Positions 1-64,000 of a DNA stretch of 64,000 nt are shown piece after piece (within the stretch, counting starts at the first letter, position 1; every line of letters begins with the position of its first letter). The DNA is from Ensifer oleiphilus (GTDB lineage Bacteria; Pseudomonadota; Alphaproteobacteria; Rhizobiales; Rhizobiaceae): contig NZ_JABWDU010000011.1 in the NCBI RefSeq assembly GCF_013371465.1, forward strand, positions 62,001-126,000. Reading direction: 5' to 3'. Under the pieces are notes generated by a model that saw only the letters and a program-made list of their open reading frames with translations, searched no databases and was not told where the DNA came from. Made by a program: the position numbers and the translations under genes.

Positions 1-894
1 TATGTGGCACCTCCCTATGGAGCCGGCGATGCGCGCGTGGCTGAAGTTCTCGTGACCGAAGGGGACGTGGTGACACAAGGCACCATGGTGGCCCGCCTGG
101 ACAATCAGGCCCAACTGGAAAGCGCCATATTTCTAGCCGAGGCCAATCTCGCTGTACGGCAGGCAACGTTGGTGCAAATCCGCGCCGCCGTCGAGAACAG
201 TCGCAACGAGGCTCTCGCCAGCCTGGCACAGGCACAATCCGTTGCAGCCGAGGCGACAGCGAGCCTGTCGCGGACCAACGACCTTTCCGCGCACGGCGTG
301 GCAACTCAGTCTGCTCTGGACACGGCAATTGCCGCTGAACGGCAAGCCGCTGCGGCTGTCGAGAAGGCGAAAGCGACGCTTGCCCGCTATCCCGCCGCCG
401 AGGTGGAGGATCAGCCCGATGTCATCGTGGCCAGCCGCAATCTGGAAGCGGCGCAGGCGGAGCTGGCACGGGCTCGAAATGATCTCATTCGCTCTGCCGT
501 TGTCGCGCCGATCAGCGGCACGGTGCTGAACATCCATGCAAGGCCGGGACAAAAGCCACCCACCGAAGGTCTCATGGAAATGGGTGATACCAGCCGAATG
601 ATGGCCGAGGCCGAGATTTACCAGGACCGCATCTCGCTCGTCGAGGTAGGTCAACCGGTCGAACTGGTGGCCGCTGCCCTGAACCGCACCCTGCTGGGCC
701 GAGTTGCCACGATTGGACTGACAGTCGGGCGGCAAGGCCTGCTGTCGGACGACACGGCCGCCAACACTGACGCACGGGTGATCCGGGTGATGGTGGAGCT
801 TGACGAGGCTTCCTCCACCATCGCCGCCCGTTTCACCAATCTCGAAGTCATCGCCCGCATCGACACCGATAACTCAGTTCCGGCAAAACCATGA
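1..894 (+). CDS. HlyD/DevB-family membrane fusion (adaptor) protein, 5' partial
   Basis: This is the periplasmic adaptor of an ABC export system; it should link the inner-membrane permease and ATPase encoded downstream to an outer-membrane channel. The reading frame is open to the first base of the window, so the true start and membrane anchor lie upstream. The visible part has a lipoyl-like half (EVLVTEGDVV), a long Ala/Glu-rich coiled-coil hairpin (roughly codons 35-155), the second lipoyl half (VVAPISGTVLNIHARPGQ) and a beta-barrel region. It overlaps the next gene by 4 bases (ATGA), so the two are probably translationally coupled. The order adaptor-permease-ATPase matches DevBCA systems. 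The exported substrate cannot be read from the sequence. Confidence 0.88.
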   Translation, partial: YVAPPYGAGDARVAEVLVTEGDVVTQGTMVARLDNQAQLESAIFLAEANLAVRQATLVQIRAAVENSRNEALASLAQAQSVAAEATASLSRTNDLSAHGVATQSALDTAIAAERQAAAAVEKAKATLARYPAAEVEDQPDVIVASRNLEAAQAELARARNDLIRSAVVAPISGTVLNIHARPGQKPPTEGLMEMGDTSRMMAEAEIYQDRISLVEVGQPVELVAAALNRTLLGRVATIGLTVGRQGLLSDDTAANTDARVIRVMVELDEASSTIAARFTNLEVIARIDTDNSVPAKP

Positions 895-2063
895 GCCGGC
901 TGCTTCAGGCCTTGTTTGGTCGGCTTCCCATTGGCTGGTTGCAACTGACCCACAACCGTACCCGATTTGCTGCCGCTCTCGCCGGCGTGGCTTTCGCCAA
1001 TGTGCTTGTCTTTGTGCAATTGGGCATCATGAACTCGATGGCGACCGCCACCTTGAAGCCCTATGGCTTTTTCCAGGCTGACATCATAATTTCCGCATCG
1101 GACGCCAACTCGATGACGGAAGGCAGCAACGTCGCGCGGCAATGGATGTATCAGGCCATGGCCGATCCCGAGGTCGTTGCCGGCACAGGGCTTTTCGTGG
1201 CCAATGTCTCATGGCAGCGGGCCGACAAGGCGTTGAGCCTGACCACCTATGGCATTAATCCCACGCAGCCTGTTTTCCTGTCACCCGAGATAGCGTCGCG
1301 AGCAGCCACGTTGCAATTGCCTAATTCTGGCATTCTCGACCGCTTCACACGAGGCCTGCCGCGCGACGAAGCAGCCGCGATCCGCCCGCAAAGCCCGTTT
1401 TCATTCGAGGCCAACGGCATAACGTTGACACTCTATGACACGTTTGCAGGCGGCGGCGGATTTGGCGGCGACGGATTCATGATGGTTTCGGACCAGACAT
1501 TCCTCTTGCAGTTTCCGGCCCGCAGTTCCGGCGCTCCGGATCATATCCTGCTGCAGGTTGCAGCCGGCGCCGATCCCGATGTGGTGGCCGCCCGGCTTCG
1601 CGATCTTGTGTCGGACAAATCCCTTCGTATCCGCAGCTATGCGGATGCTGCAGATGAGGACCTCAGCTATCAGCAGACGAAACGCCCGACCGGGATCATA
1701 TTCGGTTTCGGCGTGATTATCGGCGTGCTGGTCGGAATCGTCATCGTCTATCAGGTGCTGTCTACCGATGTGGCCGACCATCTGAGCGAATACGCCACCT
1801 TCAAAGCCATGGGCTACGGTCAGGGTTTCTTCCTGAGCGTCGTTTTCGAAGAGGCTTTGGTCCTCGGGGTGCTGGGCTTCATCCCAGGGCTTGCGGTGGG
1901 CAGTCTGCTGCTTTGGGCCATGGCCAGTGCCACGACCCTGCCATTGGCAATGACCGCCGGCATGGCCGTCACTGTCTTCATCGGCACGGTCGTCGCCTGT
2001 TCACTATCCGGAGCGATCGCCACCCGCCGGCTCGTCGCAGCCGACCCCGCCGATCTTTTCTAG
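891..2063 (+). CDS. FtsX/DevC-type ABC transporter permease
   Basis: Inner-membrane permease of 390 residues, the usual DevC length. An N-terminal membrane segment (about residues 25-50) is followed by a large periplasmic domain. Three C-terminal membrane segments follow (about 265-290, 315-340, 355-380), including IIFGFGVIIGVLVGIVIVYQ and the charged STDVADHLSEYATFKAMGYG loop typical of the FtsX core domain. It works with the HlyD-type adaptor upstream, with which it shares an ATGA overlap, and with the ATPase 10 bases downstream. DevBCA/MacB-like systems usually move lipids, peptides or glycolipids by mechanotransmission; the substrate here is not known. Confidence 0.88.
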   Translation: MSRLLQALFGRLPIGWLQLTHNRTRFAAALAGVAFANVLVFVQLGIMNSMATATLKPYGFFQADIIISASDANSMTEGSNVARQWMYQAMADPEVVAGTGLFVANVSWQRADKALSLTTYGINPTQPVFLSPEIASRAATLQLPNSGILDRFTRGLPRDEAAAIRPQSPFSFEANGITLTLYDTFAGGGGFGGDGFMMVSDQTFLLQFPARSSGAPDHILLQVAAGADPDVVAARLRDLVSDKSLRIRSYADAADEDLSYQQTKRPTGIIFGFGVIIGVLVGIVIVYQVLSTDVADHLSEYATFKAMGYGQGFFLSVVFEEALVLGVLGFIPGLAVGSLLLWAMASATTLPLAMTAGMAVTVFIGTVVACSLSGAIATRRLVAADPADLF

Positions 2064-2073
2064 GGAGCGTAAC

Positions 2074-2766
2074 ATGGCAGAGGATGTTCCCGTCGAGGTG
2101 AGCGGCCTGAACCACTGGTTCGGCAGAGGCGAGGCTCGCAAGCAGGCGCTGTTCGATGTGAACCTCAAGGTCTCGGGCGGCTCGCTGACTGTACTGGTCG
2201 GGCCTTCCGGCTCCGGCAAGACCACATTGCTGACCCTTGCAGGCTGTTTGCGCGACGTGCAGGAAGGCTCGGTCAGGCTGCTCGGGCAGGAGTTGAAAGG
2301 TGCCCAATCGGACCTGCAAAGGACGCTGCGGCGCAGACTGGGATTCATATTTCAGGCACACAACCTGCATGGAAGCCTGACGGCGCTACAGAATGTTTTG
2401 ATGGGCTTGCAGGTGCATGGTCGGTCTGACCCCCAAATGCAGACAAAGGCAGCCCGGCACACGTTGACGCTTCTGGGTCTTGGCGATCGGATGGACTATC
2501 TTCCTGACAACCTCTCGGGTGGCCAGAAGCAGCGCGTCGCGGTCGCCCGCGCACTGGTTGGCAACCCCGACGTGGTTTTTGCCGACGAACCCACGGCAGC
2601 CCTTGATCGCGAAAGCGGCGCAACCGTGGTCCAGATGCTCAAGCGGCTGGGGCAAGTGCGGGGGACGACCACGGTCATGGTCACGCATGATAACCGAATT
2701 CTTGAACTGGTCGACCGCATCGTGACGCTCGAGGATGGGCGCATCGTGAACGATACGGCGCCATGA
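2074..2766 (+). CDS. DevA/LolD-like ABC transporter ATP-binding protein
   Basis: ATPase subunit (230 aa) of the adaptor-permease-ATPase operon. The Walker A motif GPSGSGKTT, the Q-loop (FIFQAHNLHGSLTA), the ABC signature LSGGQKQR, Walker B VVFADEPTAALD and the switch histidine region (TVMVTHDNRI) are all intact, so the protein should be active. It belongs to the LolD/MacB/DevA branch, which drives FtsX-like permeases by mechanotransmission. It sits 10 bases after the permease stop and closes the operon: the next gene starts 62 bases later and is unrelated in sequence. Confidence 0.9.
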   Translation: MAEDVPVEVSGLNHWFGRGEARKQALFDVNLKVSGGSLTVLVGPSGSGKTTLLTLAGCLRDVQEGSVRLLGQELKGAQSDLQRTLRRRLGFIFQAHNLHGSLTALQNVLMGLQVHGRSDPQMQTKAARHTLTLLGLGDRMDYLPDNLSGGQKQRVAVARALVGNPDVVFADEPTAALDRESGATVVQMLKRLGQVRGTTTVMVTHDNRILELVDRIVTLEDGRIVNDTAP

Positions 2767-2828
2767 CAAAGATCTGGTGCCTTCAACTTCCTCGCGGGTA
2801 TGGATCGGTTCGAAGCTGGCTTTGAAGG

Positions 2829-3128
2829 ATGTCAATCGCCCTGAACCAATATGGTTCCGACAGGGACACGTTATTCGCCTACTTTACGTCCGTCGGCTCG
2901 TACTACGCCTTGGACTCGATGCCTTGGCACGACCTTTCTGTCCGCGACTTCATGACGGAGGGCGGTGTCCGGGTCCCTAGAGCTCATCATGAGCTACTCG
3001 AGCTCGATAAAGGGATAGTGATGTTCTTCGTTCCGAAGCCACAGCACGCTAACATGCTCATTGCGTACCTGAACCGAATGCTCACTGCGAAAGCCAAGAC
3101 CAGCTGGCGGATGGAGCAGATCGGTTGA
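2829..3128 (+). CDS. hypothetical protein, 99 aa
   Basis: I do not recognise this protein. It is a soluble-looking 99-residue product with no signal peptide or membrane segment. Features that can be seen are an N-terminal aromatic-rich stretch (FAYFTSVGSYYALDSMPWHD) and a C-terminal amphipathic helix. The ATG at 2829 follows a GGCTTTGAAGGATGTC context, with AAGGA too close to be a good ribosome site. It lies 62 bases after the ABC ATPase on the same strand and could be co-transcribed, but nothing links it to transport. Coding status is likely but not certain. Confidence 0.45.
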   Translation: MSIALNQYGSDRDTLFAYFTSVGSYYALDSMPWHDLSVRDFMTEGGVRVPRAHHELLELDKGIVMFFVPKPQHANMLIAYLNRMLTAKAKTSWRMEQIG

Positions 3129-3237
3129 TCTAGCGGCAGTCGCCACTTCGATGGTACGCCGCTTTCGGGTTCGTATCGCGCCCCTCTTCAGGAGTTCCTC
3201 AACCTCGTCTCTGGATCGCCCGTCGAGCGGTCGTGTT

Positions 3238-4115
3238 TCATGATAGCTGAGCCGGTTGGTCGTGAGCGTCGGCGTTAACCCGCTGCCCGACCGCTCCCCG
3301 TCGTGCGATCAGCACAGCGCTCAGGGCATAGGCGACAATGGTCATGAAGAAGAGTCCGTAAGGAACGTGGGCGGTCAACACTGCAGAAATCTGCACGAGC
3401 CGGACGAAAGGCAGATTTTCAAGAATTCCAGCGAAGAGGATGAGAGCGCTCACTAGCGCGACAACGAGGATCACAACACGCACACAAAGGTCGATTTTCA
3501 GCTGCAGCGGCGTCTTCCAGAGCTAGGACTTGCGGGCGGCGGCAGTCAATTGGTTGGCATAGCTCTCAGCTGCGACCTTTTGGGCCTTATAAAACGCATC
3601 TCCCGCGACACAGAAGCTGCCGGAAAGGAGTAGATCACAGCGCGCTTGTAGACGAGGTCGGATTCCCCACTTAGTAGCGACTCGTCGGTCTCAACCTCGC
3701 CACCGATCACCGTTCCGGCGGCCGCGATCTGATCGCCGGTGTGCACGTTCAGAACGTCGCCCCGAACCAGCTCTTCCGGTCGACCACTTTTTCTTGTCCG
3801 TCACGAATTACGGTGGCGGTCGGGCGGCTGGTAAGCGCGATCTGATCCAGCCTCCGCTTGGCGAAGGCTTCTTGTGCGGTCCGGATAATAGCATTCGCCA
3901 TAAAAAGCGGTCCGATGCTGATCTGGACATCGCTGACGCGCCCGAGCGCCATCAACGGGCGCCGATCGTTACAGGATGCCGTTGAAGAGTTTGAAGATAA
4001 TCGCATGCGCAATATCCAAATACGAACGGCTTGTGACAAAGGCTACCGCGTTGCTCTCACCACGTCCCCGCCGTTCCAACACCTCCCGCTCCGTCAACCC
4101 CTGCGGATTTTGCAT
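3238..4115 (-). pseudogene. P-type cation-transporting ATPase (HAD-IC, CtpE-like) remnant
   Basis: Several minus-strand pieces in different frames together read as the N-terminal half of a P-type ATPase. The order is: an N-terminal piece near 4115-3980 (GLTEREVLERRG, then LDIAHAIIFKLFNGIL); a piece at 3970-3750 (ALGRVSDVQISIGPLF, IRDGQEKVV); the actuator domain at 3746-3640 (GDQIAAAGTVIGGEVETDES, LLSGESDLVYK); and a membrane segment pair at 3483-3300 (ILENLPFVRLVQISAV, VPYGLFFMTIVAYALSAV). At least three frameshifts separate them, and the phosphorylation DKTGT motif, nucleotide-binding and C-terminal membrane domains are absent. The gene is dead. Its loss may be linked to the broken Met-rich periplasmic protein next to it. 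Confidence 0.75.
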
Positions 4116-4529
4116 GGCCGCAATGTCTCCTGAGTCCTGAGCCGACGAAACTAGGCCTTAGCGCTCGGCGGGTGCCCTACGCGCGGTCCTGATATCTCAA
4201 TCCCGGCTTCCAGCCGATTTCTGCGGCAAGAACCGAGAAAGTCAATCTCCCGGCCCCAATCCGACCGGGATTGAGATCAATACCAAGAATAAGGGAACAA
4301 TGGCGACAAAACCTGGAGTCCGCTTCATTTAGGTCGCAGCGTATCCCGCGGTTCTGAGAATTGCCGCTGGCGTCACAGCTGGCATGACGGGAAGGAACGA
4401 TGGATCTCCGGCAGATCGTTAAAGCCGCTCCGCAAGGTTTCTTTCCCTATGCCCAGCCGACTATTAGAATGTTCGGACTGTATGGCGCGCCGGCAATTCA
4501 GGATGCCAGCGCGCTTCGAACTTTTCGCC

Positions 4530-5101
4530 TCAGTGCCAAAACGGTGGGCCACCGGCGCGGCCATGCATGATGCCGGGACCAAAAGCCAGGCCTGGCAAGC
4601 TTTCCTGCGCCTTGGCCTTCTGCATCTCATCGAGTGTGGCGACGAGTTCGGACGCCGCCTTTTGTACAGCTTCGAATTGCTTCCGGCCCAACTCGCGGAT
4701 TTTGGTCATCTGCGCAAAGTGATCCTCCGTAGTGGCCTCCTTGGGATCATTGCCGGCTACCTCGAACGCAGCTGTCATCGCCCCGGTCGCGTCCTTCAGG
4801 GCGTGGCGTATTTGCTCCAGGCGGCTTCCTGCTCCGGCTTGATGGCAAGATCGGCCTTGAGAGCATCGACCCGCGCGGGATCGGCGAAGGTCTGCCCACC
4901 GCCCATCATTCCGTGCATCATACCGGGGGCCATTCGGCCGCCCATCATCGATCGCATCATTTCGGGACCCATGCCGCCTGGTCCGTGCATGAACATCGGA
5001 CCGAAGCCGCCGGGGCCATAACCGTTCGATTGCGCGTAGGCCCATCCGCCAGCGATTAACATCGCGGCAAGACCGCCAAAAACAACAGTTCTCTTCTTCA
5101 T
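4530..5101 (-). pseudogene. Met-rich Spy/CpxP-like periplasmic protein, split by one frameshift
   Basis: Translation starts at ATG 5101 after GGAGA and gives a signal peptide (MKKRTVVFGGLAAMLIAGGW, cleavage near AYA-QS). A Gly/Met-rich tract with repeated MMGG and MHG motifs follows (about residues 25-65), then the start of a helical domain (ADLAIKPEQEAAWSKYA) that stops at about 4796. The helical domain continues in another frame from near 4805 (HALKDATGAMTAAFEV to GGPPFWH at 4530), so one insertion or deletion splits an otherwise normal ~190-residue protein. The Met-rich tract suggests binding of copper or a similar metal in the periplasm. It is divergent from the truncated response regulator at 5283, an arrangement typical of envelope- or metal-stress pairs. 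A sequencing indel is the alternative explanation. Confidence 0.72.
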
Positions 5102-5282
5102 GTCTTTCTCCATCTTGAGGCAACAGTCAGCTTCATTGCTGGGCGCATTCAATCCGGCGGATGTCACTGAACTTTTTCGGCTCCCGCCAATATTGTGACA
5201 ATCTGTGACGAGAACGGCCGGTGGCACAATCAGGCACAACAATTTCGAGACGAAAGGCGCCGGTCTGGGCTACAAAACTCTC

Positions 5283-5414
5283 ATGAACGCCGTGCCCCAC
5301 ATCCTTTTCGTCGATGACCACCGCGAGATCCGCGATCTGGTATCGCGCGCGCTAGCCCGGGAGGGCTATCGCGTCAGCACGGCAGCCGACGGGCGTGCGA
5401 TGCGCAAGACGCTG
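5283..5414 (+). pseudogene. OmpR-family response regulator, truncated after receiver N-terminus
   Basis: From ATG 5283 the frame reads a receiver-domain start: ILFVDDHREIRDLVSRALAR followed by EGYRVSTAADGRAM. It resembles the intact OmpR-type regulator at 60261-60995 (DDDREIRELV, PDGRHM). After the Leu codon ending at 5414 the similarity stops abruptly, before the phospho-acceptor aspartate. The rest of the receiver and the DNA-binding domain are missing. The breakpoint probably marks the edge of the inserted or recombined segment that carries the CBASS locus. The fragment is divergent from the Spy-like gene, which it may once have controlled. Confidence 0.7.
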
Positions 5415-5749
5415 GTTTACGGAGAGCGGCGTCCAGCCATCCAAAAAAACAATCGCGTTTGCTATTCAAAGTTCCCGGGCTCTCCAAGGTACCGGGGACA
5501 TCCGATAGTTGTTATCGATTAAACGCAACCAAGGCGCTTCATAGGCCCGTCCGAAAGTCGTGAGGGTAGTCAACGCCAGGCCATAGTGGCTCATCCACCA
5601 CAGTGCGTTGTTTAGGTGCCCGACTCCACTTTGGCTGCGATACCATTGCCTCCTTGCAAAATGTTCGCCGGGGGAGCGTCGCTGCCGCATCAAAGTCAAG
5701 CCGCTGACGGTGTTGCCAGCGATCTCGAATCCCCACGGCGTCGATCGGG
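5415..5749. other. junction region between truncated regulator and CBASS operon
   Basis: There is no confident gene here. On the minus strand a 95-codon frame (5753 to 5466) begins at a TTG that overlaps the TGA of the Cap5 gene, so it could be read by translational coupling. Its product is not recognisable; it has an aromatic stretch (NNALWWMSHYGLAL). It may be the end of an element boundary rather than a gene. Confidence 0.3.
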
Positions 5750-6877
5750 TCAACTAATATGGAGGGCAGAAACGAAGCCTCCCAATTTCCGGTTCTGGTC
5801 AAAAACATGGAGCTGTAGATCGGCCTTCGGCATCCAGACACGGCCCACTTCAACTGCCGCCGAGACAGGCAAAGCGGGGAAAACGTGGATGGATGCCCCT
5901 TCTCCATGCGCTGTTTTTATCATATCGAACAGCCGCCGAAGATCACTCCGAAAGCGGGATAGATCGGCGGGGCTGCGCATGATGTCATTATGTGGGGACT
6001 TCGCGGTCAACGACCAAATCGAAGTCTCGTCGCCAAGCACTGACGTAACCCGGTCCTGGGAAATGGAAGCACTCAGGGCAAGGATAAGCGCAACGGTAGG
6101 ACGGATCTCGCCCGGTGTTTCCGTCTTGAACTCGACCGAAGGCGTGTCATTTTGCCATTTCCACGTGGCAGGTTCTCGATGGCGTTGGTGAATCTCGGCG
6201 GGCAGAATATCGCAAAGCTGTCTTCCCAATTCTATCAAAAGCGGCTGCGGTGCCAGTGCAAATACGCTTGCATGGGTGATCTGCTGTCGTTCGATCCGGC
6301 CCCTGATCTTGTCGGCAAACAGCCGTTGAAGGTTGGTCTGCTGAACCTGCCAATACTGTTCGTCGGTGTCGTCGAGCGAGAGGCCGAGCATTTCGAGATC
6401 AATTGTTTCAAATGATGCCGGCGAACGCTCCGGCAGCATCGACGCAAATATGTCCTCTCTCGCCACGAGCGCTTCGTTTTTGCCGATGTTGGCTCCGAAA
6501 CGGATGACATGAGAAGCGCGATCCGGCTGGATACCACTCGCCAGGCGGACTCTCCGCTCGTGCTCCTCCTTCATAAGGACCAGAAGTTCCTCAGGATGGT
6601 CGTCCGGCGCTTCATTGTCGATCAGTCGATGGCACTTGGCGCAGAGAAGCATGAGGTTGGTGATGTCTCTGGCGAGAAGTGCGGATCTTGTCGGATGACC
6701 ACGGGCTCCTTCAGGCGAGTCGGCAACGATGTGGGCGACAAAGCCAAACATCTTGTCCTCCTTGCCAGAGAGGAGGTCACCAATGAGCTCGCAGTTGCAA
6801 CCGCGAAACTGGCAACGGCCTGCCGCACGTGCCCACAGCGCGCGCTGGACCTTCTCGGGAATCCTCGATTTTGCCAT
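5750..6877 (-). CDS. cap5: CBASS effector Cap5: HNH nuclease fused to SAVED domain
   Basis: Third gene of the CBASS operon and its killing arm. The N-terminus is an HNH nuclease with zinc-knuckle cysteines (C22, C27, C79, C82), His49 in VAHIVAD, Asn74 in DITNLMLLC and His83 in CAKCH. From about residue 170 to the end (375) the sequence fits a SAVED domain (LILALSAS, IHVFPALPVSAAVEVGR), the sensor for cyclic oligonucleotides. In characterised Cap5 proteins the ligand made by the partner CD-NTase drives assembly and turns on unspecific DNA degradation, causing abortive infection. The ATG directly abuts the stop of the E2-like gene, so translation is coupled. All key nuclease residues are present and the protein looks active. 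Cap5 proteins studied with CdnG enzymes respond to 3',2'-cGAMP; that ligand is an inference here. Confidence 0.9.
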   Translation of the reverse strand: MAKSRIPEKVQRALWARAAGRCQFRGCNCELIGDLLSGKEDKMFGFVAHIVADSPEGARGHPTRSALLARDITNLMLLCAKCHRLIDNEAPDDHPEELLVLMKEEHERRVRLASGIQPDRASHVIRFGANIGKNEALVAREDIFASMLPERSPASFETIDLEMLGLSLDDTDEQYWQVQQTNLQRLFADKIRGRIERQQITHASVFALAPQPLLIELGRQLCDILPAEIHQRHREPATWKWQNDTPSVEFKTETPGEIRPTVALILALSASISQDRVTSVLGDETSIWSLTAKSPHNDIMRSPADLSRFRSDLRRLFDMIKTAHGEGASIHVFPALPVSAAVEVGRVWMPKADLQLHVFDQNRKLGGFVSALHIS

Positions 6878-7366
6878 TCAAACTGCCCTCCGAACTGGTG
6901 CGTGCCGCTGCAGCCGGCTCCGACTGACACGCTGCTCCACATCGCGATGCTCTGGATGCTCTCCCCCGCCTCGCCACTCGCCGTCGATCAGCCAATCCTC
7001 GAAATAGAAGAGCCAGAGCGACGTCCACGGAATGATGGTCTGATCGAGCCTCATCCAGGGCTGCCACTCATATGTGCGTGGCAAATAGAGACAGAGGCGG
7101 GTAGGCTTCTGGTCGTATACATGCGGAAGGTCATTTCCACCGGAGAGCATCAGCAGATCAGGATTGTCGAGAAACACTCTCGGCGAGCGATTGACCGCAA
7201 ATTCCAACCGAGCATCATAGATGCGCGAAAGCGGCGTGGGTGACGATTTATAGTGCCAGCTGAAATGTCCTGATCCGAGTTCACCATCCCCGACACACAG
7301 CGGGCTCTTCGTCAGTAGAAGAAACTGCTGCGCGGGGGTCAGTGGCTTCGGATCGGAAAAACGCAT
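6878..7366 (-). CDS. cap2: CBASS E2-like protein Cap2 (short type II)
   Basis: A 162-residue protein between the CD-NTase and Cap5 genes, 5 bases after the first and directly abutting the second. It has the pattern of the stand-alone E2-like Cap2 of short type II CBASS: LPHVYDQ (about residues 80-86), the likely catalytic cysteine in RLCLYLP (Cys92), then the conserved tail IIPWTSLWLFYFEDWL and GEWRGGGEHPE. There is no E1/ThiF domain and no JAB peptidase gene nearby, so this is the short form. In this family the E2-like protein attaches the CD-NTase C-terminus to targets and raises its activity. The last about 20 residues (VEQRVSRSRLQRHAPVRR) are Arg-rich. Confidence 0.82.
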   Translation of the reverse strand: MRFSDPKPLTPAQQFLLLTKSPLCVGDGELGSGHFSWHYKSSPTPLSRIYDARLEFAVNRSPRVFLDNPDLLMLSGGNDLPHVYDQKPTRLCLYLPRTYEWQPWMRLDQTIIPWTSLWLFYFEDWLIDGEWRGGGEHPEHRDVEQRVSRSRLQRHAPVRRAV

Positions 7367-7371
7367 GGCGG

Positions 7372-8568
7372 CTATCTTCCAAAAAACGTGTTGGCGCGAA
7401 CGGGGGTGACGGTGGCCGTGGTGATACCTGTCACGAGGCCGATGCGGGGTGCGATGCCAAGAGTGCCCTTCTGACGAGAGGTCGAGATGTCATCGGTAAT
7501 GGAATCTATTACTGCCTTGGCCGGGGCGGAGCCGAAGGCGTCGCCGAGCTGTCGCTTCAGGCCATCAAGCCCTTCCACATCCTTCAGTCTGCTGATGTCG
7601 GCCAGAGCACGGGTATGCCAAGTGAAAAATATCTCGGCGCGCTTGGGATCACCGTTCCACTTTTCGGAGAAATTCTCCCCCTTCGTCGTCTCATTCCAGA
7701 TGAACCATTGCATCTGGCCATCAACGCGGCACGTCTCGATGAAGTCGGGCATGTGCCGGATGACGTCGAAGAGCAGATCCAGTTCAGACTCGTAGATGAA
7801 GGTCCTGACGCAGTACTCGTAACTCTGGGACGCCAACGTCGTCACGAGAACTGAAATCGGCGACAGGGATATATCGATCTCGTTGACGGCGATGAAGACA
7901 TCCCGGTGGCGCTTGAGTATCTGGACGACCCTCTGCAACAGGCCCTTGAAATGAACCTGCTCCGGAAAGGGTTCAATGTCTGCACGGGCGCGATCCTGAG
8001 TATGCAAGCTTTTCGTCACCCGGAAACGCGGCGCAAGCTTCACGCGCTCAAGGAACAATGCCTTGTAGCCCTTCGGATTTGACGGCTTCCAGATCTTGAG
8101 TGCCCGATCGGGGACAAGTTCACCGCCCATATGGCAGCTCCGGTTTGGAATGGACGGGGTGATGTCCATATGGAATTCGTTGGCGTAGACAAGCCGCCAG
8201 CAGCGCGCCATCTCTACCAGAAGAGGCTTGTAATGGCCGTTGGCTTTCAACCGGTCGCCAATCGCTTTCTTCAGTGCAGCCGGCTCGACCCAATGTCCGA
8301 GGTTTGGCGCATGGGCTACCAGATCGACGTCATGTTCATTGCTTCCGATCGGCTTGACGGTCGTCCCGATAGCAGTCGATCCCTGGAGGAAAATTCCCAT
8401 TGCCTTGAGCAATGGATCCTCCGCATCCGCCAGCCACCCGCCGACCCCATCGTAACGCTCCTTCGCGAGTTCCGCCTGACTCGGTGCAATTTCGAGAGTA
8501 GCGCACATCCGATCAAGAGCGCCGATGAGCATTCCGTCCCGCATAACAAGTCGATGATCGTGAAACAT
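7372..8568 (-). CDS. CBASS CD-NTase (cGAS/DncV-like nucleotidyltransferase)
   Basis: First gene of the CBASS operon: the sensor enzyme that makes a cyclic oligonucleotide on phage infection. Pol-beta-type active-site residues are in place: the GS motif (QGSTAIGTTVKP, Gly63-Ser64), the paired acids in EHDVDLV (Asp80, Asp82) and the third acid in HMDITPSI (Asp135). Length (398 aa) is normal for the family. The pairing with a short E2 and an HNH-SAVED effector suggests the CdnG clade and 3',2'-cGAMP, but the clade was not tested. AGGAGG lies 5 bases before ATG 8568. The protein ends NTFFGR, with glycine as next-to-last residue; C-terminal residues matter because Cap2 enzymes conjugate this end. 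Confidence 0.9.
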   Translation of the reverse strand: MFHDHRLVMRDGMLIGALDRMCATLEIAPSQAELAKERYDGVGGWLADAEDPLLKAMGIFLQGSTAIGTTVKPIGSNEHDVDLVAHAPNLGHWVEPAALKKAIGDRLKANGHYKPLLVEMARCWRLVYANEFHMDITPSIPNRSCHMGGELVPDRALKIWKPSNPKGYKALFLERVKLAPRFRVTKSLHTQDRARADIEPFPEQVHFKGLLQRVVQILKRHRDVFIAVNEIDISLSPISVLVTTLASQSYEYCVRTFIYESELDLLFDVIRHMPDFIETCRVDGQMQWFIWNETTKGENFSEKWNGDPKRAEIFFTWHTRALADISRLKDVEGLDGLKRQLGDAFGSAPAKAVIDSITDDISTSRQKGTLGIAPRIGLVTGITTATVTPVRANTFFGR

Positions 8569-8620
8569 GCATTCCTCCTGCGCCCGAAAAGGGATCTGCT
8601 CGTAAGATTTGCTCGTCTAA

Positions 8621-8642
8621 TTTCGTACAGCTAAATCGAACG
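8621..8642. promoter_or_regulatory. putative CapH operator, copy 1
   Basis: This 22-bp element begins TTTCGTACAG and ends CGAACG. It matches copy 2 at 8671-8692 at 18 of 22 positions in the same orientation. It has an internal TTCG...CGAA dyad with an 11-bp centre. It covers the predicted -10 of the CD-NTase promoter. The two copies start exactly 50 bp apart. Confidence 0.6.
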
Positions 8643-8656
8643 CTTGCCATCGTCAA
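8628..8656 (-). promoter_or_regulatory. predicted promoter of the CBASS operon
   Basis: On the minus strand TTGACG (8656-8651) is followed after 17 bp by TAGCTG (8633-8628). The -35 is good and the -10 poor, as expected of a promoter kept low. The -10 lies inside operator copy 1, so repressor binding would block it. Confidence 0.4.
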
Positions 8657-8671
8657 GCTCTGTGCTATATT
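8644..8671 (+). promoter_or_regulatory. predicted promoter of capH-capP
   Basis: TTGCCA (8644-8649), a 16-bp spacer and TATATT (8666-8671) form a good sigma-70-type promoter on the plus strand. Operator copy 2 begins at the last base of the -10 and covers the expected start point. This fits autorepression by CapH. Confidence 0.5.
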
Positions 8672-8692
8672 TTTGTACAGATTAACCGAACG
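8671..8692. promoter_or_regulatory. putative CapH operator, copy 2
   Basis: Second copy of the 22-bp element, starting TTTTGTACAG and ending CGAACG. It differs from copy 1 at 4 positions. It sits over the predicted transcription start of capH. Confidence 0.6.
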
Positions 8693-8744
8693 GCGCGGCA
8701 CGCAGGTGCACGCGCCTTCAGTGATTCAAGGGAGTAATTCGAAC

Positions 8745-9065
8745 ATGTCTTTGGCTGCCAAGCTCAAAGAACTCAGGGGCAAAAACCGTCAATCCCTGCA
8801 GGAGGTCGCGGATGCCATTGGAGCGTCCAAGACACATATCTATGATCTGGAGACTGGTCGCAGCACCAACCCCTCAATTGAACTTCTGACCAAGCTCGCC
8901 ACCCATTTTCGCGTTGCCATCGCGGATCTTGTTGGAGAGAACCCAGAGGGAAAAGACGAAGAGCCTGGTCTTGTTGCGATGTACAGGGATCTCAAATCTC
9001 TGGCACCGCAAGACCGTGAAACAATCCAGATGCTGATGGACCGGCTGAAACCCAAGGGAAAGTAA
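8745..9065 (+). CDS. capH: CapH-like XRE-family repressor of CBASS
   Basis: Small DNA-binding protein (106 aa) divergent from the CBASS operon. Residues about 5-62 form an XRE helix-turn-helix (SLQEVADAIGASKTHIYDLE, then GRSTNPSIELLTKLA). The remaining about 40 residues are a short helical tail that may dimerise. AGGGAG precedes the ATG at 8745. Together with the downstream ImmA/IrrE-like protease it matches CapH-CapP modules. In those systems CapH represses the CBASS promoter and CapP cleaves CapH after DNA damage, raising CBASS expression. The stop codon directly abuts the capP start. Operator candidates lie at 8621-8642 and 8671-8692. Confidence 0.82.
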   Translation: MSLAAKLKELRGKNRQSLQEVADAIGASKTHIYDLETGRSTNPSIELLTKLATHFRVAIADLVGENPEGKDEEPGLVAMYRDLKSLAPQDRETIQMLMDRLKPKGK

Positions 9066-9971
9066 ATGGACATCTTGCGGATGGATCTAGCCGACACGGG
9101 GTCGCCTGAAGGGCTCGTCAGCCTGATCCTAAAGCATGAACCAAATCTTCCGCTTCCTGTACCGATCGAGGAGTTGGCGCTCCAGCTCGAGATTGAGGAA
9201 ATTGCCGAGTTGCAAACGGAAGGTTTTGAAGGCGGCTTGATCACCGACACGGTACGGAGCCGCGGAATTATACTCGTCAGAAAGGGGCTGAACCAGCCGC
9301 GTCGCCGTTTTACCATTGGCCACGAGCTCGGTCACTTCCTGATTGCCAACCACATCCCGGATAAGGACGGTCAGTTCCTGTGCTCAAGGGAAGATCTCCG
9401 GGCACTTTCCGCGAAGGAAGGCAACCGGCGGGCGAAAATGGAAGTCGAAGCGAACCGCTTCTCTTCCCTCATCCTGATGCCGCCCCCGAAACTGCGCGAC
9501 GCCTTCAAGAAGCATCCCTCGCCAAGCCTTGAACATGTATTCGAGTTGGCGGACCAATTTGATGTCAGCAAAGAAGCCATGGCGCGGGCCTATGCCGAGT
9601 ATCACCCGGAAGCGTTGGCATTCATTGTCGTCAAGGATGAGAAGGTTGGGCGGGTTTATCACAATCGAAAGCGCTTTCCTTTCGTTGTTGCAAGCCGCAA
9701 CAAGTCGGTGCCTCAAGGCTCAACGTTTTACCGACGAGACCTCCAGATCGGCATTCCAAGCGAAATCGAAAGCCGGCTTGCCGATCTGTGGATCGACGTA
9801 CCCCGAGGGCAGCGCGCTCCGACCCTCATCGAACAGGTGTGCCTTCAGAGGAACGGCTTTGCCTTGATCATGCTCTGGCATGAAAGCCCGGAGGAGGAGG
9901 ATGAAGAAAACGAAGACATGACCACGCGCGACCGCTGGCGTGCCCAACAGGAACGATATCGCAGGGATTGA
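9066..9971 (+). CDS. capP: CapP-like ImmA/IrrE-family zinc metalloprotease
   Basis: A 301-residue protein starting at the base after the capH stop. The zinc-peptidase motif HELGH is at residues 86-90 and a conserved acidic helix (EVEANRFSSLILMP, residues 126-139) supplies the likely third ligand and the typical LLMP strand. This is the M78/COG2856 family, which cleaves partner HTH repressors. The C-terminal half (about 165-290) is a regulatory-type region with a KDEKVGRVYHNRKRFPF stretch. It ends in an acidic tail (EEEDEENED) and a basic terminus. In this context it should inactivate CapH and so release CBASS expression. The active-site motif is intact. Confidence 0.85.
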   Translation: MDILRMDLADTGSPEGLVSLILKHEPNLPLPVPIEELALQLEIEEIAELQTEGFEGGLITDTVRSRGIILVRKGLNQPRRRFTIGHELGHFLIANHIPDKDGQFLCSREDLRALSAKEGNRRAKMEVEANRFSSLILMPPPKLRDAFKKHPSPSLEHVFELADQFDVSKEAMARAYAEYHPEALAFIVVKDEKVGRVYHNRKRFPFVVASRNKSVPQGSTFYRRDLQIGIPSEIESRLADLWIDVPRGQRAPTLIEQVCLQRNGFALIMLWHESPEEEDEENEDMTTRDRWRAQQERYRRD

Positions 9972-9976
9972 TCTTG

Positions 9977-10456
9977 ATGGAAGGCCATAATTTTGAGCGT
10001 CTCAAATCACACATCGTGCCCCTATCGAACTCCATGGCATTCGAGACAGCTCGGCTTGAATGGGACCTGATCGGCGTAGAGATCAGTGAAGAGTTTGATC
10101 AATGTCCCTGCGGTCAGGATATTCTCGAACATTGTTATATTCGAAATCGCCTCAATGGCGCGACGACCTACGTCGGCAATGTCTGCATTAACCGCTTCGT
10201 TGGAATTGACACGGGGAACCTCTTTGAAGGCCTGAAGCGTATTCAAGCGGATCTCTCCGCCAATGCAAACGACGATCTCATCGAGCACGCCTACCGGATG
10301 GGATACCTATTCAACGACAAGGAATATCACTTCCTCAAGCAGACGAGACTTAAACGGAAACTCTCGTCGGCGCAGTCAGCCTGGAAGAAAAAAATTAATC
10401 GACGGATTTTGAATCAGACTATCGTACAGCGAAGGGGCGTTCATCAGTCTCGGTGA
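9977..10456 (+). CDS. unknown small Cys-rich protein, third gene of the capH-capP operon
   Basis: The ATG at 9977 lies 5 bases after the capP stop; an in-frame TTG at 9968 would overlap it. The product (159 aa) has no family I can name. It shows a zinc-ribbon-like pattern, CPCGQ...EHCYI...GNVCI (four cysteines plus histidine between residues about 42 and 72), after a conserved-looking N-terminus (HNFERLKSHIVPLSNS). A basic C-terminal helix follows (RLKRKLSSAQSAWKKKINRR), suggesting nucleic-acid or protein binding. It is transcribed with the CBASS control genes, so it may be a regulator, a DNA-damage link or an added defence component. No signal peptide or membrane segment is present. Confidence 0.7.
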   Translation: MEGHNFERLKSHIVPLSNSMAFETARLEWDLIGVEISEEFDQCPCGQDILEHCYIRNRLNGATTYVGNVCINRFVGIDTGNLFEGLKRIQADLSANANDDLIEHAYRMGYLFNDKEYHFLKQTRLKRKLSSAQSAWKKKINRRILNQTIVQRRGVHQSR

Positions 10457-10592
10457 TTTACTGTCGCAATGCATCAGTGGTGCATGTTCAAACAACACGC
10501 TCAAAAATGTCTTGCGATTTCGAACGAAATGCACGTGAATATTACCATATCAACAGATTCGATTTTTGCAGCATTGAGGAGTACTATCGGAG

Positions 10593-11093
10593 ATGACGGT
10601 GAAACTGACTGATCTACGTGATGACATCGACGCAATAATTCTCGATCTTCGCCGGGAGCGAAACGATGGCGAAATTCCAATTGCTGACGCGCTCGCCCGC
10701 ATTCGCTCGGAGTTGAATGGCAAGATCTCCGAGGCAGCAGATCAGTTGATCGATCTAACGCTCCGAAAACTGATCCACGATGTGAGCGGCCGGAAGCGCC
10801 TCAGCCTGGCGATGGTAGGCCAAACGAGTTTATTCGGCCATTACTCCGGAATACCCGCGATGATAACTACCGGACGTGGTAGGAAGCGGGACACGACAAA
10901 AGCGACCTTCCAGGAAGCAGATGCTTGGCTGTCTGCGCGCGAAAAAGAAGATACAGACGTTCGAACAAAAAACGAGAAATTCAAACAAATGGTCGAAGAG
11001 CTGCGTCCGTTTATTCAGGCGCCGACTGATACCCTTGAAGATGCCGCGCGTCTCAAATTTAAGCTGCAGACAGTTCACGCAAGTCAACTGTAA
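10593..11093 (+). CDS. hypothetical protein, 166 aa
   Basis: I do not recognise this protein. It begins at ATG 10593 after GGAG (ACTATCGGAGATG, a close site). It is predicted mostly helical and charged, with a central segment (MVGQTSLFGHYSGIPAMITT) followed by a basic RGRKRDTTKATF stretch. It lies 136 bases after the Cys-rich gene on the same strand and has its own AT-rich leader, so it may be a separate unit of the defence island. No enzyme motif, membrane segment or signal peptide is visible. Confidence 0.55.
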   Translation: MTVKLTDLRDDIDAIILDLRRERNDGEIPIADALARIRSELNGKISEAADQLIDLTLRKLIHDVSGRKRLSLAMVGQTSLFGHYSGIPAMITTGRGRKRDTTKATFQEADAWLSAREKEDTDVRTKNEKFKQMVEELRPFIQAPTDTLEDAARLKFKLQTVHASQL

Positions 11094-11121
11094 CCGTTGG
11101 ATTTCATGCGGTTGGCGTTGG

Positions 11122-12258
11122 TCATACCACGCCCCATGCCCGAAACCTCCCCCTCCCCGTCATCTCTCTGAGCCCTAGCTCAACAACAATCCGCCGCGCC
11201 GCCTGCGGCGTCACCCCGAGCGTCGTCACGACCATACCGGCCGAGACCAGCGGCTTCGCGATGACCAGCTCGACCAGTTCCGGCAATTTCGAAGACGTCC
11301 GGCGGCCCGCCAATTTCCGTTCCATTATGGTGCGTGCCAGCGCGAGCCGGTCATGCTCCTTCAGCCCGATCTCTGCGGCTGCAATCAGTCCCTGCGCGAT
11401 CGCCAGCAGCCGGGTTTCCCGGTCGCGATGCCGGCGGCGATCGACCGGAATGGATTTGAGGCCGAGGTTGATAGCGGCCAGATGTGCATCTGACGTGATG
11501 CCAGCCTGCCGCAGGATGGAGGCGCAAAACAGTCGGCCGAGCCAGGGCGCGTGCTGAAGCACGGACAACTCGTTCCAGGCATCGAGAGCGATGATCCCCT
11601 GCATCACCGCCGGCATGTCTTGAACCTGCCGCAGCACGCCGCGCCATTCTTCCAGGCGTTCGTCCTCGTCCCAGTCGAGATCGTAGACCAGCGGATCCTT
11701 TTCCCGGTCCCGAGCGCTTTTGGCGAGGCCGGGCGTCATCGCTAGTTCGATCGCAGCGTCGGAGCGGGCCAGCACCGCATCGATGGCGGCATAGTCCACG
11801 TGCGGAAGGTTCGCGCCAGCATCGCTCTCCTCTCCCTCCCCTACCCCGGCGGCTTCGGCATCCACCGTTGCGCCCTTGTTCTCTATCGCGCTACTGGCAC
11901 TATCTGATGCTCCAGGCCACGCCTGGCGGAGGCTGCGGAGGCCATCGGGAGTGAGTGCCCAGCCGGGCGGCTGCGCGGCGATGCGGCGGCGGGTTCTCAG
12001 GACGTCGCGGGCAATGGTCAGCTCGTGGGTGGGTGTGCGAATATCGCGAGTGGCGTCGTGGAGGACGAGGTCCTCGAGATGGACGAGCTCGCCGTCGATC
12101 CACAGCGAGGCGCAGGCATCGGCGAATTGGGTGCGCTCGAGGAAGCCGACTCCGACCGGTGAGCGGGCGATGCGTTCGTCGAGACGAGTCAGCGCGAGCC
12201 CGGCGTCGAAAGCCGACCGCATCAGCGCTGTCATGCTGATTTTCGCGATATCATAAGC
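11122..12258 (-). CDS. RHE_PE00001-family protein (DUF1612 / HTH type)
   Basis: A 378-residue protein typical of rhizobial plasmids. Its N-terminus ([20 protein letters not shown], then [14 protein letters not shown]-like and [18 protein letters not shown]) is the signature of the RHE_PE00001 family. The C-terminal third carries a winged-helix-like region ending [21 protein letters not shown] Ser/Gly/Glu-rich linker lies near residues 120-150. The biological role is unknown; the family has been compared with Fic/DUF-type and HTH proteins, and it often sits beside replication or maintenance genes, as here. I chose ATG 12258, where family members usually start; a longer frame begins at 12270. 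A hairpin and a palindrome lie just upstream. Confidence 0.75.
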
Positions 12259-12262
12259 CATT

Positions 12263-12283
12263 GAAATCATGGTAAATGATTTC
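12263..12283. promoter_or_regulatory. inverted repeat upstream of RHE_PE00001 gene
   Basis: GAAATCAT and ATGATTTC form a perfect 8-bp inverted repeat with a 5-base centre. It sits immediately before the predicted start codon and could be an autoregulatory operator. Confidence 0.4.
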
Positions 12284-12336
12284 TTATACGAACTCTATAT
12301 TTAATTTAGGGTTCGCCAGTGGGTATGATTGCGGGT

Positions 12337-12352
12337 GATGGTTATAACCATC
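12337..12352. promoter_or_regulatory. 16-bp perfect palindrome
   Basis: GATGGTTATAACCATC is a perfect palindrome in the divergent space between the RHE_PE00001 gene and vapBC. It is followed by two copies of ATCGATAG within about 20 bases. It may be the operator of either unit; antitoxins of the VapB type bind such dyads. Confidence 0.45.
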
Positions 12353-12405
12353 GATAGGTCCCCAGTATCGATAGTCATGTGGTCCACTAGTTGACCAACT
12401 CATGA

Positions 12406-13137
<732 letters not shown>

Positions 13138-13148
<11 letters not shown>

Positions 13149-14289
13149 TCATGATATAGAGCGGCGCGCGGTGGCACTCGACGCGCTCGATTCCATCCTG
13201 CCCTTCGACAGGCGTGACCAACTCGCTGCGCTCCTCACCGACGACGACGTCGCGACGCTCAAACATCTGGCCAGCGAAGGCATGGGCGACAATACGCTGC
13301 GCGCGCTTGCCTCCGACCTCGGTTACCTCGAGACCTGGTGCCAGCTCGCCACCGGCAGCCCCCTCCCCTGGCCGGCGCCAGAGAGCCTGCTGCTGAAATT
13401 CGTCGCTCATCATCTCTTTGACCCGGGCAAACGCGCCGACGATCCCAGCCACGGCATGCCGGCGGAAGTGGAAGAGGGCCTGCGCGCCCGGCGGCTGCTT
13501 CGGGCCAACGGACCGCACGCCCCCGACACGGTGCGGCGCCGGCTGACGAGCTGGTCGATCCTGACCCGTTGGCGCGGCCTCACTGGGACCTTTGATGGCC
13601 CTTCGCTCAAGTCCGCTCTGCGCCTTGCCGTTCGCGCCAGCGCTCGTCCGCGGCAACGAAAAAGCAAAAAGGCCGTGACCGGCGACGTCCTGGCCAAGCT
13701 GCTGCAGGCCTGTGCCGGCGAACGCTCGATCGACCTGCGCGATCGCGCGCTGCTTCTGATCGCTTTTGCCTCCGGCGGCCGCCGCCGATCAGAAGTGGCG
13801 GCTTTGCGTGTCGAGGATCTGACCGACGAGGACCCTGTGCAGGCCGATCCGTTGGATCCTGACTCCCCTCTCCTCCCGTGCCTTTCGATCCGTCTCGGCC
13901 GCACCAAGACGACGACGAGTGACGACGACGAACATGTGCTGCTCATCGGACGGCCGGTCATGGCGCTGAAGGGCTGGCTTGGTGAGGCCAGCATCAACGA
14001 AGGACCGGTATTCCGGCGCATCGACCAATGGGGAAACATCAATCGGCGCGCGCTCACGCCACAGTCGGTCAACCTCATCCTGAAAAGCCGTTGCAAGCAG
14101 GCCGGGCTCGAACCGACACAGTTTTCGGCGCATGGCTTGCGGTCAGGTTATCTGACCGAGGCTGCCAATCGGGGGATTCCCCTCCCCGAGGCTATGCAGC
14201 AGTCGCTGCACAAGTCCGTGACGCAGGCGGCTCGCTACTACAACAACGCTGAGCGAAAACAAGATCGCGCGGCCCGGCTGATCACCTGA
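13138..14289 (+). CDS. tyrosine recombinase / site-specific integrase
   Basis: A 383-residue tyrosine recombinase. An N-terminal SAM-like DNA-binding domain (about residues 40-165) precedes the catalytic domain, which holds Arg in SGGRRRSEVAALR (about 215), the HGLR box (His332, Arg335), a histidine at QQSLHKS (358) and the nucleophile in AARYYNNAE (Tyr367 or 368). The catalytic set is complete. ATG 13138 lies inside the vapC 3' end, an 11-base overlap. Such enzymes resolve plasmid multimers or integrate elements. Its position beside a toxin-antitoxin and repABC favours plasmid maintenance, but it may equally be the integrase of the defence island. No att sites were identified. Confidence 0.9.
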
Positions 14290-14380
14290 AAGCGCCGGTC
14301 ATACCGGCGGGTTCCGGCCAAGAGGCACCGCTGGAGCAGAGCAAACACTGCATGCAGTAAGCTGCAGAATCGCAATGCGC

Positions 14381-14587
14381 TCAGGCCTGGAGGTTGTCCG
14401 CCGACATCTTGCCGGACTTGCGGTCTTTCACCAGCTCATAGGTAATCTTCTGGCCGTCGTTGAGTCCGCGTAGACCAGCTCGCTCTACCGCGGAAATGTG
14501 GACGAACACATCGGCAGTTCCGTCATCCGGCTGGATGAAACCGAAGCCTTTTGTTGTGTTGAACCATTTTACTGTACCGGTTGCCAA
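14381..14587 (-). CDS. cspA: cold-shock domain protein CspA
   Basis: A 68-residue cold-shock protein and RNA chaperone. RNP1 (KGFGFIQ) and RNP2 (DVFVHISAV) are intact, and the length is standard. The only start with a ribosome site is TTG at 14587, 5 bases after a perfect AGGAGG; cspA genes nearly always use ATG, so this one may be translated weakly. The gene stands alone between the recombinase and the RES-Xre pair, with a long 5' leader region typical of csp genes. Confidence 0.92.
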   Translation of the reverse strand: MATGTVKWFNTTKGFGFIQPDDGTADVFVHISAVERAGLRGLNDGQKITYELVKDRKSGKMSADNLQA

Positions 14588-14820
14588 AGTATCCTCCTTT
14601 GATCATCGTCGTGTCGGACGGATAGGCTCGAATGACACTGGTGCGCTCACATTAGTAGACGGTTCCGGCGTCAACGGAAAGTCATGCGAGCTATCGCGTC
14701 TATCGCACCGGACCTAAATTCCGGATCTTGGTTGCTTACCTTTGCTGTAAGCACGGTAGATCGGGCGTAATATGGCTGAGCAGTCGTAAAGGCCCGAACG
14801 CGTTAATTGCGCCGATGCGC

Positions 14821-15339
14821 CTAATCCCAGGACAGTTGATCCTTCGGAAGCCGACCACTTGGGTCGTGTACCTGCACTTTATGCGGCAGGTTGGGGCCCC
14901 AGTTCCAAAGCACCAGATTTCGATCTCCCTCTTCGGCGCCGGGCGCAAAGCTGGGTACTATAATGCCTGCCGTGCCCCTCGCCTTCAGTCGATCGTATAT
15001 CGACCAGGATGGGGGTCTCCTTCCTTCCGAAAGCGCGGTGGCCCAACTGCAGGCCATTTCCTCCACCGAAACGGAATTCGGGGCCCGACCAACTTCAGAA
15101 GTAAGATCCGCAATGTCATCACAGTCGACATCGTAGGAACAAAGTACACAAGGGTCGATGCGATGGGCAAACCCTTGATTGGCTTCCTTTACCGCCGTCA
15201 TCACACTGAGGGCGAGATAGAGAGCTGGCACGCCTTTTGGGTTGAACCGCGCGCCTCTTATAGCCGCGCCATCTCCTGAAACCGGTTTGAAAGCCCAGCG
15301 TGGATCGTGCGCACGGTAACAATTGCCCACAAACCTCAA
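14821..15339 (-). CDS. RES-domain toxin
   Basis: A 172-residue RES-family toxin. Family features are FVGNCYRAHDPRWAFKPVSG, the RES-type GARFNPKG stretch with the conserved Arg, ALYLALSVMTAVKE with the conserved Glu, and WSIYDRLKARGTAGIIVPSF near the C-terminus. RES toxins degrade NAD+ or modify other targets. The TTG at 15339 overlaps the stop of the upstream antitoxin gene (TTGA), the usual coupling of Xre-RES pairs; a GTG at 15330 is an alternative. It should be held inactive by the Xre-ParS-type antitoxin and aid plasmid retention. Confidence 0.85.
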   Translation of the reverse strand: MRFVGNCYRAHDPRWAFKPVSGDGAAIRGARFNPKGVPALYLALSVMTAVKEANQGFAHRIDPCVLCSYDVDCDDIADLTSEVGRAPNSVSVEEMACSWATALSEGRRPPSWSIYDRLKARGTAGIIVPSFAPGAEEGDRNLVLWNWGPNLPHKVQVHDPSGRLPKDQLSWD

Positions 15340-15725
15340 GCGAAGCCCCCTAGGGCCATATGATCGAGGTAATCTCGCACCGCCGCGGCCTTGCCGTCTT
15401 TTACGAGAGCCTCGGGCGTACGCCCGCCAAAAGCTGGTAGAGGTTGGGCCCGGTACCAAGCCATTGCCTGCTCCTTACCACCGGCCCAATCTGAGACACG
15501 ACTGATAATCTCCAGCATTTCCCGAAGGCGGCTCTGCGTTTTCGCGCCCAGGCTACGTTCACTTCTATACAGTGTTTCGCGGGCTAGCCCCGCCGTCTCG
15601 GCCAACTGGCTCTTAGACATGCCGAAGCCGGTTGCGACCCGTTCCACAGCGATCTTTCCCGAGCGATCCATATAGGACAGCACCAAGGGACCGCTGTGCT
15701 CTAAAGATTTCAGAACCTGAGGCAT
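15336..15725 (-). CDS. Xre-MbcA-ParS type antitoxin (partner of RES toxin)
   Basis: The antitoxin of a RES-Xre module. An N-terminal helix-turn-helix (KIAVERVATGFGMSKSQLAE, TAGLARETLYRS) is followed by the ParS/MbcA-like toxin-binding C-terminus: VSDWAGGKEQAMAWYRAQPL, then PAFGGRTPEALVKDGKAAAV and RDYLDHMALGGFA. ATG 15725 is preceded by GGCGG at a fair distance; in-frame starts also exist at 15731 and 15788. The gene ends in the TTGA overlap with the RES gene. It should autorepress the operon. Confidence 0.82.
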   Translation of the reverse strand: MPQVLKSLEHSGPLVLSYMDRSGKIAVERVATGFGMSKSQLAETAGLARETLYRSERSLGAKTQSRLREMLEIISRVSDWAGGKEQAMAWYRAQPLPAFGGRTPEALVKDGKAAAVRDYLDHMALGGFA

Positions 15726-15840
15726 GATCATTCCGCCATATCCAGCAACTAATTTATTGTGCAAAATATATGACTCTATTGACGGCAACGCAAGCGACTA
15801 CGACAGATTCGCCGGTGTAGCGAGAAGTTTCAAGCCACTG

Positions 15841-15851
15841 CCCCCCCCCCC
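15841..15851. repeat. run of 11 C
   Basis: A homopolymer of 11 cytosines between the antitoxin promoter region and the end of repC. It may be a slippage-prone site or an assembly artefact. Confidence 0.9.
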
Positions 15852-15864
15852 AAAGAGCCGTTCG

Positions 15865-17076
15865 CTAGGCGCTTCGAGCAACCACTGGATTCGCCCGCAA
15901 CAGAGCCATCAGCACCGGTCCGAGCGAAAACTCCCCTCGCCGCGCCTTGTCCGTCAGATTGCGCAGATATCCGCCGGCCGAGTTGATGTGCCCTGCCCTT
16001 TCGAGAATACAGGCCATTGTCGCAGCCGCATTTTCCGGCCCCATCGCCTCGCAGGCGTCCTGGTAGGCGCTTGGACTGACGCCCAGCATCGATCGGACCA
16101 CCACCGCAGCCGCCATTAGTTCTCGCCAGCTCGAAATAGCCCCATCCGGCCCATACATCGCGATCTCCGGGCAGGCTTGCAGCACCATGCCCAACGGGAA
16201 CGCCTTGATCGGCTCGCGCTTCGGCTGCGGTTTGACCTCAGGTTTCGCCCCGCGCTCTTTTTCAGAGCTAGGTTCAAGTTCACGGGTGGATTCGGTGTTT
16301 GAATTCTGTATGTGACGCTCATTTGGAGCATCATTGGAGCTCATATTTTCTGAATTCATCTGCATTTCCAGCAGATTGAGGACTTCGCTCCGCAATATTT
16401 CCATTTCGTCGAGGATTGCGACTAGGTCACCGATGACCGGCGTGCGCGGAATACGACCGACGAGCTCCACATACATCGCCTCTATCGCTCCCCAGTTACC
16501 GGAAGCGCCCTCCTCCATCGCAGCGGAGATGAGCTTGCGAACATCTCGGCGGCAGATGGTGAGCGCCTCTTTGGTCCGACGGAACTGCGCGCGATCGGCA
16601 GCGACCCGTTGGGCCATCTGCGCGAGTTCTTCAGCACGGGCGAGCAAGGGCGACAGATCGAAGCCATAGGCGTCCTCGACCTCGCCTGCCCGATCCTTCC
16701 GGGCGAAGCGTTTGCCGTTGGCGCTATCCTTGCGCACGATCAGGCCAGCGTTGACGAGTGCAGCCAGTTGACGGCGCAGCGTGGCGCTAGCGATCCCATG
16801 CGCCCGCACAGAGAGCTGTGCGTTGGACGGGAATACGATCATGGCCCGATCTTGCGCCAGCTCCGCTTCCGGATAGAACGTCAAAAGGGCATCGAGAACG
16901 GCGAGCGCGCGATCCTGGATGCCGAGCAGCGCCCTCGCCTCAGAGGCGTCGCGGAACACTTTCCACTTCTCGACTGATTTGCCTGGTTTGATTTCAGCTG
17001 AGTTCAGCTGCCTTCTCACCAAGGCAAGTGTCATCGGCCGCCGCCCGAATGGCGTCGTCACACTTCCAACCTGCAT
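15865..17076 (-). CDS. repC: RepC replication initiator
   Basis: The initiator protein of the repABC replicon (403 aa, usual length). The N-terminus (VTTPFGRRPMTLALVRRQLN) and the DNA-binding region with the ALLTFYPEAEL and IVFPSNAQLS motifs (about residues 60-90) are characteristic. The C-terminal domain reads PLGMVLQACPEI...ISSWRELMAAAVVVRSMLGV. A variable Glu/Pro-rich linker lies near residues 235-290, coded by an AT-rich stretch that probably contains oriV. RepC binds there to start replication, and its level sets copy number. It lies 181 bases after repB, and that gap holds the antisense ctRNA. Confidence 0.95.
   Translation of the reverse strand: MQVGSVTTPFGRRPMTLALVRRQLNSAEIKPGKSVEKWKVFRDASEARALLGIQDRALAVLDALLTFYPEAELAQDRAMIVFPSNAQLSVRAHGIASATLRRQLAALVNAGLIVRKDSANGKRFARKDRAGEVEDAYGFDLSPLLARAEELAQMAQRVAADRAQFRRTKEALTICRRDVRKLISAAMEEGASGNWGAIEAMYVELVGRIPRTPVIGDLVAILDEMEILRSEVLNLLEMQMNSENMSSNDAPNERHIQNSNTESTRELEPSSEKERGAKPEVKPQPKREPIKAFPLGMVLQACPEIAMYGPDGAISSWRELMAAAVVVRSMLGVSPSAYQDACEAMGPENAAATMACILERAGHINSAGGYLRNLTDKARRGEFSLGPVLMALLRANPVVARSA
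16255..16375. other. candidate oriV (AT-rich stretch within repC)
   Basis: This stretch is clearly more AT-rich than the rest of repC and encodes a low-complexity linker. In studied repABC plasmids the origin lies in an AT-rich segment inside repC, so this is the likely origin. The call rests on position and composition only. Confidence 0.45.
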
Positions 17077-17135
17077 TTTCCTTCACCTCTCAGAAGGCAA
17101 AAGAAATCTGCTCACCAAAACGATGCCAAAGACTC

Positions 17136-17164
17136 TTGACGGGGATTCGTGGAAATGCGATTCT
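17136..17164 (+). promoter_or_regulatory. predicted promoter of the antisense ctRNA
   Basis: TTGACG (17136-17141) and GATTCT (17159-17164) with a 17-bp spacer, on the strand opposite repABC. The -35 is strong and the -10 modest. The predicted start near 17171 gives a transcript of about 50 bases to the terminator. Confidence 0.45.
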
Positions 17165-17170
17165 CAGATT

Positions 17171-17224
17171 GCTAGATAGGAGAGAGGCTTCCACGACGGA
17201 AACGTTTGGGGGCCTTTTTCTTTT
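17171..17224 (+). ncRNA. ctRNA-like antisense RNA between repB and repC (incompatibility RNA)
   Basis: repABC plasmids carry a small counter-transcribed RNA in the repB-repC gap that lowers repC expression and causes incompatibility. Here the plus strand carries a promoter-like sequence, then a stem (AGGCTTCC at 17185-17192 with GGGGGCCT at 17208-17215, including G-U pairs) followed by a T-rich run (17215-17224). This is the expected intrinsic terminator. The length of about 50 bases agrees with known ctRNAs. The exact 5' end is a guess. Confidence 0.65.
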
Positions 17225-17257
17225 GCGGTTTATCCTCCGAATTAAACCTGTTCCGCC

Positions 17258-18250
17258 TTAGCGGGGATTCTTCTGCATGAACTGATCGTGCAGAGTTTCG
17301 ATCTGGGTTGCCACGTACTCCACAAATCCATTGGGAACCGCCTTATTGAAGGCCAGTTTCGAGCCCGATTTTCCGTGGCTAACCTGTCCGAGCACTAGAC
17401 CGTGCGCAACGAGCTGCACAGCTTCAACGGACAAAAGTGCTGGGTCTCGCTCGCCGGAGAGCGCCTCGAGGACGCGCGCAAAGCGAGCGTTGCTATCACC
17501 CCTGCGCGTTTCATCCTTGCCGAGCACCTTCTTGGCAGCTTCAAACGGCGCGGCGTGGGCTGACCATTTCGCTTCGAAATCCACCCATCGACGGCGGCCG
17601 ACTTCGGGTGCTGGCCCAATTTCCTGAACGACCTCGCGCGGCAAAGCGGTTGCAAGCCGTATCATCTCAGAAACATGCGATTTGCTCGTACTTAGAGATT
17701 TGCAGATGATATCGCGACCATAGCCGGCAGCCTCCTGCGATTGGGCGAAGAGGCACCTTTCAATGAATGACAGGTCGTTCCGATTGCTGTTTTCCTCCCC
17801 CTGTAGAACGATGGCTTCTTCGTCACTCAGGTCTCTCGCGATCGCCTTGAACTTGATGCCGAGAAGCTTCGCTGCAGCAAGCCGCCGACGGCCGAAGACG
17901 ATCTGAAACGATTTGACGTTCCCGTCAACTGAGCGCACGAGGCCAGGTGTGCTTTGCCCATGCTCACGCATTGACTGCATCAATTCGGCAAGGTTCCCCG
18001 CCTCATAGGCGGAGCCGAAGCGATCGGGGATCGCGGAATCGAGAATGTCTGCCGGCTCGATCTCGATGACCTGGCCGCCGTCTCTCAGCAACCGATCAGC
18101 AAGCTCGCTGCGTTCCTGGATCTGGCGCACGCCAGCTGCAACCTTCATCAAATGCGGCGAGGTTGATCGTTGTACTCCGCCCCTGTCAACTGCGCCGTCG
18201 AGCTGGCCCAGAACGTTGGCGAAGAGGCCCTTGGAATCTTTCCGGCTCAT
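17258..18250 (-). CDS. repB: RepB, ParB-family centromere-binding protein
   Basis: A 330-residue ParB-like partition protein that binds parS. The start ATG 18250 overlaps the repA stop (ATGA). The ParB N-terminal domain is clear (LAELMQSMREHGQSTPGLVR, then FQIVFGRRRLAAAKLLGIKF and QGEENSNRNDLSFIERCLFA). It is followed by a helix-turn-helix (GYGRDIICKSLSTSKSHVSE) and a C-terminal dimerisation region. It should load at the GTTCCCCGCGGGGAAC sites at 19613, 20182 and 20325 and act with RepA for partition and autoregulation. Confidence 0.95.
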   Translation of the reverse strand: MSRKDSKGLFANVLGQLDGAVDRGGVQRSTSPHLMKVAAGVRQIQERSELADRLLRDGGQVIEIEPADILDSAIPDRFGSAYEAGNLAELMQSMREHGQSTPGLVRSVDGNVKSFQIVFGRRRLAAAKLLGIKFKAIARDLSDEEAIVLQGEENSNRNDLSFIERCLFAQSQEAAGYGRDIICKSLSTSKSHVSEMIRLATALPREVVQEIGPAPEVGRRRWVDFEAKWSAHAAPFEAAKKVLGKDETRRGDSNARFARVLEALSGERDPALLSVEAVQLVAHGLVLGQVSHGKSGSKLAFNKAVPNGFVEYVATQIETLHDQFMQKNPR

Positions 18251-19422
18251 TCTCTCCCCCAAGCCTTCCAGAACAGGTTTTCCAGTTCCGCATTGGCGGC
18301 GTTTATGGATTCGATTGCGCGATCGTAGGTTTTCGGTGCGGAGAATCGCGTCCGCTGCACCTCGTAGAGGCTCTGCTTCCAAGTCAGCGCGTCTGCGACT
18401 GCGGTCGACTTAATAACAGAATTCAGCAACAGATCTTCACCAAACACCTGCCGCATCAGCGCTGACATGTTTGCCTGCGGATGATCGTTGGGCTCAAATT
18501 TGGTAACAAGAAATTTGGCGAAATCCCATTGAGCGGCTGTTCCGACTTCGTCGAGGATCTGCATATAAGACGCCGCCAGCTCCAGAAACTTCGCAGTGGA
18601 ATCGACGTCCAGCATATGTGCGGGGACTGGAATGACGACACCCGTCGCTGCCGTGAGCGACGAAAGCGTCAGAAAGTTCAGCGATGGCGCGGAGTCCATG
18701 AGGATAAAGTCATAGTTGTCGGCGACCTGCTCGAGCGCCTGAGAAACGCGTAGCAAGAAACCTGTGCCTCCAGCCCGACGCATCTCGAGCGCAACGGCGG
18801 TTTCGAATTCGGTCAGTTCAAGGCCGGCGCAGATCACGTCGAAGCCGACGATGTGCGTCTGGTGGATAATCGAACTGGTCGGAATGGGGTCGTCGAAGCG
18901 GATGGCGGAATAAAGGGTGTCCCCTCCCCGGTAGTCGAAGTCGGGAAGGTTGCCGTGAAGTGCGGTGAGCGATGCCTGCGGATCAAGATCCACGGCAAGC
19001 ACACGGTACCCGCGCAGTGCCAGGTAGTGACCTAGGTGAATTGTCGTGGAGGTCTTGCTAGAGCCGCCCTTAAAGTTGGTGACGGCAATGATCTGGCACT
19101 GTTCGTCGCCGGTGCGGCGCGGGTTCATCCATCTTTTACGGCCGTTAGACGCAAGTGCGAGACGCAGCTCAAGGACTTGCTCCAGCGTATAAAGGCGTCG
19201 ACCGTTGGAGATCTCTGGGGACGGTCCCTGCTCCTTGGCGGCAACCTGGCGGATATACGCTTCCGTAACGTCCAAAAGGGCAGCGACCTCCGTCGACGTG
19301 AACTTCCGCATACTGCGCCGCGCGTCCGGCGGAAACTGCGCCATGCTCAGATTGTTCAACGCCAGCTCAAGCTTGCTGGAAAAGTTCTCCATGAAGGAGA
19401 GGCTGCTGAGATGTCGCGTCAT
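18247..19422 (-). CDS. repA: RepA, ParA-family partition ATPase
   Basis: A 391-residue ParA-type ATPase that moves plasmid copies apart and represses the repABC operon. An N-terminal MerR-like DNA-binding region (about residues 40-95, RKFTSTEVAALLDVTEAYIR) precedes the deviant Walker A motif KGGSSKTS (118-125), Walker A' (DLDPQASLTAL) and Walker B (FILMDSAPSLNFLTL). All are intact. It is the first gene of the operon; an alternative in-frame start lies 10 codons in. repB overlaps its stop codon. Confidence 0.95.
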   Translation of the reverse strand: MTRHLSSLSFMENFSSKLELALNNLSMAQFPPDARRSMRKFTSTEVAALLDVTEAYIRQVAAKEQGPSPEISNGRRLYTLEQVLELRLALASNGRKRWMNPRRTGDEQCQIIAVTNFKGGSSKTSTTIHLGHYLALRGYRVLAVDLDPQASLTALHGNLPDFDYRGGDTLYSAIRFDDPIPTSSIIHQTHIVGFDVICAGLELTEFETAVALEMRRAGGTGFLLRVSQALEQVADNYDFILMDSAPSLNFLTLSSLTAATGVVIPVPAHMLDVDSTAKFLELAASYMQILDEVGTAAQWDFAKFLVTKFEPNDHPQANMSALMRQVFGEDLLLNSVIKSTAVADALTWKQSLYEVQRTRFSAPKTYDRAIESINAANAELENLFWKAWGRE

Positions 19423-19507
19423 AATGAGAATCCCCGGTGGTCTGTCCCGTCACTTAACCGCTCTTGTGGTTAACGTTTAGATAACAACCACGTAACTACT
19501 CAAAAAC

Positions 19508-19519
19508 CCGAAATTTCGG
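19508..19519. promoter_or_regulatory. 12-bp palindrome upstream of repA
   Basis: CCGAAATTTCGG is a perfect palindrome about 90 bp upstream of the repA start, in the region expected to hold the repABC promoter. It may be a RepA operator. Confidence 0.35.
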
Positions 19520-19612
19520 ATTTTCTCCGCAACTAAGAGCTACTCCGATTCGGGTGACTCCAGCAAATGGGGTTGTGGATCGCAGCATAGCGGCAAGAGC
19601 AGTTTCTATTCG

Positions 19613-19628
19613 GTTCCCCGCGGGGAAC
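19613..19628. promoter_or_regulatory. parS: parS site 1
   Basis: GTTCCCCGCGGGGAAC, a perfect 16-bp palindrome fitting the rhizobial parS pattern GTTNNNNGCNNNNAAC. It is identical to two further copies. It should be bound by RepB. Confidence 0.88.
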
Positions 19629-19666
19629 TTTCGCCGCTGTGCGCGGTCTGCGGAAGCGGGCGCGGA

Positions 19667-19924
19667 ATGCGGGGGCGCTTTATCCTGTGCGTCGCGCCCT
19701 CGCCCCAAGACGCAGTAGCCAATTTCCAGCTTGGCCATCGTGACCGGTGGATTACGAAGTGGGACGACAAGATTCGCTGCGCCCTATATGACAACCGCGT
19801 TCCAAGCGACCCCCTAGATGAGTTCCGTAGTAGCGTCCTAACTCCGCTCAGCGAAGAGCGTCCTGAATGGTTGGAGCTCGATCATTTGCAGTGCCTGGTG
19901 ATCAGTTGGGACATCCAACTCTGA
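19667..19924 (+). CDS. possible hypothetical protein, 85 aa
   Basis: A short frame from ATG 19667 inside the parS region. The composition is protein-like in the middle (DRWITKWDDKIRCALYDNRV) but there is no clear ribosome site and I recognise no family. It could be the decayed end of a longer gene. Low confidence. Confidence 0.25.
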   Translation: MRGRFILCVAPSPQDAVANFQLGHRDRWITKWDDKIRCALYDNRVPSDPLDEFRSSVLTPLSEERPEWLELDHLQCLVISWDIQL

Positions 19925-20181
19925 ACCAACCACTTCACGGCCCATGTCTCCACGGGCGCCCTCCGACGGCGTCCGCTAGAGTGAACGGGCGCGGTACATT
20001 ATAGCGTTGCCTCTATGTGAGCCGTTATGAAGACGCGAATCTTAGAAACAGTCGCCAAGTGTGAGCGCAGCACTTCGGACGATCACGTCGAGCCGATCAG
20101 GAGACATTCCGACCGGGAATATGAGGGAGCAATGCACGGCAGATCTATGTCGGGTGGGTTCCTTGGCGGGGAGTGATGAAA

Positions 20182-20197
20182 GTTCCCCGCGGGGAAC
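20182..20197. promoter_or_regulatory. parS: parS site 2
   Basis: Second exact copy of GTTCCCCGCGGGGAAC, 569 bp from site 1. Confidence 0.88.
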
Positions 20198-20324
20198 AAC
20201 AAGCTAAATGGCGACACCATCATGTTTGTCCAGTTGCTCGAGCGTCGAAACCAGATGACGGCAGGAAAGCTTCGTGGTCGCTCCGACGCTCGCGTCGCGC
20301 GAGAAAGTTGGTCACGGGTATCAG

Positions 20325-20340
20325 GTTCCCCGCGGGGAAC
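20325..20340. promoter_or_regulatory. parS: parS site 3
   Basis: Third exact copy of GTTCCCCGCGGGGAAC, 143 bp from site 2. Confidence 0.88.
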
Positions 20341-20765
20341 TCGTGCGGCCTCTGGAATCATTCTCAACCGCTTGGGCGACGCAGCGATTCCCTTCACTGC
20401 TTTCTCAGCCCACGTTGACATCGCCCCTTACACGCTGAGCCCGCTTGATGCGGATGCGCATTATACCCATCCAGACCCGCTCTTGCTCGCGGGGCCGTCG
20501 GTATGGTGTCACTGAACATTTCGGACGCCATGTCAGCGGTCGTGGTCACGAAGCAATTTCGAGCGGGTAGAAGCGCAGTCACTGATTAGATCGGGGAGGT
20601 GAGTAAGAGCGAAGTTGATGTTCAGCAGCAGCCAACAGCGTCGCCTCAATAGGTCTTCGACGGCCGCCCGCTAGGTGACGACTGTGGGCAGGGGGAAAGA
20701 CATTAAGCCGAGACCAACGGTAAACAGTGTTCGAATGGGGGGCGATCGGTTCGTCGTATCATCGT

Positions 20766-22494
20766 TCAAGGTGGCAGGCCTGCCTTGAGGAGCCCTTGCC
20801 GGAAAAGTTCCAGTTGCTCCGGACGCTCCAGCAGCAGCCCTTGGCTGATGAAGTTGTCGATCGAGAAGTCGGGACACAGCCCAAGCAGCAGACGTTTTGC
20901 CTTCTCGGTGGCGATAGGATCCCCTGTTTGCGCGTAGCAGGCGACTAGGCGCGCGCAAGTGAATGGGCCTGGGTTCGGTAGTTCTTCTAGGGCGGCAGCG
21001 GCTTCCGCATAGCGGCCAGTAAGATAGAGGGCGTTGCCAAGGGCGGCGCTATACCATCGTGGCGGAAACGGATTTAACCGGAAACCTTCCTCGATCCATT
21101 CCAGCGCTTCATCGAGCTTGCCGCGTCGGGCCAGTAGGCCGCCCATTTGCACAAGCGTGTTGGCGTCGTTGGGGCTGATAGGCTCGACGATAGTGTCGCT
21201 CACCCAACTCAAATTCACGTCGGTTAACGTGGATGAGTGCCAGCAATCGCTGGCAACCGCTCTCGCCCTCGTCAAGGGTTACCGCCCTACGCGCCAGGGC
21301 CAGCGCTTCGTCAAGAACGCCGGATGGTGAGTTGGCGTAGCCGTGGAGCGCTATTTTCGCCAACGCGAGGTGGGAAAGTGCCAACCCGAACTGCGGATCT
21401 CGCTCCAGTGCTGCGTTGAACATCTCGAACGCTTGTTGATTGTCGTACTTGTCATAGCTGCGCATATGCACAAGGCCGCGCAAATGGTACTCGTAGGCCG
21501 CTAGGCTGCTTGTCGGTTTTCGCAGTGCCTGGCGAACATCCTCGCACTCTATGTGTCCCACGAGGGTGGCGACAATCGTCCGAGTTAGTTGATCCTGCAC
21601 GGCGAATAGATCTTGGACATCTCGGTCGTACCGTTCAGACCACAGCTGCTTTCCGGAAACCGCTTCGACAAGCTGAGCCGCAATCCTTAGTCGCTCGCCT
21701 GCGCGCCGAACACTGCCCAGAACAAGATAAGCAACGCCCAACTTCTTGCTGATCTCATTCAGGTCCGAGTGCCGGTCGCGAAAGCGGAATGACGAGGTAG
21801 CATTGATGACAGTGAGCGAACGGAACCGCGCTAGTCCGCGTATGATGTCCTCAGTAATCCCGTCGCTGAAAATGTCATGGTGCTCCGATCCGCCCAAATT
21901 TTCAAACGGCAGAACAGCAATAGATGTCGCCCTAGCCAGCGAGCCTATCGAGGGACTGGCTGCAGATGCGTTCGCCCAATGCCACACGTGGAGGGGACGG
22001 GCTATGTTCTTGAGCGATATCTCGCCGCCGTCGACAAATTCCAAGTCGCGAGCTGACGTAAGCTGTCGGTGAACGAGGTCAGAAATACATATGCCCCCAG
22101 GCTCCGCCGCCGCCTCCAGGCGGGCTGCGACGTTTACACCATCGCCAAGAACATCATCACCTTCGACAACCACATCGGCGAGATTGATACCGATGCGCAA
22201 GACAAGCGGGAAATCAACACTCTGGTTTTGCCGACGGGCTTCAAGCTTCGATTGAATTGATATCGCACAATCCACCGCCTCCACGGCCGAGCTGAAGACG
22301 ACCAGGGAGCCGTCTCCCATCAACTTGACAATCCGCCCGCCACGGGCAGCAGCACTGGGTTGAAGCACTGAGGATTGCAGCCGTCTTATAGACTGAACTG
22401 TTCGCGTTTCGTTGGCTTCCATGAGGCGCGCATAACCGACGACGTCAGTCGCCATAATGGCCGCCAGCCGCCGTTCAACGCGTTGCTTCGCCAT
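20766..22494 (-). pseudogene. class III adenylate cyclase-TPR protein, frameshifted
   Basis: The first part (22494 to about 21190) encodes a class III nucleotide cyclase domain (AAIMATDVVGYARLMEANE, LMGDGSLVVFSSAVEAVDCA, LGDGVNVAARLEA). A FlgO/TolB-like region (IAVLPFENLGGSE) and the first TPR repeats follow. Near 21190 the frame shifts: the upstream frame loses homology after LGERHYRRA. The next frame resumes at SPNDANTLVQMGGLLARRGK and runs through further TPRs to 20766. One indel separates two good halves, so this is either a recent pseudogene or a sequencing error. If whole it would be a cytoplasmic cAMP-forming enzyme of about 575 residues, a type common in rhizobia. The cyclase domain itself is intact and might still work. 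Confidence 0.8.
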
Positions 22495-22679
22495 CGCGGT
22501 CTCCGCACGAGATAACGGGCTATATTATCGCACTCTCAATTACCGCAAAAGGTGCCGGCTGCAAGCAAGCACCGAGCGACGCGCAATCGCATCGCTGTTC
22601 GAATGCAATTGATCAAAAGAACCGGTCTGCGGCGACCAAAGTGGCGGAGCCAAATTCCACTCCGGTCTGCTAATATTAT

Positions 22680-22951
22680 CTACGACTGAAAATCCGATGT
22701 GAACGTGGAGCGTGAACGTGGAGCGGAAACGCACGCCCGCGCCCCCGTGAACCAACTCTCCGTCGTCTTGGAAAACGACGCCTACCGCCCTCGAATGTCA
22801 GTCGCACAAGCCGCAGGTTGCTCTCCCGCATCTCGCCACCTTTTTCAAAGGCTCGAATTGAGACGGCGCTGATCGCCGCGCGTTCGGCCAGTTCGGCCTG
22901 TGTCCAGTCGAGAAGAGCACGAGCAGCGCGGCATTGGGGAGGCTTGAGCAT
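22680..22951 (-). pseudogene. small XRE-family regulator, frameshifted
   Basis: The frame from 22951 gives a clear helix-turn-helix (LKPPQCRAARALLDWTQAEL, AERAAISAVSIRAFEKGG, ESNLRLVRLTFE). Near 22795 homology leaves this frame and continues in another (VFQDDGELVHGGAGVRFRST), the usual end of this family. One indel therefore breaks an ordinary ~80-residue regulator. There is no partner gene nearby. Confidence 0.6.
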
Positions 22952-23059
22952 AAAACTTTCTTTTTCCGGAATTAGAATATTAACTCAAAAGTTTTGTCAG
23001 CTAACTTGGCGCAACCTATCCGTTAGGCCGTGCGGTTGCAACAATCGCGCGGACAGAGC

Positions 23060-23487
23060 AAGCCAGGGGCCAACATAGAAATCCGGTTCTTCTCCATCGC
23101 CCATGAGCGCTATCTGCTGGCGCTGGAGAAGAACAGCGCACTGCTTGCCCGTAGCGAGATCGGCATCGAGGATCTAAAGGGTGAGAAGATCATCTCGTTC
23201 TCGCGGCGGAACCTGTTTTTTACCGAACGCTACTTCGCTGAAGAGTTCGAGTAGCACGATCTGGCAAAGAGCGTCGCCCATACGTGCGACGACACCGTCT
23301 CACTGATGTCATGGGTCTCAGCCGGTCTTGGCATCGGCTTTGCGCCGGAATGGACGCTGGATCTTCCCAACCGCAATTTCGAGCTTCGGAAGGTGAGGGG
23401 TGTCGACTTCAGGATCGGGCTTGGGGTTGCCAGGTCCTTGACGACATCATCGATATCGCGAGGTCGCTCGTCAGGGAGGGCAGGTGA
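23060..23487 (+). pseudogene. LysR-type regulator, C-terminal remnant
   Basis: The reading frame at 23060-23251 encodes part of a LysR effector-binding domain (ALLARSEIGIEDLKGEKIIS, FFTERYFAEEFE). It is stopped by TAG at 23252-23254 and continues in the same frame (AKSVAHTCDDTVSLMSWVSA, GLGIGFAPEWTLDLP). The final piece (DDIIDIARSLVREGR) is in a different frame. The DNA-binding domain is missing. The gene is clearly decayed. Confidence 0.65.
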
Positions 23488-24705
23488 GGGCAGAACAAAC
23501 CCGTCGTTCCCGTCTCTGTTCGGGAGAATCGGTTGCATTCAAGCCTAGTCGCCATAGCTGAGTCGCGGCCGATCGCATCGCTCACGGGCAGGATCTTATT
23601 GTTCCGACAGTGCAAAAGCGATGGCGACGTCGCGACAACCCACGGGCCTTGAGACAGGAATATCTTTGAGGTGACGAATGCCAACTCTGGCGAACCAAAC
23701 ATTGCTTCGGAAGGATACCCGCCCGGTCGATCCGCGCGGCTGATTGGAGAAGCTACTCGGGGGTCGCGCAAAGACAAGCCGTTTCATCCGCCTCGTGAAC
23801 ATTGGCGGCCGCCGCTGAAGCCGAACGGATCGGCGACGGCACCCACCCGGTGCCGTCAATCTCCGCCTCGGTTTGCGAAGCTCCTCGATCCCTGTAAGAG
23901 CAAATAATTCTCAGGCGTCTTCATGATCGCAGGCAGGTTCTTGGCGGTCAGAGCGACATCGAAGCGAGAGTGATATCGTGAGTGTGGGAGCAGTTTTGCA
24001 GCAGCAATGAGCACGACACTTGCGCGTGCCACGCGGGGGTTTTTGGCGACCACTACCCGAACGGCGGAGGTGCGCTGAGCGGTTAAGTCTTCAGCAAGGG
24101 CTCGATAGGGAACGGAATAATAGCGCCTCTCGCTCTCGACGTGATAATCCAGCCCGGCACGCCGTAAACGCCATTCGGCCCGAGATAGCAAAACTCTATC
24201 GCCAATTCGCTCCGAACTATGCGGTCGTTGTCGAGAGCATTCCTGACCGCGTGCGCGCTTCCGTTCCAAGCGGGGCAGGGGTGGTTCAACGATGTGCTGT
24301 GCGACAAAGCAATCCCCCAGCGGACAAGCGTATCCGTTTTATCGGTGGCCCCGACGCCTACGAAGCTGCGGACGCAATGTCAGGCGCAACGACCCATGAC
24401 AGTGCCGGTATAGCCCCCGTCGTGCTCGTCCCTCCGCTTCGCCATCGTCGCTCCAGCGGCGACGGCAAGCACACGATGATCCCCGTCATATGCCTTCCAT
24501 GCATCACCATTTTGCCGACTGGACGTTCTCCACTCCAGGCGTGAACGCACGCACATTAAGCCGACACGAAAGTCTGATGGACGTCTGAGAAATGGAGGTG
24601 TAACGTTGCCCATGGAAGCTGGGCACGCGCGCTTTGTCGCGGCATTTAACCAGTGCTAGAGTCCGGTGAATCAGAGCCGCTTAGAGTTTTGAGGATTCTT
24701 GGCCG
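23488..24705. other. decayed region with IS21 remnant
   Basis: No intact gene was found. An istA fragment lies near 24060-24180 and short unrelated frames fill the rest. The stretch separates the replication half of the window from the large kinase gene. Confidence 0.5.
24060..24180 (-). mobile_element. IS21-family istA transposase fragment
   Basis: On the minus strand the frame reads AEWRLRRAGLDYHVESERRY then YSVPYRALAEDL, a close match to the beta-barrel region of IS21-family IstA (typically AEW...AGLDYHVEV...YYSVPYRL). Homology ends on both sides and no istB or terminal repeats are visible, so this is only a relic. Confidence 0.6.
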
Positions 24706-27700
24706 ATGCGACATATCGGCAAGGGGAACAGCATCGACGATCATGGGCTGAGAGACAAACCATTGGATCTCTCGTCTTACGCACTTGAGCCCTTATTGCA
24801 TAACGGCGAGTTCGTTATCAGCCGCGCGCGGCCTAAAGGGCAAGCGCGAGACCATTGTTCAATACTCGTCTTAAGCCATATTTCAGATCAGCCCTCGCCG
24901 AGCCAACTCCGCTTGCTTAAGGGTGAATTTGCGTTGCGAGGTGAGCTTAGCTCGAACTGGGCCCTTTGTCCTATCGACCTTGTGCAGCACGAAGGTCGGA
25001 TCAGCCTAGTGTATAGTGATCCGATGGCCGAGCCACTACTGCGCCTCCTCAGGCCATTGCACACAGACACCAGCTTCGACGCTAACCAACTGGGGCTATC
25101 GATGGAGGTCGGGCGGTACCTAAAGATCGCGTCGAACGTTGCGGCCGCTGTGCGACAGATGCATCAGACGGGCATTATCCACAAGGACATCAAAACAGCA
25201 CACATATTCGTGAATGAAACAACCGACCAGGTTTGGCTCACCGGCTTTGGCATCGCATCTCGGACAACGCGCGAACGGCAGTCACAGAGGCCGCCGGAGG
25301 CACTCGCTGGTACCCTGGCATACATGGCGCCTGAACAGACCGGGCGGATGAATCGCTCCGTTGATTCCAGGAGCGATCTCTATGCGCTGGGTGTCACTCT
25401 TTACGAAATGGTCACCGGCTCCTTGCCATTCTCTGCAGCGGACCCAATGGAGTGGGTCCATTGCCACATAGCCCGACAACCAGTTCCTCCCGCTGATCGA
25501 GTGAGCGGTCTGCCCGTAGCTATTTCAGCCATTGTTATGAAGCTGCTCGCGAAGACGGCAGGGGAACGTTATCAGACTGCAGCTGGACTGGAGCATGATC
25601 TCCGGCGCTGTCTAAACCAACTTGGCGCCCATGGGCGGATCGACGAATTCGTATTGGGCGAGCACGACGTCCCGGATCGCTTGCTTGTGCCCGAGAAGCT
25701 CTACGGTCGCGAGGGGGAGGCCGAGGCGCTGCTCCACGCTTTTGAACGTATCGCCGACGGAGCCCCTCCAGAGTTCGTTGTACTGTCGGGCTACTCGGGC
25801 ATCGGCAAGTCGTCGGTAGTCAACGAACTGCAGCCGGTTCTCATAGCCAACAACGGCCTTTTTGCGGGGGGCAAGTTCGACCAGGTTAAACGCGACATAC
25901 CCTACGCCACCTTGGCACAAGCGTTTCAAGGCCTAGTTCGAATGCTCCTTGCAAAGAGTGACTCCGACCTCGAGACTTGGTCCGCCGACATTCGGAATGC
26001 TTTGGGACAAAATGGGGCGATCGTGGTAGATCTGGTCCCAGAGTTGAAATTCGTCATCGGGGAGCCGCCGACGGGGCCCGAATTCTCGGCTCAAGACGGA
26101 CAGCGGCAACTCCATCTCGTTTTCCGACGTTTCCTTGCCGTGTTTGCTCGAAAAGAACATCCGCTCGTTCTCTTTCTTGATGATTTGCAGTGGCTCGATG
26201 TTGCCACGCTTGAGTTGCTGGAAGATCTGCTAACCCAGCAGGGCACCAAGTACATTCTGTTTGTTGGTGCTTACCGTGACAACGAAGTAACCGCCTCACA
26301 CCCGCTAATGGCTACATTAAATCGGCTGAAGCGCTCTGGCGTCATCGTGAAGGACATCGGACTCGCACCGCTAACTTTCCAACATACCAATAGCCTCATC
26401 GCAGATGCCCTCCGCTCCGACGTCGACCACACTTACTCACTTGCTGAGCTGGTGCATGAGAAGGCCGGCGGTAACCCATTTTTCGTGATCCAGTTCCTTT
26501 CTGCTCTGACCGAGGAGAAGCTGCTTATGCTCTCGCCAGATCTCGTCTGGCAATGGAAGTCGGACCGCATCGGTGCGAAAGCGTATAGCGAGAACGTTGT
26601 GGCTCTTATGACCAGCAAGCTCAGTCGCTTGCCACACAGGACCTTGCAAGTCCTGCAACTACTGGCTTGCTTCGGGAACAACGTTGATCTGGCGCACCTG
26701 GAAATGGTCAACGAAAACGTAGAGCATGACCTTCAGCACGCTCTGCGCACCGAACTGGTGCTTGTCTCAGACGGCTGCTGCCGTTTCGTGCACGACAGGA
26801 TTCAGGAGGCTGCGTACTCGCTTGTTCCAGAGCCCGAGCGTGCTGAATTACATCTGCGAATTGGACGCCGGTTGGCGACGCGAACTCCGCCGGAACAGCT
26901 GGGTGAGAACATCTTCGAGATTGTCGCGCAGTTCAACCAAAGTGGAGACCTGGTCGTATCGGATACGGAGAAGGAACAACTTGCAGAATTCAGCCTCATG
27001 GCGGCCAGGCGAGCTAAGTCATCAACCGTTTACTTGTCAGCGCTGGCCTATCTCGAACGTGGACTGACACTTCTATCCAACGATGGATGGCAACGAAGGC
27101 CAGAGTTGATGTTTGCGCTCGCGTCGCTTCAAGCTGAATGCGAATTCCTAACTGGGCGCCTAGCCGCCGCAGAAGAAAGGCTGGCATCGCTCTCTACGCT
27201 GGCGGCAAATCTGGTCGACCGCGCGAGCATCGCTAGCTTGCGCATCGACCTCTATACCGCGCTCAGTCGCAACGATCGCGCGGTTGAAGTCTGCTTGGAG
27301 TATCTTGGAAAGCTTGGGTCAGAGATCCCGGCACATCCAACCGCCGATGCAGCAAGACGTGAGTATGAGCGCACCTGGTCGCTAATTGGTGGTAGCGACA
27401 TCGAGGACCTTGCCGCCCTGCCTCAAACTCAGGATCCGGAGGTCGTAGCGACAATGCGGGTTCTGGGCCGAAGCCTGAGCCCAGCTCTCTTTACGGATGC
27501 CAATCTACTCTCGGTCTTGGTGTGTCAAATGACCAACCTCGGTCTGGAGCACGGCCACGCCGGTCTCTCATGCGACGCATACGTTTGGCTTGGGATGATC
27601 GCAGGCCCGCACTTCGGTGACTATCGTGAGGGCTACCGGTTTGGCGCGCTCGGATACGAGCTTCTACAAAGGATGGGGTCGGGTCAGTTCCGAGCGCACA

Positions 27701-30294
27701 TCCTGGAAAGTTTCGCGACCCTGATCATTCCATGGACCAAACACCTGAGAACGGCGCGTGACTTGATGCATAACGCGTTCGACGCTGCCACATCGGTTGG
27801 GGATCTCACGACTGCCTCTTATTGCGGGAGCGATATTTTCGGACTCCTGCTGGCAGCCGGCGACCCGCTTGTCGAGATACAGGATGAGTCGGTGCGGGCG
27901 CTCGAATTCAGTCGGCAAGTTCGCTTCGACATGATCGCCGACATCACTTCCGCTCAACTTGCGCTTGTTCTGACCCTTCGCGGCCTCACGCCAACATTCG
28001 GTAATCTTGATCACGCCAATTTCAATGAGGAAAGTTATGAGCTGAAGTTGAAGGCCGAAAGCACGGTCGCCCTTGTCGCGTGTTGGTATTGGATACGCAA
28101 GCTGCAGGCCAGATACTTTGCGGGGGACTTTGCCACCGCCGTCGACGCGTCGTTCAACGCCCAACGACAGCTTTGGACGTCGCCTTCGTTCATCGAAACC
28201 GCAGAAGCCCACTTCTATGGTGCCCTTAGCCAGGCTGCAGCGTGTGACCAAACACTCCCAGACTGGCGCGAGCGTTATCTGAAGGCGATTGTGGAGCATC
28301 ACACGAGGCTTGAGGAATGGGCAGTGCACTGCCCGGAGAATTTCGACTGTCGTGCCACTCTCATCGGCGCGGAGATAGCGCGGCTCGAGGGCCGGCATCT
28401 AACCGCACAGCGGCTTTATGAGGCGGCCATCAAGTCGGCACGGAGTAACGCTTTCGTCCACATTGAGGCGCTCGCAAGTGAGCTCGCGGCGCGGTTCCAT
28501 GATACATCCGGACTGGAAACCATTTCACACTCATACCTGCGGAACGCGCGCCAGTGCTACTTACGTTGGGGCGCTGACGGCAAGGTCCGGCAGCTTGACG
28601 GCCTGTTTCCCAATCTGAATTTGGTAGCGTCTGAGCAGGCCCCCTCCACGACGAGCGTCGGGTCGCCAGTTGATCAGCTCGACCTCGCAACTGTTTTGAA
28701 GGTTTCGCAAGCGATCTCCAGCGAGATCGTTTTTGACAGCCTTGTCAACACATTGATGCGAATTGCGATGGAACAAGCTGGAGCCGAACGTGCATTGCTC
28801 ATTCTTATGCGCGACGGGGAGCCAAGGATCGTTGCGGAGGCAACGACTGGTCGGGAGACTATCGTTGTGCAGTTGCACGATGAGCGCCCGACAAGCCACG
28901 ACTTACCGGAAGGCGTGTTGCAATATTCGCAGCATACGCAGGAATTGGTCATCATAGACGACGCTTCTGTCCAGAACCTTTTCAGCACAGACCCTTACAT
29001 GGATCAACGGAGGCCTCGATCGATCCTGTGTCTTCCTGTATCGAGTCAAGCAAAGCCCCTTGGGGCACTCTACCTGGAGAATAATTTAACACCTGGCGCG
29101 TTCACCCCAGCGCGGACCGCGGTTCTCAAGCTGCTGGCGTCTCAGGCAGCGATCTCGATTGAAAATTCGTATCTCTACCGCGATCTCGCGGAGCGTGAAG
29201 CACGAATCCGCCGATTGGTCGACGCCGACATCATCGGGATCTTCATTTGGGAGTTCAACGGAAGAATTCTCGAGGCGAACAACGCGTTCCTGCAGATGCT
29301 CGGCTACGACCACGACGATCTAGCGGCGGGCCGGCTGAGTTGGCGTAACCTCCTCCCGCGCGCATGGAATGAAACTGACGATCGCTTGCTTGTCCAACTG
29401 AGAGAGCAGCGCACATTGCAGCCATTTGAGTCTGAGTACTTTCACAAGAATGGAACGCCAGTCCCAGTTCTAATCGGCGTGGCAACTTATGGAGGAAGCG
29501 ACCAAGGCGTAGCGTACGTCCTGGACTTGAGTGAGCGCAAGCAAGCACAGGAAGCTCTCGACGCCGCGCGTAACGAGCTGGCGCATGCAGCGCGAACGAT
29601 GAGTCTCGGAGTGCTGACCGCCTCCATTGCACACGAAATTAGTCAGCCACTCTCGGGGATCATCACAAACGCAAACACCAGTCTGCGCATGCTTGCGGCT
29701 GACCCACCCAACATAGAGGGCGCACGCGAAACGGCAAGACGCACTCTGCGCGACGGCAATCGAGCGTCCGAGGTCATCGCGCGGCTACGCGCGCTCTTCA
29801 GCAAAAAGCCGGCCGCCATAGAAGATGTCGACCTTAATATGGCGGCCCGAGCCGTGGTCGAACTTTCCTCTCACGAACTGCAAAAAAATCGGATCGCGCT
29901 TGAAATCGAATTGGGCGACCACCTGCCCCTCGTCGCCGGTGATCGTGTGCAGCTTCAGCAAGTCATTCTCAATTTGCTGTTAAATGCCTGCGATGCGCTG
30001 AGCGGCGTCAACGATCGGCCGCGGCGGATCACGATCAAAACAGACTTAGATCAAGGCGGAGAAATTCGGCTCACGGTTCAAGACAATGGAGTTGGCATCG
30101 ACGCAAACACGAGCAACCAGCTCTTCAATGCCTTCTACACAACCAAGGACCATGGAATGGGAATTGGACTGTCGGTTAGTCGCTCAATCATTGAGCGACA
30201 TGATGGGCGCATTTGGGCAAGCCCGACCGAAGGCCGAGGCGCCCTTTTCACTATCACTCTGCCGGCAGCTCCGCCACAGCGCTACAGCAGTTAA
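24706..30294 (+). CDS. giant Ser/Thr kinase-like / AAA ATPase / GAF-PAS sensor histidine kinase
   Basis: A 1862-residue multi-domain sensor. The order is a protein-kinase-like domain (about residues 40-300, with HKDIK at about 158 and the APE-type MAPEQTGRMNRS). Next come an AAA/STAND ATPase domain with Walker A GYSGIGKSS (about 360) and Walker B LVLFLDDLQWLD, and a long TPR-like helical region (about 700-1310). A GAF domain (about 1325-1480), a PAS domain (about 1498-1610), HisKA with the phospho-acceptor in ASIAHEISQPLSG (about 1642) and HATPase (DNGVGID, TTKDHGMGIGLSVSRSI) follow. The kinase DFG motif reads GFG (LTGFGIAS), so Ser/Thr phosphorylation may be lost while the histidine kinase looks intact. 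No membrane segments are visible. No response regulator is adjacent; the FixJ-type regulator at 57174 is a possible partner. It is paralogous to the kinase at 37108. Confidence 0.9.
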   Translation: MRHIGKGNSIDDHGLRDKPLDLSSYALEPLLHNGEFVISRARPKGQARDHCSILVLSHISDQPSPSQLRLLKGEFALRGELSSNWALCPIDLVQHEGRISLVYSDPMAEPLLRLLRPLHTDTSFDANQLGLSMEVGRYLKIASNVAAAVRQMHQTGIIHKDIKTAHIFVNETTDQVWLTGFGIASRTTRERQSQRPPEALAGTLAYMAPEQTGRMNRSVDSRSDLYALGVTLYEMVTGSLPFSAADPMEWVHCHIARQPVPPADRVSGLPVAISAIVMKLLAKTAGERYQTAAGLEHDLRRCLNQLGAHGRIDEFVLGEHDVPDRLLVPEKLYGREGEAEALLHAFERIADGAPPEFVVLSGYSGIGKSSVVNELQPVLIANNGLFAGGKFDQVKRDIPYATLAQAFQGLVRMLLAKSDSDLETWSADIRNALGQNGAIVVDLVPELKFVIGEPPTGPEFSAQDGQRQLHLVFRRFLAVFARKEHPLVLFLDDLQWLDVATLELLEDLLTQQGTKYILFVGAYRDNEVTASHPLMATLNRLKRSGVIVKDIGLAPLTFQHTNSLIADALRSDVDHTYSLAELVHEKAGGNPFFVIQFLSALTEEKLLMLSPDLVWQWKSDRIGAKAYSENVVALMTSKLSRLPHRTLQVLQLLACFGNNVDLAHLEMVNENVEHDLQHALRTELVLVSDGCCRFVHDRIQEAAYSLVPEPERAELHLRIGRRLATRTPPEQLGENIFEIVAQFNQSGDLVVSDTEKEQLAEFSLMAARRAKSSTVYLSALAYLERGLTLLSNDGWQRRPELMFALASLQAECEFLTGRLAAAEERLASLSTLAANLVDRASIASLRIDLYTALSRNDRAVEVCLEYLGKLGSEIPAHPTADAARREYERTWSLIGGSDIEDLAALPQTQDPEVVATMRVLGRSLSPALFTDANLLSVLVCQMTNLGLEHGHAGLSCDAYVWLGMIAGPHFGDYREGYRFGALGYELLQRMGSGQFRAHILESFATLIIPWTKHLRTARDLMHNAFDAATSVGDLTTASYCGSDIFGLLLAAGDPLVEIQDESVRALEFSRQVRFDMIADITSAQLALVLTLRGLTPTFGNLDHANFNEESYELKLKAESTVALVACWYWIRKLQARYFAGDFATAVDASFNAQRQLWTSPSFIETAEAHFYGALSQAAACDQTLPDWRERYLKAIVEHHTRLEEWAVHCPENFDCRATLIGAEIARLEGRHLTAQRLYEAAIKSARSNAFVHIEALASELAARFHDTSGLETISHSYLRNARQCYLRWGADGKVRQLDGLFPNLNLVASEQAPSTTSVGSPVDQLDLATVLKVSQAISSEIVFDSLVNTLMRIAMEQAGAERALLILMRDGEPRIVAEATTGRETIVVQLHDERPTSHDLPEGVLQYSQHTQELVIIDDASVQNLFSTDPYMDQRRPRSILCLPVSSQAKPLGALYLENNLTPGAFTPARTAVLKLLASQAAISIENSYLYRDLAEREARIRRLVDADIIGIFIWEFNGRILEANNAFLQMLGYDHDDLAAGRLSWRNLLPRAWNETDDRLLVQLREQRTLQPFESEYFHKNGTPVPVLIGVATYGGSDQGVAYVLDLSERKQAQEALDAARNELAHAARTMSLGVLTASIAHEISQPLSGIITNANTSLRMLAADPPNIEGARETARRTLRDGNRASEVIARLRALFSKKPAAIEDVDLNMAARAVVELSSHELQKNRIALEIELGDHLPLVAGDRVQLQQVILNLLLNACDALSGVNDRPRRITIKTDLDQGGEIRLTVQDNGVGIDANTSNQLFNAFYTTKDHGMGIGLSVSRSIIERHDGRIWASPTEGRGALFTITLPAAPPQRYSS

Positions 30295-30509
30295 TCCATC
30301 ACCGAATCGACGAGCCTCTTGTCGAATAAATCGCTGAGAAGTACCAGGGTTATGTCCAATCGGCGGTGGAAACGTTGCCCTCTCAAGCCCTTCGGAACCT
30401 GTTTTCACACTCCGAAGTGCATTTGAATGTGAGCGCGACGAACACCCCACCTTTCCTTTGCTGACCGAGGCCGAGAGATATGCTCCTTCATCGACAGGAG
30501 CGGAACGGA

Positions 30510-30881
30510 ATGGTTGGAGATCGCGCTGATGCCATGCTTGAAGCCATGGATGAAGCCATGGATGAAGCCAGGCATGACGGGGTCTCGGCGAGCCTGGCGG
30601 AAACGCCTGGGAAACATCGGCCCCGCTTCAGCCAGCTCGATGCTCAAACCTATGACAGCATGGATTGGCGTGTCGGATTCCTGCTGGGTACCGACTTCGC
30701 CGAAAAGCAGTGGCGGCCCGTCATTCGCGGTCATGCCGTTACCGGCGATATCATCGCGCCGATCCGCGAGCTCAGCTACGCCACCGAGCCAGCCACGACG
30801 ACGGATGCCGATGCTGTCGCTGAAGCGCTCGTCAAGATCCGCGGCTACTTCATGCCAAAGCGCGCAAAGCAGAAGTTCTAA
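30510..30881 (+). CDS. hypothetical protein with short N-terminal repeat
   Basis: I recognise no family. ATG 30510 is preceded by AGGAG; an in-frame ATG at 30480 is an alternative. The N-terminus contains EAMDEAMDEA, coded by three tandem 12-base units (TGAAGCCATGGA, about 30539-30574). The rest is soluble-looking (MDWRVGFLLGTDFAEKQWRP, then IIAPIRELSYATEP) and ends in a basic tail (MPKRAKQKF). It stands alone after the giant kinase gene. Confidence 0.5.
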   Translation: MVGDRADAMLEAMDEAMDEARHDGVSASLAETPGKHRPRFSQLDAQTYDSMDWRVGFLLGTDFAEKQWRPVIRGHAVTGDIIAPIRELSYATEPATTTDADAVAEALVKIRGYFMPKRAKQKF

Positions 30882-31397
30882 ACGGCCGCCTTACAAAGCC
30901 CGGCTGTCAACATCCGAGGCCCTTGGGACGTTCGTCGCGCTCACATTTGAATGTGGAATAGAGGGACTTGGATGCGGAGGGGTGGACCACCATAATTACA
31001 GACCGCAGCGGGAGGTCAGGTTTACAATCGACGCAACGCCGCGATTGCGCGCGCACTCCATCTGGCACAATGCGTGTCAATTAGGGCTGAGCAGTAGAGT
31101 TGCTGAGATTCCGAAAGAACTTCGTGACTAAGAAGCGAGCGACCGCGTGCTTATTTGCCACACGAACTCCCGATCTCGGAAGAATGGCCGGTTTGTTAAG
31201 CCTGGCCATCGCTTTCTCCCAAAACCGGTTGACGAAAGTGAAGAAAGGTCACCAAATCCGATGAGGCCGTGACGACAGCAGCATTAATCCAAACATTGCT
31301 GACAGCACTGCTTCGATTAAACGCCCGACCCGGGTACTTTCTCTGCCCAATCGCCCGCGATCGCGGCGAGCGTGGCGGCTGGTGCAGCATAAACGGT
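30882..31397. other. gene-free stretch
   Basis: I see no convincing gene, RNA or repeat in these about 515 bases. Confidence 0.5.
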
Positions 31398-31619
31398 CTA
31401 GCGGATGAGGCGGTCGACTTGTGCCTGAAGGCGAGGGCCAATCAGGAGGATTGCTGGAATGACAATTACGTATGCGATCCCCCACGAACGCAACCACTTC
31501 AAAAGAAAACCGCTGGAGAAGCCCAAATTTAAAGAGAGAAGGGTGAACGAAATTATCCCAGTCGTAACAATACCCATCAGCAGGGCGAACGCTATTTTTC
31601 GTTTTAATTGCAGATGCAT
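31398..31619 (-). CDS. DUF2798 small membrane protein
   Basis: A 73-residue protein with two predicted membrane helices (IAFALLMGIVTTGIISFTLL and WGIAYVIVIPAILLIGPRL), matching DUF2798. ATG 31619 follows GAGGA at a good distance; a longer frame from 31637 lacks one. The role is unknown. It lies downstream of the NADH dehydrogenase-like gene on the same strand, but 286 bases and a perfect hairpin separate them. Confidence 0.75.
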   Translation of the reverse strand: MHLQLKRKIAFALLMGIVTTGIISFTLLSLNLGFSSGFLLKWLRSWGIAYVIVIPAILLIGPRLQAQVDRLIR

Positions 31620-31791
31620 ATCTTGTCCTCGATCCAAGGGGCTATGCTTGGCCCTCCATTTTCGAAAGCCAACATCGGTTGTTTCGCTTTAAGTTGGTAG
31701 AGCGCACACGCGAGAGGAACCCTCTCACATTTGGCAAGCTGGAACTTGGCCACCTAGGAAGCGGAGGCGCCAGGTTGCTCCAAAATGACTT

Positions 31792-31823
31792 CGACTGATC
31801 GGTCAGGTAGGACCGATCAGTCG
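31792..31823. promoter_or_regulatory. perfect 13-bp inverted repeat
   Basis: CGACTGATCGGTC and GACCGATCAGTCG face each other across a 6-base loop. There is no T run on either strand, so this looks more like an operator (TetR-like dyads have this form) for the DUF2798 gene than a terminator of the upstream gene. Confidence 0.5.
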
Positions 31824-31905
31824 CGCCATTCCGGCTGCGATGATGCCACGAGGAACGCTAGACACCATGTCATGCCGGACCAGGTAGGGGCCGTTTCCCT
31901 TATCT

Positions 31906-33114
31906 TCAGGCCACAACGACGCGAAGCGGATCGGCAGCCTCCAGAGCTGCTGCACGATCGGCGCTCGGCGGATAGATCCATGTCGTGTTGATGGTCGTCT
32001 TGAGTTTCTTCGCTTCTGCGCCAGTGAGTTTTACCTGACGATCCCACCCTTCGGTGTAAACCGCACCCCACGGACCTAAGTCGAGGCAGGTCACGTACTT
32101 TTCCTGGCCGTAAGGGATGGGGGGCACGCCTAGAAGGTCGGCGGCGACGTTGTAACCGGAAGAACGCCCGAGGTTCTGCGCATGCTGGCAGCTCATCATC
32201 GTTCGATTGCCCCGATCATCCGTTGCGGCACAGGCGACATCGCCGGTGGCAAAGACGTTCGCGTGGCCGATCACCTTAAGGTTTCGATCCACATGAAGGC
32301 GTCCGAAGGAATCCTTATGTGCGTCAATCTGCCCGGTGATCGGATGGGCGCGAGCACCCGCCGTCCAAATCACCGTGGCCGCGTCGATACGCTCCCCGGA
32401 TTTAAGGGTGACGCCGTTGTGATCAATCTCCAATATCGGGGACAGCAGAAGGGTCTCGACGCCCAATTCCGAGAGTGCCTGCTCGATGACCGGACGCGGT
32501 CCGGGGCCAAGGTCCGGTCCGATCGCAGGTGCACGCTCCACAATTACGACGCGGATGTCCGCGTTTCCACCAAGCGCTGCGCGCATGCGATGCGGCATCT
32601 CGGCCGCCGTTTCGATGCCAGTGAAGCCGCCACCGGCAACGACGACGGTATTGCGAGCGCGCGTTTCCGGCAGGCGTGCCAATTGGGAAATGTGATCCTC
32701 CAGTTCCGCGGCATCGGCAAGCTGATCAACGTTGAAAGCGTGGATGAGACCTCGAATGTCCGGACGATGCAGCACGCTGCCGGTCGCGAGGACAAGTTTG
32801 CTGTAGCTAATCGATAATTCGAGCCCGTCTTCATCCGCATACGTTACGGTGTTGGTCTCCGTAGAAATGGACATCGCATGGCCCCGGATGAAACGCACGC
32901 CGACGTTTGCGAAGATGTCGGACAGCGGGGCCTTCATCTGGGCTGCATTCTTCTCGTACAGACGTGGACGAATGTGCAACTCAGGCTGGGGGGCAATCAC
33001 CGCAACCTCCACAGACCCGTCGGCCTTTCCTTGCTGGTCCAGCAGCCGCATGGCGCCGAGAGCAGTCCACATCCCGGCAAAACCGGCGCCAACAATCAGA
33101 ATTCGTTCACGCAT
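31906..33114 (-). CDS. NAD(P)/FAD-dependent oxidoreductase, type II NADH dehydrogenase-like
   Basis: A 402-residue pyridine nucleotide-disulphide family enzyme. The FAD-binding GxGxxG motif is at the N-terminus (ILIVGAGFAG). The second nucleotide-binding motif is VVVAGGGFTGIETAAEM near residue 165, and the second FAD motif is HANVFATGDVACA. It should pass electrons from NAD(P)H to a quinone or other acceptor without pumping protons. ATG 33114 follows GAGGAA; the frame extends upstream to 33165 without support. It is divergent from an Rrf2 regulator, which probably controls it. No membrane anchor is obvious. Confidence 0.88.
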   Translation of the reverse strand: MRERILIVGAGFAGMWTALGAMRLLDQQGKADGSVEVAVIAPQPELHIRPRLYEKNAAQMKAPLSDIFANVGVRFIRGHAMSISTETNTVTYADEDGLELSISYSKLVLATGSVLHRPDIRGLIHAFNVDQLADAAELEDHISQLARLPETRARNTVVVAGGGFTGIETAAEMPHRMRAALGGNADIRVVIVERAPAIGPDLGPGPRPVIEQALSELGVETLLLSPILEIDHNGVTLKSGERIDAATVIWTAGARAHPITGQIDAHKDSFGRLHVDRNLKVIGHANVFATGDVACAATDDRGNRTMMSCQHAQNLGRSSGYNVAADLLGVPPIPYGQEKYVTCLDLGPWGAVYTEGWDRQVKLTGAEAKKLKTTINTTWIYPPSADRAAALEAADPLRVVVA

Positions 33115-33384
33115 TTTCAATTCCTCAAACAAGTCGTCGCCACTGGCTGGACGAGGTGAAGGCACCGGGCAAATGACAGTTTCGATAAGTCCCCATTGGA
33201 GACGGTTAGGCGATGATCCATTGTCGTCGCGTAACTACGATTACTTTACTCGGAGTATTGGTGCAAACGATAATCGAGCGTGAATTTGGAAACGCATTGT
33301 CAACAAGCTAGAGACAACAGATGCATTGCAGGAGGCGGGAATTAAGGCTATCTACGACGGTATTTGTCGCTGTTTTGGTGTATT

Positions 33385-33924
33385 ATGGCCCACGTAAGCG
33401 CAGGCGTAGAATATGCTCTCCATTGCCTACTGACGCTGGTCGAGGCCGAGGAAATCGGCCAGCCAGCCAGTGCTCGCGATCTCGCCGAGCTACAGAAGAT
33501 TTCGACCGACTTCGTCGCGAAGCTCTTCACCAAGCTTCAAAAGGCGGGCATCGTCGTCGCCCGAGAAGGTATTGGTGGTGGGTTCGCGCTTGCCCGTCCC
33601 GCCAGCAAAATCACGGTGCTAGAAGTTACTGAAGCGATCGACGGACGGAAGGCACTATTCGAATGCAAGCAGATACGCGGTCAGTGCGCCGTGTTTGGCG
33701 ACCAAACGCCCGCTTGGGCGGAAGACGGCGTTTGCTCCATCCACGCGGTCATGATCGAAGCCGAGAAAAGGGCGAGGGAGGTCATGAGTGGCCACACTTT
33801 AGCAAACCTTGCCGCACGGGCGGCCGCAAAGGCCCCTAAGGAACATGCCGAACGTGTCAAGGATTGGCTGTCTGGGCGGACGCCGCAACGCCGCCGTCGG
33901 GGCCTTCTCGCAAACGCCGAGTGA
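33385..33924 (+). CDS. Rrf2-family transcriptional regulator
   Basis: A 179-residue Rrf2 protein. The winged helix (VEYALHCLLTLVE, ASARDLAELQKISTDFVAKL, REGIGGGFALARPASKITV) is followed by three cysteines, Cys94, Cys101 and Cys117 (FECKQIRGQC, DGVCSIH). This is the pattern of Fe-S cluster sensors such as NsrR or IscR. It may therefore sense nitric oxide, iron-sulphur status or redox state. It is divergent from the NADH dehydrogenase-like gene, its likely target. The ATG at 33385 has no strong ribosome site. Confidence 0.88.
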   Translation: MAHVSAGVEYALHCLLTLVEAEEIGQPASARDLAELQKISTDFVAKLFTKLQKAGIVVAREGIGGGFALARPASKITVLEVTEAIDGRKALFECKQIRGQCAVFGDQTPAWAEDGVCSIHAVMIEAEKRAREVMSGHTLANLAARAAAKAPKEHAERVKDWLSGRTPQRRRRGLLANAE

Positions 33925-34131
33925 GGGAGTGAAATTTGCCGGGCGAGCGGTAGAGACGCGTCGACAGTTGGGGCGGTTCAGCCCATTGGCGCAACGTTTC
34001 GGAAGGACCCATCGATATTGGGCCTTGCCGCTGGAAGAATTCGGCTAGGCTTATAGTGGCCGTGCGGCAGGAACAATGTGAGCACTGCCCTGCCGCGTTT
34101 TGATCGGTCGCTAACGGATCTGGGAAGAAGG

Positions 34132-34662
34132 TTACACCCTGGCCGGGCGTAGTGCTTTTGCAGAGTCTACCGCGATCCAGAAGGAAATAGCGAGCAGGCC
34201 AAGATCCTTGAGTAGAAACTGGCCCGGAGCGACAGAAATTGCAGGGAAGCTGAGCCCTGGTGCGACAACCCCCGGGGTCGTTAGCATGAAGCTCAACGTC
34301 GTCGCGAACAGCCCAGCAGACAGTAGACCTCCGATCAATGAAAAAAGTGGGTTTACAACTCTTGCGGCAATCAGAGCAGCGATTGTCAGCTCAAGAATGC
34401 CAAGCGCGTCGGAAAACCCTCTCACACTGAGGATCGAATAGGTCCAGCTCAAAAGAGGGTTGTTTCCAACCAGCCCTGTCAAGCCTTCCGCTTCATATGC
34501 GGTAAACTTCATGCCTCCGAACCAAGCATATATGACCACTAGTGACAGGTAGAGGCTTGCAGTGGTGGCGGTGCGACCGGAGCGGTCGGCCAGATCAAGG
34601 GCCACATCGATGGGGCGTTTGATCCTCGTATACTCTGCAATTGAGTTTTGTGTGCTCTTCAT
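34132..34662 (-). CDS. DUF417 (YkgB/RclC-like) membrane protein
   Basis: A 176-residue integral membrane protein with four likely helices (TASLYLSLVVIYAWFGGMKF, GILELTIAALIAARVV, FSLIGGLLSAGLFATTLSFM, LLKDLGLLAISFWIAVDSAK). FGGMKFTAYEAEGLTGLVGN is the DUF417 signature. The E. coli homologue RclC helps survival of reactive chlorine; the same role is likely but not shown. The region upstream is long and carries a 14-bp inverted repeat at 34745/34831. Confidence 0.85.
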   Translation of the reverse strand: MKSTQNSIAEYTRIKRPIDVALDLADRSGRTATTASLYLSLVVIYAWFGGMKFTAYEAEGLTGLVGNNPLLSWTYSILSVRGFSDALGILELTIAALIAARVVNPLFSLIGGLLSAGLFATTLSFMLTTPGVVAPGLSFPAISVAPGQFLLKDLGLLAISFWIAVDSAKALRPARV

Positions 34663-35226
34663 AGTTTTCTCCTGGAGCGCTGACCGAAATAGGTCTTGTT
34701 CGGTTTGCTGTGACGTTATTGCTGCATTGAGAACTCATGAAACAGCCAGTGTTCCAGGCTACCCGGACCGCTCAAGACGGGTCTTGGCGGTGAAGTGGGC
34801 ATGCGATCGTTCATTCTCGATCGATGGCTACCTGGAACACTGGCACTCCCTGCCAACGTTTCTCAAGACCTCCGGAGAAGGGTCGTCGGCAACGTTCTTA
34901 TATTCCGCTGCCCATGTATCCCCATAATGTCAATTAAGCGTAAGTAATGTAAGTACATGTAATATTAGATCATTATTTAGCATCTTAAGTTGCAATCTTA
35001 CTTTTGGCGTAACTAATTGATGCATGATCTACGCCATGTTCAAATTAATATTTTTATTTAGGAAGGGATCGCGTCGTTAAGCGCGGTGGTTTCTTTGGAA
35101 TGTTTTAGTTTCTCTTACTACACGGAGATACAAATCGCCTCCTTTGCCACACAGCCGAGATACATTTCTGAATAAACAAACCTGGGCGATAGCGCGGCTA
35201 CGTCGCGCTGTATCAATCAGGAAGGA
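34663..35226. other. regulatory gap, AT-rich
   Basis: No gene was found in this divergent 564-base gap. The part near the DUF417 gene holds a long-range inverted repeat; the rest (34920-35220) is AT-rich and probably contains the promoter of the cupin gene. Confidence 0.5.
34745..34844. repeat. 14-bp inverted repeat with 72-base centre
   Basis: GCCAGTGTTCCAGG (34745-34758) is repeated inverted as CCTGGAACACTGGC (34831-34844). GGCTACC also occurs directly repeated next to each arm. It lies 83-182 bases upstream of the DUF417 start. It may be an operator pair or a small mobile-element relic. Confidence 0.6.
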
Positions 35227-35706
35227 ATGGAAATGAGCCTATCCACTAACTGCCCGGGTTTTATCGATATCCTTGGTCCCCAAATTCGGTTTCTTACCCC
35301 ATACATCGAAAATCCCAACGCCTATTGTGTGATCGATGCGGTAGTTCCGGCCGGGGTTCAAGTGCCGCTGCATAGCCACGGAGAGCGAGAAACGCTTGTG
35401 ATTCTGGCCGGGAAGATCGAGGCGTTTAAGGATGACGAATGGCTTTCATATTCCGCCGGTGACGTCCTCGACATCCCTAGTGGCGTCCGACATGCCATTC
35501 GAAACTCTTCCGGTGAGCCGGTAAATCTCCTTATGGTGACCTACGAGAGCATGAGGCACTTTTTCCAAAGTGTGGGAGTGGTCGTGGGTAGCGACGAGCG
35601 GAAACCGAACGAAGATAGGGTGAGGACGTTTGTGTCCGCCGCGATTGGGAACGGATACTGGCTAGGCTCCGAAGAAGACAATCGCGCTATCGGCTTAGGA
35701 GCATAG
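35227..35706 (+). CDS. cupin-domain protein
   Basis: A 159-residue single-domain cupin. The metal-binding motif 1 is VPLHSHGERETLVILAGKIE (His-x-His...Glu) and motif 2 lies around SGVRHAIRNS. It is cytosolic, with no signal peptide, unlike the other cupins of this window. The start at 35227 has GGAAGGA just upstream. The reaction is unknown; cupins of this size bind metal and act as small oxygenases, isomerases or sensors. It is divergent from the DUF417 gene across a long gap. Confidence 0.82.
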   Translation: MEMSLSTNCPGFIDILGPQIRFLTPYIENPNAYCVIDAVVPAGVQVPLHSHGERETLVILAGKIEAFKDDEWLSYSAGDVLDIPSGVRHAIRNSSGEPVNLLMVTYESMRHFFQSVGVVVGSDERKPNEDRVRTFVSAAIGNGYWLGSEEDNRAIGLGA

Positions 35707-36019
35707 TCGGTACAGAATGGGCGATAGAATAGCCGGAACGATGTGACTACCTCATTCCGGTCTTGTGTTACATTCCCGCGCGCGGCGCTCCCCGAACCAC
35801 TCTGGGCACGTCTACTTGTTCGAGAGCCGCGCCGGTCCGATTCACCCGCCCTGTATGCGTCGCACTTACACCAACGGATGATGGTCACCACGGCTGGGCG
35901 GAAATATTCTGTCGAGCGGATCGACTTTCAAAATCTCGGGGTAGCTGGCAGGCACGGAGTAAATAAGGAGGCTTGCCGCCAGTGGGTATGGCGCAGCAAT
36001 GTAGCCAAGGAGATTGTGC
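35707..36019. other. gene-free stretch before the YeeE/YedE gene
   Basis: I see no gene or clear signal here apart from the AAGGAG ribosome site at 36007-36012. Confidence 0.45.
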
Positions 36020-36955
36020 TTGAGCTTCTCTTCCGCAGCCGTTGAGGCCGCAAGCGTAGATCTGTGGCGAAGTTTCGCGATCTGCGGAGTGCTTGGGTTT
36101 GTGCTCGGCTTCGTCATGAACCGAAGCTCGATTTGCACCGTGACCGCCGCTAATGACCTTGTAATCGCGCGGAAACCCGCAAGGCTCATCGCTTTGTTTG
36201 AATGCGCGGTCTGGGCTGCTTTGGTCTATACATTGCTTGAGAAGGCGCCAACGATAAGGGAAGGATGGCTCGACGTCGGCCTTATAATCCCAGCGGCTTT
36301 CTTGCTTGGAGTGGGTACCTATGCCAATGGGGCTTGTATTTTTGGCTCCGTAGGTCACCTCGGCGATGGAGATGTCGCCTTCGCCTTCACATTTATAGGC
36401 ATTCTGGTCGCTATACATGTAGAAGCTTTTTTTGGCCTAATTTCAGATCAGCCAGCCGTGAGTAGTGCGCCGCCTTTAGGCTCACTGCACCTCGCTTTAC
36501 TGCTGGCGCTGATGCTTCTGCTGAGACTCCTTCTCGGTGGCCATAAGCACCCGGAGTTCAGGCGCCTCTCCTGGTCTATGGCATCTGTCGGAATCACATC
36601 GACGGCATTGGCGTCGATCGCCTCAGGGTTCTCGATAACGACATCAGTAGGGTCCACGACGTCGATACCTTATGCCGGTGTCGCAATTTCGCTTTGCATG
36701 GTTGTCGGGAGCTTTGTATCGGCACGCATAAAGAGACGTCGTATCATGCTGAATTGGCCCGATTCCGAAACTATGCTGAGGAAGACAGGGAGCGGAATAC
36801 TAATGGGCTCTGGGGCTCTGCTGATACCAGGAGGCAACGACACATTGCTCTTGGTAGGACTCCCGATGGGCGCGTGGCAAGCGGCGATCGCATATATATT
36901 TTTCGTTGCGACAGTGAGCGTTCTGATCGGTGCGCGCCGCACGAAACAGGTATAG
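36020..36955 (+). CDS. YeeE/YedE-family (sulphur compound) membrane transporter
   Basis: A 311-residue polytopic membrane protein with about eight to nine helices. The signature FVLGFVMNRSSICTVTAAND with a conserved cysteine and the second half-site GVGTYANGACIFGSVGHLGD identify the YeeE/YedE (TsuA/PmpA) family. Members import thiosulphate or other reduced sulphur compounds. The third motif (GSGALLIPGGNDTLLLVGLP) is also present. TTG 36020 is 7 bases after AAGGAG; TTG 36014 is too close. No sulphur enzyme gene is adjacent, so the substrate is open. Confidence 0.82.
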   Translation: MSFSSAAVEAASVDLWRSFAICGVLGFVLGFVMNRSSICTVTAANDLVIARKPARLIALFECAVWAALVYTLLEKAPTIREGWLDVGLIIPAAFLLGVGTYANGACIFGSVGHLGDGDVAFAFTFIGILVAIHVEAFFGLISDQPAVSSAPPLGSLHLALLLALMLLLRLLLGGHKHPEFRRLSWSMASVGITSTALASIASGFSITTSVGSTTSIPYAGVAISLCMVVGSFVSARIKRRRIMLNWPDSETMLRKTGSGILMGSGALLIPGGNDTLLLVGLPMGAWQAAIAYIFFVATVSVLIGARRTKQV

Positions 36956-37107
36956 AGCGACAGGCTGCTCCGGCCGGAAACAGGGATCGCAAGTCTCTCT
37001 GGGATCTCCGGACTTCCCGGATTCGCGACTTTCCCTACACCAAGGAATAATGGACACTTTCGCCTGGGTTGCTCACACTCGGAGCGACGAACGCGAGAGA
37101 ATTGATC

Positions 37108-40100
37108 ATGCAAATCGATCTGGACCGCGTCCTGAGGTCGTTGCCGTCTATCCTTTGGACGGCGGGGTGCAACGGGGAGGTAGATTTCGCGAGCCAACGC
37201 TGGTTCGATTACACGGGCCAGCGCCACGCGGATGCGCTAGGGTCCGCTTGGCAGCAAGCTTTTCATCCACGCGACCTGCATGCATTGCAGGAACGTTGGC
37301 AACTTCTGTTAATTTCTGGTACCTCCGGCGAATTTACAGCCCGTGTCCGATCTGTCGACCGCGGTTTCCGTCTCCTTTCAGTTCAGTTTGGTCCGATCCG
37401 GGATGATGGAGGCAAAGTTGTAAAATGGTGCGCCTTCGCCAGCGACACCCCCAATTCACTCTGCAGCGAAGACAAGCGCCAAATCGAGCTCTCCAAGCTA
37501 GTCGCAAGCATACCGGTACCCGCTATTGTCACTTTGCCGTCTGGAGAGATCGAAACGGCAAATCAGCTGGCGCATGATGACTTCGGTGACGGGTTCGCGG
37601 GCTTTAGTCGCTGGGACGCTCCTGCAGACCGCCATTCTGGTGAATCTGAACATGCGCTCGTTGCACGGAACGATGGCTTGCTGAGTAGCTACAACAGCGA
37701 AGGACGGTATCGTCGAGGAGATGGAACCTATCGGTGGTTCAATACACTCGGGGTGCCTGTGACCGATAATGAGGGCCATATATCACGTTGGTTGCATTTG
37801 CTCATCGACATCGACGAGGGAAAGCTGGCGGGGGACGCGCTTCGTGACTGTCAGCGCGGAGCACGAATGCTTGTGGACTGCATTCCATGTGGGATCGAGG
37901 CCCTCTCACCCGACGGCAAAACTGAGTTCGTTAATGCTTATGCCGCGAAATACTTCGGCAAATCAGTTGCGGAGCTGAGACAAACGGGACTTGCTTCCTT
38001 CATACACCCCCAAGATCTGCCTCGGGTGCTTGAAGCCGCCACTTTGTCTACAGAAACGGGCGCTCCATTCGACATGGAGTTTCGGTTCCTGCACAGTTCG
38101 GGCAACTACCGCTGGTTTCACGTTCGCGGATCTCCACTTAGAGATTCAAGTGGAAATATCGTTCGTTGGTATGCGGTGCACATCGATATCGACGATCAGA
38201 AGCGCGCTGAGTATGCACTGCTTCAAAGTGATTTTAACTCCAAGCTTACGGTCAACAACATACCTGCAATGGCGTGGTCCTCTCGCACCGACGGCGCTGC
38301 GGACTTCCTGAGCCAATACTATCTTGATTACATCGGCAGTTCGGCGCCAGCGGCCGAGGGATGGCAGTGGGCCTCGGCAGTTCACCCAGACGATCTCCCA
38401 AGCCTGATTGAAAAATGGCAGGTCATTATGGCTTCGGGAAGGTCCGGAGAAGCGGAAGCCCGTATTCGCAGATTCGATGGCGAATATCGTTGGTTTCTCT
38501 TCCGCGGCTATCCTTTGCGCGATAGCTCGAGCAATATCGTGAAATGGTACGGCGTCAATACCGATATTGATGATCTCAAGCGGGCTGAAGCCAATCTGTC
38601 GCGTGAAAAACACTTGCTCGAGATTATCGCATCTGGTTCCCCAGTTCGCGAGGTTTTGACCGCTCTATGCAAATTTGTCGAAGAGAGCACGACGCATTGC
38701 TACTGTGACATCCATCCGATCGACTGGAGTGTTCCCGCTATCGAGTACAGTGTCGCACCGTCATTGCCCGCCGAGTACACCGAACCGATTGCCGGGATCT
38801 CACTGAGCGGTGACGGCATACCGTGCGCCATCGCCGCGCGGGAAAAAATTCAGGTCGTCGCTGAGGACATGGACTCAGATCCGCGCTGGCAAGACACGCC
38901 GGTTCGAATTCATGTTCTGAAGCATGGCCTGAGGTCCGTGTGGAGCACGCCTATTTGTGCCAGGGATGGCCACGTCCTCGGCACGCTTTGCGTCTATCAG
39001 CGGCAACCTGCAGTTCCTTCCCCCAAGCACCAGAACATCATCGCGCACGCGACGCACATGGCGAGCATTGCGATTGAGCGGTCCCGGACGGAAGCAGCCT
39101 TGCGTCGCAGTGAGACTGTGCTGACCGAGGCACAACAACTCAGTTCCACGGGCAGCTTCTCCTGGCTCGTTGACACTGAGAAAGTGTTCTTTTCTAGAGA
39201 ACTGTACCGAATTTTCGAGTACGAACAGAACGAGCCGATGACGGTAGCCAAAGTCCGTTCGCGAGTTCATCCAGAAGACCTACCGCTACTTTCGGCGCAG
39301 ATGGCCCGAGTGCGTGGAGGGCAAAGCTACATTGGATACGAAATCCGGCTGCGAATGCCTGACGGGCGCGTGAAAAACGTAAGAACGTTCGGACGCGTGA
39401 TTACACACCAAGACGGGCAACTTGAATGTTTGGCCGCGGTGCAGGATACGACGGAGCTTCGCGCTGCCGATGAGGCACTTGGTAGAGCCCGCGCAGAACT
39501 GGCGCATGTCTCAAGAGTGAGCAGCCTTGCAGTATTGACGGCGTCGATCGCTCATGAGGTGAATCAACCTCTATCTGGCATTATAACAAATGCTAATACC
39601 TGTCTCCGCTTCCTGGCTACTGATCCACCAAATATCGATAGTGCCCGCGAAACCGCGCGCCGTACGATCCGGGACGGTAACAGAGCTGCCGACGTGATTG
39701 TGAGGCTGCGAGCACTATTCAGCAACCGCGAAGCAGAATTTGAAGCCGTTGACCTCAACGCGGCGGTCCAAGAAGTCTTGGCACTGTTGCGTGGCGAATT
39801 GCAGCGGGGAAATGTTGCGGTGACCACCGATTTGGACACTGGGCTACACCGTGTCCTTGGAGACCGAATTCAGTTGCAGCAGGTAATCATGAACCTAGTG
39901 CGAAACGCACTCGATGCAATGGCGAACGTCAGTGATCGTCTGAGGAGACTCTCAATCAAGACGGCACACCTCTCAAACGGCCAGGTGCGGCTTTCCGTCC
40001 GAGATTCGGGAGGCGGTTTTGGCCCAGAGGGAAGTGGGAGGATTTTCGATCCATTCTACACCACGAAGAACGACGGCATGGGCATTGGCCTTTCCGTCTG

Positions 40101-40221
40101 CCGTTCCATCGTTCAGAGGCATAATGGATTCCTCTGGGCAAACGAGAACAGAGAGCATGGCGTGACATTAGCGTTTTCGATACCGGCATATTCTGAAGAA
40201 GCCGACGCCCAGACGGGGTGA
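37108..40221 (+). CDS. multi-PAS/GAF sensor histidine kinase
   Basis: A 1037-residue cytoplasmic-looking sensor. Four PAS domains run from the N-terminus to about residue 494; each ends in a PAC-type RWFxxxGxPxRD motif, for example YRWFHVRGSPLRDSSGNIVR and YRWFLFRGYPLRDSSSNIVK. A GAF domain (about 497-660, STPICARDGHVLGTLCVYQ) and a fifth PAS (about 667-788) follow. HisKA with the phospho-acceptor His in ASIAHEVNQPLSG (about 814) and a complete HATPase (LVRNALDAM, DSGGGFGPEGS, GMGIGLSVCRSI) end the protein. The transmitter closely resembles that of the 1862-residue kinase. No adjacent regulator; FixJ-type partners are usual for this kinase class. An upstream in-frame start at 37069 is possible. 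Confidence 0.88.
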   Translation: MQIDLDRVLRSLPSILWTAGCNGEVDFASQRWFDYTGQRHADALGSAWQQAFHPRDLHALQERWQLLLISGTSGEFTARVRSVDRGFRLLSVQFGPIRDDGGKVVKWCAFASDTPNSLCSEDKRQIELSKLVASIPVPAIVTLPSGEIETANQLAHDDFGDGFAGFSRWDAPADRHSGESEHALVARNDGLLSSYNSEGRYRRGDGTYRWFNTLGVPVTDNEGHISRWLHLLIDIDEGKLAGDALRDCQRGARMLVDCIPCGIEALSPDGKTEFVNAYAAKYFGKSVAELRQTGLASFIHPQDLPRVLEAATLSTETGAPFDMEFRFLHSSGNYRWFHVRGSPLRDSSGNIVRWYAVHIDIDDQKRAEYALLQSDFNSKLTVNNIPAMAWSSRTDGAADFLSQYYLDYIGSSAPAAEGWQWASAVHPDDLPSLIEKWQVIMASGRSGEAEARIRRFDGEYRWFLFRGYPLRDSSSNIVKWYGVNTDIDDLKRAEANLSREKHLLEIIASGSPVREVLTALCKFVEESTTHCYCDIHPIDWSVPAIEYSVAPSLPAEYTEPIAGISLSGDGIPCAIAAREKIQVVAEDMDSDPRWQDTPVRIHVLKHGLRSVWSTPICARDGHVLGTLCVYQRQPAVPSPKHQNIIAHATHMASIAIERSRTEAALRRSETVLTEAQQLSSTGSFSWLVDTEKVFFSRELYRIFEYEQNEPMTVAKVRSRVHPEDLPLLSAQMARVRGGQSYIGYEIRLRMPDGRVKNVRTFGRVITHQDGQLECLAAVQDTTELRAADEALGRARAELAHVSRVSSLAVLTASIAHEVNQPLSGIITNANTCLRFLATDPPNIDSARETARRTIRDGNRAADVIVRLRALFSNREAEFEAVDLNAAVQEVLALLRGELQRGNVAVTTDLDTGLHRVLGDRIQLQQVIMNLVRNALDAMANVSDRLRRLSIKTAHLSNGQVRLSVRDSGGGFGPEGSGRIFDPFYTTKNDGMGIGLSVCRSIVQRHNGFLWANENREHGVTLAFSIPAYSEEADAQTG

Positions 40222-40436
40222 GTGGCCTCGTTCGCTAGCAACCGCTTCGGGGTGGACAGTCCGTATTGTCCCGCCAAACAAACCTTCAATACAACATCCA
40301 GGTCGAACGCGGGCTTATCCACATAAACAATATGATACAAAAAATGCCGGTCGTCGAAACATTGAGCAAACATGCTGAGGCTATCGATTTAGAGCAGGTT
40401 GAATAAACCGCTATCGAAATCGAAAGGAAGTGTTCA

Positions 40437-40838
40437 ATGAAGTCACGCAGTTTGCCTGGCCATTCCACTGTGGGTACGAATAACTTGGAAGCGGCGGCGA
40501 CGTTTTATGACAAGCTGTTTGCTGTTTTTGGCGTAGGGCGTATCCTCGTCCAGCCTGGTAGGGCCGTATACTTCGGAGACAAGGCGCTCGAATTTGGAGT
40601 GATAAAGCCGTTCGATGGTCGTGATGCCAAGGTTGGCAATGGTAACATGGTGGCCTTCGAGGCACGCTCACGAGCCCAGGTCCACGAAGTTCATGCGGTG
40701 GCAATAGCCAACGGTGGCTCCTGCGAGGGCGTACCCGGTCCGCGTGGAGAGAGTGACGATGGGCCGTATTGCGCGTACTTCCGCGACCCCGAGGGTAACA
40801 AGTTCTTGGTATATCGAAAGGGCCCGGACGAAGTATGA
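40437..40838 (+). CDS. VOC-family (glyoxalase-like) protein
   Basis: A 133-residue vicinal-oxygen-chelate protein. The pattern GHSTVGTNNLEAAATFYDKL at the start, a central FEARSRAQVHEVHAVAIANG helix and the C-terminal YCAYFRDPEGNKFLVY with the metal-binding region are typical. Members include glyoxalases, dioxygenases and resistance proteins; the substrate is unknown. GGAAG lies before ATG 40437. It stands alone downstream of the kinase gene. Confidence 0.85.
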   Translation: MKSRSLPGHSTVGTNNLEAAATFYDKLFAVFGVGRILVQPGRAVYFGDKALEFGVIKPFDGRDAKVGNGNMVAFEARSRAQVHEVHAVAIANGGSCEGVPGPRGESDDGPYCAYFRDPEGNKFLVYRKGPDEV

Positions 40839-40899
40839 ATGCACGATCAGTTCGTGATGGAGCCGCTCGGCCAATTTAATGCCGGGCGGCCAGAGTCAA

Positions 40900-41634
40900 T
40901 CACGCAGAGGCTGCTGTGGTTGACCCGATCGGTAGCCACACGTGGACTCCTGGAGGGGCATGAAGGCATCCGCCGATAGCAAATTTCCCTCCTTGATTTT
41001 CCACTATATGTCGCACAACGGCCATTCCCCGCATCGCAGATTCGACCGAGCAGTATTCCTTTCCACCAGCGCGTGATGAATATTCGCGCTCGTTCCGCTT
41101 TGAAACTGATAAGCGGATCATGGGACGGATCGGTTCCGTTAACAGATCGACTCCGGCCGAAATCACAACTTCGCCACCGTTTGGCATCCCGGTCCGCGCG
41201 TCAAGAACCAGACTAAGCAGTGCCCGCACCATTAATTGCTGGTCGCAATAGATAGGGGGAAGGTTGCGCGGCACCTCGAACCGCGGGCAGACGTCCGTGG
41301 AAAGTGCGCTTCTAAGGGCTGGCTCTAGAGAGGCGAGAAACTGGGCCACATCGATATTCACTGGCCTGAGCTGTCGAGGGTTAGCGTAATCCAGAAGCTG
41401 GCGGACCAACAACCGTGACAGAAGCATACAGGCGATACCTAGATCGTAACGTCTTCGCTCCTCAGGAGACGCGAAACTCTCTTTCTGAAGGTCAGTAAAC
41501 ACTTCCACAACAGAAGCGAGGAGGGCGTTCAGATCGACCGCCACAGACTCGATGACACGTCGCTGAGCATGGCCCTCTCTCTTAGCTGGTTTCTTTAATC
41601 GATAGCGTATTTTTGCGGCAAGTTTCTCAGCCAT
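40900..41634 (-). CDS. histidine-kinase-like protein with degenerate ATPase domain
   Basis: A 244-residue protein resembling the transmitter of a sensor kinase. A helical dimerisation-like region (about residues 30-90) lacks a recognisable H-box. The C-terminal half follows the HATPase layout (LPPIYCDQQLMVRALLSLVL, then VVRHIVENQGGKFAIGG and GVHVWLPIG) but lacks the N-box asparagine and the DxGxG motif. It is therefore probably inactive as a kinase and may bind or sequester another signalling protein. Compare the HATPase-only protein at 42531. Confidence 0.55.
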   Translation of the reverse strand: MAEKLAAKIRYRLKKPAKREGHAQRRVIESVAVDLNALLASVVEVFTDLQKESFASPEERRRYDLGIACMLLSRLLVRQLLDYANPRQLRPVNIDVAQFLASLEPALRSALSTDVCPRFEVPRNLPPIYCDQQLMVRALLSLVLDARTGMPNGGEVVISAGVDLLTEPIRPMIRLSVSKRNEREYSSRAGGKEYCSVESAMRGMAVVRHIVENQGGKFAIGGCLHAPPGVHVWLPIGSTTAASA

Positions 41635-41697
41635 ATCGGGTTCTCCTCATTTGAGGGCTCGCCTCATGAAAAAGACTGCTCCGGTCTACCAAGCGCC

Positions 41698-42072
41698 TTA
41701 AAATTGTCTTTGGGGTACGAACAGGCAGGTGGTACGGCCATCATCCGCACCGGCAGCCGAGCACCAGTGATATACCCCGTCCGGGCTCTGCTTGATGCGA
41801 CTATCTTCATAGCTAATCACCTCGCCGGTTTGCACGATCACATATCCCTGGGGATGCTCGGAAACCGCGTGCCCGGTTACCTTCCGACAGTCGTAGCCGG
41901 AACAGCAAGCCGAAGGGTAAGACCAGCCGTAGGGTTGCCCAGCGGAGGGCTCGGCATCGTGAGCATTTGCTGCTGCTGAGGTAGTCGACAGAATAGACAT
42001 GCCAGCAGCAAAGATGTGCAGTGTGCGCCTTGAGCGCCCTGAATATGGGGTCCATGAAGGCAAGTTCATCAC
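41698..42072 (-). CDS. secreted Cys-containing hypothetical protein
   Basis: A 124-residue protein with an N-terminal signal region (about residues 15-40, RTLHIFAAGMSILSTTSAAA, cleavage near ANAHD). The mature part has five cysteines (SACCSGYDCRKV, HWCSAAG, RTTCLFVPQ), suggesting disulphide bonds in the periplasm. The motif YPSACCSGYDCRKV is reminiscent of small rhizobial exported proteins of unknown function. It lies downstream of an AT-rich promoter region. No function can be given. Confidence 0.62.
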   Translation of the reverse strand: MMNLPSWTPYSGRSRRTLHIFAAGMSILSTTSAAANAHDAEPSAGQPYGWSYPSACCSGYDCRKVTGHAVSEHPQGYVIVQTGEVISYEDSRIKQSPDGVYHWCSAAGADDGRTTCLFVPQRQF

Positions 42073-42530
42073 TCGACTCCTTCCATGTTATCCAGGCAAT
42101 AGTCGAGTAATATTAGAGTTTTGACTATTACACAATGGTATAGTCTCGGACGTTAGCAACGAATGGAGCTATGTGTCCATTACCTATACCAATGTACAAT
42201 GTACTAAATACGTACATTAATATTATATATTCTAGTCGAAGGCGCTTCCGGCGCATAATCAACAGTGTTTACAGAGACCCAGCCGTCGACGCGGTGCCCG
42301 TGGCACTGCTTTTCGCGAGGCGGCAATCGCAAATTCGCTCGGAAGTCGACTTACTCGCGCAGTCGCGACCTTGAGCGAGAGGACGCAGGCGGGCCGCTCC
42401 TCCCACAGCCTGCGTCCTCACCTTTAGTCCCGGAGGTGAGGGCCGTGGGAGCCGACGCGCGCTGCGCTAGCAATGTAGCGCGCACTAAAGCCGCGAAACT
42501 TCGTAAGCTGAGAAACGAAAGGCAACTGTT
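42073..42530. other. AT-rich divergent gap
   Basis: No gene was found. The left part is strongly AT-rich (42100-42235) and should hold promoters for the secreted protein and perhaps for the ATPase-domain gene. Confidence 0.45.
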
Positions 42531-43049
42531 ATGACGCGCACTATGGGTCACACAAAATTGCCGGTGTCGACTGACCAGGCCACCTTGGTTTCGAGCTCCG
42601 TCGACGTTTCTGCCTGTCTCGTCGAGCTGGCGGAAATGTTCAGGGCCAGGCTCACGCCAAACGTCAGTTTAGAGGTTGAGACTGATGCACGCATACTGCG
42701 TGTAGGGTGTAGAAAGGAAGATCTGCAAATCGCCGTCATGCTACTCTTGCAGAATGCGCGTGAAGCGTTGCCGATGGGAGGACGAATTTCCTTATCTGCG
42801 ACCTGCAGTGCCAGTCCTTCAGTTAAGGCGGAAGTCGAGATTTCCGTGAGAGATAATGGCATCGGCATGCCTCGTCAGACGTTGATCCAGGCAACCGTTC
42901 CCTATTTTACCACGAAATCCAACGGTCTCGGTGGCTTCGGCTTGCCGCTGGTCGAGGAATTCGCCCGATCTGTCGGCGGACGAATTCAACTGGAAAGTGA
43001 ACCGACTGTAGGTACTCTTGCGAGAATACATCTTCCGATAGCGGGGTAG
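42531..43049 (+). CDS. stand-alone HATPase domain protein (kinase-like)
   Basis: A 172-residue protein made almost only of a GHKL ATPase domain. The N-box (VMLLLQNAREALPMGG), G1 box (VRDNGIGMP), F-box (PYFTTKSNGLGGFGLPLV) and G2 are intact, so it should bind ATP. It lacks a sensor domain and a phospho-acceptor histidine, so it cannot autophosphorylate alone. It could be an anti-sigma-like or partner kinase, or it could phosphorylate in trans. GAAAGG precedes ATG 42531. It is not obviously a fragment because start and stop are clean. Confidence 0.75.
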   Translation: MTRTMGHTKLPVSTDQATLVSSSVDVSACLVELAEMFRARLTPNVSLEVETDARILRVGCRKEDLQIAVMLLLQNAREALPMGGRISLSATCSASPSVKAEVEISVRDNGIGMPRQTLIQATVPYFTTKSNGLGGFGLPLVEEFARSVGGRIQLESEPTVGTLARIHLPIAG

Positions 43050-43550
43050 AAGGGCGTTTCTCCGTCCTGTCGCGTGGCCTATGGGCTTGCGGTGTCCGAC
43101 ATGGCATACGCAGCCGCGCTTTCCAAATGCGTGTCAGAGAGGCTAAAGAGCAGGGGCGAACGGCGCTGTCGGAGGGTTGGCGGCACTAAGGTGGTCACAT
43201 CTGCGCCGCTCGGTGGCGGTAGGTCTGCTGGGGATTCCACTGACGGCTTACGGTTGAAATTCAGTGAGACGACCAAGCCGCGGTGCACCGCTGGATTGAG
43301 GCCATCGCAACATGAGCGACGCGGCTGCTGCTGAGGTCTCGGACCAAGCATTCCGTTGCTCGCGCCACTGCTCCAGGCATGCTGTGCATTAGCCGTCAGC
43401 GAATACTTGCCCAAGGAAAACGGGCGGCGAATGCTACATCGAGGCGAGCGTCCGCCCCGAACAGATAGTTACCTCCTTTAGGATAGGAAGAAGAAGCGGA
43501 AGCGTTGGACGCAATCCCGGAACAGACATGTGCAGGCGCTTAATCGAAAA
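43050..43550. other. gene-free stretch
   Basis: About 500 bases without a recognisable gene. A minus-strand frame at 43079-43414 has no ribosome site or family resemblance. Confidence 0.45.
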
Positions 43551-43577
43551 CAGCCCCGTCGGATTTCGACGGGGCTG
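43551..43577 (-). terminator. intrinsic terminator of the RND efflux operon
   Basis: CAGCCCCGTCG pairs perfectly with CGACGGGGCTG across a 5-base loop. On the minus strand the stem is followed by TTTT. It lies 13 bases after the stop of the RND permease gene. Confidence 0.88.
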
Positions 43578-43589
43578 ATGTAGGTTGAC

Positions 43590-46500
43590 TCATTCCGCGG
43601 GTTGAGAGCCTACGCTGACATGCTTCTCGGAAGCGGTCAGTCGTCGCAGGATGATATAGAACACCGGCGTCAGGAATAAGCCGAACAGTGTAACTCCGAG
43701 CATCCCGGCAAATACCGTGACCCCAGTTGCAAACCGGACTTCCGCGCCAGCGCCATGTCCAATCAGGAGCGGAACGGAACCAGCAATAAAGGCGACTGAC
43801 GTCATTATGATTGGCCGCAGTCGCAGTCGGCACGCCTCCAAAGCAGCTTCGATTGCGGACTTACCCTGATGTTCAAGCTCGCGCGCAAACTCCACGATCA
43901 AGATTGCGTTCTTGCACGCAAGGCCCATGAGCACGACCAAGCCAACCTGGACGAACACATTGTTGTCACCACCTGTGAGCCAGACGCCAAACAGAGCAGA
44001 GAACATGCATACAGGTACGATCAGGATGACCGACAAAGGCAATGTCCAGCTTTCGTACAGAGAGGCCAGCACCATGAACACCAGGAGGGCCGCAATGGGG
44101 AAGACAATTGCCGATGAATTGCTCTGACTGACCTGTTGATAGCTGAGGTCGGTCCATTCGAGCTCAATCCCGGCAGGAAGGTTCTCCTTCGCAAGTTCGG
44201 TTATCTTCGTGATGACCTGCGAGGACGACAGGATCCGAGGGTCCGAGTCGCCGATAAGGTCGGCGGCCGGAAATCCGTTGTATCGCACTACGGGATCGGG
44301 ACCGAATGTGGGGATAATGTTGATCATAGACCCGATCGGAACCATTTCCCCCATGCCATTCCGGATCTTCATATTGCCGATACTTTCAGCTTGTTGACGG
44401 AACGATGCATCCGCCTGGGCTACTACGCGGTAGACACGTCCGAAGCGGGTGAAGTCGTTGATGTATGCTGACCCTAGATAGGTCTGCAGAGTTTCGAAGA
44501 GATCCGTGAGGAGAACGCCTTGGGCCTTTGCCTTCGCGCGATCGATCTTGATCTCGAGTTGAGGGATGTTCGCCTGGTATGACGTGACGGGATAGGTCAT
44601 TCCCGGGGTCTGGGCGATGACCCCCTGCATCTTGTTAACTGCCTGCTGCAGCGCGGCATAGCCAAGCCCACCTCGGTCTTTCAAATATAGGGAGTATCCA
44701 GAACCGTTTCCAAGTCCCTGGATCGGAGGCGGCATAAGAGCATAGGAGAACCCCTCCTTGATGCCGGATAGCTTGCCGTTGAGCTCAGCATTGATTTCTT
44801 GGGCCGAACGGTGGCGTTCACTGAACGGCTTGAGAATAACATATGATGCCGTAACGTTCGGCGTGTTGACGAGTTGCAGGGCATTCAGGCCCACATACGA
44901 AGAAATGGAAGCCACGCCGTCTACAGAACGCGCAATCTCATCCATCTTGTTCGCAACTTCGTTGGTTCGTCCGAGGGAAGCCCCCTCCGGCAACTTTGCG
45001 CCGGTGAAGAGATAGAGCTTGTCTTGCGTGGGAATGAACCCGCCTGGAACAAGTTGGAAGAATGCTGCCGTCGCGCCGAGTAGCAGCATGTAGATAAACA
45101 TGACCGGACCACGTCGGCCGAAGGACCTCTTGACCGTACGTTCATAGCCTTCGGCTGATTTGTCGAAGAATCGATTGAAGGCGCGGAAGAACCGACCGAA
45201 AACTACATCAATGCCGCGAGATAAGCGGTCCTTCGGCGCATGGTGATCGCGAAGAAGCTTCGCTGCGAGGGCAGGCGAAAGCGTCAAGGAGTTGAAGGCT
45301 GAGATCACCGTGGAAATTGCGATTGTTACCGCGAACTGCTTGTAGAACTGTCCTGTGACACCCGACAGAAATGTCATGGGGATGAATGCAGCGCAGAGAA
45401 CCAGACCAATAGCGATAATCGGTCCCGACACCTCCTTCATTGCCGCGTAGGCCGCTTCACGGGGTGATAATCCCTGGGCGATAAAGCGCTCTACGTTCTC
45501 AACAACAACGATGGCATCGTCGACCACGATACCGATCGCAAGCACCAGGCCGAAAAGCGTTAGGGTGTTGATCGAAAACCCGAGCAGATAAAGGAAGGCA
45601 AACGTGCCGACGATCGATACTGGAACGGCAACGAGAGGGATGACCGAAGCCCGCCACGTCTGCAGAAAGACGATGACGACGAGAACGACCAATACCACCG
45701 CTTCGAGCAAGGTACTTTGGACGGCTGCGATAGAATCCCGAACGAAGACCGTGGGATCCCAAGTAGCGCGGTAGATGATGCCCTTTGGAAAGTTCTTGGA
45801 GATTTCGTCCAGTTTTTCATACACCGCGCCCGCGACGCCGAGAGCGTTCGCCCCGGGTGAAAGGAAAATGCCCACCATCGCGGCGTTCTGGTTGTCGTCC
45901 TTGGTCCGCATAGTGTAGTCGCCGGAACCAAGCTCGATACGGGCGACATCAGACAGCTTTACCATCTGCCCAACGTCGCCGCTCTTCAAGATGATATCGC
46001 CAAATTCCTGTTCAGTGTGCAGGCGACCGGCAACATTGATCGAAAGCAGAAAGTCTGTGGTCGTCGGCGAAGGTTCCGCCCCGAGTTGACCTGCTGACAC
46101 CTGGACGTTCTGTTCGCGAATAGCCTTGAGGACGTCGCCAGCGGTGAGGCCGACGGTTGAGAGCTTGTTCGGATCCAACCAAACACGCATGGCGTAATCA
46201 CCTGCGCCATAAGCAACCACGTCCCCAATGCCGGTAATGCGTGAGAGTTCATCTTTCACATTGAGGCGGATGAAATTGCGCAAATAGAGTGGGTCGTAAG
46301 AGTTGTCTGGCGACGTGATGCTGACATACATCAGCGGGGTCGGCGACTGCTTCTGGGTAGTTACGCCAATCTGCCTAACGGCATCCGGCAACCGACTCAA
46401 AGCTTGGCTGACGCGGTTCTGCACGCGGACTGCTGCGGTGTCAGGATCGATGCCCGGCCAGAACGTAACGACGATCTGCAGCGAGCCGTCGGACCCCGCA

Positions 46501-46748
46501 ACGGACTTCATGTACATGATACCTTCAACGCCGTTGATCGCCTCTTCGAGGGGGGTCGCCACGGTTTCAGCGGTCTCTTTCGGGTTCGCGCCGGGGAAGT
46601 TCGCTCGGACAACGACGCTCGGGGGTACGACCTCCGGATACTCGCCGACTGGAAGAAACGGTATCGATACCAGCCCAACGAGGAAGATTAAGAGGGACAA
46701 GACTATCGCGAGGATTGGCCTGTCGATGAAATAGCGCGAGAAATTCAT
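43590..46748 (-). CDS. RND multidrug efflux permease (AcrB/MexB-like, HAE-1)
   Basis: A 1052-residue inner-membrane proton-driven pump. The N-terminus (NFSRYFIDRPILAIVLSLLI) and porter region (PVGEYPEVVPPSVVVRANFP) are typical. The proton relay in TM4 is present (GIVVDDAIVVVENVERF, with the paired aspartates), as are the TM10 lysine region (GLACKNAILIVEFARELEH) and 12 predicted helices. It follows its adaptor gene by 10 bases with a strong AGGAGGAG site. No outer-membrane channel gene is present, so a TolC-type partner must be coded elsewhere. Substrate range is not predictable. Confidence 0.93.
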   Translation of the reverse strand: MNFSRYFIDRPILAIVLSLLIFLVGLVSIPFLPVGEYPEVVPPSVVVRANFPGANPKETAETVATPLEEAINGVEGIMYMKSVAGSDGSLQIVVTFWPGIDPDTAAVRVQNRVSQALSRLPDAVRQIGVTTQKQSPTPLMYVSITSPDNSYDPLYLRNFIRLNVKDELSRITGIGDVVAYGAGDYAMRVWLDPNKLSTVGLTAGDVLKAIREQNVQVSAGQLGAEPSPTTTDFLLSINVAGRLHTEQEFGDIILKSGDVGQMVKLSDVARIELGSGDYTMRTKDDNQNAAMVGIFLSPGANALGVAGAVYEKLDEISKNFPKGIIYRATWDPTVFVRDSIAAVQSTLLEAVVLVVLVVIVFLQTWRASVIPLVAVPVSIVGTFAFLYLLGFSINTLTLFGLVLAIGIVVDDAIVVVENVERFIAQGLSPREAAYAAMKEVSGPIIAIGLVLCAAFIPMTFLSGVTGQFYKQFAVTIAISTVISAFNSLTLSPALAAKLLRDHHAPKDRLSRGIDVVFGRFFRAFNRFFDKSAEGYERTVKRSFGRRGPVMFIYMLLLGATAAFFQLVPGGFIPTQDKLYLFTGAKLPEGASLGRTNEVANKMDEIARSVDGVASISSYVGLNALQLVNTPNVTASYVILKPFSERHRSAQEINAELNGKLSGIKEGFSYALMPPPIQGLGNGSGYSLYLKDRGGLGYAALQQAVNKMQGVIAQTPGMTYPVTSYQANIPQLEIKIDRAKAKAQGVLLTDLFETLQTYLGSAYINDFTRFGRVYRVVAQADASFRQQAESIGNMKIRNGMGEMVPIGSMINIIPTFGPDPVVRYNGFPAADLIGDSDPRILSSSQVITKITELAKENLPAGIELEWTDLSYQQVSQSNSSAIVFPIAALLVFMVLASLYESWTLPLSVILIVPVCMFSALFGVWLTGGDNNVFVQVGLVVLMGLACKNAILIVEFARELEHQGKSAIEAALEACRLRLRPIIMTSVAFIAGSVPLLIGHGAGAEVRFATGVTVFAGMLGVTLFGLFLTPVFYIILRRLTASEKHVSVGSQPAE

Positions 46749-46758
46749 CTTCTCCTCC

Positions 46759-48018
46759 TCAATCGATCGTGGATGTCATCGTGACGGCGGACGGGGAAAC
46801 CGGTGTTCCCGATGCGTAGATTTTCTGAAAACCGGCAACGACGATCTTGTCGTCGGGCTTGAGACCGGCATCGATGACGCGTAGGCCATCAATTAGTCGC
46901 CCGACATTGATGTCCTTGCGAACCGCATTGTTGTTCGCATCGAGGATATAGACAAAACGCCTATCCTGATCGGTCAGGATTGCCTTGTCATCGACCAGCA
47001 GCACGTGGTTCTCGCTGTTGCGAGCGACTTGGACGCGAGCGTAGAGCCCTGGGGTGAATACCTTTTCCTTGTTGGTCAACACGGCGCGCAAACGGATGCT
47101 GCCAGTGGCAGAATCGACTTCGTTGTTGAGGAAGCTGATCTTGGCCGAATGAGGAAAACCTTCCTCGTTCGCGAGACCGACCTTCACCAGCAGATCCGAG
47201 ATGGACGTCTTCGTGTCGCGCGCTTGGGCCGCATACCGAAGGTAGCTGTGTTCATCGGGATCGAAATCGACATAGACCGTGTCCTGTGAGACCACCGTGG
47301 TCAAAAAGGTTTGATCGGCAACGGCCAGATTGCCCTCGGTCAACTTTGCTTCGCCCACCTTGCCGTCGATCGGCGCTCGGACTTCGGTAAATGTCAGGTT
47401 TAGTTCAGCGATGTCGCGCGCAGCCTTGGCTTCCAAAACGTCTGCCTGCGCCTGCTCATGGTCGCGGCTCCGATCGTTCGCATCTTCATCCGAGATGAAC
47501 TTGCTCTTCCGGAGCGCGGCCCCGCGTTCTTTACGGTCTTTCGTGGTAGCAATGAGCGCTTCCGCGCGGGCCAGACGAGCAGACGCACTAAGGAGTGCCG
47601 CGCGGTATGGGCGTTGATCGATTGTGAACAGCAAATCGCCGCGTTTAACCTCATCGCCTTCGCGGTAGTTCACCTTGTCGATGTAGCCAGTGACACGGGG
47701 GCGGATCTCTACGGAGTCGACGGCAGCTATGCGACCATTGAACTCGTCCCAGATATGGATCTTCTTCTCGAACACTGGGGCAACGTCGACTGCCGTGGGA
47801 ACAGGGGCCTGCGGCTCCGACCTCGCATCCGTGCATGAAGACAGCGCTGCTCCGCTTGCGGTGAGGAGGAGCAGAAAAGCCAGTCTCTTTGTCCACACGG
47901 TAGCGTCGATGGAGTGCGGCCAGAATGCGATAGAACGGGTGCCGCTCGCACTGTCGAGGGGACGCAAATGTCCCACGCGACGGTCGTCAGCAAAAACGGA
48001 TGTCTTGAACAGGGGCAT
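46759..48018 (-). CDS. RND efflux periplasmic adaptor (AcrA/MexA-like)
   Basis: A 419-residue membrane fusion protein. A lipoprotein signal (LAFLLLLTASGAALSSC, lipobox LSSC) occurs unusually far from the start, after about 43 residues. ATG 48018 has an AGGAGA site, while a GTG at 47898 directly before the signal has none. The lipoyl half (VEIRPRVTGYIDKVNYREGD), coiled coil, second lipoyl half (VRAPIDGKVGEAKLTEGNLA) and barrel domain (VFTPGLYARVQVARNSEN) are complete. It should couple the RND permease to an outer-membrane channel. It is the first gene of the operon. Confidence 0.9.
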   Translation of the reverse strand: MPLFKTSVFADDRRVGHLRPLDSASGTRSIAFWPHSIDATVWTKRLAFLLLLTASGAALSSCTDARSEPQAPVPTAVDVAPVFEKKIHIWDEFNGRIAAVDSVEIRPRVTGYIDKVNYREGDEVKRGDLLFTIDQRPYRAALLSASARLARAEALIATTKDRKERGAALRKSKFISDEDANDRSRDHEQAQADVLEAKAARDIAELNLTFTEVRAPIDGKVGEAKLTEGNLAVADQTFLTTVVSQDTVYVDFDPDEHSYLRYAAQARDTKTSISDLLVKVGLANEEGFPHSAKISFLNNEVDSATGSIRLRAVLTNKEKVFTPGLYARVQVARNSENHVLLVDDKAILTDQDRRFVYILDANNNAVRKDINVGRLIDGLRVIDAGLKPDDKIVVAGFQKIYASGTPVSPSAVTMTSTID

Positions 48019-48257
48019 TGGTGTTGTCTCCTATGAAACATTTGCTTTCAGCGTCGCTAATATGAAGCGAGCATGGAGCAACAAAAAGCACCAAGAACGT
48101 CCAATTTCACTGTACTGCGTCTCTGCGAGCCATGGGCAATGCCCTGGCGTTGGCGATCGCGAAGTCAACGAGCCCGTGAGGGAGGACCCTCCGCGTCCCC
48201 TGTGGCGCCACGGTCAGTCAGTTGCTCATTTTATCGATGACTGCAGCGGGAGGGCAA

Positions 48258-49676
48258 TTATACAACAGTCGCGGTCAGCGCTTTGTCGATAAGACGTCGG
48301 ATGCGCTCGCAATAGGAGTCGACCGTGTTGGCATTAACGCTTGGTGCGCCGAGAAGGAGACCGCTTCCACCTGAACCTGGTGTTGCGAACCAAGGCGAGA
48401 GTGGAGCCGGTGCCATCCCAAATCTCAGCGCTGAGCGAGCAATATCCGCGTCAGGCGCGCCTTCCGGCAATTGGACGACAACTGCCAGTCCGGCAGGCGA
48501 AGCCACTAACCTGATTTTCTCAAGGGCATCGACGAGGCGCGCTCGTTTTTCCGCATAGTCACGCCTGACCTTCCTTAAATGGCGCAGGTAGTGACCATCC
48601 TGGATAAAGTCGCACACCGATTGTTGTACGGATGGTCCGGGCGCGGGCCAATTATAGATCGCCGCCTCCGCAAAACGTGCGACAAGGGACATAGGAACGA
48701 CGATGAACCCTAGCCGGAGCGACGGGCTGATCGTTTTGCTAAAAGTCCCGATATGGATTACGCGCTCTGGATCAAGTGAGGCGAGCGCTGGAGAAGCTCG
48801 TCCCTCCAACTGCATTTCGCCCAGATAATCATCCTCGATAATCCAGGCACCTGATCGCTGCGCCCATTGGATTAACTCGACGCGACGGTCGAGCGACATT
48901 GTCATTCCAAGCGGAGCCTGTTGACCAGGGGTCGTCAACACCAAGGCCGCGTGTGGCGCAGTTTCGATGCCGTGCGAGACGTCGATGCCGCCACCATCAA
49001 CTCGGATGGGGCACGGCACTACACCGGCGAGCTCGAGAGCGCGCCGGGATATCGGGTAGCTCGGATTCTCGACCCATCCAGTTTGTCCGGCCAAGTTTAG
49101 TACGCGTAGGACAAACGCGAGACCTCCGGCGAAACCTTGAGTGATGAAGACTTGCGAATGCTCGCAGCGAATTGCGCGTGCCAGCGCAAGATAAGCAGCA
49201 ATCTGGGACCGGAAAACAAAGTCACCACGTGGATCAGGGTAGGTCGGCGCGGATGCACTTTCCTTTCGAATGGCCCGAACCCTCAGCTTTGAGAACAGTT
49301 TCGCTGGAAATGTGTCGGGCGCAGGTATGCCCATCTGGAACATCACCGAGCCTGCGGCTAGTTGATGATAGAAGTCTGGTAGGGAACTACCGTCATCGCG
49401 GGTAGTGGGAGCTTTCGGCCCGCTTAACCTTTTGGCAACCCGCGTACCGGTTGACGGTGAGGCCACCACAACTTGTTCATCACTCAGCCGTTCATAGGCG
49501 GCTTTCACCGTTCCGCGCGCGACGCCGAGCTGCGACGCAAGATCGTTCCAAGATGGCAGCCTAGCGTCTGGTTCCAGAACGCCGTTTTCAATGGCGTCGA
49601 GAATGCCGATGCGTATCTGCTCGGCGAGTGGCTTCCGGCTCTGTGGATCAATTTGCAGATTCAGTTTAGTGGTCAT
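48258..49676 (-). CDS. MocR-family (GntR-aminotransferase) transcriptional regulator
   Basis: A 472-residue regulator. The N-terminal GntR winged helix (residues about 10-75, LPSWNDLASQLGVARGTVKA, AYERLSDEQVV) is joined to an aminotransferase fold I domain. That domain holds the PLP-binding lysine in HIGTFSKTISPSLRLGF (about 313) and the upstream IIEDDYLGEM region. MocR proteins use PLP to sense amines or vitamin B6 status. It is divergent from the AhpD-like gene at 49809, its most likely target. The RND adaptor gene lies 240 bases downstream on the same strand, so control of the pump is also possible. Confidence 0.9.
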   Translation of the reverse strand: MTTKLNLQIDPQSRKPLAEQIRIGILDAIENGVLEPDARLPSWNDLASQLGVARGTVKAAYERLSDEQVVVASPSTGTRVAKRLSGPKAPTTRDDGSSLPDFYHQLAAGSVMFQMGIPAPDTFPAKLFSKLRVRAIRKESASAPTYPDPRGDFVFRSQIAAYLALARAIRCEHSQVFITQGFAGGLAFVLRVLNLAGQTGWVENPSYPISRRALELAGVVPCPIRVDGGGIDVSHGIETAPHAALVLTTPGQQAPLGMTMSLDRRVELIQWAQRSGAWIIEDDYLGEMQLEGRASPALASLDPERVIHIGTFSKTISPSLRLGFIVVPMSLVARFAEAAIYNWPAPGPSVQQSVCDFIQDGHYLRHLRKVRRDYAEKRARLVDALEKIRLVASPAGLAVVVQLPEGAPDADIARSALRFGMAPAPLSPWFATPGSGGSGLLLGAPSVNANTVDSYCERIRRLIDKALTATVV

Positions 49677-49808
49677 GGCTGCAGTACAATCATTTTGGTG
49701 AATGTCGGTGCTATCGACCGCACTGTTGCAATGTCATTCCTAGTAAAAAGCAACATACCACACCGCTGTCGCAAAGCTTGCATATGCGATCGTTGAAAGG
49801 AAGGTCCA

Positions 49809-50246
49809 GTGGCTAAGCGTCTTGACTATACCAAAATCGCTCCCGGAGGCGTTAAGGCGCTTGGAGGAGTCTACGGCTACATCATGGAGTCCGGACTCGA
49901 AGAGGAATTGGTCGAATGGGTTTACCTACGGGTCAGCCAGATCAATCGCTGCGCATCCTGTATTGATATGAGTGCCGCTGATCTCGTGATCAGGGGGGTT
50001 GCTGTCGAAAAACTAGCACTCCTCCCAGTTTGGCGTGAGTCGTCATCTGTGTTTACCGATCGAGAGCAGGCAGCGCTCGCGTGGGCCGAAACAGTGACCA
50101 TGGTCGCCGAGACCGCGATCCCGGATAAGGCCTACTTGGCGGCAAGATCGATGTTTTCCGAGAAGGAGATTGTGGATCTCACCATCGCGATCGGCCTTAT
50201 GAACACGTACAATCGCCTTGGCATAGGTTTCCTTCGCAGCCCGTAA
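49809..50246 (+). CDS. AhpD-like carboxymuconolactone decarboxylase-family protein
   Basis: A 145-residue protein of the CMD/AhpD family. The redox motif CASCIDMSAADL (CxxC plus the downstream acidic/helical pattern) near residues 56-60 suggests alkylhydroperoxidase activity. The C-terminal helix (SEKEIVDLTIAIGLMNTYNR) is conserved. The start is GTG 49809 after GGAAGG. It is divergent from the MocR regulator. It closely resembles the protein at 52871-53326, so the window carries two paralogues. Confidence 0.88.
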   Translation: MAKRLDYTKIAPGGVKALGGVYGYIMESGLEEELVEWVYLRVSQINRCASCIDMSAADLVIRGVAVEKLALLPVWRESSSVFTDREQAALAWAETVTMVAETAIPDKAYLAARSMFSEKEIVDLTIAIGLMNTYNRLGIGFLRSP

Positions 50247-50734
50247 CCATCACGTCGGATGGCGGTCGCGCTCCTCCGATGGATGGTGAAAGGCGAGATG
50301 GGTAAGGCCGACTACCCGAGGCTGATTGGCTTGAAGCGAGACGGCACCCTTACCCTGGTACACTCGTTTCTGCGTTTTTCGGTGCTACAGCGCCAAGCTT
50401 GCAGCGAATACTCAGTTCAAGCGGAAGGATAAAGTTTATGCCCGTGATAGGGCCGGACTTTTCGCATATGGGCGATCACCATCAGGGCCGATTTCGGCCA
50501 GGACGAGGCAGGTGGTGGCCGCCCGTATTCTCCGGGGAGTATTGGTGTTGGTGACCGAAGCTCGGTGGCACCCCATCTTTGGCGCAGGATCCTTGGCTTT
50601 GCGGCGAAGATAAACTGAGGTTCGCGAACCGCTCAGGCTTCTTTGGAGAAGCTAGCGAGTCTGCTGAGGCGCAAGCCTCGGTTGGCTCGCTTTCTTTTCT
50701 GCCGAAACAGGTGCGTCTACGGAAGGCAATTGGA
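50247..50734. other. gene-free stretch before ccmF
   Basis: No gene was found in these about 490 bases. The ccmF frame stays open upstream to 50579 but has no ribosome site or homology there. Confidence 0.45.
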
Positions 50735-52723
50735 ATGATCATTGAGCTGGGGCACTACGCGCTCGTTTTGGCTTTGGCGACCTCAGTAATTCAAGCGATC
50801 TTACCATTGGCGGGTGCAGGCTTAGCTGAGCGTGGGTTGATTAAGCTGGCGTCGACTTGCGCAGTTGTAGCTGCAGCTCTCACGAGCTTTTCCTTTGCGA
50901 CATTGGCAATTGCTTACGTGACGTCCGATTTCTCTGTACGAAACGTATGGGAGAATTCTCATTCCCAAGTTCCCTTGATTTACCGGCTATCGGGTATCTG
51001 GGGAAACCACGAAGGCTCGATGCTATTGTGGTTGCTCGTTCAAGTACTCTGTGCCGCCTCGGTTGCAATTTTCGGCCGCACCCTTCGAGAATCGTTTAGG
51101 GCGATCGTACCTGCGGTTCAGGCTTGGTTGTCGGCGGCAGTCGCACTCTTCGTTATCTTGACCTCTAATCCCTTCGCACGGCTGCTCCCGGCGCCGGGCG
51201 AGGGCAAGGATCTAAATCCCGTTCTTCAGGATGTCGGCCTCGCAATCCATCCGCCGCTGCTCTATCTCGGCTATGTCGGTTTCTCCGTCTGCTTCTCCTT
51301 TGCCATCGCGGCCTTGATCGAGGGCCGCATCGACGCCGCCTGGGCGCGCTGGGTCCGTCCCTGGACACTTGCCGCCTGGACCTTCCTCACCGTCGGAATA
51401 GCTACGGGTTCTTATTGGGCCTACTACGAGCTCGGCTGGGGCGGCTGGTGGTTCTGGGATCCGGTCGAAAACGCCTCCTTCATGCCCTGGCTTGCGGGGA
51501 CGGCGCTCTTGCATTCGGCGCTGGTCATGGAAAAGCGCGAGGCGCTGAAGATCTGGACCGTGCTGCTTGCGATCATGACCTTCTCGCTGTCGCTGCTCGG
51601 CACGTTCCTCGTGCGTTCGGGCGTGCTGACCTCGGTTCACGCCTTCGCCACCGACCCGACGCGCGGCATCTTCATCCTCGCCATTCTCGTCTTCTTCATC
51701 GGCGGCGCCTTCACGCTCTTCGCCCTGCGCGTCTCGCGCCTGAAAGCCGGTGGTATTTTTGCGCCGATTTCGCGCGAGGGTTCGCTGGTCTTCAACAACC
51801 TCATCCTGACGACGGCGACCGCGACGGTCCTGACCGGCACGCTCTATCCGCTGGTGCTCGAAGCACTGACCGGTGACAAGATCTCCGTCGGCCCACCCTT
51901 CTTCAACATGACCTTCGGGCTGTTGATGCTGCCGCTGCTCTTTACAGTGCCTTTCGGCCCGCTGCTTGCCTGGAAGCGCGGCGATATCGCAGGCGTCGCC
52001 CAGCGGCTCTTCGCAGCGGTCGCCATAGGCCTGCTCTTCGGTGTCGCCTATTATTACGTGATGAATGGCGGCCCGGTGCTTGCACTCTTCGGCATCGCAC
52101 TTGGCGTCTATCTGATCGCCGGTTCGCTGACCGATCTGGCGCTGCGTTCCGGCCTCGGCAAAGTCGCAGTCAACGTCGCCTGGAGGCGCTTCTCCGGCCT
52201 GCCGCGTTCTGCCTTCGGCGCGGCGCTTGCGCATATCGGCCTCGGCGTCACCCTGATCGGCATCGTCGCCGTCACGGCCTTCGAGACCGAAACTGTGGTC
52301 GAGATGAAGCCGGGCATGACGGTGTATGCCGCTGGCTACACCCTGCGCTTCGACGGCATGCGCAATGGCAGCGGCCCGAACTATTCCGAGGAGTCCGGCC
52401 ACTTCACCATCGGCCGCGGCAGCGTTGCGATTGACGAGGTCTGGTCTTCGAAGCGTCTCTACCAGGCGCGCCGCATGCCGACGACCGAGGCGGGCATTCG
52501 CACCTTCGGCTTAAGCCAGCTCTACGTCTCGCTCGGCGATCAGATCAGCGAAGGTGGCATCGTCGTGCGCATCTGGTGGAAGCCGATGATCCTGTGCATC
52601 TGGGGCGGCACCCTGTTCATGATGGCGGGTGGTTTCGTCTCCTTGAGCGACCGCCGCCTGCGCGTCGGCGCGCCGACGCGGGCAAAGCGGCCGAAGGCGA
52701 TGCCGGTGGGATCTGCGCAGTGA
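50735..52723 (+). CDS. ccmF: CcmF/CycK cytochrome c haem lyase subunit
   Basis: A 662-residue polytopic protein of cytochrome c maturation system I, which joins haem to apocytochrome c in the periplasm. ATG 50735 gives the usual N-terminus (MIIELGHYALVLALATSVIQ). The WWD haem-handling motif is present (WGGWWFWDPVENASFMPWLA, about residues 231-250), as are periplasmic histidines and 14-15 helices. No other ccm gene is nearby, so it depends on chromosomal partners or duplicates them. Base use changes within the gene near 51180: the 5' part is less GC-rich and the rest has strong chromosomal codon bias, suggesting a recombinant gene. Confidence 0.9.
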   Translation: MIIELGHYALVLALATSVIQAILPLAGAGLAERGLIKLASTCAVVAAALTSFSFATLAIAYVTSDFSVRNVWENSHSQVPLIYRLSGIWGNHEGSMLLWLLVQVLCAASVAIFGRTLRESFRAIVPAVQAWLSAAVALFVILTSNPFARLLPAPGEGKDLNPVLQDVGLAIHPPLLYLGYVGFSVCFSFAIAALIEGRIDAAWARWVRPWTLAAWTFLTVGIATGSYWAYYELGWGGWWFWDPVENASFMPWLAGTALLHSALVMEKREALKIWTVLLAIMTFSLSLLGTFLVRSGVLTSVHAFATDPTRGIFILAILVFFIGGAFTLFALRVSRLKAGGIFAPISREGSLVFNNLILTTATATVLTGTLYPLVLEALTGDKISVGPPFFNMTFGLLMLPLLFTVPFGPLLAWKRGDIAGVAQRLFAAVAIGLLFGVAYYYVMNGGPVLALFGIALGVYLIAGSLTDLALRSGLGKVAVNVAWRRFSGLPRSAFGAALAHIGLGVTLIGIVAVTAFETETVVEMKPGMTVYAAGYTLRFDGMRNGSGPNYSEESGHFTIGRGSVAIDEVWSSKRLYQARRMPTTEAGIRTFGLSQLYVSLGDQISEGGIVVRIWWKPMILCIWGGTLFMMAGGFVSLSDRRLRVGAPTRAKRPKAMPVGSAQ

Positions 52724-52819
52724 CCGAGTATCTGCACTGGGAGACATTTGCGAGCAGGCAACATGCCCAGTTGCTCGGCGGAGCATTTATCGATGCCCAT
52801 CCCCACCAGAAGCTGGCGA

Positions 52820-52859
52820 AACGCCTGCGGGCGAGCAAAGCGCACATCCCGCAGGCGTT
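52820..52859. terminator. hairpin between convergent ccmF and ahpD-like genes
   Basis: AACGCCTGCGGG pairs perfectly with CCCGCAGGCGTT across 16 bases. It sits between two convergent genes and probably ends transcription from one or both sides, though no long T run follows. Confidence 0.6.
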
Positions 52860-52870
52860 AGCCGGACCAT

Positions 52871-53326
52871 TTATTTTACAGTTGCAGCTTGCGGGACATT
52901 CCTGAAGCTGATGGCCATTCGGTTGTAGCTGTTCATGAGGCCAATAGCGATTGTGAGATCGACGAGTTCGCGTTCGCTGAAAACTGTTTTTGCTTCATCG
53001 TAAGAGCTGTCCGGAACCCCAGTCTCGGCGACGCGCGTAACCGTTTCCGCCCACGCGAGGGCGGCACGCTCGCGTTCATCGAAAAGATTTCCGGCCTCCC
53101 GCCACGCTTGCAACAGCGCGATCTTCTCGATTTGCTGCCCCTTTTTCAGGAGATCTCGCGTGTGCATATCGAGACAAAACGCGCAGTTGTTGATCTGTGA
53201 AACGCGGAGGTAAACCAGCTCGACTAAGACCGGCGGGAGTCCGCTCTGCACAACGTAGCCGTAGACGCCGCCTAAGGCTTTGACACCGGCAGGAGCGATT
53301 TGATTATAGTCAAGACGTGCTGACAT
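52871..53326 (-). CDS. AhpD-like carboxymuconolactone decarboxylase-family protein
   Basis: A 151-residue paralogue of the protein at 49809. The redox CxxC motif is CAFCLDMHTRDLL and the C-terminal helix reads SERELVDLTIAIGLMNSYNR. It should act as a small thiol peroxidase or decarboxylase in the cytoplasm. It starts 3 bases after the stop of the secreted cupin gene, forming a two-gene operon. The cupin is exported and this protein is not, so they would act in different compartments. Confidence 0.88.
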   Translation of the reverse strand: MSARLDYNQIAPAGVKALGGVYGYVVQSGLPPVLVELVYLRVSQINNCAFCLDMHTRDLLKKGQQIEKIALLQAWREAGNLFDERERAALAWAETVTRVAETGVPDSSYDEAKTVFSERELVDLTIAIGLMNSYNRMAISFRNVPQAATVK

Positions 53327-53329
53327 CAG

Positions 53330-53758
53330 CTATTCCTTGGTCTTGGTTGGGGTGGTCAGTTCATGTTCGTCCGTGTCTACGACAAAGACCGCCAAGAGCT
53401 TGGCGGGCTTCGTCTTGCTCGCGTTGCGGCTTACGGGGTGACTGGCGCCAGGGGTTTCATAAAAGCTCTCGCCGGGTCCGTAGATCTTCTTGGCGCCATC
53501 ATTGACCTGAGATTCGATCTCTCCTGACAGCACATACGCAAAAATAAATGCAGACTCGGCGTGAACATGTGGCGGGGACGCCGCGCCCGGCGCGTACTCG
53601 ACTACGACTGCGCGTACCGATTTACCGGGAATGTTTGGAATTAGCTGATCGAAGGTGGGCGTCACCGTTTCCACCAGATCATGGGCTGACGCCGGGCCTG
53701 CAGCGATCGCTGTAATGGCGGCGAAAGCTGCGCCGATGATGTATCTTCGTGCATGCAT
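53330..53758 (-). CDS. secreted cupin-domain protein
   Basis: A 142-residue periplasmic cupin. ATG 53758 follows AGGAGA and gives a signal peptide (MHARRYIIGAAFAAITAIAA, cleavage near ASA-HD). Metal-binding motif 1 is SPPHVHAESAFIFAYVLSGE and motif 2 follows around GASHPVSRNAS. It is closely related to the cupin at 55850-56320 (shared PNIPGK, SQVNDG/SQVDDQ, GESFYE, PAKLLAVF). It is the first gene of an operon with an AhpD-like gene. The reaction is unknown. Confidence 0.85.
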   Translation of the reverse strand: MHARRYIIGAAFAAITAIAAGPASAHDLVETVTPTFDQLIPNIPGKSVRAVVVEYAPGAASPPHVHAESAFIFAYVLSGEIESQVNDGAKKIYGPGESFYETPGASHPVSRNASKTKPAKLLAVFVVDTDEHELTTPTKTKE

Positions 53759-53971
53759 GAGTACATTTCTCCTATGCGGTTGGCGTACTCCTGGATGATA
53801 CGGATGCGTTGGTGCTACAATAAGCACCGAAAACGGAGGAAAGCGCTGTACCACGCGGGAGTAACCCCGTCGCTCATTGTGCGAATGACGCCGCACCAAC
53901 GGTCTCCGACTCCTCAGCTTGCTGAACTGGATGGCGGAGCGGTAGCGTAAGTCGACAGTCTCGCAGTTAGG

Positions 53972-55468
53972 TCAGCCTGTGCCTCGTGGCGAAGCGCCTC
54001 GGGCATCGCCTTTGGACAACAATACGAGATTTAGAGCACTCGAGACGATGACATTCAGAACGAGCGCAATGAGCCCTGTGTAAAGTGTGATCTGAGTATC
54101 GAACGCCGAAAATGTGTGGAGTGGCTTTAGACCATCACTCCAAACCAGCAACGTACCGCCGACAAATCCCGCCACCCATCCGGCAAGCAGCGCAGGAGCG
54201 CGGAACCACGAGATGTAAAGACCAAACACAAGCGCAGGCAACGTTTGCAGGATCCATAGGCCGCCCAACAATTGCAAATCGAGGGCAAACTGCGTAGGCA
54301 GAAAGAGAATCGCCAAAAGCGCTCCGACTTTCACAAGCATCGAAGTGATCTTGGCGACTTTTGCCTCGCCTGCGGCCGTAACATCTGGATTAACCCAGAC
54401 CTTCCAGAAGTTTCGCGTGAAGAGGTTGGCAGCTCCAATGCTCATAACCGCCGCGGGTACCAAGGCGCCAATCGCGATAGCTGAGAAAGCAAAGCCCGCA
54501 AACCAGCTAGGGAACAAGTACTTGAACAGGGCTGGAACCACGTCGTTGTTGCTCTGTACTTCAATGTTGGCGGCGTGGCCCATGTAGCCAAGCAATGCCA
54601 GCAAGCCCAACAAAAGGGTGTAGGCGGGCAATAAGATAGCGTTCTTGCGAATGGTGTTTACGCCAGCAGATGCGAATATCCCGGTTAAAGTGTGGGGATA
54701 CATGAAAGCTGCCAAAGCCGACCCTAGCGCAAGTGAAGCATAAGGTAGGTACTGGTTTGCAGTGAGGAGGATCCCCCCTTGGCCTCTTTCTAAGAATGCC
54801 GCATCTGCAGCCGCAAACACCGCTCCGTAACCGCCGAGCTTTGATGGGACGATTACGATGGCGGCAAGGACGACAACATAGATCATGATGTCTTTGACGA
54901 ACGCGATTAGCGCCGGGGCGCGGAGACCAGAAGAATACGTGTAAAGCGCGAGTACCAAGAACGCTAGAATGATTGGTACTTCGCCCGTAAGGCCCAATGC
55001 CTTGATCGCTACTTCCATGCCGATGAGTTGCAACGCGATGTAGGGCATCGTCGCAATGACACCGGTAGCGGACACCGCGAGCTCAAGCGCCCGCGAACGA
55101 TAAGCTCCGCGTACAACGTCACCTGCGGTAACGTGACCATGTTGTTTCGCGGTCTTCCATAACAATGGCATCACTGCAAAGACGAGTGGATACACAATTA
55201 TGGTGTAAGGCAGAGCAAAAAAGCCATACGCCCCGACGGCATACACGAGAGCGGGGACAGCTATGACGGTGTAGGCGGTATAGAAATCACCGCCCACAAG
55301 GAACCAGGTTATCCACGTACCAAATTTTCGGCCCCCGAGTCCCCATTCGTCCAGATGATCGAGTGAGGCGGCTTGCCGCCACCGCGAAGCCAAAAAACCC
55401 ATCACAGTCACAAGGAGGAAAAAAAAGACGAATACTGCCAACGCGGCCCCATCAATCTCACTGCTCAT
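53972..55468 (-). CDS. mctP: MctP-like monocarboxylate sodium:solute symporter
   Basis: A 498-residue SSS-family symporter with about 13 helices. Conserved stretches include DEWGLGGRKFGTWITWFLVG with the family GGR loop, FKAGxY-type LVGGDFYTAYTVIAVPALVY, and ASLALGSALAAFMYPHTLTG. The rhizobial MctP takes up lactate, pyruvate, acetate and some amino acids; the pairing with a DUF3311 protein favours the same role. ATG 55468 overlaps the end of the DUF3311 gene. Regulation in R. leguminosarum is by a two-component pair; the FixJ-type regulator at 57174 is nearby but unproven. Confidence 0.88.
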   Translation of the reverse strand: MSSEIDGAALAVFVFFFLLVTVMGFLASRWRQAASLDHLDEWGLGGRKFGTWITWFLVGGDFYTAYTVIAVPALVYAVGAYGFFALPYTIIVYPLVFAVMPLLWKTAKQHGHVTAGDVVRGAYRSRALELAVSATGVIATMPYIALQLIGMEVAIKALGLTGEVPIILAFLVLALYTYSSGLRAPALIAFVKDIMIYVVVLAAIVIVPSKLGGYGAVFAAADAAFLERGQGGILLTANQYLPYASLALGSALAAFMYPHTLTGIFASAGVNTIRKNAILLPAYTLLLGLLALLGYMGHAANIEVQSNNDVVPALFKYLFPSWFAGFAFSAIAIGALVPAAVMSIGAANLFTRNFWKVWVNPDVTAAGEAKVAKITSMLVKVGALLAILFLPTQFALDLQLLGGLWILQTLPALVFGLYISWFRAPALLAGWVAGFVGGTLLVWSDGLKPLHTFSAFDTQITLYTGLIALVLNVIVSSALNLVLLSKGDARGASPRGTG

Positions 55469-55634
55469 CACGAACGCTCCTGTAAACGACATAGGTCAAC
55501 AGCGATGTGAGCGGCACCCATGCGAACTGATACCAGTAAAAGAACGGAAAGCCCAAAAGCGCGGGATCTCGGAAGTTGTAGAGCGGCACAAAAAGCAGCC
55601 CCAAATACGGTGCCAAAAGTAGTAACCGGATCAC
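55458..55634 (-). CDS. DUF3311 small membrane protein, partner of MctP
   Basis: A 58-residue protein read from GTG 55634, 5 bases after AGGAGA. Two helices are predicted (LLLLAPYLGLLFVPLYNF and FPFFYWYQFAWVPLTSLLTY) and the end is VYRSVRDEQ. This is the DUF3311 family, which occurs directly before SSS symporters of the MctP type. Its stop lies 10 bases inside the mctP gene (overlap 55458-55468), so the two are coupled. It may help assembly or stability of the transporter. Confidence 0.88.
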   Translation of the reverse strand: MIRLLLLAPYLGLLFVPLYNFRDPALLGFPFFYWYQFAWVPLTSLLTYVVYRSVRDEQ

Positions 55635-55849
55635 AACGTTCTCCTATAGTTCTGAGCGGCGGCTTGTAATGTTCCAAGGTCAACCCGGCGGCAAGAGATG
55701 GCCGGTACGCCGTCGTGGTGTTGTAAATTCAGCAGGCAGTCGCAGCGTCAAGCGGTCAAAAAGTGTGACCGCATTTGTCATACGGCTCGCCCGCAAACGT
55801 GCGCCATGCATCAACTGGGATTAGGTGCGCTACCGGGTGTCGCCCTTGG

Positions 55850-56320
55850 TCAATCCGGTGTAGTCAGTGGGTTTTCGTGTGTGTCGACAATGAACACTGC
55901 CAGCAGCTTGGCGGGCTCTGTGGTGCTGGCATTCTCGCTGATGCGGTGATGAGAGCCTGTGTTCTCGTAGAAACTCTCACCGACCCTGTACACTCTGGGA
56001 GACTGGTCATCGACCTGACTTCGTATGGCGCCCGACAAGACATATGCGTAGATGAAGGACGACGGCGCGTGACGGTGTGAGGGCGACTTCCCGCCCGGAG
56101 CATAGAGGACCTCAAGGGCGACAAGCCGTTTTCCGGGAACATTGGGGATCGCTTCTTCGAAAGCCGTTTCGACACTTTCGCCGACGGCTTTGACTGACGC
56201 TAATGCAACGTTACCGGCTGCGGAAGATGAGCTAGCATCGTGTGCTTCGCTAACTTGATATCCTGCCATAAAGATAACAGCGGCGAGGGTCCAAAATAGC
56301 AGCGATTTGTCGGCAGACAT
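55850..56320 (-). CDS. secreted cupin-domain protein, paralogue
   Basis: A 156-residue periplasmic cupin with an N-terminal signal segment (KSLLFWTLAAVIFMAGYQVS, cleavage near SEA-HD). Motif 1 is SPSHRHAPSSFIYAYVLSGA and motif 2 lies around GSHHRISENAS. It shares most of its core with the cupin at 53330-53758. It lies 215 bases after the start of the DUF3311 gene, on the same strand and upstream of it. The function is unknown. Confidence 0.85.
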   Translation of the reverse strand: MSADKSLLFWTLAAVIFMAGYQVSEAHDASSSSAAGNVALASVKAVGESVETAFEEAIPNVPGKRLVALEVLYAPGGKSPSHRHAPSSFIYAYVLSGAIRSQVDDQSPRVYRVGESFYENTGSHHRISENASTTEPAKLLAVFIVDTHENPLTTPD

Positions 56321-56779
56321 CGGCTCATCCTCAATTCGATTGCTTTGTTACATCAACGTTTGCACGCATCGATGCTAAGCCTTAGCCCGGCGTTAAATCT
56401 ATTGTACGTTGGTATTCTCGCGGCTGCTATTTTGGGAGAGTTAACTGAGGACCGGGTGGCGCGGACGGGAAGAAGGTATTGCGGCGCGTTGCAATTAGAC
56501 CACGGTATAAGTGGCAGATACGGCAACCTTGAGATATGATCATGCTTTACTACTGCGAGAAGTTGCCTTGGAGTATTGGCTTCGACCGGAGCAGCCATAC
56601 TGATGCGAAATGACGCGGTGCCCTTTGCCAGATAACAGCCGAAAGATGTTTCGGAACATAAGCGTAGTGCGCCTGTTTTGCTGGAAAGTGCGCATGCTGC
56701 GCTGTACGTGTTAGGTTGCAGAGTGGTGTCCCGCAATTTTCTTCGTAGGTCGGGAGTGCTAGCAGAGTAGGGGGCGTCG
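56321..56779. other. gene-free stretch
   Basis: No convincing gene in about 460 bases. It should contain the divergent promoters of the cupin gene and of the single-domain receiver gene. Confidence 0.45.
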
Positions 56780-57145
56780 TTGTCTTCAGAACCACTCATC
56801 GCGATCGTCGACGACGATATCGCCGTGCGAGAAGCGTTGGTGGACTTCGTTCGGACCTGTGGCTACTCCGCCGAAAGTTTCTCTTCCGCGGAGGAATATC
56901 TGTCGAGCGGGAAGCACGCGAGGGTTAGCTGCCTTCTCCTGGACATTATGATGCCTGGAAAATCGGGCCTCGAGCTCCAAGCGGAGCTCAACAGGTCAGC
57001 CGAGGTAAAGCCCATCATTTTCATCAGCTCGTTTGACGATGCTAAATCTAGGGCAACCGCCGCGGAGGGAGGCGCCGTCGGCTTTCTTGGGAAACCCATC
57101 GATATCGAAGCTTTGATGGTCCTCTTGGAGAACCTGCTCCACTAG
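56780..57145 (+). CDS. single-domain response regulator (receiver only)
   Basis: A 121-residue receiver. The acidic pocket (VDDDIAV), phospho-acceptor Asp55 (LLLDIMMPGKSG), the switch residue region (IIFISSFDD, with Ser instead of the usual Thr-rich site) and Lys105 (GFLGKPIDIE) are intact. It resembles FixJ-family receivers but has no output domain, so it may act as a phosphate sink or bind a partner protein. The start is TTG 56780, 5 bases after AGGGGG. It is convergent with the FixJ-type regulator gene. Confidence 0.88.
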   Translation: MSSEPLIAIVDDDIAVREALVDFVRTCGYSAESFSSAEEYLSSGKHARVSCLLLDIMMPGKSGLELQAELNRSAEVKPIIFISSFDDAKSRATAAEGGAVGFLGKPIDIEALMVLLENLLH

Positions 57146-57173
57146 GTGCTAGTGTCAGGCGGCAGCTGACAGC

Positions 57174-57806
57174 TTAGCAATTGGGTTTATTCGGCTCGAG
57201 GCGGAGCTTCGCTGATATTTTGACTAGGTCGGCAAGGGAGCGGGCGCGCATTTTCCGCATTACTTGGCCCCGGTGCACTTTGACCGTGACTTCGCTGATG
57301 CCAAGCTCAAACCCAATTTGCTTGTTCAACAGACCCTCAACGACAAGCGTCATGACCTCCTGTTCTCTTCTGCTGAGGTGACTGTAGAGTTCCTGCAGCA
57401 GACCAACCTCTGCGTTCAAGGCCAGGATTTGTCTACTTCTTTCAAGCGCCTGACTAACGGCGGACAACATTGCATCATCGCTGTAGGGTTTTGTGAGAAA
57501 CTCCACCGCACCGGCCTTCATCGCCTGCACAGTCAAAGGCACACTTCCGTACCCTGTGACGAATATGATCGGCATCTCCGTGCGTTCTGAGGCAACCAGT
57601 GTTTGCAAGTCAAGGCCGTTCAGGTCCGGCAGGTTTACGTCAAGTATCAGACAATTGGGGTGAGAAGGCGCAGGTCGGAGTAAAAATTCCTTAGCAGACG
57701 AGAAAGTCTCCGGGCGCCAACCTGCAGAGAGGATTAAGAGATCCAGCGATTCCCGAACCGAAATATCGTCATCAACGACGAATACAATAGGCACTGCCTG
57801 CGTCAT
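57174..57806 (-). CDS. FixJ/NodW-type response regulator
   Basis: A 210-residue two-domain regulator. The receiver has VVDDDISVRESL, Asp56 (LILDVNLPDLNG), Thr84 (FVTGYGSVP) and Lys106 (FLTKPYSDD). The LuxR-type DNA-binding domain (about residues 140-205) reads LSRREQEVMTLVVEGLLNKQ, IGFELGISEVTVKVHRGQVM. Its natural kinases are FixL/NodV/TodS-like, which is the class of the two large kinases in this window. The target genes are unknown; mctP and the neighbouring cupins are candidates by position only. Confidence 0.9.
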   Translation of the reverse strand: MTQAVPIVFVVDDDISVRESLDLLILSAGWRPETFSSAKEFLLRPAPSHPNCLILDVNLPDLNGLDLQTLVASERTEMPIIFVTGYGSVPLTVQAMKAGAVEFLTKPYSDDAMLSAVSQALERSRQILALNAEVGLLQELYSHLSRREQEVMTLVVEGLLNKQIGFELGISEVTVKVHRGQVMRKMRARSLADLVKISAKLRLEPNKPNC

Positions 57807-58097
57807 AGTTCGCTATCCTAAGCAGAAGCCGACAACACGTAACCGGATGCGGCAAGTGTGCCGCGTGGTCCTTGCGCTTTCTTGCAACTACGCTCTTACC
57901 CCATCGCCACACTCCAGTAACAGCGGTGGCATTGCTGAAAAAGGCTAAGGTCGAATTTGCAAATCGTCAAGGTTGAGCAAGTCGGGCTTCTTATAGGTTA
58001 CCCTCACCATCTACACACCATCGTACAATGGAAATAGTTCAAATAACATCCGATCCTGAACCGGTTAATGCACTCGTACCGATTTAGGAGGTTTAGC

Positions 58098-58322
58098 ATG
58101 AGGACGTTTGACAGAATAGTTTCAACGCTATTGATGGCAATAGTCTTTGGACTAGCAAATGCATCAGCAGCGGGGGCGTCAAATCATTATGAAGGAGTTT
58201 CCAAGACGAAGATTAATATTGGACATCTTAGTAAGAAATACAGACCGACGCACCGGGGAGTTAATCGCCCCCCTCCGCGACCAGGGGCTTATTACAAGGG
58301 AATTATCCGCGAGAGGCAGTGA
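58098..58322 (+). CDS. small secreted protein with YYxGI motif (A)
   Basis: A 74-residue protein with a perfect AGGAGG six bases before ATG 58098. A signal peptide (VSTLLMAIVFGLANASAAGA) is followed by a short basic, Pro-rich mature part containing NHYEGVSKTK and GAYYKGIIRE. The same aromatic-Gly motif occurs in the protein at 58528-58785. The mature peptide of about 48 residues would act outside the cytoplasm. I know no function. Confidence 0.65.
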   Translation: MRTFDRIVSTLLMAIVFGLANASAAGASNHYEGVSKTKINIGHLSKKYRPTHRGVNRPPPRPGAYYKGIIRERQ

Positions 58323-58481
58323 AAAAGCGACGGGAGACGGTGCGATAAACGTTCGTTCGAATAGGCTTGGGCATCATTCCGCGGCTGCAAATCCGCCTAT
58401 CTCCGTTCACGCTTACCGGATATCGGCGAACCCGCGGTCGTTGCGAGAAATCAGCCTCCGGCATTGCTTAGTGATGTGGGT

Positions 58482-58512
58482 CAGAACGGCCGAAAGGTAC
58501 TCGGCCGTTCTG
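58482..58512. terminator. 12-bp perfect hairpin after small secreted protein gene B
   Basis: CAGAACGGCCGA pairs with TCGGCCGTTCTG across a 7-base loop. It lies 16 bases after the stop of gene B on the minus strand. No T run follows, so it may act as a barrier or with Rho. Confidence 0.55.
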
Positions 58513-58527
58513 GGGCGGGGCGCACAG

Positions 58528-58785
58528 TTAGTTTCGCTGGATCCCCGGGTAATATTCACCTTCTCCGCCTTTGATCGCGGGAGACCGATGTTTGCCGCCG
58601 CGACTTTCTATGCTCCCGGTTGTGAATAGGTCTACTTTTGTCTGTTGGCGCAGTGCGCCGCGTGGTGCATTGGAATCAATGCCGTCATAGTAGTCGCCGA
58701 TAATCGGGCTACCCGCCATAACCGCCCCGGTCATCAAAGAAGTGGCGATCGCAGTGCTCGCGAAGAACTTAAGTGCTTTATACAT
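58528..58785 (-). CDS. small secreted protein with YYxGI motif (B)
   Basis: An 85-residue protein with a signal peptide (KALKFFASTAIATSLMTGAV, cleavage near MAG-SP). The mature part contains GDYYDGIDSN near its start and GEYYPGIQRN at its very end, with a basic linker between. The motif pair echoes NHYEGVSK and GAYYKGII in protein A, which converges on this gene. GAAAGG precedes ATG 58785. The two may be distant paralogues or partners in the periplasm or envelope. Confidence 0.65.
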   Translation of the reverse strand: MYKALKFFASTAIATSLMTGAVMAGSPIIGDYYDGIDSNAPRGALRQQTKVDLFTTGSIESRGGKHRSPAIKGGEGEYYPGIQRN

Positions 58786-59000
58786 CGAACTTTGCCTTTC
58801 TTGTGAAGGACCTGGCTCCCGCCAGCGTCATGGCTGGACAACCCAACCATGTCGCCACTATTCGACGCGTCCGTATCTGCGCGATGTCTAAAAATGCGGG
58901 CAAAGGTATCGCTCCGTAATCGGCTTCGGGCGAGACACAGTGACATACAAAAAAGTGCCGGGCATGCCTTGGCAAAATCGGCCTCAACTAGGTCGTCGAC

Positions 59001-59450
59001 TTATAAACTTTGACACCAAATTCTTGCGGCGACGAGCTTTACGGCGGCGAGGTAGTTTTCGGGGCATTTGACATATCGGGTTGCGACGCCTCTGAACTGT
59101 TTGATCTTGTTGAAGAATCTTTCAACCAGGTTCCGCTGCCGATAGACCCAGCACGAGAACACGAAAGAGCCCTTGCGGTTTGTCTTCGGCGGGATGTTGG
59201 CCCAGGCCTTTCGCTCGGCGGCCTTGGCCCGAATAGCATTCGTGTCATAGCCCTTGTCGGCGAGCAGGATGTCTCCCTCGCCGAGCTCGTCCGTCAGCGC
59301 GTCGGCCTGTGTCGGCGATTTGTCCGCCGGTCAGACGGAGGGTGATCGGGCGACCTTCGGCGTCGACGAGCGTATTGATTTTGCTCGTAAGTATAGCGCG
59401 GCGATCAGGATGAGACGGATCACCGTGATTGTCGCCGCGCAGGCGCATAC
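59001..59450 (-). mobile_element. IS5-family transposase remnant
   Basis: The minus strand encodes the C-terminal half of an IS5-type DDE transposase in two frames: INTLVDAEGRPITLRLTGGQ, then after a frameshift LGEGDILLADKGYDTNAIRA, IPPKTNRKGSFVFSCWVYRQ, RNLVERFFNKIKQFRGVATR and the terminal YLAAVKLVAARIWCQSL to a stop at 59001. The N-terminal part and both terminal repeats are missing. The element is not mobile by itself. Confidence 0.8.
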
Positions 59451-59590
59451 GAACTGATCACAAGGGTGAGTGGGTTCTAATCAATGGAACGAGGTGGCTG
59501 CTGTTCCGCTGTCCACGTGCGCGATTCGACAGAGCTCGACTTGGCAGTAGCGTCGGCTCAGAACGCCTCGAGGTCTGACGGCACTCGGGC

Positions 59591-59809
59591 TCAAGGAGTG
59601 CGCACCTGTGGTTTTGATACGGTGCTGTAAGTGTGTGGCAAGCTTTGAGGAGATGCTTGTGGCAAGTAGACCTTTATCGCGGTCTCATTCGCATGAAGCT
59701 CAAGTTCGAGTGCTAAATAGGCCCCGATGGCGACCAAAATCCAGGCTGTCACAAAGAATATAATTGCGCGCGACTGTTTGCCTCCCTCATTATTACCATT
59801 GTTTTCCAT
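59591..59809 (-). CDS. small membrane protein
   Basis: A 72-residue protein starting at ATG 59809 after GGAGTGG. One membrane helix is predicted (SRAIIFFVTAWILVAIGAYL) between a polar N-terminus (MENNGNNEGGK) and a periplasmic tail of about 40 residues. No family is recognised. It lies between the IS5 remnant and the small-RNA candidate. Confidence 0.55.
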   Translation of the reverse strand: MENNGNNEGGKQSRAIIFFVTAWILVAIGAYLALELELHANETAIKVYLPQASPQSLPHTYSTVSKPQVRTP

Positions 59810-59916
59810 GATTCCACTCCTCAAACAATCGCATGCGTTAGATTAACACGAGGATTATCACTTAAAAATTATACGTTTCGGTGATATATTGATACAACCG
59901 ATGCGGTTTATGACGG

Positions 59917-60065
59917 TATATACCTTAGTGCAATTACATATTGGCGAGATGTACTGTAAAACATTCTTCGGCTCGGTGGCTTACGCCCGCCCCTTCGGTC
60001 TCCCCTCCCGAAAGCCCCGAAGCTGGTTGGCCGCCTCTCTGCGTTGGAGAGGCGGCCTTTTTCGG
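59917..60065 (+). ncRNA. candidate trans-acting small RNA
   Basis: A strong intrinsic terminator on the plus strand (60031-60065) has no plus-strand gene upstream. Before it lie about 110 bases with RNA-like structure: a small GGC/GCC hairpin near 59984-59995 and TTCGG...CCGAA enclosing the loop TCTCCCCTC (about 59995-60015). The loop is complementary to ribosome-binding sites, as in the AbcR and MmgR type small RNAs of rhizobia. An AT-rich region with TATATA at 59917-59922 could hold the promoter. The 5' end is not determined. Membership of a known family is a guess. Confidence 0.5.
60031..60065 (+). terminator. strong intrinsic terminator
   Basis: GGCCGCCTCTC and GAGAGGCGGCC form a perfect 11-bp stem with a 7-base loop, followed by TTTTTC. 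It probably ends the small-RNA candidate just upstream. Confidence 0.9.
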
Positions 60066-60260
60066 CTCAAATGGCGTGTCATGGAGCCGATGGCGGCTGC
60101 GGGGAAAAGACCCAGCGCGTTTCCGCAATCCTCCGCCTGGCGAGTGGCTTTCCGGCGCGTTGCCGGAGTTCGAGCACACATCGAGCCCGATCAGAAACGC
60201 TGGCCAGATCGTCGACGTGGACAGCTGCCTGGCGAAAGGTTTTGGGGCGCCTGCGAAACG

Positions 60261-60995
60261 CTAGACCTCAGATACTGTAATCGGCACGGAGAAAACGTAG
60301 CCTTCGCTGCGTACGGTTTTGATATAAACCGGTTCCCGCGCATCGTCGCGAAGTCTCTGTCGTATCCTGCTCACCAAAAGGTCGATCGATCTGTCAAAGA
60401 GGTCTGCACCACGACCTTGCGTAAGGTTCAAGAGCTGATCACGATTGAGCACGCGTTGCGGATGATCGATGAATACCCGCAACAGCCGATACTCGGCGCC
60501 ACTCAGCGCGACGGTAGTTCCTTCCTGATCAATGAGATTGCGGGTCACGGGATCAAGTCGCCAAACTCCGAATGAGACGACTTGGCCTTCGTCTGCTATG
60601 CGAAAATTTGGCGGAAGCATGCGTGTTCTTCGCAATACCGCCTTAATACGTGCTAGCAGTTCACGGGCTGCGAACGGTTTGATGAGATAGTCATCCGCTC
60701 CCATTTCAAGCCCGAGGATTCGATCCGTCTCATCGCTGCGCGCGGTCACCATTAGAATTGGTGTGCCTTTGTGCTTCCCAGTACGCAGGTCGCGGCAAAG
60801 GGCCAAGCCGTCGTCGCCAGGCATCATTATGTCCAAGACAATAAGGTCGACGCTGTTTGCCTCGAGAAAGGTCCTCATATGCCGACCGTCTGGCACGGAG
60901 GTCGCGCGCAGTCCGTTTGACTTAAGATAGGTTGCGACAAGTTCGCGGATTTCCCTGTCGTCATCCACGACCAGAATATGATCGGTGTGTTGCAT
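60261..60995 (-). CDS. OmpR-family response regulator
   Basis: A 244-residue two-domain regulator. The receiver has LVVDDDREIREL, Asp55 (VLDIMMPGDDGL), the Thr-containing LMVTARSDETDR region and Lys near DDYLIKPFAARELL. The winged-helix output domain (about 135-240) reads VALSGAEYRLLRVFIDHPQR, then LFDRSIDLLVSRIRQRLRDD and IKTVRSEGYVF. ATG 60995 gives the standard N-terminus. No kinase gene is next to it. It is intact, unlike the related fragment at 5283-5414. Confidence 0.92.
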   Translation of the reverse strand: MQHTDHILVVDDDREIRELVATYLKSNGLRATSVPDGRHMRTFLEANSVDLIVLDIMMPGDDGLALCRDLRTGKHKGTPILMVTARSDETDRILGLEMGADDYLIKPFAARELLARIKAVLRRTRMLPPNFRIADEGQVVSFGVWRLDPVTRNLIDQEGTTVALSGAEYRLLRVFIDHPQRVLNRDQLLNLTQGRGADLFDRSIDLLVSRIRQRLRDDAREPVYIKTVRSEGYVFSVPITVSEV

Positions 60996-61197
60996 GTTTG
61001 TCGTTCCCATTTCCCAGAACGCCGATCGCACTAGGGCGATCGCAGTAGGTGGATGACGAAATGGGGCTAGAATACAGGAACTTTCGAAGGGATTCCCCTT
61101 ACACGAAGGTAGCAATCAGCCAGCAGTCATCAACCGAAATTGGTTCTCGGAGATGCACTGTGGGAAGAGGCCGCTCCGTGGGAGCAGCCTCGAGGGA

Positions 61198-62520
61198 TCA
61201 GCGAAGCGAGCGAAACGCTGCGCGAACTTCTTGAGAGAACGCGTCCGGCTCTTCCAAAGCTGCGAAATGACCTCCGACTGTGACCTTGTTGTAGTAAATC
61301 AGGTTCGGGTAGGCTCTCATTGCCCACTCTTTGGGTGGTTTGTAAACCTCGCCCGGGAAGACCGTCACACCAGTGGGGACCGTGATGGGCTTCGTCTGCT
61401 TTGGAGCAGCGCTATTCTCCCAGTAAATACGGGAACTCGACGAGCCGGTATTGGTAAGCCAATACAATGTGATGTTGTCGAGCAGTTCGTCCCGCGTAAA
61501 TGACGCTTCTGGATCTCCTCGCGTCAAAACCCAGTCTGCAAACTTGTCATACGCCCAAGCCGCGAGTCCCATCGGTGAGTCGGAAAGGCCATAGCCAATA
61601 GTTTGTGGCCGAGTCCCCATAATCGCCGCGTAACCGAAGCCGTTGTTAAGGAAGTCCCTGGCCTGGTTGAACACGTCCGTTTGCTCCTCATTCAGATGCT
61701 TGGGAGCCGGATCGCCGTTTCGAAGGGCCTTCGACACGTCTGGTGGGAACGTTGTTCCGCGTTCTACTCGATTGACATGGATTCCACGTAAACCCTCTGG
61801 CGCAATGCGTCCAAGGGCATCGCAGATTATCGCTCCCCAATCTCCCCCTTGCGACACATAGCTGGCGTACCCAAGGCGCTTCATCAGGACGTCCCAAGTG
61901 GTGGCAATTCGCGCTGGGTTCCACCCTCCCTCCGTGGGTATGCTCGAAAAGCCGAAGCCGGGAACGGACGGGATGACCAAGTGAAACGCATCGGCTGCTG
62001 TTCCACCATGGGAGGTGGGATCAGTAAGCGGAGCTATGATATTCAATAGCTCGAATACGGATCCTGGCCATCCATGAGTTATTATCAGGGGGAGTGCATC
62101 CGCATGCTTGGATTTGACGTGAATGAAATGGACGTCAACCCCGTCAATACGCGTCATAAACTGCGGAAAGGCATTCAACTTCGTCTCGGCTTTCCGCCAG
62201 TCGTATCGATGCGCCCAATAGTCTGCCAACTCTTTCATCTTCGCGAGTTGGGAACCTTGCGTTCGATCCACAACGGTTTCAGCACTTGGCCATCTGGTGG
62301 CGATGATGCGCTTCCGAAGATCGTCCAATTCGGATTGCGCGATCTCGGCGCGAAACGGCCTGATTTCATCTCCAACGGAGCTACCGGTCGATCGCATGGA
62401 TCCTACTGCAGAAGCGTTGGCGAGCATCGGCACAACGGCGGGTAACATCGCAATAGCGCCAGCGCCCAAAAGCAGACCTCGCCTAGACAGTGACCTGGTG
62501 AGGGTATTTGACTGTTTCAT
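61198..62520 (-). CDS. epoxide hydrolase, Tat-exported
   Basis: A 440-residue alpha/beta hydrolase with an N-terminal EHN domain (RPFRAEIAQSELDDLRKRII, WPSAE). It starts with a Tat-like signal (SLSRRGLLLGAGAIAMLPAV). The oxyanion region (LIITHGWPGSVFELLNII), the nucleophile Asp in SQGGDWGAIICD (about residue 226) and the catalytic His in VGGHFAALEEPDAF (about 417) are in place, so the enzyme should be active. It would hydrolyse epoxides in the periplasm. The secreted cupin gene 28 bases upstream is on the same strand, forming a two-gene operon. Confidence 0.9.
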   Translation of the reverse strand: MKQSNTLTRSLSRRGLLLGAGAIAMLPAVVPMLANASAVGSMRSTGSSVGDEIRPFRAEIAQSELDDLRKRIIATRWPSAETVVDRTQGSQLAKMKELADYWAHRYDWRKAETKLNAFPQFMTRIDGVDVHFIHVKSKHADALPLIITHGWPGSVFELLNIIAPLTDPTSHGGTAADAFHLVIPSVPGFGFSSIPTEGGWNPARIATTWDVLMKRLGYASYVSQGGDWGAIICDALGRIAPEGLRGIHVNRVERGTTFPPDVSKALRNGDPAPKHLNEEQTDVFNQARDFLNNGFGYAAIMGTRPQTIGYGLSDSPMGLAAWAYDKFADWVLTRGDPEASFTRDELLDNITLYWLTNTGSSSSRIYWENSAAPKQTKPITVPTGVTVFPGEVYKPPKEWAMRAYPNLIYYNKVTVGGHFAALEEPDAFSQEVRAAFRSLR

Positions 62521-62548
62521 GAGTGGATCGCTCCCTATCGCAGCGAAC

Positions 62549-62947
62549 TCATTTCACCGGGACAGCAAGAGGCGTATCCTTCGCGACGATGTAAGTCGCA
62601 AGCTCCGACGCCTCGCCATCACCAACATTCTTGGCGATGTGCGCAACACCCGCCGGAATGAAGAGGGCTTCACCGGCTTTTAGCGTTACCGGCCTCTGAC
62701 CTTCGAGCGTGTACTCCAGCGTACCTTTGAGAACATATGCAATTTCTTCGCCGGGGTGTTTATGGTTGATAGATGCAGCCTTTGGCGGGAAATCTACTCG
62801 GACCTGAAGCGTTTCCTTGCCCGGCACGCTGATATCGCTTTGAACCAGACCAGTCCGTTTGAGTTCCTGGGCCTGGGCAACGCCGCCCAGCGCGAAACTG
62901 ATTGAAGCCGCGGCGGCAGCGATCGCGATGTTATGCATAATTTTCAT
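62549..62947 (-). CDS. secreted cupin-domain protein, upstream of epoxide hydrolase
   Basis: A 132-residue periplasmic cupin. A signal peptide (HNIAIAAAAASISFALGGVA, cleavage near AQA-QE) precedes a compact cupin barrel: motif 1 INHKHPGEEIAYVLKGTLEY and motif 2 FIPAGVAHIAKNVGDGE. It belongs to a different cupin subgroup from the pair at 53330 and 55850. It is the first gene of an operon with the epoxide hydrolase, and both products are exported. The reaction is unknown. Confidence 0.88.
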   Translation of the reverse strand: MKIMHNIAIAAAAASISFALGGVAQAQELKRTGLVQSDISVPGKETLQVRVDFPPKAASINHKHPGEEIAYVLKGTLEYTLEGQRPVTLKAGEALFIPAGVAHIAKNVGDGEASELATYIVAKDTPLAVPVK

Positions 62948-63508
62948 TTGGAACCCTTTCCAGTTTGAAGCGTGCAGCCGAGGATGCAGTCGCGCTTTTG
63001 CGTCGGGACCTCAATCCTCACCAAATCCGTTTCTATTACCGTGGTAAGTTGACGCGCTGTTTGTGTCTGGATTGTTTCGCGTTGGACTAGAGTTTGTATC
63101 AAACGTGCGCAGATGGAGGGGCTGAAACGTTTAGTTACAAAATTCGTCCATGACGGTTTCGTCGGGAGCAGAAACACTTCTCCGTCAATCGCACTGAATG
63201 CGATTTGCTAGGGCAATAAGCATCCTTCCCGAAAATCGTCAGTCGGTTACAAAAAGCGGCTGGACTTGTGCAGCTCGGTGACAGGGCAACTAAAGTACAG
63301 TCCCGTTCCATAATACCAATTACGCGACTAACTACTTGATTTTGTTTACTTTTTAACGAAGCCCCAACAGCAAATTACCCGTCGGTTGGCTGCGTCATCA
63401 GGTCCACGCTCTGTTGGCGTCCGCACATCAACAACATGAATCAGTTCGTCATGATCGATTCAAAACTCTCATTGGACGCGGGGTCTCCGAGCGGCGATCA
63501 TCGCGCCC
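62948..63508. other. gene-free stretch
   Basis: About 560 bases without a recognisable gene. The left part should contain the promoter of the cupin-epoxide hydrolase operon. Confidence 0.45.
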
Positions 63509-63823
63509 ATGACCCAGCCGTGCTCCAGCCTGTACTTGCAACGGATAGATCCAAGCCGAAACATGGCGCGCTATTATGCGCTTTCGATACAGCGAAACCT
63601 GTTTGGTGAAATCTGCCTCATTCGGTCGTGGGGGCGTGTCGGAACCCTTGGCCAACAACTAAGCCACCATTTTGCGTCCGAGACTGAGGCAGTGGCGCTC
63701 CTTCACGTATTCGCCCGTCAGAAGACAGCGAAGGGCTACGTGTCCACCGCAAGTCTTGGAAGATCGACGCTGTGTAGCGACATCCGAGGCGTCGCTTTAC
63801 CTGTGGCGCAGTCCGTGGCGTGA
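63509..63823 (+). CDS. WGR-domain protein
   Basis: A 104-residue protein made of one WGR domain. The pattern LYLQRIDPSRNMARYYALSI, RNLFGEICLIRSWGRVGTLG contains the Trp-Gly-Arg triad, and ETEAVALLHVFARQKTAKGY closes the domain. In other proteins WGR binds nucleic acid ends; in these small rhizobial plasmid proteins the role is unknown. The ATG at 63509 suits the family start. It converges on the HigA-like gene 19 bases away. Confidence 0.82.
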   Translation: MTQPCSSLYLQRIDPSRNMARYYALSIQRNLFGEICLIRSWGRVGTLGQQLSHHFASETEAVALLHVFARQKTAKGYVSTASLGRSTLCSDIRGVALPVAQSVA

Positions 63824-63842
63824 GGATTTCAAGCCCGCCTTG

Positions 63843-64000
63843 TCAGGCTACCTCTCTTTCGCGACCGACAAGATGATAAGGCTTCACAAGGTAGTCGGAC
63901 GGAATATTCCACGCCTTATGAAGCCGGTGGATCATCTCCACGGTCAGAGTCCGCCTTTTATTCAGAACCTCAGAGGCCCGAGAGCGCGAACCTAAAATCA
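63843..64000 (-). CDS. HigA-like XRE antitoxin, 3' end only
   Basis: The minus strand from the window end reads LGSRSRASEVLNKRRTLTVE, MIHRLHKAWNIPSDYLVKPY and stops with TGA at 63845-63843. This is the usual C-terminus of HigA-type HTH antitoxins (GSRSRASEVL, LT..MI..LH...IP...L..PY). The start and any toxin gene lie beyond the window. Confidence 0.75.
   Translation of the reverse strand, partial: ILGSRSRASEVLNKRRTLTVEMIHRLHKAWNIPSDYLVKPYHLVGREREVA

What the first reader, a model, noticed from the sequence alone, without database searches (positions are those of the whole stretch)
5750..9971. Complete short type II CBASS with CapH-CapP control module on a repABC plasmid
CD-NTase, E2-like Cap2 and HNH-SAVED Cap5 form a tight minus-strand operon, and an XRE repressor with an ImmA/IrrE-like protease is divergent. 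All catalytic motifs are readable (GS/DxD, Cys92, HNH, HELGH). Family knowledge: CapH-CapP controls CBASS after DNA damage, and Cap5 degrades DNA on ligand binding. Inference: the unit is a functional, DNA-damage-inducible defence system on a plasmid.
Basis: partly seen in the sequence, partly recalled or inferred. Interest (0 to 1): 0.8.

Follow-up and report, generated by a model that had tools for sequence, protein, structure and literature searches.

The report
CBASS phage-defence cassette on rhizobial plasmid

Summary
Profiles place all five genes: HNH-SAVED Cap5 (5750-6877), E2-only Cap2 (6878-7366), CdnG-like CD-NTase (7372-8568), CapH (8745-9065), CapP (9066-9971); repABC genes lie 5-9 kb beyond. 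The core is an ordinary CBASS type II (short), the class to which Fatma 2021 (PMC8568899, passages) assigns its CdnG-Cap5 systems. Cap5 keeps the five AsCap5 residues checked, so 3',2'-cGAMP is the likely signal. Additions: (1) a sixth gene, ORF6 (9977-10456), lies five bases behind capP in 12 of 12 close cassettes (frameshifted or altered at its end in two), has no Pfam, NCBIfam or PADLOC family, and also sits beside two other ubiquitin-like operons that have their own HTH/ImmA-IrrE pairs; (2) 26 of 26 E2-partnered cyclases end in Gly plus 1-4 residues, while three of four comparison loci with an E1 end exactly at Gly and one fits neither, which suggests E1-free tail processing; (3) two TGTAC-centred boxes lie at the divergent promoters. 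Function, inducibility and ORF6's role are inferred, not shown. New member of a known kind; the open point is ORF6.

The parts
5750..6877 (-). Cap5: HNH endonuclease + SAVED sensor, effector
   Evidence: PADLOC 2.5e-164; Pfam SAVED 2.4e-50; nearest solved chain AsCap5 7rwk, E=8.5e-108; D223, R234, R314, K351, D353 align with AsCap5 D220, R231, R310, K347, D349 (counted by hand; roles from passages of PMC8568899)
6878..7366 (-). E2-only Cap2, catalytic Cys92; no E1 domain
   Evidence: PADLOC E2 2e-54; matches the E2 of 8hsb_B, E=5.6e-24, Cys aligned
7372..8568 (-). CdnG-like CD-NTase, QGS/DVD/HMDI; C-terminus NTFFG-R
   Evidence: PADLOC 7.7e-111; SmCdnG 8hsb_A E=8.3e-61; tail comparison
8569..8744 (.). 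Divergent promoter region
   Evidence: 12-sequence alignment
8621..8634 (-). GTAC box 2, where the -10 of the CBASS promoter is expected (TTGACG at 8656-8651)
   Evidence: operator role inferred
8671..8684 (-). GTAC box 1, directly at the end of the capH -10
   Evidence: operator role inferred
8644..8671 (+). capH promoter-like site TTGCCA-16-TATATT
   Evidence: 10 of 12 consensus matches; the number of such sites in 5500-10700 (4) is not clearly above chance (mean 2.5, sd 1.9)
8745..9065 (+). CapH, HTH repressor
   Evidence: PADLOC capH 3.7e-25; Pfam HTH_31 4.7e-10
9066..9971 (+). CapP, M78/ImmA-IrrE metallopeptidase, HELGH 86-90, Cys106
   Evidence: PADLOC capP 4.3e-59; 7t5t_A 9.2e-8 with HELGH and Cys aligned
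9977..10456 (+). ORF6, 159 aa, CxC...C...GNxC zinc-ribbon-like protein of unknown function, 5 bases behind capP
   Evidence: present in 12 of 12 close cassettes with the same 5-base gap; dN/dS 0.06-0.13 in the 3 of 9 comparisons where it could be computed; C43, C45, C53, C70 invariant in alignments of 9 and 14 rows; model pLDDT 88.9
15865..17076 (-). RepC, plasmid replication
   Evidence: NCBIfam RepABC_RepC 3.1e-170
17258..18382 (-). RepB, partitioning
   Evidence: Pfam RepB 1.7e-11
18247..19422 (-). RepA, ParA-type ATPase
   Evidence: Pfam AAA_31 2.4e-32; repA/repB/repC annotated under the match in NZ_CP013108

Best explanation
A plasmid-borne abortive-infection system, CBASS type II (short), in a six-gene divergent cassette. 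At rest CapH sits on the 176-base divergent promoter region and keeps both arms low. When single-stranded DNA appears (phage replication or DNA damage), CapP cleaves CapH and the CBASS operon rises. The E2, working without an E1, takes the Gly397-Arg398 tail of the cyclase, releases the arginine, and links the cyclase through Gly397 to a lysine, probably of another cyclase, which switches it on. The cyclase makes a cyclic dinucleotide, most likely 3',2'-cGAMP, which docks in the SAVED domain of Cap5 and turns on its HNH nuclease; the cell's DNA is degraded before phage are released. ORF6, probably made from the capH-capP transcript, is an accessory of unknown action. Shown here: gene content, catalytic residues, conservation, tail pattern. 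From the literature on relatives: ssDNA-triggered CapH cleavage, cyclase-cyclase conjugation proposed for a short system, 3',2'-cGAMP activation of Cap5. Inferred: that this copy does these things, the release of Arg398 by the E2, and the operator positions.
For: Profiles and solved relatives for five proteins. Cap5 activation residues conserved 5 of 5 checked. Six-gene order in the window and 11 further distinct loci (E2 cut short in one, L023). dN/dS 0.00-0.13 for the six genes wherever dS could be computed against nine relatives; for many pairs dS is near or at saturation. Cyclase tail = Gly + 1-4 residues in 26 of 26 E2-partnered loci, in 25 of 25 of which, window aside, no E1 or JAB match was found; Gly-terminal in the 3 of 4 comparison loci where E1 and JAB genes directly follow the cyclase. 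Two boxes TAATCTGTACAAAA/TTAGCTGTACGAAA in the divergent region.
Against: No activity was measured. The fourth comparison locus (L070), with ThiF and JAB genes elsewhere in the locus, ends in ...RFAV and fits neither tail class; two of the three that fit (L067, L068) are near-copies. The 12 R tails belong to one close clade. The boxes are direct repeats without an inverted repeat, and other 12-base stretches of the intergenic region are as conserved, so operator status is weak. CapP is remote from the solved CapP (E=9e-8) and its model failed (pLDDT 38). One relative (L023) has lost the end of its E2 but keeps the cyclase.
Confidence: 0.85

Rival explanations
1. The CBASS core is intact but CapH-CapP-ORF6 acts as a separate regulator (plasmid maintenance or SOS-like switch) that merely neighbours it.
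For: A related CapH-CapP pair (CapP 54%, CapH 62% identity) stands divergent to a small gene and a TIR gene in BTAi1, so the module is not bound to CBASS; a more distant HTH/ImmA-IrrE pair is divergent to a multiubiquitin-E1 operon in L034.
Against: In 12 of 12 close cassettes the pair is divergent to cdnG across an alignable 169-176 base region; passages of PMC13373217 describe the module as controller of the adjacent immune operon.
Confidence: 0.08
2. The E2 does not process the cyclase; the residue after Gly is irrelevant and activation is by direct ligand or phage-protein sensing.
For: Fatma 2021 obtained product from purified AsCdnG, described as possibly leaky activity, without the third gene product (PMC8568899 passages).
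Against: F-[FYA]-G followed by 1-4 residues in 26 of 26 E2-partnered cyclases although the residues after Gly vary; the LC[LVI] cysteine motif of the E2 is present in 25 of 25 relatives.
Confidence: 0.1
3. ORF6 is a plasmid gene that hitch-hikes and has nothing to do with defence.
For: Relatives occur in plasmids and viral contigs without a recognised CapP, in two viral loci beside clear helicase/primase-type genes and in two more beside weaker ones, of 8 scanned; 0 of 14 more distant E2-only loci have it.
Against: 12 of 12 close cassettes keep it exactly 5 bases behind capP (window by coordinates), whereas the next gene (ORF7) is in 5 of 12; also beside HTH/ImmA-IrrE-regulated operons in L034 and L035.
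Confidence: 0.4

Closest known systems
CdnG-Cap5 CBASS type II (short) of Asticcacaulis sp. (Fatma 2021, PMC8568899; passages seen)
   Same: CdnG + Cap5, a possible third conserved gene of unknown function noted; Cap5 residues D220, R231, R310, K347, D349 identical here in alignment
   Different: Here the capH-capP-ORF6 arm is attached; whether the Asticcacaulis locus has one was not checked. No cyclase-to-cyclase comparison with AsCdnG was made
Serratia marcescens SmCdnG-E2 (8hsb; Yan 2024, cited in PMC12804361; the paper itself not held, content recalled)
   Same: Separate E2 chain, aligned Cys, cyclase with one residue after the conserved Gly (alignment ends at 406 of 407)
   Different: Effector and control genes not compared
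CapH-CapP control module (Lau 2022, not held; described in passages of PMC13373217 and PMC10904395)
   Same: HTH repressor plus M78 peptidase with HELGH and a Cys aligned with that of 7t5t, divergent to a CBASS operon
   Different: CapP only remotely similar to the solved one; ORF6 added behind capP
Bacillus cereus type II CBASS with Cap2 (E1-E2), Cap3 and upstream CapH-CapP (PMC11153139, passages)
   Same: CBASS type II with CapH-CapP genes
   Different: Long form with E1 and deconjugase; cyclase ends in Ala

Membership tests
CBASS type II (short) | CD-NTase with G[S]...DxD | tested here: met
CBASS type II (short) | E2-like Cap2 without E1, and no Cap3 | tested here: met
   162-aa E2 only; no E1 or JAB among the genes scanned around it
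CBASS type II (short) | Cyclic-oligonucleotide-activated effector | tested here: met
   HNH-SAVED Cap5 by profile and conserved activation residues; activation itself not testable
CBASS type II (short) | Phage defence | not testable with these tools
   needs a plaque assay
CapH-CapP module | HTH repressor followed by M78 peptidase, divergent to the immune operon | tested here: met
CapH-CapP module | HExxH and zinc-binding Cys | tested here: met
   HELGH 86-90 and Cys106 aligned with 7t5t; that the Cys binds zinc as a switch is recalled, from no call
CapH-CapP module | ssDNA-triggered cleavage of CapH | not testable with these tools
   needs purified proteins
repABC replicon | repA, repB, repC side by side | tested here: met
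Known family for ORF6 | Match to a curated family or solved fold | tested here: not met
   no Pfam, NCBIfam or PADLOC hit at E<=0.01 and none for the window member at E<=1 in Pfam, best PHROG E=0.026, no PDB sequence at E<=1 or fold match at E<=0.001

The most novel reading that the evidence does not exclude
ORF6 is a third, unrecognised part of some CapH-CapP-type control modules: a small zinc protein, with relatives encoded beside replication genes in some viral contigs, that links the state of replicating DNA (for example ssDNA or a replisome part) to CapP or to the ubiquitin-like conjugation step, and so serves several E1/E2-based immune operons.
Probability: 0.2. Interest if true: 0.6.

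Novelty: new member of a known kind. Interest (0 to 1): 0.32.

Why it matters
It documents a compact, plasmid-spread form of E2-only CBASS with a DNA-damage-type switch in rhizobia; of the 8 papers that my one search for CBASS with Rhizobium listed, none is about it by its title. The tail contrast (Gly-X in E2-only, Gly end in three of four E1-bearing loci) suggests a simple sequence rule that bears on how an E2 can conjugate without an E1. ORF6 is a concrete, testable unknown in a well-studied pathway.

Tried and rejected
Tried and led nowhere: CapP structure model (pLDDT 38, five-row alignment). Viral-contig scans with CapP and with the cyclase (none confirmed). ORF6 fold search: no PDB match at E<=0.001; the one viral match at that level is an uncharacterised protein. 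ORF6 in the phages collection: no match.

Rejected: that L062 shows capP-ORF6 linkage; its 139-aa neighbour resembles part of an annotated ImmA/IrrE protein but gave no Pfam match. That ORF6 is specific to CBASS: 0 of 14 distant E2-only loci have it, and it occurs elsewhere. That ORF7 (10593-11093) belongs to the unit: 5 of 12. That the intergenic boxes are proven operators.

Rows dropped: L001, L006, L007, L008, L009 as copies of L014, window, window, L002, L004 before the tail count. L012 and L013 have no E2 hit and were not counted with the 26. The 26 are the 12 close cassettes (all tail R, one clade) and 14 distant ones with eight other tails; they are not 26 independent events. L023's E2 is cut short and L026's cyclase is annotated as two genes; both were kept in the count. 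E2 in L019, L021 and L030 rests on tblastn, no gene being annotated there. Of the 12 plasmid records with cyclase identity of 77% or more, 8 were fetched. In the conservation scan, L022 and L025 were left out as near-copies. dN/dS was run on 9 of the 11 close relatives (not L015, L023). Viral ORF6 loci: neighbours of 8 of 15 were scanned.
Full report
What was checked. PADLOC profiles place each of them: Cap5 2.5e-164, E2 2e-54, cyclase 7.7e-111, CapH 3.7e-25, CapP 4.3e-59. Pfam adds SAVED, SMODS, HTH and M78 but has no model hitting the E2, and its HNH models stay under their cut-offs. Solved relatives: SmCdnG-E2 8hsb for the cyclase and E2, AsCap5 7rwk for Cap5, CapP 7t5t for the M78 domain; CapH matches several HTH proteins, 7t5u among them, which I recall to be a CapH. 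Catalytic residues: QGS 62-64, DVD 80-82, HMDI 133-136; Cys92; HELGH 86-90. The plasmids with similar DNA are mostly rhizobial.

How common. The cyclase was found in 7 of 394 genomes of the family at E<=1e-20, own genome included, and in 4 of 397 of the order at E<=1e-40, own included. In plasmids, 131 records hold a relative, 12 of them at 77% identity or more, these 12 named Agrobacterium, Allorhizobium, Rhizobium or Sinorhizobium.

The unit has six genes. In the window and 11 distinct further loci (L002-L004, L014-L017, L022-L025) the order cap5, E2, cdnG, divergent capH, capP, ORF6 holds, with the E2 cut short in L023. ORF6 (159 aa) starts five bases after the capP stop in the window and in 11 of 11 of these loci; in L002 and L015 its C-terminus departs from the others. 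Its neighbour ORF7 is in 5 of these 12, and in the fetched annotation the further genes on both sides vary between loci. Nei-Gojobori dN/dS between the window and nine of the eleven relatives is between 0.00 and 0.13 for the six genes where dS could be computed; for ORF6 that is 3 of 9, the rest being saturated. Among 14 more distant E2-only loci (cyclase 30-54% identity) none has ORF6; six of those carry an annotated phospholipase or patatin effector instead of Cap5.

ORF6 itself. No Pfam, NCBIfam or PADLOC family; best PHROG E=0.026. Relatives: 84 plasmid records at E<=1e-5, 15 viral-contig loci, 3 of 385 class genomes and 3 of 398 phylum genomes at E<=1e-15, own included in both, none in the phages collection. 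C43, C45, C53 and C70 are invariant in both alignments (9 and 14 rows). The model is confident (pLDDT 88.9: N-terminal helices, three strands with the cysteines in or next to them, C-terminal helices) but matches no solved fold at E<=0.001; the top viral match, E=6.7e-5, is an uncharacterised protein. In L034 (74% identity) ORF6 ends an operon annotated as multiubiquitin, ThiF E1 and DUF6527 genes that is divergent to an HTH plus ImmA/IrrE pair; in L035 (68%) it follows, after about 320 bases, an HTH plus ImmA/IrrE pair that is divergent to a metallohydrolase and an E2-ThiF-JAB protein. The ImmA/IrrE proteins of L034 and L035 are only 23-25% identical to the window's CapP, so calling them CapP is inference. 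Elsewhere it is near helicase, Shedu or methylase genes. Of 8 viral loci whose neighbours I scanned, two have clear helicase/primase-type neighbours (L055, L058), two weaker ones (L049, Toprim under the cut-off; L059, a BT4734-like domain that I recall from primase-like proteins), two others (nuclease, subtilase) and two no Pfam match. I read ORF6 as an accessory that several mobile elements use, with the link to CapP-type control suggestive only.

The cyclase tail. SmCdnG has one residue after the glycine of NTFYG (match to 406 of 407). The window's ends NTFFG-R. Of 26 E2-partnered cyclases (window included), 26 have F-[FYA]-G followed by R (12, the close cassettes), D (6), K (2), or E, Q, ER, DPR, GPR, RDCG (one each). 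In the 25 loci other than the window no E1 or JAB match was found, four of them held only as 4-kb stretches whose longer versions L063-L066 also had none. Of four loci fetched for comparison with E1 (ThiF) and JAB genes, the three in which these directly follow the cyclase end at ...LG (two of these, L067 and L068, are near-copies); the fourth, L070, where they lie elsewhere in the locus, ends ...RFAV (annotation). [quoted passage not shown] Yan 2024, which I recall as describing E2-driven processing of the cyclase C-terminus, is not held. My inference is that the peptide bond after the glycine supplies the energy that an E1 would otherwise spend.

The signal. AsCap5 D220, R310, K347 and D349 (chosen for mutation studies) and R231 (marked in the ligand pocket; PMC8568899 passages) correspond to D223, R314, K351, D353 and R234 here, counted by hand on the alignment. 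AsCap5 and LlCap5 respond to 3',2'-cGAMP about 10,000-fold better than to the other two cGAMP isomers tested (same passages). I predict 3',2'-cGAMP.

The switch. The divergent region is 169-176 bases in 12 loci. A capH promoter-like site TTGCCA-16-TATATT lies at 8644-8671, and TTGACG (8656-8651) is identical in all 12. Two direct copies of a 25-base repeat, 80% alike, 50 bases apart (8618-8642, 8668-8692), each hold a TGTAC box; in the window the pattern made from them matches only these two places exactly, with two further one-mismatch places elsewhere, the exact matches being by construction. Box positions fit repression of both promoters, but other stretches are as conserved. Passages of PMC13373217 and PMC10904395 describe ssDNA-activated CapP cleaving CapH. 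A related CapH-CapP pair (CapP 54%, CapH 62%) stands divergent to a small gene and a TIR gene in BTAi1, so the control arm is exchangeable.

Verdict. An ordinary, well-preserved CBASS of a known class with a known control module, on a plasmid lineage, plus one unexplained conserved gene. I file it as a new member of a known kind. Papers: PMC8568899, PMC11153139, PMC13373217, PMC10904395 and PMC12804361 seen as passages only (PMC12355090 passages also seen, not used); Lau 2022 and Yan 2024 not held, recalled. I make no claim that the combination with CapH-CapP is unpublished: my searches cannot reach the key papers.

Noticed in passing
L023 (pTiFPH-AT4), about 7201-7560: The E2 departs from its relatives after 'WTSLW' and ends early, while the other five genes match over their length.
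   Followed up: partly
L033 (Ensifer canadensis pT173a), 5798-6480: ORF6 beside a match to only residues 245-300 of CapP, next to an IS21 element: a remnant of the same cassette.
   Followed up: partly
L014 versus window: Identity is mosaic: cdnG, E2, capH and capP 95-99%, but Cap5 and ORF6 86-87% with higher dS, as if the middle was exchanged by recombination.
   Followed up: no
L018 (Bradyrhizobium pBs1S1b), 5241-5849: A gene annotated as sigma-70-family factor lies between an ImmA/IrrE gene with a hypothetical gene and an E2-only CBASS with a phospholipase effector.
   Followed up: no
L071 (BTAi1 pBBta01), 4580-6888: A relative of this CapH-CapP pair stands divergent to a small gene and a TIR-domain gene, with more TIR and caspase genes further on.
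   Followed up: no
window 21109-22494: A protein with an adenylate/guanylate cyclase catalytic domain lies beyond the repABC genes.
   Followed up: no
window 10593-11093: ORF7, unknown, follows ORF6 in 5 of 12 cassettes.
   Followed up: partly
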